Assembly: GCA_030141605.1 (NCBI GenBank)
Contig: JAQGDQ010000090.1
Location: forward strand, 598,501 to 662,500
Length of the DNA: 64,000 nucleotides
DNA from: Tubiluchus corallicola
Lineage: Eukaryota; Priapulida; Priapulimorpha; Priapulimorphida; Tubiluchidae
Direction of reading: 5' to 3'
The notes under the pieces were generated by a model that was not told the origin of the DNA, made no database searches, and saw nothing but the letters and a program-made list of their open reading frames with translations. Positions 1 through 64,000 of the stretch are shown here, one piece after another; positions within the stretch are counted from its first letter, which is position 1, and every line of letters starts with the position of its first letter. Both the position numbers and the translations under genes were made by a program.

Positions 1-484
1 ACAATTCTTTTGATGGACGCGCTATCACCCCCTCTAATACGTTACACTGTCATCAACAAAATTTTTAATTACAAAGTCTGAAAGCTCTTTGTTTTCTCAC
101 AAAGCACTGGAAAGTTTGGTATCCATCTAGTCTTCTCTGAAGCTTTGTCTAGAACTTGGTCATTTATTTTTAATTGTTTTCAATTTAAACTTCTTCAAAC
201 TGCCAACGTTGATTGGTTTCCCATTTCAAAAACAGTTGGTTGGTTTCGAAGCAAGACTGAATAATTGACCGAGCTATTTTATGGTAGTCTGTTACGCCAA
301 CTGTCTGTTTATGACGCTGTTAACAACGAATTTATGTTCGCGGGCTTAATTCTGTTTAAATCCGTTTCACTGGCAGTTAGGTAACTCTTCTGCAGCAAGT
401 GGAAGTGATAAAATTGCCAAGACATTCTTTTGCTGGAAACTAGAGCTCTCATGAAATGCCTTGATCTTAATTTTTTTCAGTGAC

Positions 485-675
485 TATATTCACTCATTCA
501 TTCATTCATTCATTTACTCATTTATTCACTCATTTATTCATTCATTCATTTTGTCCTTTATTCACCAATTTGTTTATTTATAATTTATTCAATTAATTAC
601 TCACTTGTTTATTTATTTAACCGTTTATTCAATTATTTATCCAATCACTCACTCATTCGCCCATTCACTCACTCA
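485..675. repeat. Degenerate (ATTC)n / ACTC simple repeat
   Basis: CATT, CACT and TTTATT tetramers and their variants are packed through this interval (CATTCATTCATT near 493 and 540, then CACTCACTCATTC near 650). It looks like an old, partly decayed tetranucleotide microsatellite. Confidence 0.7.
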
Positions 676-1261
676 TATAATGTTAACTACAGTTGAGTAC
701 AAAATAGAATAGAACGCCTGTAGAACTAGTTCTACCACTACTGTAATATCAGTATTGTGAAATATCGCATTATTATGTGACGTCGTTATGACGTCAGTGG
801 CCGTATAAAATTATAGTTAGATATGTAATTGAATATGAAATACGCCTTTCGCTTATGAACCAACATATGCGTAATGAGTGTTTTCCGTCCTCGAGAACGT
901 GTATGGGTACAAAGATATTTTGCAACATAACAGCTTTAATTTCCTCAGCAGCACATTCTTCGTTGTGTTTCTTTTGTTCGGTACTTTTCTTCATATTTAT
1001 TTTACGTTAAATTGCTTCACTTATTTCATCTTGAATACAATAAAACAAGAACCCTTTCAATAACATCGATACTTTATTTCATTTTATTTTATTTTGCACT
1101 TCCACTAGACACCGAACGTTATTAGCTACATACCGTTTTGTAGATCACTTAAAATAAACAATGCATAATGTCTATACTTTGCGTCAAAATCAAAATTTTG
1201 TTCTTTACTACAGGTAACTAAAAGACAATTTGGAAGAAGTTTGCAATTCCTCACACAATTT

Positions 1262-1356
1262 AAATACCCTAGCCATAACTTCAACCCTAGCCCTAACACT
1301 AACTCTAACCCCAACCCAAACCTAAATCATAATTCTAACACTAATCCTAGTTCGCT
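1262..1356. repeat. Degenerate CCCTAA-like (telomere-type) hexamer array
   Basis: About fourteen consecutive hexamers are close to CCCTAA: ACCCTAG, GCCCTAAC, ACTCTAAC, ACCCAAAC, ATCCTAG and similar. The phase is mostly kept, but each unit carries substitutions. CCCTAA is the C-strand of the ancestral animal telomere repeat. The array lies about 90 bases upstream of a coding exon. Confidence 0.55.
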
Positions 1357-1446
1357 TCACGAACTAATTAATTGCGTGGGGGGAATTGTAAACTTTTGCG
1401 GACATTCTTCTCAAGTCATAATTATCAAGTTTTGTGTATGTTTTAG

Positions 1447-4400
1447 ATGAAGCCATTGACAGGTCAAAAACTGTGTCTGTGATGTTAGACGGTGAAGAAT
1501 CAGAACTGACTCTTCGTGAGATGCACACACGTGATTTCGAGCAGGTACGGTGCTTAACCTGTACTTTCATTTCATAGCACAACCAATTTTATTCGTTTTA
1601 GTAAAATTTATAGCGTGCGAAAAGTCAATATATTCCAATAATTCATGAGCTATACATGTAGTAAACTTTTCGTCATTTCTTAATGAACACGATTCTTAAT
1701 TATTACTTCTATGCTTTAATGACTAACGCAAATTATGACGTCACACCTAGTGTAGCGCTAACATCTGGAAATGTCAGATTTTCCAATAAGACTCGGTTGC
1801 GTATTTCGCTGCAATAATGACTAACATCTTTTGTTAAAATATCAATAATGTGATTACTGCTGCATAAACTCTTTTAGCGGCTCAGCACTACAGTAGCTCC
1901 TAACAGACGCGGCTCCTTTTATCACGTTTTTTGTTACAAATGCCTCAGATAAGGCCAACCGTGTTACAGTAGAAAGGTGGAGTTGTGATTACACAAAATT
2001 AGTATTTTGGTAGCTAATTGCTAATGATAGGCGGTTACTGTTTCTTTTACTTGTTGTAAGCAAGTTGTAGTAATAAGGAACTAATTTTCTAAATCATTCC
2101 ACAGATGTGTAGCTAGTTGGAAAAACTGGACGTATAAGCGCTGAAAATCTTTATTGCTGCATAATATAGTGTAAATAGGTTTGTGTTACAGCTGGATTTC
2201 TATAACCTCTAATCGAACTTTCTCGGGGACTCTGAAAATAAATCTTCATTAACATTCTGTGGTCTATAAGCTACAGCAAATGAAGCTAACATGCTGCTGT
2301 TATCACAGGCGTCATTTAAATAATGCCTCTGGATGTCTGTTTCATCGAAAAGCAGAGTAGTTTTATTTCTTATAACGAGGCTTTGCATGTAAGCATAATG
2401 ACAGCTATAGACTAGCAGTTACGGCTAACAATAATGACTGCAGTACAATAACAATAATTAGGTAGTGTAAATGTAACATGGTCATAGGTATAATAATGAA
2501 CCACATTGCACCAGGTACGAAGATTCATCTCTTCGGCTTAGGCTAGGCGTTGACATATATTGGCTACTGATTTTGGGCCGTGCGTCACCGTCATCTGGCA
2601 TTTGCTTTCCGAATTTCAATTTAGAATTTTATTTTAATTTCAATGCACGAGTGCCAAATATGACAAAATAATACAAAGAAACTAATATATAATTGGTGCA
2701 GATATGTGAAATAAATAGTTAGTGAAATGAAAGGTATATTATAAAAATACAATTGAATTACAGGAACTAAAAATCAAGACTTGAATCTTGCATCGGTTGC
2801 ATTAAATAGGAAATAAACGGAATTTTAACTATATCCAAAAGACTTTCCATACGAAGTTATATTACTTGCTATTACGCTTATCTGTTAGAAAGATTTGTGT
2901 AACTGAGAAATAAGTTCTCAATAATTTAAAATGTTCACGCCAACTGCTAAAACGTCAGTGCCTCACTATCCCAGTGTGCAACAAAAAACGTCACTGGCTC
3001 ACCAAAAATAAGTTTATTCAGTGTTATGTTAACTTGCTTATAATTTATTGTTCAAAAGTTAAAATGGCTGCACCTAACTGTCAGCGCGGAAATTTAAGTT
3101 TACAAGTTTTGTAAAGCGTTATTGCTAAATTATATAAGAATTCTGTTTTTTCGTCCTTTAAATGTGTCGCTTATAATGAAATTTATATAGCATTATAAAA
3201 AATTAAACGCATTTTATCCAAGAAAAGCTATTGTTATCTAATAAAATTCGAAAGTGTATTTCGGGTATACCAACAAAAATTACTGTCGAAAAAATCGCTT
3301 AAAATTTTGTAGCGTTTTGCAAACGATTTTTGTTTGACTACGACCGACAAACGTCGTAAACGTAGCATTTCGGAGCTTATAACACGGCTTTTTTCTTAAT
3401 TCTTGCATGTAAAGGACATCAACAGTGTAAAGGTGCTCGTGGACGCTTATATCATCATCTATTCCATGACTGAAAGAAGGACGTTTGAACGAGCTGTTGA
3501 CGCCCTCTATTGTCTGAGAAAAAATGGCGAGTCAGTGAAGGCGACCATTCTTGTTGGAAACAAAAGCGACTTGGCAAGAAGCAGGGCAGTATCTCGAGAC
3601 GGTATGTTAATATTATGTTACTGATGCTAGCTGGCAAAAAAAGCTAATTAAAAACAAGATTTCATTCTTGCACATCAAATTATCCTCATTTCAGTGATGG
3701 AGCTGTACTAGATAAAAATATAATATTCTATAGAAATATTCTAATTAGAGTATGTTCTAATAAATTACAATAAGATAGGTGCCGCCGGATAAATCAATGC
3801 GTAAAAAAGAATCATTTTTGGCCTATTAGAGACTACTGATAAAAAACGTAGATTGGAATAATGTAAAATAATGTAGATAAATAATGTAGAAGTAATAATA
3901 ATTTGATCAAATTATTTTTCTGCTAATCCTTTGCATAATCTGTACTTTTTTTCTGGTGGTCGTTTAACTGGTGATCCTTACATACATAAGTTGCCTTACT
4001 TAAGAGAGTTTTTTTATATTATTTTTCAAATATGTGCGCTAGTGCAAAACAACATACTTAATCGCCCTTTATTGCTAGACTACCCACACAAAGTAGTCAT
4101 TACAGACCACAACTATGACGTCAGCATTGGGGTTCAATGACGCAGACAATAATTGCGCAATTGCTCATAAAACACGGACTGTTTAATCATTTATCAAATT
4201 TTCCCAACAAAACTGGTTTTCACTTCGATTTTCTCTAGCATCTTCAGCTGCTGTAGAGAGCTAAGTCCTATCACTTTTTTCTCTTTTTTTCTACTTTTGA
4301 TTTTCTTGCGTCTTTGTTTTCTACAGGAATTAAAATTCCTTGTTCCCATGTGCTGCCATATTGCAAACGTAATAAATTGAATTTCAGGCGCATGGCGTGA

Positions 4401-5454
4401 GTTCATTAATTGATTGATTAATATTTATTTCGGCATGAAAGCGTAAAAACATACAATAAAATTTACAATGACTAAAACTAGAAATATTAAAAATGACTAT
4501 ATACAAAATGTGACTAAAAGCATCTAAAATTTACAATGTCAGCAAGAAGTTAAGACATTAATACACGATTTAAAAAATTCAGCTCAGATCGTTACTAATC
4601 TTAAATTAACTTCTCCTTTTCATGCATGTACGATTACTGCTTAATATCTATCACGTTTGTTTTTCATCAGGCAGTAAAATATCCTGCGCAAAATAGGCGC
4701 CATCTTGCTATAGAATATGACATCATATGGTATAGAGTATCGCTGATTATTATACATATGTAACTACTTTTGTGTATACTCATCATCTTAGCATTCATTT
4801 AATTTGCATATAGGTAAATTTTGTAAATAACCGCCGAGTTTCATAGTATTTTGTTAATTTCTAGTAATTTTATAAAAATTGTTGTTCATTTTTCGTAGTA
4901 TTAGTTGTAGATGCCGCTATTGCCAATATTCAATCAGTCGCATACGTTGTATAGGAGTGACTGGTATGCTGCCTCCTGGGCGCATTATACATTTCTTGTG
5001 AGCAATGTAATTTTACTTTGTATATATTTGTTGTATATGTTTTTAATTCGCAAATTAAGATTTTAGCAATTCTGTGCGCATACTGCATTCTATTTTAGAT
5101 GTATAAAAAACGAAAAAGTGAATTTTCTTTATGATTTATTGAATTTGTTTGTTTTTAATTGCCGCAATAAAGAAACTCGTTCATTTTACAGAGGCGTTGT
5201 CTGTTGCCATGCAATACGAGTGCAAGTCAATTGAGGTTTCAGCCGGCATAAATCACAAAGTTGACGAATTGCTAGCGGGAACTTTGAAGCAAATACGCTT
5301 AAAACAGAAGAAGCGATCAGGCGAGGACGTTTTCGCGGAAAGAGAAAAGGAAAAACTTCCGTGTTCGACCGGTCCGAAGTCGCTCCTGGATAAAATTTTT
5401 CACAAAAAATCAAAACATCTGTCAAAGTCGTGTGGAAATTTGAATATACCTTGA
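1447..5454 (+). CDS. RGK-family (Rad/Gem/Rem/Kir-like) small GTPase, 3' three exons
   Basis: Exons are 1447-1544, 3415-3601 and 5192-5454 (stop TGA at 5452). All junctions are GT-AG with matching phases (1, 0, 1). The joined part encodes about 182 residues. It carries a 'VMLDGEES' strand like that before switch II in Gem, the guanine-binding G4 motif NKSD, a G5-like EVSA, and a basic C-terminal extension ending KSCGNLNIP. RGK proteins end in a similar Cys-containing tail and lack prenylation, as here. In known animals they inhibit voltage-gated calcium channels and modulate the cytoskeleton at the plasma membrane. The switch II position reads LREMHT where vertebrate RGKs have DxWE. The N-terminal half with the P-loop is missing, so the model is partial at 5'. 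Family assignment is fairly sure; the subfamily is not. Confidence 0.85.
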
Positions 5455-5560
5455 TAATATTGATGGGTTGATTGACAGGATAGATTTAAATGTGTAAAGT
5501 AATTATTGTTGCAACTGATCTTCCGAGCTTATGTTATATAACTGTATAATCGAAAGCTGT

Positions 5561-5566
5561 ATTAAA
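5561..5566 (+). promoter_or_regulatory. Candidate polyadenylation signal (ATTAAA) of the RGK gene
   Basis: ATTAAA lies about 107 bases after the stop codon in AT-rich sequence. It is the nearest plausible signal; no transcript evidence is available. Confidence 0.35.
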
Positions 5567-6499
5567 AATTTATTAGAGGGTATAACTATGTATGATTTTT
5601 GTATAATGTGCTTATTAATTGATTGCTTATGTTGACATCATATTCTTTATAAAGTTGTTTTTATTGAGAATGTTGCAGGCATTACACATAAATGGCGAAA
5701 ACTTGTCGCAAAGGTACAACAATTAAAGATATACTTGTTTGTTCAATAGTTTCAATAGATGGCAACTTTGGTACTGGAAATTTTTCACATAGTGTATTTC
5801 TGGTGTTCTCCGACTAATGACGTTTTTATCATAGCTGTTTTTGGCCACGCAAGGTTAATTAAGTAAAACAAGGTAAATTAAGTGACGTTATCCGTTAACA
5901 AGAATGATGAAGGATTATCGGCAGCTGCACTTTGAGATCAGCATCAATGGCGGTTATGTGATCGTGTAAATTACCACGTTTTCTTTATTGAAGTACTCCT
6001 CTTCTGATATGATTAGGGGTTATTTTAGCACGTGCAAAACTTCCTTTGAAGTGCAGAATAACTACGGATGTGCCTGACCGTTTTCGTTAAATTCGTCGTT
6101 TGCATTTCGCTGCTGACCAAATTTCCAGTCCGAAATTATGTTTTAAACGATATAACTAAAGGAAGATAGGTTTTGAGTAGATGCATTCAATCATTACCTA
6201 CATTTGCACGATGCTACGCAGGCTTTAGAGGAGCTGGCAATAAATTAAGCTGCACAGTTAAGCAATAGCGAACACCTTTGATTGTAAATTAAAAGTTTAG
6301 CAGTATTTAGAAATTTTTGTAATATTATCATATGCTCAGTGCTCAGGCCCTTACATATCAAAATTATCATGCGACGTGCGGACTTTTTTTAATAAAATAT
6401 GAATAATTATGATTGCAGAGTGCCTCGGTAAAGATCTCGTATTTAAATGATATTTTGCATTTCTTTTTACTGAGTAAGACATTACGAAATTTCTTCAGT

Positions 6500-6840
6500 G
6501 TATACTTCGTCACTTGTACGTTTTGTTAGAATCTACTTTTGTCAATTATGGGCTATATTTCACCAGTGCACACTTTGCCAGTTGTACATTTTGCTAGTAA
6601 ACGGTTCGCCAGTTATGCAAGGAAAACATATACTTCTGATAAATCTACCTGGCAAATGGAGCTTTTGTTAGTTAACAGAAATAAAGTGTTTATTGGCGAA
6701 CCGATCATTGGGAAAATGTGTTTTGGCAAAACGAAACAGCTATAAAATGATACATTACAGACCATTTTTACTTGCGAAATATTCGCGGCGAAAATATTAA
6801 TGTTCTCTGCCAAAATGTGCACTGGCACAAATACTCGCGA
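6500..6840. repeat. Degenerate minisatellite-like segment
   Basis: A motif close to 'TTGCCAGTTGTACATTTTGC' recurs in imperfect copies, near 6507, 6576 and 6605, with reverse-complement-like copies near 6650, 6695, 6724 and 6808. The unit length is irregular. A run of 68 codons without a stop within it is probably a by-product of the repetition. Confidence 0.4.
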
Positions 6841-8304
6841 AGTATATGATTATAACTCTCAGTTCAGCAATGCGTACACGTACGTTAATATAAACAAGCT
6901 TTTGGTACTTCCTTTATAACGATTACTTGAAATGAACTCATAATTTAAGACTATAGCCAAATGCATGATTAGTGAGCAGTTGTTTTAGACAGAGAGTCTT
7001 TGTACTTCATCAAACTATAAAAATGTTGTTTTGCACCATTCTTGCTCATGATGAAACTTTGCGTTCACTAAAGGATTACAAATAATTTGTTAATAAAATT
7101 GATCAAAAATTCAAGAATAGTTTATATCGTATAGACACTATACAGCTCAGTTTTCTACGATAAGATTACATAGCAATAATTAATTATAATCAGGTATGTA
7201 CGCCTTTAAACGCCATGTTGTTATTTGCGTTGGTAAGTTAAGATCACGTATTTTACGTTTCTCTTTTGTCGTACGTAATTAAAACTAAGGTACCGATACT
7301 GTAAATACCAATAAATATTTTCATGTTCCTGCTTGTAAACTTTATCTTATGTTTTATATCCCTTATAACTGATTTTAAATATAATTCATTTTAGGTTTGA
7401 ATTATTCAATTTTTACAACATTATTCGGCATCCTCCCCAACACAATATACATATTTATACCAAAACTTCATCTAGATATGTACATTACAAAATATACAGT
7501 ATTTACATATGTACAAAATAAAAAGAAATGAAAGTTAAACTTGTCTTGTATGGTTCATTTATAGAACGCTAACAGCACGCAAATTTTTATTAGCTAGTAA
7601 AAAGCAGACGGTATAATTTTTTTATACATCTATATTTTGCTCAAAATTCCTATTAAATTTTAGTGAAAGCGCCTCGAATTACTAATGGAGTTTTGTACAC
7701 ATCTAAAGATTTTGCAGTTTAATTCGTAACTCATCTGTTCAGCTCCAGCAAGTAGTAATTTTAACAAGTAATGGTTGTCATTATTACGCAGCCCAAATGT
7801 CAATATTGGGTCGTTATTGTGTCATTATGTGAATTATGAATTGTGAAATGGAAAAACATCGTCTTTATCATAAGATAAACACCTAGCCAGCCTTTGTGAA
7901 ACCCACATGAATGTAAAAAACCATCTTTTAATTTATGACTAGGCACATTAATCGCTGCGAATCAAGAAACACAGCCATTTTGCAAGAAAACATTTACATA
8001 TTGGTGAAATATTTTTAAATTATCAGCTCAAGAGCTCGAACGTAAAACTTCGCACAGCATTCAAGACGTGTGCACAAACCTTTACAGCGGTTACGCGTCT
8101 GAAAGCAGAATGTTGCACGTCACAAAAATATCGTGGCTGATTTGTTGTCTGCAAAAGAGAAGAAAGACCAAGCGAGAAGCAACATGATAATTAAATCAGA
8201 CCGTGCTTTTGTCTTTTTATTGTCCCCTGCACTTCTTTTCAATGCTCACTGATCACCTGGCTGCCAGTGGAATGTTCATTGTTGTCCTGGAGACAAATAT
8301 ACAT

Positions 8305-8376
8305 ACAATTATGAGGCTCTAGGCGACTAGCCTTTCTGCAACAATTGTAGTTATGCAATAAAATAAAATAAAATAA
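8305..8376 (+). mobile_element. Probable non-LTR retrotransposon 3' end
   Basis: A short unique segment ending TTATGC is followed by a pentamer tail (AATAA/AAAAT units, 8358-8376). Short tandem tails of this kind are typical 3' termini of LINE or SINE insertions. No coding part is recognisable upstream. Confidence 0.35.
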
Positions 8377-8590
8377 TGTGTTTTGCTGCCAGAGTGACAT
8401 TGGAAAAATAACAATTAAACTCCTAATACCAAAAAGAAGCCAGCAATTTTATGAATGCGTCTCAGCAATTTACCCTTAGCGTTTTGGTAGGTTTAGCAAC
8501 CATCTTCTGCGAAGTTCAGCCGGTAGAACAAAACAGAATTGATATAATGAATAGTCATTAAACAGAGTAAGCAGTCAATACTTAAAATAA

Positions 8591-8673
8591 TTGTTGCTGT
8601 TGTTGTTTTTGTTCTCGTTGTTGTTGTTGTTCTTGCGGTTGTTGCTGCTACTGCTGTTGTTGTTGTTATTATT

Positions 8674-8704
<31 letters not shown>

Positions 8705-8760
8705 CTGTTGCTGTTGCTGTTGTTGATACTGTTATTGTTGTTGCTGTTGTTGTTACTGTT
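8591..8760. repeat. (TGT)n / (TGC)n trinucleotide microsatellite
   Basis: About 170 bases consist of TTG/TGC triplets with ATT interruptions. It lies between genes and no surrounding frame is coding. Confidence 0.9.
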
Positions 8761-10483
8761 AAGTTAAGAAGAGGAAGAATGGTAGGACCTGGCTAAAGAT
8801 AATTAAAGACTACAATTTAATGCTTGGATATGCATGGCTATTAACCTAATTTGGTGGCCCCGTTTGTTTACAGTGTTTGACAAAATTTAATTATATATCA
8901 AACACCTTGTCTAGGGTCATAGCCATTTCATCGCCGAATGGTTTAAGACAAAGTTGCAATAAAGGCACATTGTCTTTATTTGCACTGCGCTGGCAAGCAA
9001 TTTATCAAAAACTCAAAGTCGGCGCAGTAAACATTTTGCAGAGAATCTTATGACTCTCTGGAGAATTTCTGTTTGACTCAGATGTCTCCGACGAACAGGC
9101 GTTGTAAACGACACTAAAAGGGCTTTCCATTGAGTTTTTAATCGTGTCTGTAAGAACGTGTTTCTGATAAAAAGACCGCGTAGGATTCCAGAAAGGTATG
9201 AACGAGGCTTTATACAAGCGACAAGGGACGCTGGTACAAGAAGAACAGGTCCAATCAATCGGTAATACTTTTAGTGCTAATCAGTAATCCCCTTCATAAA
9301 GAGAAACAAGTCTGATTGCCACGAGGTAAAACAATGAGCATTTTCAGCTTAAATAGTAAAGAGAGGACTCTGGGAACTGGTAGTGTAAGCAGGTAATCAT
9401 AGGTGACACAGGACCTCCTGGACCTTGTAACACAGGATTGCACATCTTGGGCAAAGTTGAGTTACTTAGCTTTAAGGTAAGAAATTATTTTGATAATGTT
9501 ATGTTTTTCCTAAAAGTTATCCAATCTAGACATGAGTTTCACAGAACAGATTTTTTCCAGAAATCCGTTTTCCAAAAATTAATACTAGATTTTAGTATTA
9601 AAGCAGCAAAGTTAGGTTAAAACGTAGCAATTGAACTATTAAAGTAACTAAATTTGTGTAAAAACACGGATTAGTTAAAAAAGTTTCTTAGCTGCGTCTT
9701 AATATTTAACAGGTAAAAATTTATCGAAAATAATTGATTTGAAACTTTTCAATTAATTAATATTTGTTTGATTGATAAACTCTAATTTGCGCCTGGTGTA
9801 TCAAAATTTTTAATGTTTAATCGATTTTGTAACTGTGATGAAAAAAATAAAGCAGTTTTAGCTTGTTTGTTGCATATGCTTGCATGGTACCTGCCAAACT
9901 TTCTCATATAGGTATTGTGATATAGCTATAATTATTAACTTACTAAAAGTTCAGCTAATTACTTAACAATTAATTAACGACCGCTAATTTTTGCTATTAT
10001 TAAGTGTCTATAATTATATATTAGATTTTGATTAACTACAACTGCATCATTTTGTTTGATTTGTTTACTTGTTAAGTTTTTTCGTCAACATTGTTGTATT
10101 GTATGAGTAAGCCACTTGTTTGAAACAAGATGGGTAAGTTTGTTCTAGGAATAATTCTTAATTATTTTTTTCAATAAGTTTACGATATAAATAACGCATA
10201 AAAAATGTTCATGTCTATGCCATGAATTACGAAAATTCCCGTGTGTAACAAAGCTTCCGCTAACATAATTTCACAGAGGTAAAAAAAATCGAATTTTAGA
10301 ATTTGATGCGTGAATTGATGAATGCGTGGACCTGCTTCTTTGTAGGTACTTCTTTGTAAACGCAGCAGCTAATACCATTCGTATGTGCAACAAGTTTCCC
10401 ATAGGAAACCGTGTTTATTGTCCTAAAACCACTTTCTAAAATGAAATCTTCTCTTTTCTAGGTTTAGTATAAAAGCATCAACC

Positions 10484-18095
<7,612 letters not shown>

Positions 18096-18204
18096 ATTAT
18101 ATTTATAAATATATTTCAGAAAGCAAATTCTTTATTCAAAGTTGTAAATTTGGGAAAGCATTGCCTAATATTGAGATGTAAAAACTGTTAATAAGATTTT
18201 ACCT

Positions 18205-18210
18205 ATTAAA
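18205..18210 (+). promoter_or_regulatory. Candidate polyadenylation signal (ATTAAA) of the ZP gene
   Basis: ATTAAA lies 110 bases after the stop codon in AT-rich sequence; it is placed by position only. Confidence 0.35.
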
Positions 18211-18219
18211 GTTTAACAG

Positions 18220-21200
18220 AGCTATTCAAGTTCCAAATATTTTATCTAGAAATCGTTGTAAAAGTGATTTTGTGTCACTGGAGTTTTTTTATCTTAATTT
18301 TTTACCGTTTCTGTTTTTTATTTTTTCCGTCTTACTGTTTTAAACATGTCACTTAAAATACATACTGATGTTAGAGTAGACGAGTAGACTTGCATCAATA
18401 TCGATCATCAATATTGTTCAAAACCTGCTATTAATGTTGATGTTTGGGTCATTGCAGTCATGTGTTAGAATGTATATGGCAATGATGTTTACCTATAATT
18501 GTTCGGCTGTAATTGCGGGTTTAAAACTACAATGCTGTGCAGCAATTAAACACTCTGCTATATAAGCCAACTGTGTATGCAATAATATAGTGTCCAAAAT
18601 AGTTGTAACTTCCAGTTATACATTTTAAATATTTTTAATTAAGCGTTAAAATTGTTTGAATAAACATGGCTAAGATTTGTTTAGTTGAAGATAGTTATAT
18701 AGTTGAAAATTAGAAGTACATGTGCTGAAATTTTTAATTATTATATGAGGTACAAACTCAACTTATATAATTTAATATTTTCTTACAACCTATTCTTATA
18801 AATGTTTTAAATATTGCGTTATAGTCTATATTAAAAATCAATAGAATATAAATTTAGCCTTAAAGTTAATTTATTTTTGAATAAAGTTGTACGTGTTCTA
18901 GGCCTAAGCTCAATCTGCGACATGCAGCTTTTTACAACATAGCCATTGACCAATATAGTCAGGAAAATGTGGCTTAACTAAATTTGAAGGTTCCCACTAA
19001 TAGCTTCCTGTTATGTTTCAGCTTTGAATCATTGCGCATCACATGTACATGTATGGAAAACAAATTTTTATGTGTTTTTACATTGCTTAAATTAGTACGC
19101 TTAGAATGAGTCGTATATACAAATATATAGAACGTACAGTTGTGCAATTTTATCATGTTTGTTAACCAGCCCAAAAGTTCATTAATAAGTGCCCAGATGG
19201 TCTGTTAGTTTTGAAATTTAAGACTTACTTCATCTTTAGTCATTGCTTTTGTTCACGAAGGCCAACCGTTAAAACTTCCAGGGACGGATGTACCGTAGCC
19301 CTGGTTACTGTTAGCAGAAGCTTTATAGCAGAAATTTTTGTCTTAAAATAATGTCGTCGATTGGAATTAGACGAAATCATTGTAGCATATACAACCATAT
19401 GTATATACCGCTTCATACTATGCAAGTGCATAAAAATCTTAAAACGGTTGAGATAATTAATGTACTTTGCTTGTATACATCAACTTAATGCAACGTTTGT
19501 GGACAATTATTGTATGAGGAACAAATTTATAAGTATTTTTCTTTTAATTAGTTTCTTTTAATAGCTTATAATTAGACCTAAATAGTTGTGCAATACCATT
19601 TCTTTATTATGTAAATAATGTTTCTTACAAGTAAATACATAAATTAGTAAAAAACTTGTTTGTTTGTATTTTTAAAATGGCGATTTTGGAAAGTAGCGAT
19701 TAATTCCATTACTCATACCGATTACTCTATAAAGTTCACCTATAAATTTCCACTGGTGACTATTATAACTAACGAAAAAAAAGATTAATCATGTGTATTC
19801 GAGACGGAAGATATCGGATTTGAACCTAGAATCTTCAAGACCTAAGCAGTTGCTGCGTCTGTGCGGCCTAAATAGGAACGGCATTGGGCTCCTACTTATT
19901 AGGGTTTTGATCGAAATCGAAACTCCGCTCTAGTCTAGATTTTAATTTCACTTTTTTTTTAGTTTATAATTTTAATTGTTTATATTCTAATATGATCATT
20001 TTTGCGGTAATTATTAACCCGAATTAGAACGTTCAAAAACATGTAGACACAATAATAAAAGTCTAATTTTAACAGGTAAAATGCTAAAGTTAAATAGCAA
20101 TTAGAAAACAGAATTTTAAATAACCTGGGCTGTTGATTAGCATTTACAAATTGACCTACATACTAAAAATTTGCACGATATTAAACTATCATTCCTGTAG
20201 TATGCATAATTATTATATTCAGAGAACATATTCCTGTCAATATAGTTTGTTTGGTTTCTTGTAACCCTTGTTTTATAGTCACCTCTAACTGTCTGCTTCG
20301 TGTTATCATTGGGTTTAATGCAGAAAGTTACAAACTACTTCCACTCCATGCGGTAGTTTAAATCAAACGCAATTTCTTAAAAAAAACATGGTTCGTTAAG
20401 GGCAAAGTAAACAATGCCTATCAAACTAGTTTATGAAAAATAAATAAACTCATGGCATAAGGACAACCAACAAAATTATAATTAGTTACAGATTTTGTAA
20501 GTCCATAGTGAAAAAGTTAGTGGCAACAATATTTTCAGTAATTTGCGCACATTTATCTCACACACATGTTGTAGAAGTCATCTGAATTTAAATAGAGAAA
20601 TCAGCTCGAAGCAAATTTAACACCAGAGTTAACAAAACAACATGTTGGTGGCACCAGCGTTCCTAAGGAAGGGATCTTTGTTAATGTGAATAAAACGAAT
20701 TTTCTTCTGTCCGTCGTGATGTGTCAGTCATCAAATTACAAATTACATAATTATATAACGTAATCATAAATGCTTTATTTCCATTAAATTTCTGAGTAAA
20801 ATGTTTCAAACCACAAAACAACTAATAGATCATTGTAAACACTTTAATATGCTGCTGTAGATTTTAAGCTTATTAGTACATAACAATGTGTCGCATACGT
20901 GTCACTGAAATTGTAGGGCCTCCAAAATAATAAACGTTGACATTGATGACACTGAGTAACAGGATACAATCGTATTGTCGTAAATTCACTGCATTAACAC
21001 CAACATCGTTAGCTTACTTGAAAGTTGAAACCTCTGAAAAAGCAAAACGATAAAAGAGGAAGTGTGAGAAACATAGAACAAAACAACAAAAAAGAAGAAT
21101 GAGGAATAGAAACGCCAAAAAGTGTAGCACTGAGAAAAAAAACTTTGAAACGTCGGTTACCGTTTTCTGTGTATGAAGAGTTCTCGTGGACGTACTTATT

Positions 21201-23196
21201 TTACAGCTTACAAAACACAGCTTAAGAAGTTAGCAGACTTTAAATACAACAATAATTGAAATTTCCAGTCGTTACGACAAAATATCAGAAGTCTAATTGC
21301 CTTTATTTCTATTTTTATTTCCTTTTTGTCATAAATGACAGGCAGTAGCAACCAGTATTCATTTGAGGATAAAGTAAGTATAACTGTGTTACAAGTAACA
21401 TGTCAATAAAAAAATCACATTGTAAAAATCTATAAAATCGCATTTGGTTAAAGCAGCGCAATCAGTACAATAATAGGCCTATACTATAATATAGTAAGTA
21501 GTAGGTCCTATCATCTCATTTATCGTCAATGGATTTTGACGTGCTAAGCTGTACTAGTTTTTGTAGTTTTATGCAATAGACTAAAATCAATATATGAATG
21601 ATAATTGGAATCTGAGATCACGCCAGTGTGCCTATGGTTTCATTGTAGTTTTGTATAGTGCACGTGTGTGCTTCATCCTACACACATAATAGTTAATGGC
21701 AAATGTGCATTACGTAAAGCGTCTAACATTGGTATTTTTCCCGTCTGTGCTTTAAAACTATTAGTAATAGTGATCTGTAAACTACAGTTCCAACTGTGCC
21801 AATCACTAATAATTTACACATTAACAAATAATGAGAATCCGTAAAAAATGCCCGGATCTATATAATCCATGTAGTCCATGATGCTAGACCAGATGTTGGT
21901 ACCACATGGAGTAGCAAATTGTTATGTTGCTTTTTTGAAAGTTACATGTCTGTATATAAAAAAATTTAAAGCTAAGCTTAGTGACGGTAATGTCCGAAGT
22001 TGGCGGGGATACGACAATCACTGGAAGTCATCGGATCAGAAAAATAACACTGTTATATTCTTTGAAACACTGGAAATGACCTCTCAAAATATTGGATGTT
22101 TTACGCTTTACTTAATTATATCATTTATGTGCCAGTATGTTAATTATGAGAGCCATTAGAGGTCAAAAGGTCCCAAAATTTGACCTTACCGAAAATCTGA
22201 CTTTTGTATGAAAACCATCGTAGGTCAGTAAATAATCTACCAATTAAAAATTTCTAGCTAAAGTAGTCCAGACAGCAATTAATAGGTGTCCAAGTTAGCT
22301 TTATGCAAATTATGTAGTTTACGCAAATTAATGATGTAACATTTCCCATATATTGAGTGGTCATTTGTAGTAATTGATGTCGAACATATTGGTCTATCGC
22401 TGTCCTTCGCTGTGACGTAAGCACGCTGAGTGCATTCAGGACATCAGCTCCCGCTGAAACCAGCGTTTCACAGAACATCATACTTTTCATTTTTCTCGGT
22501 TTGCAAAGCGAACCGTTTAGAATCCATTCTGCCCGTCTGAAAAAAATCACTTGGTAACTTACTGAAAAATGAATCCTTCGTTTACGTCTCCGCCATTGTA
22601 CTCAAGGGCCATTTCGAGTATATCAGAAGAGGACAGGATTTGGTGAACTCGTTGCAGGCTATCCGCTCATAGACTTCTTGTAGATACTGTAAGATGGAGG
22701 CAGAGACCAAAACATACGCGCATATGTGACTGACTGCACTGCACGCTGGGTGGTAGTGATGCTATGCCATTGTGAAAAAAAAACCTGTTTTGATAGAGGC
22801 AAGACAGTTTCTAACGATATTAACAAGGACTCTATTAACATCAGGGCACTAAGCTAGTCATTAATCTTGTATCTAATTATTTCAAGTTATTTTAATCGTT
22901 AATTGATCGATTTGAATATTTGTTCTTGTTGAACTATAATTTCTCTTTGTTAAGTTCTTACCCTGTAACTATTAGTCAATAAATCTAATCTAATCACATA
23001 CTTTAATTTTTGATTTTTAGTCGGCCTTCCAACTTCGGACAGTGATTACTACCATAAAAAAGGCTGACTAAAGTTTTTTCACCTGAACACCTATATATAT
23101 ATTTCAAGAAAGCAATGTTAGAATCTTCCACTTCACATGACTTTGCCACTCAACTCCGGGGTCTAGCTCATGGAATAAAAAGCTTAAGAGTGAAGC
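18220..23196. other. Intergenic stretch, no gene recognised
   Basis: It is AT-rich with many stops in all frames. It contains a tRNA-like segment at 19804-19872 (minus strand). Near 22963-23000 a sequence ending AATCTAATCTAATC resembles another retrotransposon tail. A minus-strand frame at 22254-22550 has no family resemblance that I can name. Confidence 0.5.
19804..19872 (-). repeat. tRNA-like segment (possible tRNA-derived SINE head)
   Basis: On the minus strand GGTTCAAATCC (19826 down to 19816) differs by one base from the RNA polymerase III B-box GGTTCGAATCC. A possible A-box-like GGCCGCACAGACGCAGC starts about 40 bases upstream (from 19868). I could not fold a convincing acceptor stem, so a functional tRNA is unlikely; a SINE head or pseudo-tRNA fits better. 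Confidence 0.3.
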
Positions 23197-26086
23197 CTAG
23201 ACCATGTGAATCTTCATTCGTTCTTTGATGACTGCTTCGCACACTGGACATTGCGTCAGGTTTGTAGCGCAGTCGTTGCAGGTTAGGAAATGCCCGCATG
23301 GCTCGAGGGACGTGTCTATTGGGCTCTCCACACAAATCTTGCAAAGATGTGGATATCGTGGTTCTACGTTTTGATCCATTTGTATCATTCCGACTAACGA
23401 ATCAACAAAAAAGAACATTTCTCAATATAAAGCACATAAAAAATCATAATTGAATGAGTTATTCATTAAGCTGTACATTAGACGCACGCAATACATAGTT
23501 AATAGACTTCATGGGAAACTTACCACATTCAAAATTTGCTTCTTGTGTTTCGTAGGTGAGCAGCGTTTTTATAATACTATCCGTGTCAAGAGATTTACTA
23601 GCAAGACGTGACTGTTTGAGAATAATGTTCAAAGGTGTTTCTTTATGATCATTTACACATTCTGGATCAGCTGAACATTTTAGAAGAAACTGCACCAAGG
23701 TATAACTCGGAGTGATGTATTGTGAATTTAGTTTATGAACAATGAGCACGCTTTTGTCGGGAAACAGGTGTTTGTACCATAGCAAAGGTAAATCTGACGT
23801 GTTTCTAACTGCAAGATGCAACAAAGTGTCACCAAATTCGTCTCGACAATCTCGAAAAACTAATCTTCTTAATAATCTCTGAACTTTTTTCCTTTCATCA
23901 ATTGTGTACTGTGTCTGGTTTTCCATGTATATTATTAGTGTGTATATTGTAACAGACAGGTTGAAAGAAAGTCTCTGGTATCCACTGTTTTTATCAATGT
24001 AGGACTTATCATTTAGAATTTTATAGTGTTCCACTTCCACCTCGGACACTGTCATATCAATTACGTTCATCATACAATCAAATTTAATCAAACTGTTTTG
24101 CGAAGTCATTACGTGTAAAATCGTAGTTAAAAAGGGAAGAATGTGTGAGTTTGATGCACTCAGTTTACGGTTCAAATGCATCGAGTGCAACAGAAGATTC
24201 AAACTGAGCAAGTAATGGGCTCCGTGTAGTACAACCCGTGCAGTTTTGTAAACCAGCTCCCCAAGCATAACATTCGTTTCTCCAACAATTCTCTCAATAA
24301 CCAGCAGACCTTCTATCAATAATGCCAGTCGGTGCCCTTTTATCTTTTCTAGTTCGTCTGCAGTCTGACATTCCGTTCGACCATATACAGGTATAAGCTT
24401 TCGTTTCTCCTTTGGGATGGCGCTACTGAGCTGCTCAAATCGTTCCCTCATTCCCAGCATTAAGTAGTTATAAACGTCGTTTTCGCTATCTGGTTTCTTC
24501 GAATGCGCAAAAGAAGCTCCTAGCAACTCGAGCGCTTCTATTCTTTGATGTCGCGATATATGTGGACATTTAGTTAGATAACTTACTACTTTTACCCTTC
24601 TGTTTAGGGCTGCTGTTACGATAGGTGTCTCACCACTTCTGTTTCCCAGCACACATGAGCCTCCATGTTCATGTAGTAACTTAACTATTCGTACGTATCC
24701 TTCCCTAGCAGCATAATGCATTGGGGAGCAACCTTTGCTTGATGTGTCATTAACTCTTGCACCAGCTTCAATAAGCAGGCGTGCAATGTCCTCGTAACCC
24801 TTTGTACACGCCAACATCAAGCAGCTCACGTTGTCTGGAGTGAGCATGTGCAATGCGCCATTTCTCTGTATCAGATAGTGTACAATGTCCCTATGTCCAA
24901 TGTAGCAAGCAGCTCGTAAGGCTGTGGAGCCATTTGCCGTTGGATGGTTAATGTCACAGCCAACTGTGTCTAGCAGTTTCACAATTGCATATTGACCGGA
25001 TATGGCAGCACACCAAATGGGAGATGCATCCTTTATTAACTGACCATCAACTTTAACTAAACCTACAAGTTAAACAACAAACACTGTTTATGAAAAAAGT
25101 TTTGAAGTGCACATAATACGAAAACATGTAAAAAAGCAGTTGTGTTATCTATTCTTATTACACAAACAAGAAACATCATCATCATCGTCGTCGTCGTCGT
25201 TGTCGTTACCATAATCATTGTCAACATAGCCGTCATCACCGTCGTTATCATCATCATCATCATCATCGTCGTCGTCGTCATCGTCGTCGTCGTCGTTATT
25301 ATTGCAACATTATTTCGTTTTGCAAATCAGACATGGACATATGGAACCACAGAGCAAAATAGATGAATTAGGCGGCAATAATTCATTATTCTTGCTCTTT
25401 CGCTTTGTAGGTATCTCGACGATTGTCAACGCAAAGGCTTACACAAACGTCAGTACATTAGAATGAAAAAGAAAGTACATGTACCGGAAAACAGTTTCTT
25501 CTTAACCGATAACAGTTGCTCACCTGTTGCCTGTACATCGACTTTTTCTTCTAACAGTTTTATTAGTGCTTCTTGGTCGCCTTGTAAAACTGTAAAACAT
25601 ACAACACGTGTATGATATTTCTAAGTCGATATTACTTTGCTACATTATACATCTTTCAGCACACAACGTAACTATTAAGAAAGCTAGGAAAATTGCAGCA
25701 TAGATACATAAACAATCCTAGTCGAGCAACGAGGAATACAGCTCAGTCGAGTGTCAGCAGAGGTATTGTGCGAACCAATTTTAATTGTTTAAAATGTAGG
25801 CTTCTCAACTTCATAACAGTGTTAACTCAAGCCAGCAACTGTAGCACTAACTACTAGGATACAACTTCATTGATATCAATATAAAAAATGAGTAAATCAG
25901 AAAATGCATTTTTTTTATTCTTTGCTTTCAAATATAGCACAAGTTATTACAAAATTAAAGAACTTGTTACATGGTCGCTTTTATGTAAGTTGCTGCAAAC
26001 AATTATGCAATAGACACTGAAGACAGAAGCCACAATTAATAAGAACATGGACATAGTTTCCCCCATTGCGTAGGTTTCTACCTGGG

Positions 26087-26170
<84 letters not shown>

Positions 26171-26211
26171 ACACACACACACACACACTCACACACACAC
26201 ACACACACACA

Positions 26212-26250
<39 letters not shown>

Positions 26251-26283
26251 ACACACACACACTCACACACACACACACACACA

Positions 26284-26322
<39 letters not shown>

Positions 26323-26719
26323 GTGTATATATATATATATATATATATGCACAAACAGTTGTCATTACAAAGCCTAACTGTTCTTAGGCTAAAAACTACC
26401 AACAGAGGGAAGCCATCCCCAGTTAGGAGAACCGTGACTTCAGCCCATATTAATTAATCGCCAGCAACTTTTCGCCACAGCAAGGTAGTATTGTAATGGT
26501 GATAGAAAGTGCAGTCTTCGTCTTCTTAGTATTAAACGTGACAAGTCACAGATAAGCGGCCCGAGTGAAAAAACTAGATATTTATAAGACACTATCAGTA
26601 CGCACTAAGCAGTAGTTCTGTTGATACATAATGTAAGCAGTTTTACCTGAGTCTATGAGTGGTGTTGTGTTTATCTTTTCGATAACCGTCTGTTGAATTA
26701 CTTCATGGTCTACTTTCAT
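23197..26719 (-). CDS. FEM1-like ankyrin protein with C-terminal RING finger
   Basis: Four minus-strand exons: 26719-26647, 25589-25524, 25062-23524 and 23393-23197. All are GT-AG with phase 1 junctions; 624 aa. Ankyrin repeats run from about residue 20 to 215. Next come the FEM1 hallmark EALELLGASFA and a helical middle with RTECQTADELE and EGLLVIERIVGETN, both counterparts of conserved FEM1 segments. C-terminal ankyrins (FGDTLLHLAV; HKETPLNIIL) follow. FEM1 proteins are substrate receptors of CUL2 ubiquitin ligases that bind C-terminal degrons and attach through a final VHL/BC box. Here the last exon replaces that box with a complete C3HC4 RING: Cys577, 580, 592, His594, Cys598, 601, 608, 611. 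The spacing equals that of IAP-type RINGs. The first ankyrin of vertebrate FEM1 seems shortened. FEM1 identity is firm; the RING join rests on splice sites only. Confidence 0.88.
23394..23523 (-). other. 130-base last intron of the FEM1-like gene, with in-frame stop if retained
   Basis: The donor is a strong G|GTAAGT (23523-23518) and the acceptor follows a T-rich stretch, ending GTTAG (23394). Excision joins codon GTC in frame. If retained, the frame reads on for GKFPMKSINYVLRASNVQLN and one more Glu, then stops at 23461-23459, giving a 580-residue protein without the RING. Confidence 0.75.
25172..25304. repeat. (ATC)n/(GTC)n trinucleotide microsatellite in FEM1 intron 2
   Basis: CATCATCATC and CGTCGTCGTC blocks alternate over about 130 bases. 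The long frames on both strands are repeat artefacts. Confidence 0.9.
26088..26349. repeat. (CA)n with CTCA interruptions, then (TA)n, in FEM1 intron 1
   Basis: About 230 bases of (CA)n are interrupted by single ACTCAC units at several points between 26164 and 26285. A (TA)n run follows at 26326-26349. Both strands show long open frames that are artefacts of the dinucleotide. Confidence 0.95.
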
Positions 26720-29331
26720 GGCTATTTCGTGAACTATTTACAATGAAGAAGTAAACAGTCTATAGAAGATATTGAAAAGGGTCTACATTAAACTTTGCTA
26801 GATCAATAAAGAAATCCATTAGGACAAGTCATAGAAAACATCCATATACTGCTGTTATAGATCATTTCTTATCCAAAATAAACGACAACTTGACAAACTG
26901 GGTGCAAGAGAAAACAAACGAAAGAAGAGAAACAGAATTTTAAAAGCAACAGGAAAAATATGATAACATAGAAGACAGGTAATCAAAGCGAGTGTGGATA
27001 GCTAAGCCGTCCTGAATTGGACAGTTTAGTATCAAAACTTAATTAATTGTGGGTTTGCACCAACATTAATGATATTCTTAACAGTACGTTTATAATAATT
27101 AAGAAAAATGAGAAGTTTGGGACAGAGAAAACTTGAAACGCAAGCAAGTAGAAGAAAGGACAAAAAATCGTACAGCTTTGGGTGAAAATTGGAACAACAA
27201 ATTTTGTGTTTGACAAGAAAGACCAACCACAACAATTGTCAAGTTCTTAAGAGCTCTGACAATTGTTTTTCATTAGGGTAAACTACGCTACACACCCTAT
27301 ACAAAAAATAATTAGTATACGTACAGCTGAAATATTATATCTATAAGTAATTAAACTATAAAAGTATTAGTCAAAAGAAGACTATGATATATGTCACTTA
27401 CCACACTTTTACCACATTTGAATGCCAACGTTACAGTAACAGCTTCGTATCGCCTAATAAAGGGCGATATAGATTTCGCAAGAGTTTTACACGGGTAACA
27501 ATGTCATGAATACTGACGCCTGTGTGTGCGTGTATATACATTTATATACGTTATTCGTCTGATACAAAGTCCAATAATTGCAAGCATGTTTTTTCCGATC
27601 TCACATTGGTAAATAAACTCAATACGTTATGATCTTAATTGCTATTACCGTCGCGGTGGTTGTGTCTTGCAGCCTATAACAATCATCTAATATCACTCTC
27701 CCGCCCCTAAATTCTTATTCTTTTTAAGATGGGTTTTCGATGATTGAACACCATCCTAAAGTCTGGATTTCAGATTTTAAATTAGAACCATATCAAATTT
27801 AAATTATTCATGCAGATAGCTTAAAGCACAAATTTTCAGGCTAAACAAATTCTCCTCAATTTGATGTCACAGCATTCACATCATTTTAAGAAAATTCCCA
27901 TTTTTCATATAAGAAACCAATAAACTAGTTGCTGCAAAGCTGTTCCGATGGATCTACCTTATCTTAGATTTGACTTTGAAGAAATGGGTCGTGGGTTAAA
28001 TGTCACAACCTCAATAATCGATTGCACCTTACAATTATTTTGATCAATTTGACATTTAAATTTAGCATAACAGCTTCATTTTAATCATAACAGAATCATT
28101 TTAATGGTACAGCAAAAACTAGTCACTGTAAAGCTGTTAAACCATTGAATAACCGTGTTTTACTAATCCGTGCTGCTTTTGTGAAGTGAATGTTGCCAAA
28201 GCTTGTGGGCCTCCAAGCTTGAGAGGCTCTAAGCTGCAGCCTATACTAGTCTATAGGATAAACCAGGCCTGGCCGATGTTTCTTTAAATATTAGTTTGTT
28301 TTTGATTTTAAAGTGATTATTACCAGGTATTTTGGGGCGGTAGTAGTGACGCGTGTTAACTTTCGAAAGGCCACAGCCTCAACTAAAAAAGGGCACTTAT
28401 TCGAAGCTGCTGTGCCATATAAGCTATATGTAGTGTACACGGCAAAAAAATAAAATAATATGTGATAAATATTCTTTAATTTAGTCCTTATGTGACCAGC
28501 AACTTGTGGTGTGGCGAAAGGGCTACTTTTCAGGGTTTACAATTTCCAAATTATTTAATGCGTAGATTTGTAATTTTTGCATGTAGCTGTTCACGTAATA
28601 TTCTTTCAGTTTACAAGATAATGTTTACTAATGCGTTTCAATTTAGGGTTCAAATTTGTTAAATTTTACAAAGTGATCAATAACCTGGGAGCAATTTATT
28701 CTGCAGTGTCATTTTGTGCGCATAAACACAAAGTTGTTCTTTACACAGGCCAAAACATTCAGATCGTACGAGAACAAATACCAGCAGTGAATGATATTAT
28801 CATTACACGTAGGGAAAAAAGTATACACTTTCTTATCTGACTGGCATAGGAATAATAAGCATAGGGAAAAGAACTGTTCCTAAAATTATATTGCAATTAC
28901 TACCGACAGGACCATTTTAAAGTAAATGGCTGCAGCACGGTTTCCTCTAAGATACATAATCGAAATGGTGGGACTTTTTATTGGCAGTATTCAGCATTTA
29001 GCTACATTGGACGTTTAGTAATGTTTACTGATGTTGCGAACTTGTGACGTATCACAGACAGCGGGACTATTTATTTAAGTAAAAGTCATAGCTGTATTTG
29101 CATTTCACATACATCCGTGTACACAAGCTTAGCAGAAGCTCGTACTTTGTCTATGAGATTACTAAACTAAATATCTTATGTTTCTTGTGCTTGATCGAGC
29201 GGGTATACAATACAGAAATGCGACGTGCACAATTTTTGTAGAAAACACTCTCCGACTTAGATATGCCTGCGTGGAGAACAATTTTCCTTCTCTTTATGTT
29301 TCTGTCTAATAATTACTAAATTCGTGTCGTA
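26720..29331. other. Region between divergent FEM1-like and UNC93-like genes
   Basis: About 2.6 kb separate the two start codons, which point away from each other. No extra coding exon was recognised. Promoters and 5' untranslated exons of both genes should lie here, but no clear TATA box or CpG-rich core stands out. A segment near 28196-28280 rich in GGCC and AAGCTT resembles one at 33540-33570 and may be an interspersed repeat. Confidence 0.45.
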
Positions 29332-30341
29332 ATGAAAGATTCGAAGTCATCACGTGTGCGTTTTTCCAAGAAAAAGCCCGAATTAATGGGCGAGAAATCA
29401 AAATTTGGAAAGAAAATCTCCAGTCACGGACGACACGGCGATGAAGACGATGTAGATCCTGTTCTCGTGAAAAAGCGAAAACGAAATATCATCAAAAACT
29501 TGTTAGTTGTTAGTTTTGGGTTTCTGCTGTTGTTTACCGCATTTCAGTCGTTGCAGAACTTACAAAGCAGTTTGAATGCTGACGAAGGACTGGGTACAGC
29601 TTCGCTGAGTGTCATTTATGGAGGTCTGATAATCTCCTGTCTTTTCATACCTGCTCCTATGATTGAGTTCTTTGGTTGCAAGTGGACAATATGTATCGCA
29701 ATGTGCATGTACTCTGCCTATATGATAGCCCATTTCTATGCAGATTGGTATACACTTATACCTACAGCCTTTATTTTGGGTTTAGGTGGTGGTCCTTTAT
29801 GGTCAGCTAAATGCACCTACCTAAATGAAATTGCGATTGAATATGCGCACTTGACCCACCAAACAGCTAACGCAATTATATCGCGTTACTTTGGCATATT
29901 TTTTATATTTTTTCAGTCAAGTCAAATTTGGGGTAATCTTATATCGTCATCAATTTTCAGTCCTACTAATGATTTCAACGTTTCTGATGATCTCATATAT
30001 GAAACTTGTGGAGCAAAATTTTGTCCAGGTGATGACTTCAACAACACGAACTTAGAATCACCACCAGACAAAGAAGTATACATTTTAGCAGGAGTTTATT
30101 CATTTTGTGCACTGGCTGCGGCAGGTTGGATTGCCATATTTTTCGACCAATTACCAAAAGATATAGAAAGAAGAGCAGCAAGAGAGCACCGACGATTCGT
30201 TTTTCGTTATGACTTACTATTAGCTACTGTAAAACATTTAAAGCAGCTAATTCAGCTTGTAGTGATTCCAATAACTATTTACAGTGGCTTGGAGCAAGCG
30301 TTCATTGCAGCAGAATTCACAAGGGTAAGCAATACTTTGCC

Positions 30342-30397
<56 letters not shown>

Positions 30398-31998
30398 CAA
30401 CATCTTTGTCTTATTACCATCTCTATAGTGATCCATATTAAACTTAGTCTAAATCTTTTCAATTTCCTTGTACCTAATTTGATGTAATCCATATTTTGGC
30501 AAGCGAAATGGCAGATTATTATACTATATAGTACAGCCCTGTAATCATTTTTTACTAAGCTCTTATAATTGGTTATAGATAATGTCACTTTAGCTGCAAA
30601 AAATTTCTTGTAGCTACGTCGCAACATTGGCCGGACAACAAAGTTGACTACTAGGTTTGCTGTCTGCTATCTAAATATCGCTTGTGAGATATCGCTGGTC
30701 TCTAAATATCCTCTTGGGGTAGCAAATGTTATGTTCGCTCTTGAAAAAGCAAGTGGAAAAACGGCTCTTCTTTTACTAGACAAACACTTGAGAGGATGAT
30801 ATGGTTTCGTGTCCAAAGCCAAATTGTAATACCATCAATGTTATTCTATGCAGGACATCTATCTTTATGCTACCGCTCCCGTTTTCTCTTTTCCACTCTT
30901 AGAATATCTAAACTGCTTTTTATTACAGCTAGCTGCTACGCGTGGATAGATCTGGAGGCAACGAGAAGCAGTAAGATTTGCGTCGCGAAAAAGGTTAATT
31001 GTTAATATTGTTTAGTGCATACATTTTTCAGGCATACATCACTTGTTCCTGGGGAATTGACAAAGTTGGATATATTATGATGATATACGGAGTGACCAAT
31101 GCAGTTTGGTCTTTGTGCACTGGACAACTTGTAAAATTAGTTGGAAGAGTACCATTAGTGCTCGTGGGAGCAGCTGCACATGTAGCGGTCTTAATTGCAC
31201 TATTCTTTTGGAAACCCCATCCAGACGAAGCATCCATCTATTTTGTTCTAGTTGCTAGCTGGGCCATTGGTGATGCAACTTGGCAAATTCATTTGAATGG
31301 TAAGTCTTTATGATAAGTTCATATGCCTTAAAGTAAAAAAGTATATGAAAATATACTAGACTTAAGGAAGACAAAATCGCATACTTTCGTTATAGGGTGT
31401 GTGCTTTCATATTGTTTGTTGTTTTCATGAAGTTACACTTTTCCTCCTTTAGTTACATTATCAAAAAATCATCTTTATCAGACATTGCACCTGCTCAGCA
31501 CTTTCGCATAAATATTACATGTACATATATAGCCTTAAGAATTTGAAAGTCTCGTATAACAAAGGTATACACACGTTTTTCGACTAGCCATATCATTGCC
31601 CTGCTAGCAGTATGTGTGTGAATCTAGACACACCATATTTTGACGTATTATTACGTAATACTGCTTATTCCGTCAGAAGTAGAGCTTTAACTCCCAGGAA
31701 TGTTCTTATGAGTGGTACTGGAAATTCTGACTGCCTGTACTACTCAAAATTTCATAACATATAGTTAAACCTATTATTTGTAAATTTTATGTAAATAGTA
31801 GTTGTGTTATTGTAATGTTTGTTCTAATTGTAATATTATTCTAATTCTTATATCTTATTGTATCGTGTTGTATACTAACTGTTATTGTATTATATTATAT
31901 TTTATAGTCACTGTTGTTTTGTGTTATATTAGCAATGCTTGCAATTGCTAATATACTTCCCTTACTACTACTGCAGCTACTACTAACTACTACTACTG

Positions 31999-32057
<59 letters not shown>

Positions 32058-34291
32058 GCTACTACTACTACTACTACTACTACTACTAATGACTGTGTCA
32101 ATGCCGCAGTTCTAATGAATTTCTGCTGCGATATGGCGCAGCCTCAAATTTTGAGAGTCGCTTGTGCAGCTTGTAAAGTCATGCATTTATCTAACTATAA
32201 ATAAGTTCCACGATCAACAGTTTTAAATTTTGTGATTTGCATTTTCAGCTCTTTACGGTGTTCTCTTTAAAACAACTGAAGAGGCAGCATTCTCAAACTA
32301 CAGACTGTGGGAAAGTCTGGGATTTGTAGCAGCGTATGCCTGGGGAGAGTTCCTATGCGTGGATGTGAAAATGTGGATTACATTAAGTTTTTTAATCATA
32401 GGAATGTTGGGATATGCAGCTGCTGAATTAATGTGGAAGTAAGTCGCCTAATTAAAAAAAGAGCTATTCACATGGAAATGTGGTTACGTAAGTTCCATGT
32501 AACATTCTTTTCTTCAAGAATTTGTTTCGTGAGCAACCAGACAAGCCCGTGTTTTGTGGGCTAACTCACAGTCTTTGTGCATAGTTATTAATAATCACAT
32601 GTAAGTCATATGTGGGATGATAGTCAGACAATCACATAAAATACATTTACGCGTAAAAAGGCGCTAAAAGTTGGATGCTTGTTAACTAAAACAAAAAACG
32701 AAAATTAAATTTTTCTGCGCTTACTGTAATGAATTAAATCAAACATTTATTGAGAAAACATAAAGTTGACCCCGAGTTAGATGTGATTGTCAGATCATTA
32801 TCTTATTATGGCCTACACGAGTATGTATTTTATTATTTTTTATTATTTATTTATTTCAGACATTTAAAGTCCATAATAAGAATAAAATAAGGCACAAGTG
32901 AAAAAAAAACGCACAGGGTTAGTTTGCTGAAACAAAGTGAGCTCATATACTAGGAAGGCTTAGTTAGAATGTGTATATAAAATCCTTTGTCACAATATAA
33001 AAATGTTCGATCAAAAAATTGTATTGCTATTGTACAGCAAGTTATTAATAACAGTATTCTGACTCGACAACAGGCTACTGAGATTAAACACAGCTTCCCT
33101 ACGTAGGCAAGAAATACTAGGTACGTTGTAGCTAACATACGTTTGGCTTGCGCTACAGCGACTAGAAGGTTAAAGAGTCCTCTAATGGCATTATTAATTT
33201 ATTATAAGTAATATGCAATGCGTTTTTTCAATATATCTTTTGTCATGATTAAACTAGAGACTATTGCAAGAAAAGCAAGCTACAACGACTAGAAGGTTAA
33301 AGAGTCCTCTAATGGCATTATTAATTTATTATAAGTAATATGCGATGCGTTTTTTCAATATTTCTTTTGTCATGATTAAACTAGAGACTATTGCAAGAAA
33401 ACTGTTTGCAAACTGTTACAGAACAGTCTTCTCTTAACATCTACATAGTAACTTCTTACTTAAGCTACTTACTAATGGAATTATTAAACTATCATCATTA
33501 AATTATATGAATGAGGGATGGACGCTCGGTAACTGTGCAACCACTCAAGCTTGGGGGCCCTCAAGCGTTGACAGCATTTAGTGAAAACCCCGTTTTTTCT
33601 CAAAGAAACTAATATGTGCTATTTGGCTTGCACTAAATAGCAAAATAGTAAAGGATATTTTTACTGATAAACAAAAGATAGCTATTCTGGTTTATTTAAA
33701 GAATTTGCAATAAGTTTACTTGAAGTTATGTAAATGTCGATAAAATATAAATATCACGAGTAAAAAATATTCAAGACGGGTGCGCGCGAGTTAAAAGGCG
33801 GTTCCGTCTGAAAGGGCCTCCATAATTTTGTTAACCTAGGAGCAGCAAAATGTCGTAATCCGGCCTTGATAGTGAGAACTATCTTCTAACTCTGTGTTAT
33901 CTTATGATTGGTGCATGAGACAAACGAAAGTAAATTCAAATTGCCATCTATTTGGCACTCAGCGTCTTGTCAAATATTTTTCCTACGGCAGGAAGTTTTG
34001 TCAATGTCCAATTCGCTTTGTTGCAGACGAGAAGAAAAGATCCAATCTCGAGAAGCAAATTCTAAAATTCTTCAGCGCCGTAACACTCCATGGAACTTGG
34101 GCTTGAGACCACAGTTAGAAGATGACAGCGACGAAGACGGCAACGATGGCGACAGCGATGGTGTCATCATTAATAGTACCAAAATATTTGAACATAATCA
34201 TAAAGAAGAAACTGACAAGGACCAAGAAAGCTCCCAATTTCCAAACACGTTTGTAAACGCTGGTTACAACGAAAATGAGACAAAGTTTTAA
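29332..34291 (+). CDS. UNC93-like major facilitator superfamily membrane protein
   Basis: Exons 29332-30324, 31032-31299, 32249-32438 and 34027-34291; GT-AG, phases 0, 1, 2; 571 aa. A basic cytoplasmic N-terminus (residues 1-53) leads into TM1 with the UNC93 signature FTAFQSLQNLQSSLN (about 67-81). Exon 1 encodes about seven helices with a glycosylatable loop (NVSD, NNTN). Exon 2 continues with AYITCSWGIDKVGY, and the exon 2-3 junction restores LNALYGVLF, a conserved UNC93A segment. Exon 4 is a soluble, acidic tail (DDSDEDGNDGDSDG). The length exceeds vertebrate UNC93A because of both tails. C. elegans UNC-93 regulates a two-pore potassium channel; the role of UNC93A is not settled, so transport is not claimed. 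Intron 2 carries a (CTA)n tract and intron 3 a tandem duplication. Family call is firm. Confidence 0.92.
30339..30398. repeat. (TG)n/(TGCG)n microsatellite just inside UNC93-like intron 1
   Basis: GTGTGT then GTGCGTGC units begin only 15 bases after the splice donor at 30325. Read without splicing they add a Cys-Val repeat, which is an artefact. Confidence 0.9.
31962..32088. repeat. (CTA)n trinucleotide microsatellite in UNC93-like intron 2
   Basis: About 125 bases of CTA triplets with a few CTG units. AT-rich sequence to its left (31740-31920) could be the 3' end of a retrotransposon that seeded the array, as at 58430, but no coding relic is visible here. Confidence 0.9.
33153..33406. repeat. 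127-bp tandem duplication in UNC93-like intron 3
   Basis: The block starting CTACAGCGACTAGAAGG at 33153 recurs at 33280 with only a few differences (for example CAATGCG against CGATGCG, and ATATATC against ATATTTC). There are two direct, adjacent copies of 127 bases with no coding content, so this is a young duplication. Confidence 0.95.
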
Positions 34292-35394
34292 AGTCACGAA
34301 AGTTTTAAACTACGAAATTTTATTATAATTATGTGAAAGTCAAAATACTAAGTGTCATTCAGATTTTAACATATTCTTATATATGCTAGTGGTGTCTACG
34401 TTAAAAGTACTAGGTTTGACAAGAAGACAGACGGATTGTTGCTGGCTAATGGTTGAAATGTAAAAATGTTTAATTTCGGTTTGTATTTGTGGCTGGGAGT
34501 AAAAGAAATATTGGGATTTTCCAAAAGACCTGAAATATGTAATTAATAAGATTCTGTGAATTTTTTTTCTGAGCGGCAAAAGGTTCTTCAGACTCATTTC
34601 ACATTTAATTTGGTTAGAGTCGTTATTAGATAAATCCTCCTTTACGAAACTAGGAACAACATGCAGGTGGACCTTAGACCTAAAATCCAGTCAAATAGTC
34701 TTAGGCACTCATGTATGAGCATTAAGCAGTCGTGGTAGCTTAACATAAAACCATAATTATTGTTGTTGGTCAAATTTATCAAGCAAATGACATTAAACAT
34801 TTTTTGGAGTAATTTTGCTTCATCTTGACGAAGTTGATCTTCCACACGCGCTAATATTCTGTTTTCAAACCAACCCCCTCCCCCGTCGTTCTTTCATTTT
34901 ACTAATTTTCATTAATTATCATCCAAATTCAGTACTTAATAAACAGTAGTAGGCAATAAATACGTATAATAGACGAAAATGCTTTTTTCGTTTCTTTCAT
35001 GCATGTTACCTGTTTCAGTTAAGACTTTGGTGAGATGCTTGTAGAATATCAACGAAAGCTCATTTTATTCCAGCATGCTCAGATACGCCGCGACAACGTG
35101 TTTGACTCTTTTGACAAAGTTGAGATTTTCACAGGACGTGCGCGCGGTCTATTATATAAGCTCGTTCTTCTTTTGTTGCTTAGTATCTATTTGTGTCTGT
35201 TTGCTTCTTGTTTTACTTAATTTTATTATTATTCTTTGCTTTACTGCACTAATATTTGCTTTATACAGTAAAAAGCTAAGGAATATACGGATAACACCAA
35301 CCTTATTATTTAATATTTAATATAAACAGACAAATGAGGCAAACGGTTTTTAAAGCAAAGCTTAGGTAGACTTATAAACACACTAATAGAAGAG
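34292..35394. other. Non-coding stretch after the UNC93-like gene
   Basis: The 3' untranslated region of the UNC93-like gene must begin here; an AATAAA at 34939 is one possible end. Otherwise AT-rich with no recognisable gene. Confidence 0.4.
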
Positions 35395-37075
35395 ATTATT
35401 ATTATTATAACTCTTTTATTAACCTCTTTTTGCAGGTATACAAGGAGTCATTTCAATCTAATACATCCAAAAGAAATACAATTATACATTATGACACAGG
35501 TAACAAAAGTGCAACTAGATCCAAAAACAAGTCACACAAAAAGACATTATGAATAATTGTAGACAATGATAAGAACAAGTTGACACACAATACTCAGATG
35601 TTGTTTGTACATATAATACAAGAAAAATAATTACACAAAATACAACATTCACGTCCAAGCTATTTAAATAATCACAACTAGAACTAGTACCAACTATGGT
35701 TCAGAAAATTTGCCCATATTTATGTTAAGCTTACTCTGCATCGTTATAATTATAACAAAATATATAAAATCATTTATCTTACTGTTTTTACACACTGTAT
35801 ATGCTCAGCTAACCCGAAGTAATAAAAACTACATTAAATTTTTGTTTATAATATTTTTCACCACTTGTGTAAATTTATCACAAACTAATGTATTTCTTTT
35901 AAAATAAATCTCTCTTAATTCCCGGTTAGGCAGAACATCGATAAGATTTTTTCTGGCTTCTTGGTCAGCTAAACTACAATTAAAGCGTAGATGGTCAGAA
36001 GTTTTGTTTCTCATATTAAACCCTTTGCATATTTTTAAGAAAGTTTTGCCGTAGCCAAATGAATTTTTACAGGGTGATTATTTATTCGACGATTTAAAGG
36101 CAATGCTTCACAAATAAGCATTTCTTGCTTAAGTAAGTCCTCATCCGTACAGCTCAACGCTTTTAATACAAGTTTACTGACTATGCAAGAGAAAACTATG
36201 TCTAGGCATTACACAAATACATTCAATATCAGGTTTCCTGGGATTGTACCCCACCCCCGCAGCAGCTTTCTTTACATCATACCATAAATCATAAAAATCA
36301 CCTAGTTTTCTGTTCATCGAGCTCGACGCATCATAAGATATACTTGGCATCACAACAGTTTGGAATAATCTAATAATGGTTGTCATTCTTAAACCTTTAT
36401 TTTTATAAATTACGCTCTTGAGTATTTTATATCCCATATAGCCCATATGGGATATATAGGCCATATGGGATTCTATAGCCCATTTCTTCCAAGCACTTTG
36501 CCTGGCTCTAGAAGTATAGCTATTAAAATTCATATTTTTATCGACATTAATTCCAAGCACTTTCGTGTTGTTAATATAATTTATCTCTTTGTTATCAAAA
36601 CGTAATTTTAACAAAGCTGGAATTTTGATCATTTTTAAAAACAATAGCTTCTGTTTTGTTTAAATTACAGTTCAACATCTGCCTCCATTTAGAACACCAG
36701 GCATGGAGTTTATCATATGACAATTGAGCCAATCCACAGCATTCGTTTCTTGTGTTTGCGTACACATAAATTGTGCCGTCATTAGCAAATTTAAGCTTCA
36801 AAACATTTCTGTTTGAGTCAATTTCACTAAACATATCTGACACATACAGAATAAACAATAGTGGTGACAGGACAGATCCCTGCGGTACACTTACGTGACA
36901 CAACAATTCTTCTGACAAATAATTTTATATTCGTATTTTAATATGCCTGTTTTTCAAAAATGAGCTAATCAGTTTCAAAAGCCTGCCTGCTACACCTGCT
37001 TGGGTCAACTTAAATTTTTAAACATTCACCCAAATGTTGACGAAGGCCTTTGTGAAGTCACGGCAATTCCGGCAC
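35395..37075 (-). mobile_element. Dead non-LTR retrotransposon (LINE) reverse transcriptase relic
   Basis: Minus-strand frames show reverse transcriptase landmarks in order. CRDFTKAF-like (near 37060) stands where LINEs have D-x-SKAFD. VPQGSVLSPLLFILYVSD follows (36890-36835), then KLKFANDGTIYVYA (near 36790) at the catalytic F/Y-x-D-D. The DD is altered to ND and the frame breaks between 36918 and 37075, so the copy is inactive. A thumb/C-terminal part with KVLGINVDKNMNFN (frame 36174-36644) overlaps in another frame, showing a frameshift. The left end at 35395-35412 is an (ATT)n tail, consistent with the 3' terminus of a minus-strand insertion. It resembles CR1/Jockey-type elements. Confidence 0.85.
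36423..36478. repeat. CCATATGGG palindrome cluster inside the LINE relic
   Basis: CCCATATAGCCCATATGGGA is followed by GGCCATATGGGA, forming nested near-perfect inverted repeats of about 10 bases. In frame it reads as repeated Met-Gly-Tyr, which is not typical of LINE proteins, so it is probably an insertion or local expansion. Confidence 0.6.
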
Positions 37076-37079
37076 AGAT

Positions 37080-37080
<1 letters not shown>

Positions 37081-37163
<83 letters not shown>
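37081..37163. repeat. (GA)n microsatellite
   Basis: About 40 near-perfect GA units lie directly beyond the 5' end of the LINE relic. Confidence 0.95.
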
Positions 37164-37166
<3 letters not shown>

Positions 37167-37199
37167 TTTAGCCACATGGTGTATAAATTAAAATGGTCT

Positions 37200-38849
37200 G
37201 TTTAACATACTAGTATGATTATAGCATTATTCTTTATTAGAGTAATGAGTCTGCTCCACTGAAAATGAATTGAGAAGTTAATAATTAATGTAAAAAATTA
37301 TTACAGGATGAGTTTGTCGTTAATCTCTGACTGGCCACTTCACATTTGGTTAGCACTTTTAGCAGGTCGACGACTTACATGTAGACTGAGGTCCGATATG
37401 AAAGCTATTCTGATGCACAGTTGTGACTTGGAAAATAGCAATGCTCAATTTTTAATCATAGCCATACTGCAGGATACAATTACATTAAAATCTAAACAAG
37501 TCAATTATATAACTAAAAAGCGTGACCATGGCAGTTTTGGTTTGTTACAGTACATGCTTTTCAAATTACACAAGGGCCATAAAAAACTACAGAGAGAAAA
37601 CTTACCTCAAAAATGCAAGTTTCACCCCATTGCAGCTGGCAGACTATGATAAATTGCACATTAAACATAAAAAGACTTGAATAAGTTGTGGGAAATTTTA
37701 AAATTTCAGTTTTGAAACTGGATTCGCAAAATATTAATATTATTAAGAAAAAAATTGGGTTGTGGACAGTTGTGTATATAACTAGTGTAGCGTGGTTTGT
37801 GGTTTTCGGGTCCGAAAGTAGCGCACTGTGGTCTCACGCACAACTGGTTCACTGCATCGGCTGATCGGGAATTGACGCACGGTACTGAATCAATTTTTTT
37901 GTTGCGGCATGGCGTGTGGGCGCCACCTCTAACTATCCACGTGATTCTAGGCGACATTCGTTTTTCAAGGTTTTCAGGTAATATAAATTGAGTTGTCTTT
38001 CTCGATTAATATTGTAATGGATATAAACTTCATGATAAACTTGTTTAACACTTTCAATGTTAACATTATTTTGACGTTAAAGCCTAGAATTTCGAGTATT
38101 GAAACCTTTTGAGAAGGCAGGTTTGGTTGGTACTACTACTAGTACTAGAACTAGGTTTCTAGTTGTTAAAGTACGTATAATTACGTAAAAGAGTTCAGTT
38201 TTTCACATGAAGTAGCAATGAATACGCAGAACTACATGGAAGGCTTTTGCTTGTTCGATATCCCCGTGTACTACCTCGCTATGTACGGTTGCACCGTGTT
38301 CCACCTCGTTATGGCTTGCTAATGCTATGTACTGGACTGTGGTACAGTGACACCCACAGCACGTTGAGGACAAAAAACGACAATTTTTCATGTTGTTGAA
38401 CTCCACTTTAAATGGAAAATAATCTGCATATACCATTCCATTTTACACAAAAACTAAGTCAACTATACCAGCTCCTCAGTATTTTCATTTAAAACATTTA
38501 AGCACCTCTGTTTCTATTAATTTGATATATAAACTATAATGTAAAGACTTATCAAATGTTTTACTGGCATTGCATCTAAAAAGCACAATACACATTGTTA
38601 CCTTTAGTTCTAGAATAACGCACATTTTCATGTTTTGTGAGTGTAGCATGAGAACAACTTGAATCTCATAACCTACCTAATAATAATTTTATTAGGATAG
38701 GAGGGTGTGATCATCATATCATAGCGACATAATAGTCGACTCATAAGTATTATTCCAACACAATAATAATAATAACAATAATGTTAATGTTAAAATTTTA
38801 CAGTTTACTATGTTCCAATGTATTAGCCGAATGCCAAAATTTGAAACAA
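37200..38849. other. Non-coding stretch between transposon relics
   Basis: No gene recognised. A minus-strand frame at 38203-38436 may be the strongly decayed C-terminal part of the adjacent piggyBac copy, but no motif proves it. Confidence 0.35.
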
Positions 38850-39330
38850 TTATATGCATAACCAGCAAAATTTATCTTCTGACAACAAAAGACCAGAAAA
38901 CAGTTTCATGCTGGAGTAAAAGTTATCAACTGTAATGTGATAACCACACCCTATGTAATCAGACATCAAGGTCATCACTACATCCATAACCTAGCCCATA
39001 TTCGCCAAATTGTTTCTAATTGTTTCCGAGATTGGCGGCCAACATACAGATAAAAATCAACAGTATATCCAGTATAATTGCAAATAAGAACCCACAACTT
39101 CACACCACAGCTTACTGGCTTATCTCTCATGTCCTAATGCCACGCCGGTGTTTACTTTTTACCATCTTTTCACCGACTGCCAGATTTTGAAATGGCTTAT
39201 ATACAAAGTCAACGAAAGGGTTCCATGAAGTCTATGGTTTTCCATAATTTTTCCTGTCTGTCTTCTTGGGCAAAAGATACAATGTGCAGGAACCGCATTA
39301 ATGCTTTATAGCGATTCTTGCTCATGATAG
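38850..39330 (-). pseudogene. Decayed piggyBac-family transposase fragment
   Basis: Reading the minus strand from 39325, three frames in turn give piggyBac landmarks. First MSKNRYKALMRFLHIVSF, then PFVDFVYKPFQNLAVGEK. Next is KPVSCGVKLWVL followed by GYTVDFYLYVG, then DVVMTLMSDYIGCGYHITVDN, where the Asp in TVDN is at a catalytic position. It stops shortly after SEDKFCWLCI. At least two frameshifts and stops interrupt the chain, so this is a molecular fossil. PiggyBac transposases cut and paste at TTAA sites; element ends were not identified. Confidence 0.8.
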
Positions 39331-42300
39331 CCCTCGCCCACAGAAGATGGTACAAAGTTTTGGTACTCCAAACCTTTGACATGGTTGGGACCCGAACAAA
39401 CCCTAAATGCCACTATACTTGACACTATAGATAACGGAATTGAAACTTAATTGCCAAAAAACAGTTCACATTCTTAAATGATGGCTTCTCAAATAGCAGC
39501 CACAATAAAAAGAGCTTGCAGTATTTTGTGTCAATAATTCACAAGTCCTTGTGTAACACAAAACAATAAATTATTCTTGGTGTAATTTATGCATCATTTT
39601 AAATAATGAAGGTTAAAAGTGATCAAACAAAAAACTTCATGTGCACACTGCATATAAATTTGGTAGACACTTACGAAAGACGAAGATGTGTAACTTTGCT
39701 TCCTTTTTTCGTAATATCTACCTCAGCTGGTTCTCTTTGTAAACTTTCACTCATAATGAACATCATTGATGAGGTGTTTGTTGCAAAAAAGTTCTTGATC
39801 ATCGTCTGTCTGAATGATAATTGGATCCCTAAAAGAAATGCTAAGTTTCATTAATTATGGCAAAGACATAATTGAACATAGTTATGGTTTTAGCTATGTG
39901 TCAAGGAGAACAAGTCACTTATTGTAAATGAGGAGAAATTCCTTATTATTTGATTTCTAGCTTCAGTTTTTATAAACCGTCTTTGAAATACGAGTGCAAT
40001 ATTTGTCCCAAAAATATCATTTTTGCTTAATTAACTATTGGTTTATATTATTTGGACTGATTACAGAATTGCAGGGTAACATAACTTTTTTGTATATACG
40101 TGTTTTGTATATAATAATTGTTGTGGTTATGTCACGTGCTTTAATCCTCTCAGTGATCCTGCGATTCTTTTTAAAATAGCAAAATTATAAAGTGAATGTC
40201 TTTCTTTTTTACAGAAGGAAATTTACACGTTATGATTAGTGTCTGGCAGGTGGCAGCAGCAGCTATCCATTGGTATGCATGTAGTTTGAGAAACTTGTGT
40301 CACATTTTACACAAAAGAACTTGATTGAAAATGAGCAGCTATAGCTGGTAAGACAAGCCCTATGTTGAGGAGAGCATGTGACATCCTCAAAGTGAAGAGA
40401 AATTCCTGACTTTCAAATTTTTTCAATCTCATGTCCTAAGACTTTTGTTTTGCCATACATAAATTATTTCTCATTATATTTTATTAAGTTAGCTTGTTTT
40501 TCTCAATGCCTAGTTATATTATATTCATTTCCACATTACTATTTTCCATCAGTTTTATTTATAGATAGTATATAATTTGTTTTGTTCTTGTTTTTTAATT
40601 TGCTAGGTTTTGTATGTTGTTTTACATGCTTTTACTTATGTTTTTTTAATAGAATGCATTAAGCTTAAATTTAAGTTTTTACACATTAATTAATGCTTAA
40701 TTGTTGCTAGTGTTTCTGTTACCTGTAATTAGTAGGGTGACTGTTTCAGTATGTCTACTTTCCACATTTTCATAATTTTTTCGTTTATTTTGTTTGAGAA
40801 ACTGAGAACTAGTGAAACAACAAAAAGGAGATTTTATAGACAACCAAAATCTGAATGTAAAGATAGTATCAGTTGTGTGTTAGCTAATGATTTAAGAGGA
40901 TTCCAGAGGTGCAACGTATTGAAATGACAAAATTAATAACGAGTGTGCATTAAGAGAGAGGAAACAGAAAGGCGGGAGTAGTTAACAAAAGAAAAAACGT
41001 GTTTAATATGAAATATAGAAACAGTAGAAAATGTACGGCATTTTCGTTAAAAAACAAAAGGAAAAAATAACAGTAAATAGGATTGGTGGACTTGTGCAAT
41101 TTGTTAAATGGAGTCAAACAAGAAATTGGGTTAGATTTAGCAAGGCTGATAAGAGACTGATATCAAAGTAACTAATGCCGGCCGAAGTGTTGGTACATTT
41201 GACATACAAGAATTTTGTAAATATTGTGTATATTGTGTTTGTTGTTGTGAATGTAAAATTTATTACTTGTCAATAATACAATACAATACGATGTACTTGA
41301 TATTTATATGTCTATGTAGAAGATAAATAAACATGATCTAATATAAGTACTATAGCTTCAACCGCCAGATTGAGTTCAATAAATTTAAAATAATTATCTG
41401 AATGATCATGTACATCAATTTTTGCATAATGATGTGTAAAATTATGTGATACTATGTGATATAACTCGGCACTCATTTTGCTCCGTTGAATTTACATATT
41501 CATTCGGATGTTCAGTGCATTTTTTCTACTTAATTGTTTCGTACAAATGGCCAGTTGAATGATTTTTGTTTCCTGCAAACTGATGTACTTTCATTTTCAT
41601 ATTTCGTTCGTTTGACATTTTTATACTTTTCTTTTTTGTCGTTAATTTGTCTTTGATGTATTTGATTAGTAGCCTACTCTTTAAATTTTAACGATTACTA
41701 CTTTTTAAGTCAGCCCTTGAAATTTTTGTGTGCTTCATCTTCATCTTTTGCATAAGACTTGCGTACTTTGCTACAACTTGTTTACAGAAACTTATATTAT
41801 TGATCTCTCAGTTCTAGTTGTATCATTAATTTGATATTAATCTTATTACATGTATTAGCATTTTGCATGCTTAGTTTTTCATTGTGCAAGATATTTTGTT
41901 AAATTTTAATATTTTGGATTTTCCACTAGTTTATGATACTTTTATGGGCTTTCATTGTAGTCTACAAATACTTCATTAAAGAGATAACACTAATGTACAT
42001 GAGTTTGCATACCTTGTTTTTGACTGTGATGTTGATGTTTTTGGACACTCCATTGTAAATCAGTCATTAAATTATACTACACCTTCATTTTCGTTGTTAG
42101 CACTTGTTGTAAATAAACCATTTTCATTTTTTGTGAATAAACGAATTGGTATTATTCTTTGAATTTTGACATTATCCTAAGTAGCCTGTAGCCACCGGCT
42201 TGATAGTCATTGAAATATGCACGCAAGATTTTCCAGAAAGAAACGTCAAGATGAGAAAAACAATTAGGTCTCCAAGATGAATGAAAAAGTGTTTGGTGAT

Positions 42301-44764
42301 TTTTTTTGGGAATTACTAGTTTTACATTGTGACGTTCGGTTGGTTTTTTCACCAATTTTTGGCCCGGCTTTGTAATTGATGCGGTCAGTTTCATAGTTTA
42401 TTTTTGTCGCTAACAGATGGCAGAATATACCTGCACAGCTCGGATTCCAGAAAGTCAAAATATTGTAGCGATATTTAAACAAAAAAGTGTTGTATGGCAG
42501 CAGTTTTGCCTAAATTAACACGAGCTTTTTAATTATGGATAATTAACGTTGTAATTATTAGTTTTTTTCTGATGATAACCCAAATTTTAAAACATGTTGC
42601 CGGTAAAGATTTAGCGACGGTGTCACTAATGTATTCATATACGGTATGGTACTACGGTTGGTGCAAGATGCCTTGTCATTGGAGAAGACATCTCCAAATT
42701 TAACAGTTAATAAACTCTTATACTTTTAAATGAAATTTAGTTACTTAAATCTCAGCCTAGGAATCAATTGTATTGTACATTTTACATTATTTCTTTTTAA
42801 AGTTGTGTAACATTTTCTTGTAGTCTTACGAGTGTATCTGTCACGACCCCTGCCAATAATCCTAATTTGTATCTATTTATGTATACTTACAATGGAGACC
42901 CCGGACCTGGGTTTTCTTACGTTTATAGGTTGTATTTGAAGAATAAAGATAATTTATATATTTACGTGAAGTGTCACTCACCATACGTTAAACATTATAG
43001 GCTAGAATTCAAGTGCTGGACTATAAAACTGATGTAGACAGTCGGCTGTTTAATTATGACTTAGCTTCATTTTCAAAACATGATACTGTGCGACTTTTAA
43101 GGCTTTAAAACATAAGTATTGAGTAGAAAAGTGCTTGCTGCCTTCTGCAGAAGATGGCGCTACGAAGTCATTTTATTGTGAAAGCGCATTGAGGGTGAGA
43201 AAGCGAACAGTTACCGTATAGCGTTCTACTTAAAAACTTAATGATAATTTTTGTGAAACAATAGCTAGTCTCCAGCCATAGGTAATATCTAGTAAGTCTA
43301 ACTGATAATCCCTTAATTCTTTTTTGTTCTAATCGCAAACGAACAATATATGGCCTTCCGAAAAATTCCATAATACTATGATAATCTTTAACAATTAAAT
43401 ACCCAAAATATTTCACATGATGGTCACAGACAAATTACAAAATGTACATTTAACAGTATTTTAGTTTGTAGTAACATTAGGCTTAATCAATTACTAACAA
43501 TATGAAATTAAGATTTTACTATTGAATTTGTTTCGTTTTGTAGCTGCCTCCTCATGCTCACAGTTTTTCAAACAAGGAAGCCTTCACAGTCATGCATATT
43601 TTGCATACCTGTACGTCACGATAGGATAGGCGGTGCGAGTTTTACGCGCGCGCATGTGTTCGTGCCACGCCGAGTACGCAACGTCCTGTACCCGCCAGTT
43701 GCCCTGATGCTTTGTGTTTTATTATCGTTAACTATTATTAGGCTCTGATTTTATTACTGCAAAACAAAGGAAACGGGATATTAAACATTTGGCTACATAC
43801 AGATTGTAAGTATTACATTATTGTACAGATTACTAAAAGCAGAATTGTTCACTAGTGGCACTAAAGGCAAGGGGCAGTACGTTTAGAAAGTCATCGGTAT
43901 GGATTATTTTCATATAAATTTAAATTTATTATAGTATAATGTTCGTCTTTGCAACGAATTCACTTGGTTCACGCCAGCATGATGTGGCGTAGTAAACTGC
44001 CTATTGAATGTAGCAAAAGCGTGCTGACTGCTGCATTCATGTTATTCCGGTTTAATACTTCAGTGATCATGGTGATAATAACGAAAACGAAATGCCTTGC
44101 TGATTAAAATATAGGTGAAGCTCTGAGAACCCCCTCTTTGTCCTGGAAAGCTGAACTAACTGAAGTATTTGGGATTGAATTATAACAGGATCGTGATCAA
44201 ACTACTCTGTAAAATAGTGACTGTATACCGAGTCTACTGTTATCGTCTACTGACTATACTCTGCGGTTATTTTTTCTGAAAGGTTTGTTTTAAAAAGGTT
44301 TTATTTTTATAAACTGTAAGCAATAAACTTGTATGACAGTGCTACCTACATGAGAGTGCAGAACAACAAAGCTTAGTAGAGCAATGGTTGTGAAAGTTCA
44401 CTGTCGCTGCGAACAAAGCAGAATTGTATTCGTCATGGCAGTGAAAAATGAATCGGAACTCACATACTAACTAAATCTACAGTGTTTTAGGCGCATTTAA
44501 CAAGGCTAGCTAGAATGATGGATACTGGATTTATACTATACAGTCCCACATGTGAGAATACCTACTGAGGAGCCATATGCTTAGCAGCTATCAGTCATGG
44601 CAATCAATATTATCCTTATCAAAAATTTATAAAGCTGTTGCAGTCTGTCTGAAACGCGTTCCTACAAAGCAGATGACGCTTGTTTCAAATTTTCTCTAAG
44701 AATTACTTTCTTGTTCTTTCAGGAAAACCCAGAAAAATTTTTCCTTAAAATTTAAGCAGCAAAT
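39331..44764. other. Long non-coding stretch
   Basis: No gene was recognised. A frame near 39606-39854 has no family match. Sequence ending in AATACAATACAATACG (41275-41290) resembles a retrotransposon 3' tail. A CpG-containing patch at 43610-43690 is a possible promoter. The right part probably contains the promoter and 5' untranslated sequence of the small mitochondrial gene starting at 44765. Confidence 0.45.
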
Positions 44765-46285
44765 ATGGCGGGAGGCGGAAGAACGTTAAACAGTCAGTTA
44801 AAAACTTTTGGCTTTGGTATGCGAGCCTTAAAAAAATTCCCCGAGGTAAGTATTACAACTATGTGTCTATTTAAGGATTGTCTGGTTGAAAGTATTTACC
44901 ATTAATTGATTGGGTGTCTTGAAGCATTGGAACAATGACGACTAAAACGGGGTGGGTCGCTTGTAAAGGTGATGATAATATTATGCTGCTCAAAAGTCCT
45001 ACTTGCACAATCTAAATACCACTGAACCCAATTTGTGATTTAAATGACCAGCCATTGTAACTCATTTGCTTTCATCTGACTATAACTGAAGTGGTTCACT
45101 TTTCTGTCAAATGCTGTATTTTACCCTGATTTGCAAAGAGAAATTATTTAATTGATTACTAAAATTAGGCAATGTACAACACTGTTTTTATTATAACAGA
45201 ATTTTTTATTCACAATTCTGACAAACATAATTAACTCATATTTTATTGTTTTAAACAGAGAGCTACTTTTTTAAAATTTCTTGTTTATAGTAAAATTGTA
45301 AAGTATAGATCAGGCCCAAGTCTGGATTTTTATGCACACCAAGTAGCTACTGCAGGGCTTTTTCGACGATCTGTCATGGGTGGACTCCTAGGTGGAGTTG
45401 CTGGTTCTTCAGAGTTTGAATGTGCTGAACTATCTAGAGGAGCTACTTGATCTTGGGCTGATTGTTCATTATTATTAGTTACTTTCTTTTCTTGACGAGT
45501 TCGCCTTCGTCGCTTTAACTTGCTCAGAGCAACTTTCAGCTGTAAAAAGAAAACCAACGATAAAATATATTTAGACTTGACATTTGATTTTGTTTTCTCA
45601 CTATTACGTGAATGATAGTAAAATCATTGTACATATCTACCTTTCTTGCTGCCTGTTTTTTGCCTGCTTTAGATTTGGCGCTGTGCGTAGTCTTCTTCAA
45701 GGAAATCTTCCTGTCTTTCTTGCCCTGCATTTTTTGGGATTTTGAAATCGCTTTATGGTGCACCTTTGACGTTGCTCGTGATTTCGTGACAGCCTTGGAG
45801 CGAGATTTTGGAGTTATTCTGCTGCGAGACCTGTGAGTTGCTCTCGGTTTCTTGTTGCACTCCCTTTTCTGCGTTCTGCTGCGTGGTCTCTTTGATATGC
45901 ATTGCCTTTCTCTAGCATTTCTCGCCATTTTTCTTGATTCGCGTCGATTAAGAGCAGCTGTCTTGATTACCTTGAAAGCACGTCTTGCTACCGCAGAAGT
46001 CAAAATCTAAAGCGTTCTAGCGAGTAACGATGAGCGCGCACAAAAGTATCCATGGCAACGCAATAATAGTTTACCTCATATTCTACGTCATAGTAATAAT
46101 AGTTTCAAGATTGCGATAGGACGAACGTCCACCAGTTTGACATAATTAATTATGGACTACATATACCCCAGTCTCAATAATTCGAGAAATAAAGTCCGTA
46201 GCCGTTAAATTAAAAACCTATTGCGCAGGTGCTGGAAGGGTGACCAGTTTGTAATCCGTCTTGTTGACCTAAAAAGCTATTCGCC

Positions 46286-46319
<34 letters not shown>

Positions 46320-49300
46320 CATATATCTGTGAAGATACAGATTAAAATGCTAGCACTCTTACAGCTTTACAGCCTTACAGCAAATTGTAAGAATTCGGGA
46401 AATTGGAACTTATAATTACGTCGCTGATCTCAGCTAAGGAAGCTTGCAATGCTTTCCGGGGCGAGTCCAGAAGCACAAGGAAAATGCAGAGATAATCTTT
46501 GTAAAAACTGCGTACTAGGAGCTAGGACTCCCGGAAGCTACAGATACACAATGTTGAAAATAGCACTAGTGCTTGATACTATGTGTGCGTAATGTAGTGT
46601 TCTACCCATTTTGGGTATTGTCTAACGCAGCAATACAATTGGAAAACGACCAATTTTTCAAAAACAATGATTCATTGATTAACATGCCGGCTTATAACTA
46701 TTCCAGGAACATTACAAATTTTTTGACACACACCCTTCCTCACACCGTGACCCCCTAAAACACGGGCATTATAATATGAAAGTAGGCATTAATTTCCATA
46801 AAGGAAGCTATGCAAAATCGCAATTTCTTAATAATAACGATAGTTTTGCTAATATTAACTTTTTTAAATTTGTTTCAGTTGGTGCCGGTGGTCACATTCG
46901 CCACTGCGGTGTGTGTAGCGTTTGTTGGATTTGGTGCCTACGCCTTGTTCACGAAACCAGATGTTATGTAAGTAATATTTTAGTTTTAAAATTGTGAAAA
47001 ATGATTGTAAGACATAAACTGACTAAGATTTCAATTTAGTCTTAGACTTCAACTAATTTAAACGAACTGGTGTGAAGCATAAATCATTATTAAAACAGTT
47101 TAATTTGTTAACTCCATCACGTTCTTTGAAGATGATTATGGTAATGTTACTTGAAATCCTCCGCTTGTATTGTTATCATGCTATTTTTAGTTTAGTTTAG
47201 TTTTTTGTTAAAAAAATCTTGTTAAATCTTGCCAATTTTTGTTAAAAAATATTGAAATATTTACAAGAAATCAAGATAAAACGTATATTATATAATATAC
47301 AGTACGGATACAAATTTTACAGTTAAAATGACTAGCTAAAAGATTACGGATAAAAACACAAAGAGCCAAGGTTACTGACATATGCCTGTTAAAAAATGCT
47401 GACGTTGGTTATTAAGACGTTAATGATTAAATTGATTACATCTTTTAAACGTTTTTTAAAAAGCTCGCTACTCCGAGCACAAACCAAGGGGACACCGCTG
47501 ACAAACTGGAAGAGTTACTTCCATGTTTTAATTATTCTATTTGAGAAAAAGTGTTTAAAACAATCTAGTCGACAGTGAGTAGGCTGTAACTTCAAGCGGT
47601 GACCCCTAGTTACATTAGATAAAGGTGCCTTGCTAAAAAATACATTTTTGCTATAGCACTGTCACCGTGTAATATAGAATAACACACTCATATCACAGTA
47701 TGTTCGACGAAGCTCAAGTGGCTCAAGACTTAAAAATGCTAATCGGTCAGAGTATGACATTTTACCAAGATTGCACCTAGGAAGGCGTTTTGTTAGTCAT
47801 TTGGTCCGTCTTACTGAATGAAAAGAACGCATTCTGCACTAGAGCAGAACATCCTATCCTTTCGTTTTCTTATTGCTTATGAAGCTCTGCTGCAAACAAT
47901 ATGCTAGTCCACTGATGTACACGGTCGATTTCAAATGGCAATGCTGTTTAATTTGCCGCCATGGATACGTGATAATGTCAACAAACGGATAACTGAGCTA
48001 CTGCAGTTAGTAGCGAGTTTGCTTTTGCTAAAATTAAACAGAAACCCATTTTAAACTGTCCCGATTCCGGAGAGAAGTCCAGACTGCTCATTAAGCTGCA
48101 AAAGGGTTACGTGAAACTGTTATTTTACTGTTCTGTCAAATCAAAAACACGTTACCTTGGTGAAAAAACGGGCTTCATTTAAGAGGTTTATTTTAGGGTT
48201 GCTGTTGATTTGGTGGCGATAGATTTATGGAGGGATAGGGAATGAATCCGTTACCGAAGTAACGAATGTTTTTCGCAGCCTGCAGGGCGTATAATATTCG
48301 CTCAAGAAGGGAAGGCTGTTATTAAGATGCATGCCTTTTCTTTTGAAATAAAGCTCCTGATTTTTTTCTCCACGTGACCAGGAGCACGTAGTACCGTTAA
48401 TAAAAATGTTTATAATATTCTTGATTCTTAAATAGTATCGTATGTCTGATGTGCATCGTACTTCTAAACTTTACAGCAGATGGGAGGCACATATTGCATT
48501 AATAATTCTTGTATATCAGCACTCTCTCAGGCATACTTAAATATGCAGGCCCATGTGTTTTGCTTCATCCATGTACATAATTTTTCATTTTTTTTAAATT
48601 TATTAATTAGTTTTGCCTACTAACTTTATCGTTTATCATTTACTGTGTGCAACTAACTGGACGCTTTCATAGACTGAAATTGAAATTGAAATCGAAGACA
48701 TAATTCTTTAAGTAAATGCACATGTCTATAATTAGTATGAAGTATCACAGTGAGGTAGAAAACTGCTTTTTAGTATAGTGCAATATTACAAGTGTAACAG
48801 GTATCAAACGTAAAATACGCGAAATGGTAGATACTACAGTTGTTACATAATTCGGCTCCTTGCAAGGTGAAATCCAACATTCACCTGCATTGCCTAGTCC
48901 ACTTGATGTTTGTGGCAAGACCAGAGCCTAGCTCATTTGACTGGATCATTCAAACCTCATTCAAGTGTTGCCCTCTAACGTGAGCCACTTACCCGGCAGG
49001 GGTGTCTTAGTCATCTTCAGATGTTACCTATCCTTCTCCAAGATGGGTCGTTCTGCAGACCTGTTAGTGGCAATTGTTACCACCCACAGAGGGAGTATTG
49101 AATCTAGGTGACGACCAGTCGTAACATTTACGCGAAGCATAGTCGTAAGACTGCTCATCTATGATCACTGAGTGCTATGTGTAGCTTTGCTGCACGTGGA
49201 AACAAAAAGTTTAGTGCATTATAGTTTTTCATGTCTTGTTGAACACGCTAGTGAAGGTCTAATGTAACACATGTGCTTTTTGCGTTATTTTTGTGCTTTT

Positions 49301-50559
49301 GTACCATTTTTGTACTCTTGTGCCTAAATCAGTAATCTCGTAAATGTCATAATGCATCTTATTGTTTCATTATTTCCTAGGGTAAATCGGTCAGCACCTG
49401 AGCGTTGGTCTGAGATAGAAGGAGATCAGAAATCAAAGGTACCAAGCATTAAAAATCATTTTATGCAAACATATAACTATTCTATTCAGGTTCTTGAATG
49501 TGGACGGCTCATTTTCTTTCTTGCTTGCGTTTAGTTTTGTTTTATTACTCATTTTGAATATGTTTAATAGCGACTGCTTTAATAATAGCGATTTGAATTC
49601 TGAAGAGCTCTAAACAGAAGGGTGCACTTAACCTGATTAGTAATTGTATGGTTGCCCATTTGTTGAGCAATAATAATTATTCATCTTGTATCTTTTGTGT
49701 ATGTTTAACATTGTATGTCGTTTTATACTTACCAGCAAACCTGTTTATGCCGATTCTGTTTTATATATTCAGCTGGTTTAATTTTTATGAGGTGCATTGC
49801 CTTGGCCATAAATCTTTGTCTGCCAGGCAGTGCATAAAGCAGGTTGTGTTGAGTGAATGACATTGGCAAACATGCGAATGTTCACGCTGTTTCACCTGGC
49901 ATACTAAAAACGTTAAACTTGTTTTACACGAGCGCCTCTTCAACTTGCGTAACCTTGTTGATCAAACAAGATTTACCTGCTGTTATCATATCGTGGATAA
50001 CGTAGGCGAGATTATTATGTCTGCGCATAATGTATATAGTTCCTGGCAGTCTGTGTGCAGTAGGCCCGAACAGGCAGTTAAAAAATCGGGCTAAATTATG
50101 CAGTACTATCATAGATACTATCAAAACAAAAAACACAAAAACTCTAGAAAGTATTCCAAGTAATAAAACTCTAATTTCTGATTTTTCGCATGTCTTTTTT
50201 GTTTGTTCTTGCTGAAGGAAACTGTATTGCTGTGTGGGGGCCACTCCATTACATGGAATTGCATGAATATGCCAAACAGTCAATATGTCAAACAAATTTG
50301 TCAGGCATAGCATACACCCATCCTGCAGAAGTTTTTTAAAAGTTCAATATTTTGGAAATTGAAGTGATGTGTCTCTTTGCAAGGTGTCTCTGTTTCTGAG
50401 GGACGCCACAATTAGCTTTTCCATGGAAGCCTGCTGTATTGCCATTTTTGTGCTTTTACATGAGAATGTTTTCGTTTGCAGTTTTTGACAATAACTCAGG
50501 AGTATAAGAAGATTCCAGAATTGGAAGAACTGAAGAAGGAAAAGCTGACTGGCCAATAA
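44765..50559 (+). CDS. NDUFA4/NMES1-family small mitochondrial membrane protein
   Basis: Four exons, 44765-44845, 46879-46967, 49381-49438 and 50482-50559, all GT-AG with phases 0, 2, 0, encode 101 aa. A short basic N-terminus (residues 1-27) precedes one transmembrane helix (about 29-51, LVPVVTFATAVCVAFVGFGA), then TKPDV, the RSAPERW box (counterpart of R..PEPW in NDUFA4) and a charged tail, FLTITQEYKKIPELEEL. The tail is closer to vertebrate NMES1 (C15orf48, COXFA4L3) than to NDUFA4. In vertebrates NDUFA4 is a supernumerary complex IV subunit of the inner mitochondrial membrane and NMES1 can replace it. The NDUFA4 helix-then-PDV order is kept. Intron 1 contains another gene on the opposite strand. 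The family is fairly sure; the paralogue is not. Confidence 0.82.
45205..45210 (-). promoter_or_regulatory. Candidate polyadenylation signal of the nested basic-protein gene
   Basis: AATAAA on the minus strand, 120 bases past the stop codon, is the nearest hexamer match. Confidence 0.4.
45330..45928 (-). CDS. Very basic Arg/Lys/Ser-rich protein nested in an intron
   Basis: Two minus-strand exons, 45928-45641 and 45539-45330, joined by a phase-0 GT-AG intron, encode about 165 aa. The start chosen is an ATG with excellent context (AAAAATGG) giving MARNARERQ. The frame is open upstream to 46006, where CTTTAG could be an acceptor, so an extra 5' exon is possible. Residues 1-95 are dense in Arg, Lys and Ser with loose repeats (SRSR, KSRSK, TKSRATSK, ISKSQK) and almost no acidic residues. 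LKRRRR follows, then a Ser/Pro/Glu-rich tail ending ATWCA. There is no winged-helix H1 core. The composition recalls H1 tails and protamine-like sperm nuclear proteins, or an SR-type nuclear protein. It lies wholly within intron 1 of the mitochondrial gene, antisense. Function not assigned. Confidence 0.65.
46283..46327. repeat. (TA)n microsatellite
   Basis: TATATATA blocks with CATA interruptions, about 45 bases, within intron 1 of the NDUFA4-like gene. Confidence 0.85.
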
Positions 50560-51048
50560 GAGCAATATGAGGCAAACTGCGCCATCTATAGTGTGACACC
50601 CAGTGCAACCACAATCTTTCAAATTGCTTTAATTTTATTTCTAGTTGTAATTATGTTAACGAGTGAATGCTTTTCACTGTCTGCTTTCCTTTTTGTAATG
50701 CTTATGTAGTCATATAAAGTTACATAACCTAGACATATTTATTTAGAAATTCATGTTTTAAAGATTTCCGATGTTGGCATAAACATGTGATTTAATACTG
50801 TGAGTAATGCTGTAAATATACCAAATATTGCTGCTAATATTTGCACATGCACAATCGCTTGTCTTTTTAAATTAATAATGTCTGTCAATGTCTCTGGTAA
50901 AGTTTTATTATTTTTTGTTTATTGTAATTTTTTGTTTGACAAAATAACCCTGTTGACTTCAACTTGTCAACTAAAATGCAACCTAAGTTTTGTAACTCGG
51001 TTTTTGAAATCGGGACCCCGGAAGAAAGTGCCAGGACACTCTAAGCAA

Positions 51049-51054
51049 AATAAA
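51049..51054 (+). promoter_or_regulatory. Candidate polyadenylation signal of the NDUFA4/NMES1-like gene
   Basis: AATAAA about 490 bases after the stop; no closer canonical hexamer was noticed. Confidence 0.3.
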
Positions 51055-51069
51055 AATACGAATAACTAT

Positions 51070-54000
51070 TAAAAAATTCATAAAAAACGAAAAAAGGAAA
51101 ATTCTATAGCATAACAATAAACCAGGGAGTACCAGACATGCTATTCAGGGAAGTAAACTCAACCAGTTATACCCATAAAAAGCAAAAATGAGAGTGCGAA
51201 TCGAAGGCTTTCTTTGCCCGGCCTCTTCTGCTCGAATTTTTGTTATTTTGTGAGTTTAAATGGATTTTGCCACGAAAATTTTTTTCAAAATCGTTTTGTA
51301 GACTGCCAGCTTTTTCATCAATAAAAGACTGTTATGCTATATACCAAAACATTGTCTTCCGTGATCGTCTTTTTAATTAATTTCCACCAAGAATCATTTA
51401 TCACTTGCTGGTCATCTCCCACAAACTCGCTAACGTTGTTGAAGGGCAGAATTGGCATATTAAATAAATCGGCTAGGGTAACCTACTCAGTGAATCTATT
51501 GATTGTGAATAAGCTACTGTGGGTAAATTTTCAGGAAGGAACAAAACTGACAATGCAATGTACTGAAAAGACTTGGAAGAATAACTGCTTATTCTAGTAA
51601 TGTGGTTAATATTGCAGCCAAATTTCGATCCAGTTGGCGTGACTATCAGCCCGTTTTTCTGCTGAAAATCTTTTCTGTAACCGCTGTTTAAACTTGGTTA
51701 TTGAGCTGTCGAATGCAAACAGTGAAATCGATAAACCAGTTCATAGACTAGTTTAGTTCTACAGCACACAGTGTCTTTCAGAGATAGACTCGAAACCTCC
51801 ACGTGTTACCTGATATTATACATTCAAAGAAGAGGAACAATAACATTTAGAAAGGGAAGAAATAATCGCTCGTTCGGGGCAAGACATAACAAACATCAGT
51901 TATCAAATACAGGTTCGTCCAGAAAAGTTTACCCCAAATGAACTCGTAACTATTCATCCTTAGATAGAGACGTTTGTAAATGGTATCCACATCACCGTGA
52001 TAACCTAGTTTATCCTATTTCCAACGAACTACAATTTCCCTTCCTAGACCAAATGCTGCTAGGACAGTTTTTCTATGTAGTTTAGTAACCATATTAATAT
52101 AGTTCTGTTACAACTGTAATTATATTTTGAATTTTTTTTCACTAACTATACCACGAAATAGTATATTAATGTAGTTCTGTTCCAATTATTGTAACTATAT
52201 TTGATTTTTCCTGCTTGTGGTGCATAATAGTTATAAGATAGCACATATTGTAATGTAAAATTATATGCTGAAGTGGATAATGAATTACAATTACTACAAA
52301 GCGTTTGGTGGGAATTGAGGGGAGGGTTACAGCTCTCTTAAGGTGGAGAAACCTGGCTGCGCGGTCAAGTCGGTTTCTTTTACAAACGCCTTTACCAGAA
52401 TGACAGGTTGCGATTTAATTTGGGCAATTGTTTTTTTGGGCGACCCTGTACATGTAAATAATAATAATAATAAATCTAATTTATTCTCCATTTGCAGAAG
52501 TACAATACATTTTTTACACATAAATGCACTACATGCATAATATATGAAATATAGCAACAGTTATCACAGTTAATTATATTATAATAATGTTATAGTACAT
52601 GTAAAATTATTAATGACAATGACATACAAACATGTCAATCACTATTGAACAGACAAACAAATAAAAAAACGTAGAAAATGAAGATTGCTAGAAATAACTC
52701 TCCTAAATGTATAGAGCCATTGTCCATAAACTCAAGAAGCGCTCTTGAATTCTAGGTTGTTTGACCGACACAGACGAATTCGCGTGAATAGTATTTATTT
52801 ATTCAGGCATGTGGTGATGTCACATAAACTAAATACCAGGAAATCGATGTACGAGCTTGTGCCGCTAACATGACATTATTTATTATCTAGTGCATGTAAT
52901 CTAACAGAGTGATACAAGTTCGTAATCGTTTAACTGCTACTTGCATTATGAGCAAAGATTGCCGGAGTAAATACATCGAGATAGATACACCGTTAGTAAT
53001 TACTTTATCCGTATGAGGCCTACATAAAATTTCGTGTTTATACGCGCAAAGTAATTTGTTCTTTTACAATACCTAATAAAATAATTTCCTACATGGATAC
53101 TACTGCTCGGTAGCCTAACTATAACAACTTTATAAAGTACCTCGCAAGTCGCGACATTAACCCCTGGACGGTGATGCCTTCATTGTATAAAAGGATTCGA
53201 TCAACATAGATTGAACCCCTCCTTTGATTTTGCACATAGGGAGAGAGAATCAAAGAGACATAATATATTGTTGATAACGTCTACATTTATAAGCGCTCCC
53301 TTATTCCCAAAATTTATGGCATTTTTGATCATGAGACCTTGACAAAGCCGCCTAGAAAAGAGAACTAATTCAGAAAAATTACTCAGAAACTGCACACACA
53401 GACCTAAAAACTTGCGAGAGTGGAATTAGTAAAAAATTGCTGCTTATTATACTCTGGGCCGCTTAATGGTGCACTACAGCCAATTTATGCAGATGCCAGC
53501 TGTTTACGTGAATTGAGAAAATTATTTATCTCGAATTTTAACTTGATCGAAATGAAAATATGGTCATTTTTGTAGCTAATGTTATGTATTTACCAATGTT
53601 AGGCATCTGCGAAATCTTTAGCATAAATTCGCATTCACGCTACTTCATTAATCATCATTCCCATGCGCTCTGCTTAAGTGACTTTTAATGGCATGTTGCA
53701 AAGCTTAGAGCTTCTGTGACCTCAGAAAGCTCGTCATCCGGTGACTGTAGTAAAACAATGAACATCGGTCCTTCATTCACTGCTTAGTGACCTGAAAATG
53801 TATGCAAGGTAGAATAATAAAACTGATGGGGGAGATAGGAGTCTGATGACTGTCAGGTGTCTTGGACATTTTTTTAGACTATGTGAATCAACTTTTCTTA
53901 GAGTTTAGGACCGAGCCGGAATTATTTAACATTTTTTTTTATTTTTTTAATTTAAAACTTGCTTATTACATTTAAAAGGTATGTAACATTACAAAAAAAA

Positions 54001-54599
54001 ACTTAAACACTTAAGCCACACATAAAAATTACAATAGAAACTACTTAAAAATACGTAACTATATATGTGTATATATGACACAACGCAGTAAACACACGTT
54101 ATGTAATTCTGCCAAGCTCACATACAAATAATTAAGTTATTTCTCTTGTAATGACATCATGGTTAGTTAGGAATACTGCATCCTCCCAAAAATTTGAAGA
54201 GCTACGAAACGCCTTATTGTAACCCACCTTTAAGAAAGTGCAGTCAGTTGTATTGGAAAAAGTTACGACACAAGACACATTTTGCATAAAATTCATGTAC
54301 ATACTATTTGTGGGCGCTTTCATAGCTTCATCATCACGCAAATCGGAAGTAAATATATACATATTTAATAACTATAAGAATTACAACATCCAAAGCCAGT
54401 AAGCCAAAGAATCGAGTGCTAAACATGATATCATGAGACTTCGCATTGCAAAGCAGCTTTACAAGGTGCGAAAAGTATCATATTATAGGCATAAAATAAG
54501 TGATTTGTACTAAGATTACCAATTTCGCAGCCTAGACCCAGATGTGTCTGAAGTCTAATCAGGTTAGAAGTAAGATGATCTACATAACGACATTTATTT
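51070..54599. other. Non-coding stretch, no gene recognised
   Basis: Open frames here are short and unconvincing. A segment at 52312-52475 that ends in CTGTACATG and an (AAT)n tail looks like the 3' end of an interspersed element. Nothing else stands out. Confidence 0.45.
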
Positions 54600-55480
54600 A
54601 TTTATTTATTATTTTTTTTACGCAACTAACCGAATGAATGTATTGTATTTACAATAATTCGAAATAAAACGTAATCCCTACACTGAATTGGTAGGGAGAC
54701 AAAACACCATCCTGCTTTACACTGTTTCTTACAGTCAAAGCATCTGACAGTTTATCGCCCTATGCCACTTGAACAATTTGGTTTCGGTACCAGTTTTCGC
54801 AACCAGCGAGGATTTCCACGCTACAAGAATTTGATACAAAGTGTACTGTAGATTACCCTGTCGAATACCTTACTCACTTCCCAGAAATACAGTTATATAC
54901 AGGACCAAGAGATTAATACACACCATAGTAACTAGAACATACTTCTGTTAATGCATAGATTGTGCCAATACTACGAAACCAACTTGACAAGATGAAGTGC
55001 TAAGTATGTCAACATATTTTAGGAGAATTGCGGACTTAAATATTTTTGGAGCAGAACTAGCAATCGCCACGGGCCTATAATAGTTCCAGTCAGTTAAACT
55101 TCATTTTCTGTCTTTCACTATTGGATCAATAATACGGTGCATAAAATTAGAAGGCAGATGGCCATAATCAAGCATAGCTGTAAAAACATGGCGCAAATAA
55201 ATCAAGTAAAATACCATATGAATACATAAAAGTTTCCATGTTAATATCACTAGTACCCGTAGTTTTTCCCCTTTTCATAGTTTTCAGGGTTTCACTAATA
55301 TTTGCAAATTTGATATTATTTGCGTGTTTAATAAAGCTGTGATTGGTGGCTATTGCGATAATTTGATATATTGACCAAAATACAAAATTGAAGTACCCAA
55401 ACAAGTTTTTTTCTCTTTCCCCATTTCGAATTAGACCACAATGTTTTAACATATAAAAGCTATTGAGCGATGCCATAGTA
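54600..55480 (-). mobile_element. Second dead LINE reverse transcriptase relic
   Basis: The minus strand shows LINE RT motifs in order: TMKRGKTTGTSDINMETF (55290-55230), YGHLPSNFMHRIIDPIVKD (55165-55100), then after a stop SLTDWNYYRPVAIAS, then EVSKVFDRV, where active copies have D-x-SKAFDRV, and PRWLRKL. Several stops and frame changes separate them, so the copy is inactive. The sequence corresponds to the fingers and early palm, the part missing from the relic at 57430. Confidence 0.8.
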
Positions 55481-57429
55481 GTGACTATGCGAGTAAGTCA
55501 GTGGCCATGGTTGAAGAAATAACAAAAAGTTTGGTGACCTGTGTCCTCGTTCGCACGCATTCAGTCTCGGTCTGTCAACATTCCGATTGCTTCAGCTTAC
55601 CATTGGCGCAAAAAATTGAAGTGGATCTAAGTCCTTAACAAGAATTGGTTGTAAAAACTAAGGTCATGTAGATGTGCTTAAATTTCAAAAGCAAGCAAAA
55701 ATGCACACAACTGTGGATGGTAGGATCATATTCAAGTTTGTGAAAAGACGATTTATATTGTGTCAAATGACCAGCAGTCAAAGCCTTTTTAAATAACTAA
55801 AGGCAACGAAAGCTTAGCAAATGTGACAGTTGAATAGTCAATATTTCAAAGACACATTCTTAAAGCACAAGATAACCCTCCACTTACATAAAGTTTAAAA
55901 AAAATCGCCTTGAAATGTTATACCACTTACATACTGTCTTGTTGCATATAGGAATTGCGTCGGCAGTAACGCTGTATAAAAAACCATGTACATTTAAACT
56001 CCCGTGATGACCGTTAGACGCAGTCATTTTGACGATAAGTTGTTTGAAATAAGTTTAGATAACACTGAGTGAAGTTTGAAAAAATAATCAGAGTACTCGT
56101 GGCGCACACGTCTCTACTTAAGTAAAATTTCAACTTACTGTTATCTCGTCAATAAGATTAAAATACAGTTTTTAGTTAGTGAGTGGTGCACCCTGGACGT
56201 GAGTCAACGACATTTTACAATTGGTGAAAACGTTTTAAATAATTAATAATTTTCTTTTTTACTTTTTCTACACTTTTCTACTTATATAAGTTTTCAAGCA
56301 GGTAAGCGAAATGCTAAGTAATATAGCTCTGCATGGGAAGTCTTTTTGGGACATAGTGTAACATTTCCTTTTCTTATCCTGATTCGTTGTGCATATATGA
56401 CTTGAACAATGGTGCGACCGGAAAATTAAAATGAAAACAAACAAAAAATCCTTTCAATGCGAGTACGATATACGCATCAAATTGCTATAAAGTAATACAA
56501 TTTTTAAGGCGGTTTTTCTAAAACCTATTTCAGGTACCCCCTTCCTTGTCCTTTAACAAGAGTTATTTTCATTGCTCAGACGAATGGGTTTTCAAAATTG
56601 GTAGAACGCATACTAAACAAAAATTTAGTGGTAAAAATAATCCAGTACACTCAGCTTCGTGGTTTTAGACTATTTCTTCCAGTCATCAAAAATACATCAG
56701 TGGCTAAAAATTTTCTCAGCTATTCAATATCTCAGAAAAAATATCAAATAAATGCTGAGAAGTAGGGTAATAGTATCTTTTTTAAGACTGTGGGCCCAGT
56801 TAATTTTATAACTGAATGAACAGAAAGCAAAATACAAGGAAGCTTGATATTTTTGACGTTTAAGTGAAAGAAAACTCAATAAAAGCCTTCAGCCTACAGC
56901 CACGTAATTATTAATATAACAAAACTGAACATAACATACTGAGTATCCATTTTTCGGTAGAGAAGTAAACAATGGTGATCTAAATTTAATGGTGTGGTAC
57001 CTAGTTACATTTTGACCAATGTGGTCAGGCAGATTGCGCTAAGCAAATTGAAAATTGTTCTAAAGTTTTAGGTTATTTGATTTTTTTCTTTCCTTTAAAA
57101 AGACATTTTATAACAGAAAGATTTTCTTGAGTACCAGTATTAGTAGCAATGGTACACACCGGATACAGCCTACAAATTGTATCATTGTATCACGGTTCGC
57201 CAAATGACGCTTAAGTGTTTCTCTTGAAAGGGATTGCTCACTAATGGGTCATAGACAAGTGAGAGAACATTTGCTTGGTGGCATCACTGACATATCAAAA
57301 GTATATGAAGAGTAACGCCATACAATTCAAATGTATATTAGCTGTCTTTTAAAAATGTCTTTAAAATACTTTTAAGAGTATATTTTATCAACTATTAAAT
57401 AACTCCGTCACTCTGTCTGTCTGGTCATC
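55481..57429. other. Non-coding stretch between two LINE relics
   Basis: No gene recognised; AT-rich and closed in all frames. Confidence 0.4.
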
Positions 57430-58430
57430 ATACTTTCTGCCTACACCAATGTATCTGGCATGTAGGAATGAGGTACTGATACTTGAAATAAATTCTTTAA
57501 GCGGATTATGTCGTGAATTGGTTAGCAAATGGTTATTGGAAAACAAACTTTCTTTAAACATAACTAAAACAAAATATGTTATTTTTCATACTATAAACAA
57601 ACGGATACTAGCCTTAGATCTTAAAGTTAGTGATTTTGAAATTAAACGTGTTACGTCGTTTAAATTTCTCGGGCTAGTCATCGATGAATAAAACGATTCG
57701 TAATGCCCTTGGAATAATTAATAGACTAAAGCATTTCTTAGCTCTTTCGGTCAAAATGAAAATATATGCTTGTCTTGTTAACTGTCATATTAATTATTGA
57801 ATACTCTTGAGGAGATCCAACTGTAACAGAGTAGAAAAATTGCTCAAAAAAGTTGCCAGAGTAAAGATTTGTGCTAAATACAATGCTCATGCAGAGCCTA
57901 TATTTAAAATGTTAAAAATTCTAAAGATTGAAGATGTTTATTCTGTTGCTATTGCGAAATATTATTATAAATACGTAAATGAGTTTTTACCAATGTATCA
58001 TAAAAATTTGCCACTGGTTTATAACTTCAATGTCCACTCTTATCTTGCAAGACAACAGTTACAGATGCATTATTGTAAAATACACAAATATGCTGAGCAG
58101 TCTCTCACATACACTGCTCCTAATATGATCAATTTAAGTTGTCTAACAGTAAGAATCATGGGTTAAGTTGCATTGTTAAAGAATTAAAAGAGTATTATCT
58201 CTCTTCTTATAGTGACTCGTATAATCTACCTAATTGCTATGTAAGCCAACTACATTGATGTAACTTAGCATGATAACTCTTATCTCACCCTTGTAACTCT
58301 TGTAGAGTATTCTGTTTTTCCGGTGGCTGCCACGTCTGCAACCTTATAGGTTTTTGTGGCAGTTTCCTTGACAAATTGTCACATTGTATGCGCAATGTTT
58401 TATGTTGAATATTGTCTAAATAAATTGTCT
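57430..58430 (+). mobile_element. Third LINE relic: RT thumb/C-terminus and 3' end
   Basis: Plus-strand frames encode ENKLSLNITKTKYVIF and TSFKFLGLVIDE (57540-57688), the standard segment after the RT catalytic site. After a frame break, NRVEKLLKKVARVKICAKYN and LKILKIEDVYSVAIAKYYY (57820-57990) form the usual C-terminal helix region of CR1/Jockey-type proteins. A 3' untranslated stretch runs to about 58430, where TAAATAAATTGT passes directly into a (CTA)n tail. The 5' part is absent (5' truncation) and the copy is inactive. Confidence 0.82.
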
Positions 58431-58742
<312 letters not shown>

Positions 58743-59390
58743 TTTTACGTAATTAGCAGGTGAATCGATCTCGGCACGTTCACTGTGAATATAATATGTC
58801 TATTCACCTGCACTGTGAGAAGCCATCCCTGCTTTGAATAATTATTGTGCGAGTGTGAGAAATTACATCCATCAACTATTTATTTTAATATAATGAGTAA
58901 CATCGGAAGTGCAACAGCACGTTGAATCAACAGTCCATTAATTTGTTAATTAACTTACTAACATAACAGTGAATGTAATGCACAGCATAGGCCTATCTAA
59001 TTACTTGGAAGCAGTAATGCACGCGACAGCAATTAATGTCGTTAGAAGTTCATTAATTACCCAAATTAGTGCTATGCAATAACAGAAGGCAGTAATTCCA
59101 TAGAAACCTATCTCATACTCTCGTAGCGAATCGATTAATAACTCTCCCCCTTGGTTCAAGTTTCTGGTAATTTTTCAGGGCATAAACTGTTAAAAAAAGT
59201 TAAAATCAATAAGCTCATTGCTGTATGGTGCATACCACGCATACAGCTGTACTTTGACCGCACTAAAAATACTTTCAGTCTTTCATGCTTTGCAAACGAG
59301 TTTTTTATGTGGCAAACAAAATATCTGAGCTCAATAAACAGACGAATGTTACTGTACGTGGGGGGACTAAGCTTAAACAAAAACCAAATG

Positions 59391-59392
<2 letters not shown>

Positions 59393-59447
<55 letters not shown>

Positions 59448-59455
59448 CTCTTTCC
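59393..59455. repeat. (CT)n microsatellite
   Basis: CTCTCT run of about 50 bases ending in TTTTTCTCTTTCC. Confidence 0.95.
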
Positions 59456-59459
59456 TCTC

Positions 59460-62400
59460 TGTCGTGCGAGTAGTATGTCGACTATACATCATAAACTATT
59501 CTGTAGTTACTATTCTCTTAACCTTACTGTAAGTTTATGACGTGAAGGCAGTCAGCATGACGCAGGAATCCTCAGAGAATATACCCATTAGCACACTGGC
59601 TGGCTTCACTTTAAGCATGATATATTGCACGCATTAAAACGTTAGCAGGAATTTACAGGCACACTGCTCTTAAGGCCTAGTGTTCATTAAACTGTACAAA
59701 AGAAATATAAATCTTATGCTCCTCATCTCCATTTACTGTAAAAAGGTACTGAAGTATATTTTGTGTAACATTTTCCGACATAACGACAATACAGCAAAAA
59801 GAGCTTCCTAGTTTAGGCAATATTATCCAGTCCAAAAATAATAAATTTGTGTCTTTATAATGTTGTTTCTTCCTATTTGGCATTGATTGAAGCAGCGAAA
59901 GACCTCTATGCACATCATCAAAGGTTTATGTATATGAGATCGTCCAAGGCGCCACTCCTTGCTTGGGTCGCTCGCTCACCATGCCCGCCAACGGGATATT
60001 CGTGAATCAGTAGAAGATGGTGTACTTATTATTACAGGGAGTTTTCTTTAGTCTTCTTACGTGACTACATTGTATAATAAACTGAGTCGTTATATCAATA
60101 CAGCTCACACTATAGATGTAGGCTTACAAAATTATATTGACTGAGATCAGTCTGGGGAATATAGGTCAGACATTCAGAATTTGCTTTAATAGCAGGCTTT
60201 GTACTATTAGCGGAGAGTTTTGTTTACATGAAGACGTGAGCTATAAACAACTTGTAAACAAAAACGTAGAAGGGAAATTACCAAACCCGCGAGTTCCGGT
60301 AACTATGCATCTGCATATTTTACTAACCCCGTTTCGTGGATGGTTGATAATGAAAGTTGTAGGCACAGTTCCGCAGCAAACAATACCGTTAGGAAAAATT
60401 TAAAAACTGGCGACAATGTAAGTCAGGCGATTCTTACTGCTCGCGTATTGTTACTTTGAATTGGCAAATTTTAATTGAAAATTCAAATTTCATATTTACA
60501 GCTGTTTTCACGCATGAGCTCTCCAACGAATTTACTACGTCACAAACGGACTCCTCTGAACTGAGAGGTACAGCACCTGCTATCTGTGCAAGCCGTTTCC
60601 GAGATGCAGGCGCTAGTGCTCGTCTAGCGAATGGCGAAATGCATGTAGCAGCCAAGAATTAGTCGCACAAAAGCAAAATTATGTTTCTGTGATAGTAATT
60701 CTTTCTCGTAAGTCATTATTGAAAAAAATGACACATTCCCTTTCAATATTTTATTAGGCAGATTTGTTTTGAGCCATAGCTTAAGATTAAGATGGTTTTC
60801 TTTTAAATTTTAGTACCGATTAGCACATTTAGCAGGTATTCATTATAATTTGGTGACGGACATTTGAGTACAAAAGTGTTCTGTTGTTTATCAAAACCAT
60901 CAGTACGGGTGATTGATATCAGTATATTGGTTGTTTTTGCAACGCTTCAAAACAAATCGGTCTAAAATTGCCAAAAACTTACATAACGCGCGTGTGATGA
61001 ACAGCTGGGTGATAGTTTCCACGTGGATAACCACATAGTAGGTTAAAGCAATAAATTTCAAATATTCCTGGCGGAAAGAAGCAAAGAAATGATCTTGTCA
61101 AAGGCATTTAATTGCTATGTCAAGGAAAACATCACAAAGTTCAAAGTCCATTTAACCCTCATAATATGTGCATAATAAAAGCAAGTCGATTTATGATATT
61201 ATCGCTGGCCCTGAAACCTGATTTAGGTTCTGTCTAAAATTTGTTCGCCTGAAGTGTGCTTGTATAGCTTTACAGTACGTTGATAAATTTAGAAATATTT
61301 AGTGACAAGTTCTTTGTACTTTGCTGGTTTGCTGCTCTCTTTCTTAAACCGAATAGCTACTTGTAACGTGTCATTATCATACCTTTGATAAAAGCATAGA
61401 ATTTAAAAAATATATTAAATTAAATGAGCGAGTGGAGTACTACTCAATATTTAGCGCATTATATAAGGCTGCAACTACTTAATTAACACTATAAGGATTA
61501 AAGTGTTTATTATGAACTGCTAATGATAGTAACGTAGTAGTTAATGTCGAGGAAGTTGGGGTTTATCTTATTTTCTATTTTTTTAATGAAAAAACTAAGG
61601 CTGTTCTTGCACTGCCGGCCGCAAGCTGGTAATCATTGAAACATCGATAAAAATGAACTTGTTTTCACCCCTGTCTGCAATGCGCATGCGCGGAGCAATG
61701 TCTAGCCAGCTGCGGATCTATTAGTATGAACTTTGCGTGGGTTGCTAAATTAACACAAAAAAGGTTTGTAAACGGTTCTTGCTTATATAGGGCGGCCTGT
61801 GGCGGTCATCAGACGGGCGCGCACGCTACACTGTAGGATGCGTACAGCTGCCGCCAAGGTATGATTTAATGGCGTTGATTAAAATGCTGTACCCGGGTCC
61901 ATGTGGCACATTTGCGCTATGCTCCCTGCAGCAAAGTCGGATCCATATGTTCTAAACCGATAACTCCATTGGAAATTATGAAATGAAATGAGCATTTGAG
62001 CCAAAAAATACACAGTTTCAGGTAGTTTCATTTCACTGTTTAAGCTTTATAAATCATAATCGTCTTGCTAGGTTTTTAGGACGAAACATTAAAAAAATTT
62101 CAAGGTTTATAAAACTGTCTATTTATCTTCTTGTGGGTACCATAACTATTGCGTCTATAAATAAAGGCACACTTTTTGCTGTAGTTTTTGTATAAAATGT
62201 GCTTTAAACAATTAATTAAATTCAGCTAAATAAATGGTGAGTAAAACTGACTTTATAACGTTTGGTACATTTATCCTTATCCACAACTCTACCACTGATG
62301 ATACTATGCGCACAACAGGTTACATTAATCTAAACAAAGTAAACAACAAGATTTTTTATGGAACTGTATTGTATCACATTCAAATTACCTCCAGGTGCGG

Positions 62401-62952
62401 AAGTGTTACAATTCTAATATACATTATAATTTAAAATCAATCAAGCATTAAAATGGATATATCTATGCTGCATCTACTTTGATGATTTAATCACCGGTTA
62501 ATATAAATTATATAAGCTGTAAAACGCTTTTAAAAGAATAATCATAAAATTAAGCATATTGCAGGTTTGCAATCAAAGTAAAGACGTTACACTTTATGCA
62601 GTAGAAGCACAATAAGTGGAAAATAAAAAAATCACAATAAAAACGGCAACTGACTTTGAATGCGAATGTTTAAAGCAACTTTAAACTTTGGTTCTTCATA
62701 ATTCAATTCAAAAGTCATGGCTTTTGTGCACTTTTGGAAGCATTGCTGTCACTGTCTACAAAAGCAATTAAGCTGCATCTAAGCGGTTGCTCCATCATCA
62801 ACAATTGTGCGCTTTCAGCGGTCTTCTTCGCCTTCGCAGACAGAATGCTGTAGGAAAACGTTTCGAGTTACAACAAAAATAACACGAAGTGTCTAAAAAA
62901 TCAAAGTTTCTTAGTTAAACTACCAGCTACATTGTTCTAGACAGCATGTATA
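59460..62952. other. Non-coding stretch upstream of the COX4 3' end
   Basis: No gene with a family match. One segment (60500-60662) has raised GC content and an acceptor-like TTTACAG at its left, followed by an open frame to a TAG, and might be an isolated exon. A CpG-rich patch lies at 61675-61860. Confidence 0.4.
61675..61865. promoter_or_regulatory. CpG-rich patch with NRF-1-like palindrome
   Basis: TGCGCATGCGCG (61681-61692) matches the NRF-1 consensus core GCGCATGCGC. It is followed within 180 bases by GC-rich sequence with CpGs (GGGCGGCC, ACGGGCGCGCACGC) and a donor-like CCAAG|GTATGA at 61857-61864. This resembles a promoter plus a non-coding first exon on the plus strand, but no downstream coding exon was found. 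Confidence 0.3.
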
Positions 62953-63492
62953 CTATTTCCATTCCTTTTTGTCGTAGTCCCATTTTGATGAAACGCCTTG
63001 CACTATACCTTGCTGTTGGTCTATTTGTCGCTTTAGTTCCGCTTCCCTCCACTCCTTGGTGGCGGTCCTAGGCAAAGGTGAGTACACGAAATGCTTTAGA
63101 AATACGCAACCCCAGAGTCCAACGGTAATAAAGAATATCGTGCCGGCGAGAATGCTTTTCCATTCTCCATTCAAACGAGCTGCCATTTCGGCGTAGGTGC
63201 TACAGAAAGAGGAGCGATACAGAGCCTTCTTTTCATCCATGCTTAGTTTTTTCCAGTCACCTTTTTCCTTTTCTCTCAAAGCCAAGACGTCGCTGGAGTT
63301 CTCCCTAAATCTGACCGCCGGACATGGAAAATCTTCTCTGTCGATGTAACTCGGCTCACCGTTCATTCCGAAACCGACGATATCCCGGTTCCCGAGTTTC
63401 TCCCGTACGTACCCGGCTGCCGGAGCCGTCATTTGAGGCCCACGAATAATTAGCAGGCGCCGACACCCTACTTGCAACAATCTTACTGCCAT
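62953..63492 (-). CDS. COX4: Cytochrome c oxidase subunit 4, nuclear-encoded, intronless
   Basis: A single uninterrupted minus-strand frame encodes 179 aa. The ATG at 63492 (MAVRLLQVG) is chosen because it opens a basic, non-acidic mitochondrial presequence; the frame upstream to 63588 has no further ATG. The mature part shows the COX4 pattern: LREKEKGDWKKLSMDEKKAL (matrix domain, about 72-91), the single transmembrane helix (about 113-136), HFVYSPLPRT at its exit, and the C-terminus VSSKWDYDKKEWK, close to that of vertebrate COX4. It is a structural and regulatory (ATP-binding) subunit of complex IV in the inner mitochondrial membrane. No intron interrupts the coding part, unusual for animal COX4, so an old retrocopy is possible, though the frame is intact. 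Length is near the usual 169-172 aa. Confidence 0.95.
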   Translation of the reverse strand: MAVRLLQVGCRRLLIIRGPQMTAPAAGYVREKLGNRDIVGFGMNGEPSYIDREDFPCPAVRFRENSSDVLALREKEKGDWKKLSMDEKKALYRSSFCSTYAEMAARLNGEWKSILAGTIFFITVGLWGCVFLKHFVYSPLPRTATKEWREAELKRQIDQQQGIVQGVSSKWDYDKKEWK

Positions 63493-63606
63493 GTTTCCAC
63501 GGAAACCAAAATACTGTTCAAAATCGCGAAAGAAACTTGAACAGGTGCGAGAACAAGATCTCGCTGGTTTCACTGCACTTTGTTCCACAGGACAGGTCGT
63601 TCAGAA
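63493..63606. promoter_or_regulatory. Probable short bidirectional promoter of COX4
   Basis: Only 114 bases separate the COX4 start codon (minus strand) from a well-placed ATG on the plus strand. ATGGCGG is repeated at the right edge (63607 and 63616), a motif common in 5' ends of housekeeping genes (YY1-like). Placement is by inference. Confidence 0.35.
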
Positions 63607-63702
63607 ATGGCGGAGATGGCGGAGCCACTGAACGAGTTAAATTTAAACCAAGTAATAAAACATGAGAAAATTACACAAAGCTACATGGCATCAGTCACGT
63701 AG
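63607..63702 (+). CDS. Possible first coding exon of a gene divergent to COX4
   Basis: ATG in strong context (GAAATGG) opens a 31-codon frame starting MAEMAEPLNELNLNQVIKHE and ending at TAG 63700. The sequence around the stop, CAC|GTAGGT (63698 on) could be a splice donor, so the true exon may end at about 63698 and continue outside the window. No family recognised. Confidence 0.3.
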   Translation: MAEMAEPLNELNLNQVIKHEKITQSYMASVT

Positions 63703-64000
63703 GTAGGCTGGCAGCAGGCATGCGCTCTCAACAACCATTGATCACATAGGCAAACTAGGTGGGGCAACCACTTGTCATTCAAAGTCTTGGTCCAGCCTAT
63801 GAAGCTGGAGGTTGGAAAATGTTTGGTTAAGTTGCTTCGGAATAGGTGGCGCAACTTTCCACTGTCTGTTTAAAACTATGATTTAGAGGTATGTACTACT
63901 CACAAGCGTTGGAAGTGGTACTGACAAAAGAAAGACATAGCATTGCCTAGTTTTGTACTAGATTGACTCTTGTGTCAACTGTCTTGAATGGAAATTTCTG
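63703..64000. other. Right edge, nothing recognised
   Basis: About 300 bases of mixed composition; if the divergent exon is real this is its first intron. Confidence 0.35.

Follow-up and report, generated by a model that had tools for sequence, protein, structure and literature searches.

A predicted FEM1-type protein with an IAP-type RING finger in place of the VHL box

Introduction

FEM1B, like FEM1A and FEM1C a CRL2 receptor, is built from an ankyrin block, a TPR-like middle marked by the sequence EALELLGAS and a second ankyrin block. Ankyrin repeats combined with a C-terminal RING are found in another group of ligases (MIB, XBAT and others), which are not known to have a FEM1-type middle. 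The NEURL proteins illustrate how a cullin-docking box and a RING can serve in the same role within one family, and NEURL1 is the member that carries a RING. Its relative NEURL2 is a SOCS-box adapter (PMC7672578), with a recognition domain other than that of the FEM1 proteins and with CUL5 rather than CUL2 as its cullin. FEM1-type substrate-binding repeats are also used outside cullin receptors: cnidarian DED/TRADD-N proteins bear ankyrin repeats of FEM1-like type (PMC8195603). That the receptor part can be reused beyond CRL2 is therefore already known; the partner domains described there are DED and TRADD-N, with no mention of a RING.

Here we analyse a 64,000-nucleotide stretch of DNA (the window) containing a predicted gene whose product shares the three-part FEM1B architecture and ends in a RING. 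The predicted protein has the FEM1 domain order, complete zinc ligands and a partly kept C-degron site, with no detectable VHL box. Our preferred reading, which we put at a little short of an even chance, is that of a fast-evolving FEM1B-like receptor that has lost its CUL2/Elongin docking end and bears an IAP-type RING instead, this RING being weak alone and dependent on a partner or a particular E2.

Results

Gene model

The gene is modelled on the minus strand as four exons with GT-AG borders, separated by introns of 1057, 461 and 130 bases, and all three junctions are in phase 1. The predicted reading frame of 625 codons, including the stop, encodes a protein of 624 amino acids. Its features are as follows.

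26647..26719, minus strand: exon 1, with the ATG at 26719; residues 1–24, of which residues 18–24 lie inside the FEM1B alignment
25524..25589, minus strand: exon 2, the remainder of the first aligned ankyrin repeat
23524..25062, minus strand: exon 3, residues 47–559; ankyrin block, TPR-like helical middle (EALELLGASFA) and second ankyrin block
23394..23523, minus strand: intron 3, 130 bases, GT-AG, phase 1
23197..23393, minus strand: exon 4, residues 560–624; IAP-type RING and stop codon
23002..23007, minus strand: ATTAAA, a possible polyadenylation signal about 190 bases 3' of the stop

The start codon is less sure than the rest, since the FEM1 alignment takes in no more than seven residues of exon 1. 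No AATAAA was found on the minus strand between 23196 and 22000. By eye, intron 1 contains a long AT/TG repeat array (26088–26346) and intron 2 a GAC/GAT array (near 25170–25297).

The splice sites and phases given in the sequence-only reading proved correct: the exon 3 donor at 23524 reads AATGTG/GTAAGT, the acceptor TTCGTTAG stands directly before the start of exon 4 at 23393, 130 bases beyond the donor, and phase 1 is joined to phase 1. Predicted from phase, distance, strand and homology, the join of exon 3 to exon 4 is highly probable and is at the same time the weakest link of the model. If it were wrong, the RING exon would come from another transcript, or exon 3 would be a decaying FEM1 copy that precedes the RING exon by chance. 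Such an error would fit a gene model predicted from genomic sequence, and it would fit the codon usage of exon 4, which does not support the exon: the score is 2.6 in its own frame and 9.3 in a wrong frame (16 of 972 noncoding windows, and 31 of the 244 stop-free ones, score at least as high as exon 4). Read-through of intron 3 would give a short tail ending at 23459, and there are 205 AG acceptors within 4 kb, some of which open longer frames. We nonetheless consider model error or decay very unlikely, given the shared strand, the matching phase, the 130-base intron and the 559 stop-free codons of exons 1–3. The window also holds no second RING by phmmer and motif search, a simple repeat aside, and no convincing BIR motif; a loose motif search gave two look-alikes, of which one is a simple repeat.

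Relationship to FEM1 proteins

Assignment of the protein to the FEM1-type receptors was borne out, with the N-terminal ankyrin block, the TPR-like middle and the C-terminal ankyrin repeats all present. The best long single alignment in the structure search is with FEM1B (8wqa_D), residues 47–560 of which align in one piece with query residues 18–548, spanning introns 1 and 2, at 249.7 bits. FEM1C (8pql_H) reaches 166.1 bits over residues 6–345, and, ranked by E-value, the top place goes to the ankyrin construct 4rlv_A, which sums nine repeat matches, each of at most about 154 residues.

Homologues were collected with the whole protein (the best 120 of 208 matches, after scoring the 7997 candidates that shared most words) and with residues 214–624 (32 matches among 4700 candidates), giving 152 in total. 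No FEM1 protein among the matches listed with at least 75% query coverage exceeds 34% identity; also among the matches listed, P0009 and P0035 reach 38–39% over about half of the query. A 29-row tree built from the window protein and 28 of the 152 homologues places the former on an end branch of 2.13 with no supported neighbour, so we do not claim orthology to FEM1B. In the same tree, the Porites harrisoni FEM1 P0127 is joined by nine FEM1-like proteins (P0010, P0018, P0057, P0122, P0128, P0129, P0133, P0144 and P0148), of which eight come from ENA and one from JGI. A VHL box is present in some members of this group, which is possibly a coral expansion, and the C-terminus of P0018 has diverged.

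None of the 152 matches listed shows PF13920 or another accession that we take to denote a C3HC4 RING, although such an absence from this database is not proof. No RING appeared either when 52 of the 152, together with exon 3 of the window (53 rows), were scanned with Pfam. The U-box accession PF04564 is shown by one ankyrin protein, P0074, whose match covers 24% of the query. A search with residues 500–624 returned none of 43 candidates at E 0.001 and was a weak one, as it missed even the IAP RINGs. Viral contigs yielded no RING-bearing FEM1 relative and GTDB contigs one weak match, in a bacterial MAG. The plant XB3/XBAT31 RING profile in Pfam matches the FEM1-RING protein at an E-value of only 0.25. 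The FEM1-RING fusion had been put forward as undescribed, and our literature search of open-licence PMC papers found no description of one.

The C-degron site

We compared the C-degron site across 16 aligned rows, comprising the window protein and 15 of the 152 homologues. The Arg/Pro C-degron site of FEM1B includes Tyr84, Trp93, Ser122, Arg126, Phe130, Ile160, Tyr163 and Phe193 (PMC11053023, the source of the degron sites used here; FEM1B letters were checked on P0121). Trp93, Ser122 and Arg126 are kept in the FEM1-RING protein. Phe130, Ile160 and Phe193 are changed conservatively, to Tyr, Leu and Tyr, the first of these changes being found also in P0005, P0041 and P0150. Tyr84 is replaced by Gln and Tyr163 by Thr; the change at Tyr84 tells less, as this position varies in other FEM1 rows too. 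Ser122 and Arg126 are both lost in three coral-type rows (P0127, P0010 and P0043), so that their retention here is not automatic.

The Psi pocket differs at the six residues compared, with Asp356, Trp367, Val391, Gln394, Phe501 and His502 aligned to His, Leu, Ile, Val, Leu and Lys, respectively; Phe501 and His502 fall at an insertion, where assignment is unsure, and several of the other aligned rows have Leu or Met in place of Val391. His185 and Cys186 of FEM1B, presumably the FNIP1 zinc site, become Ser and Lys, and the dimer residue Phe549 becomes Ser. The dimer-patch sites V584, I587 and L588 were excluded, as they align to the exon 4 part and are not comparable. The acidic residue after Phe130, which would correspond to Asp126 of FEM1C, is Ile in the FEM1-RING protein when aligned to FEM1B. 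FEM1C Asp126 contacts the C-terminal arginine (PMC10026218).

The proposal that FEM1 degron recognition is kept is not supported as put forward: the carboxylate side, with the three retained residues and Phe130 replaced by Tyr, agrees with it, while Tyr84, Tyr163 and the six Psi-pocket residues checked differ. On this comparison it is plausible that the protein binds C-termini with another preference.

Loss of the VHL box

FEM1B has its BC box at residues 597–608 and its cullin box at 617–627 (PMC10943247). The junction had been placed exactly at the start of the VHL/BC box, which is incorrect: residue 559, the last of exon 3, corresponds in the alignment to residue 571 of FEM1B P0121, a protein of 627 residues, and with the BC box beginning at 597 the last ankyrin repeat has lost about 25 residues as well. 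The FEM1-RING protein differs from FEM1B, then, in a shortened final repeat as well as in having a RING and no BC or cullin box that we could find. A six-frame search of the window found no VHL box. It used a profile built from the 40 C-termini with a recognisable motif among the 152 proteins, and the best E-value, 0.79, was reached at unrelated places. One look-alike at 22453–22257, in phase with exon 3, was rejected because it scored like its own shuffles: 244 of 500 shuffles did at least as well against the profile, and by Smith-Waterman it was matched or beaten by 61 of 200 shuffles and 42 of 136 other frames.

An IAP-type RING with unusual activity residues

The positions of the RING on which the argument turns are listed below.

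23239..23343, minus strand: C3HC4 zinc-ligand core, C577 to C611 (sequence and Pfam)
23236..23238, minus strand: Glu612, at the linchpin position immediately following the final zinc cysteine, where cIAP1 and cIAP2 have Arg and XIAP has Tyr (alignment)
23206..23208, minus strand: His622, in the place of the XIAP tail Phe (alignment; KIFM in XIAP, KIHM here)

All eight zinc ligands of a C3HC4 RING E3 are present in exon 4, and their reported spacing is exact (C577-x2-C580-x11-C592-x-H594-x3-C598-x2-C601-x6-C608-x2-C611). The exon matches PF13920 at 1.8e-11, and a phmmer search of solved structures puts the cIAP1, cIAP2 and XIAP RINGs first (2.8e-11 to 3.4e-10), E-values at which the resemblance is not due to chance. 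An AlphaFold model of the RING alone was poor (pLDDT 52.5). The core aligns without gaps with those of cIAP1/BIRC2, cIAP2/BIRC3 and XIAP; the motif CKIC is shared with XIAP, the CPxC second loop with both cIAP1 and XIAP, and the C-terminal tail is equal in length to that of XIAP chain 8w5a. Whereas the IAP family has a BIR domain, none appears among the Pfam families of the 624-residue protein at E-values up to 1.

Two features of active IAP-type RINGs are replaced: the linchpin Arg or Tyr by Glu612, and the aromatic tail residue, Phe in the IAPs, by His622. The linchpin is Arg606 in cIAP1 (PMC6349121) and Tyr485 in XIAP (PMC12326332). In RNF38 the R454E mutation severely disrupted binding of E2 and E2-Ub, and XIAP Y485E was weaker than the wild type on SMAC (PMC12326332). 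The tail aromatic of cIAP1, Phe616, acts in trans on the donor ubiquitin, and F616H is defective (PMC6349121). Mutants of the RNF38, XIAP and cIAP1 RINGs thus suggest, by analogy, that Glu612 and His622 are harmful residues. Linchpin identity differs among E3s, however, with the effects of 19 substitutions ranging from a minor reduction up to abolition (PMC12326332), and in XIAP, too, the residue is not Arg, so that Glu612 is no proof of inactivity. With a native Glu linchpin and a His tail, the protein would offer a natural test of the tuning range of RING activity.

The sequence-only reading had seen in the protein a single-chain E3 that would bind C-degrons and ubiquitinate their owners through its own RING and UBE2D-type E2s, free of any partner. 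The complete zinc ligands sustain this proposal, as do the IAP-like CKIC and CPxC motifs, the intact FEM1 receptor fold and the failure to find a VHL box in the window; the linchpin and tail positions, where the same residues impaired other RINGs, weaken it, as do the several changed degron-site residues, and we regard an autonomous enzyme as unlikely. Slightly less likely still, in our judgement, is a decoy or pseudo-ligase, whose dead RING would serve folding or dimer formation while the protein competes with true FEM1s and shields their substrates. Two unfavourable catalytic positions, the loss of CUL2 docking and the very long tree branch (2.13) would agree with such a role, but a dead module would have no need of all eight zinc ligands and the degron-site changes cast doubt on any rivalry for the same degrons.

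Discussion

The preferred reading of a receptor with a weak, partner- or E2-dependent RING would operate as follows. The docking end, comprising the last part of the second ankyrin block and the VHL box, would have been lost, with the IAP-type RING taking its place. The Ser/Arg clamp would still bind protein C-termini, with altered specificity, and the protein would stay out of the CRL2 complex and bring its own RING to the substrate. With Glu as the linchpin and His for the tail aromatic, this RING would most likely have low activity alone and need either a partner RING, in a heterodimer, or a particular E2. A RING heterodimer of this general kind is formed by MDMX, which works with MDM2. In terms of gene history, we suggest, as somewhat below an even chance, that a FEM1 paralogue exchanged its last exon, giving up the CUL2/Elongin box for an IAP-type RING, and so became a C-degron E3 that is either self-contained or part of a RING heterodimer and whose degron preference is new.

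If this is true, a cullin receptor became a RING-bearing protein through replacement of one terminal exon, the interchangeability of receptor and ligase modules for C-degrons becomes testable, and the protein would provide a natural template for compact degraders.

Other open reading frames in the window

The content of the window is animal-like, with an UNC-93 exon and a COX4 exon in addition to the FEM1-RING gene. The UNC-93 family frame, at 29332–30438 on the plus strand (PF05978 at 3.9e-17), starts about 2.6 kb away from the start codon of the FEM1-RING gene and, being opposite in orientation, makes the pair look like divergent neighbours. The frame at 62956–63600 on the minus strand matches cytochrome c oxidase subunit IV (COX4; PF02936 at 2.8e-52). 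Two further frames have no Pfam match: one at 11372–12058 on the plus strand contains repeated TTTEAPKIxGYFVE-like units, and one at 36177–36659 on the minus strand looks, by eye, like a section of a LINE reverse-transcriptase protein.
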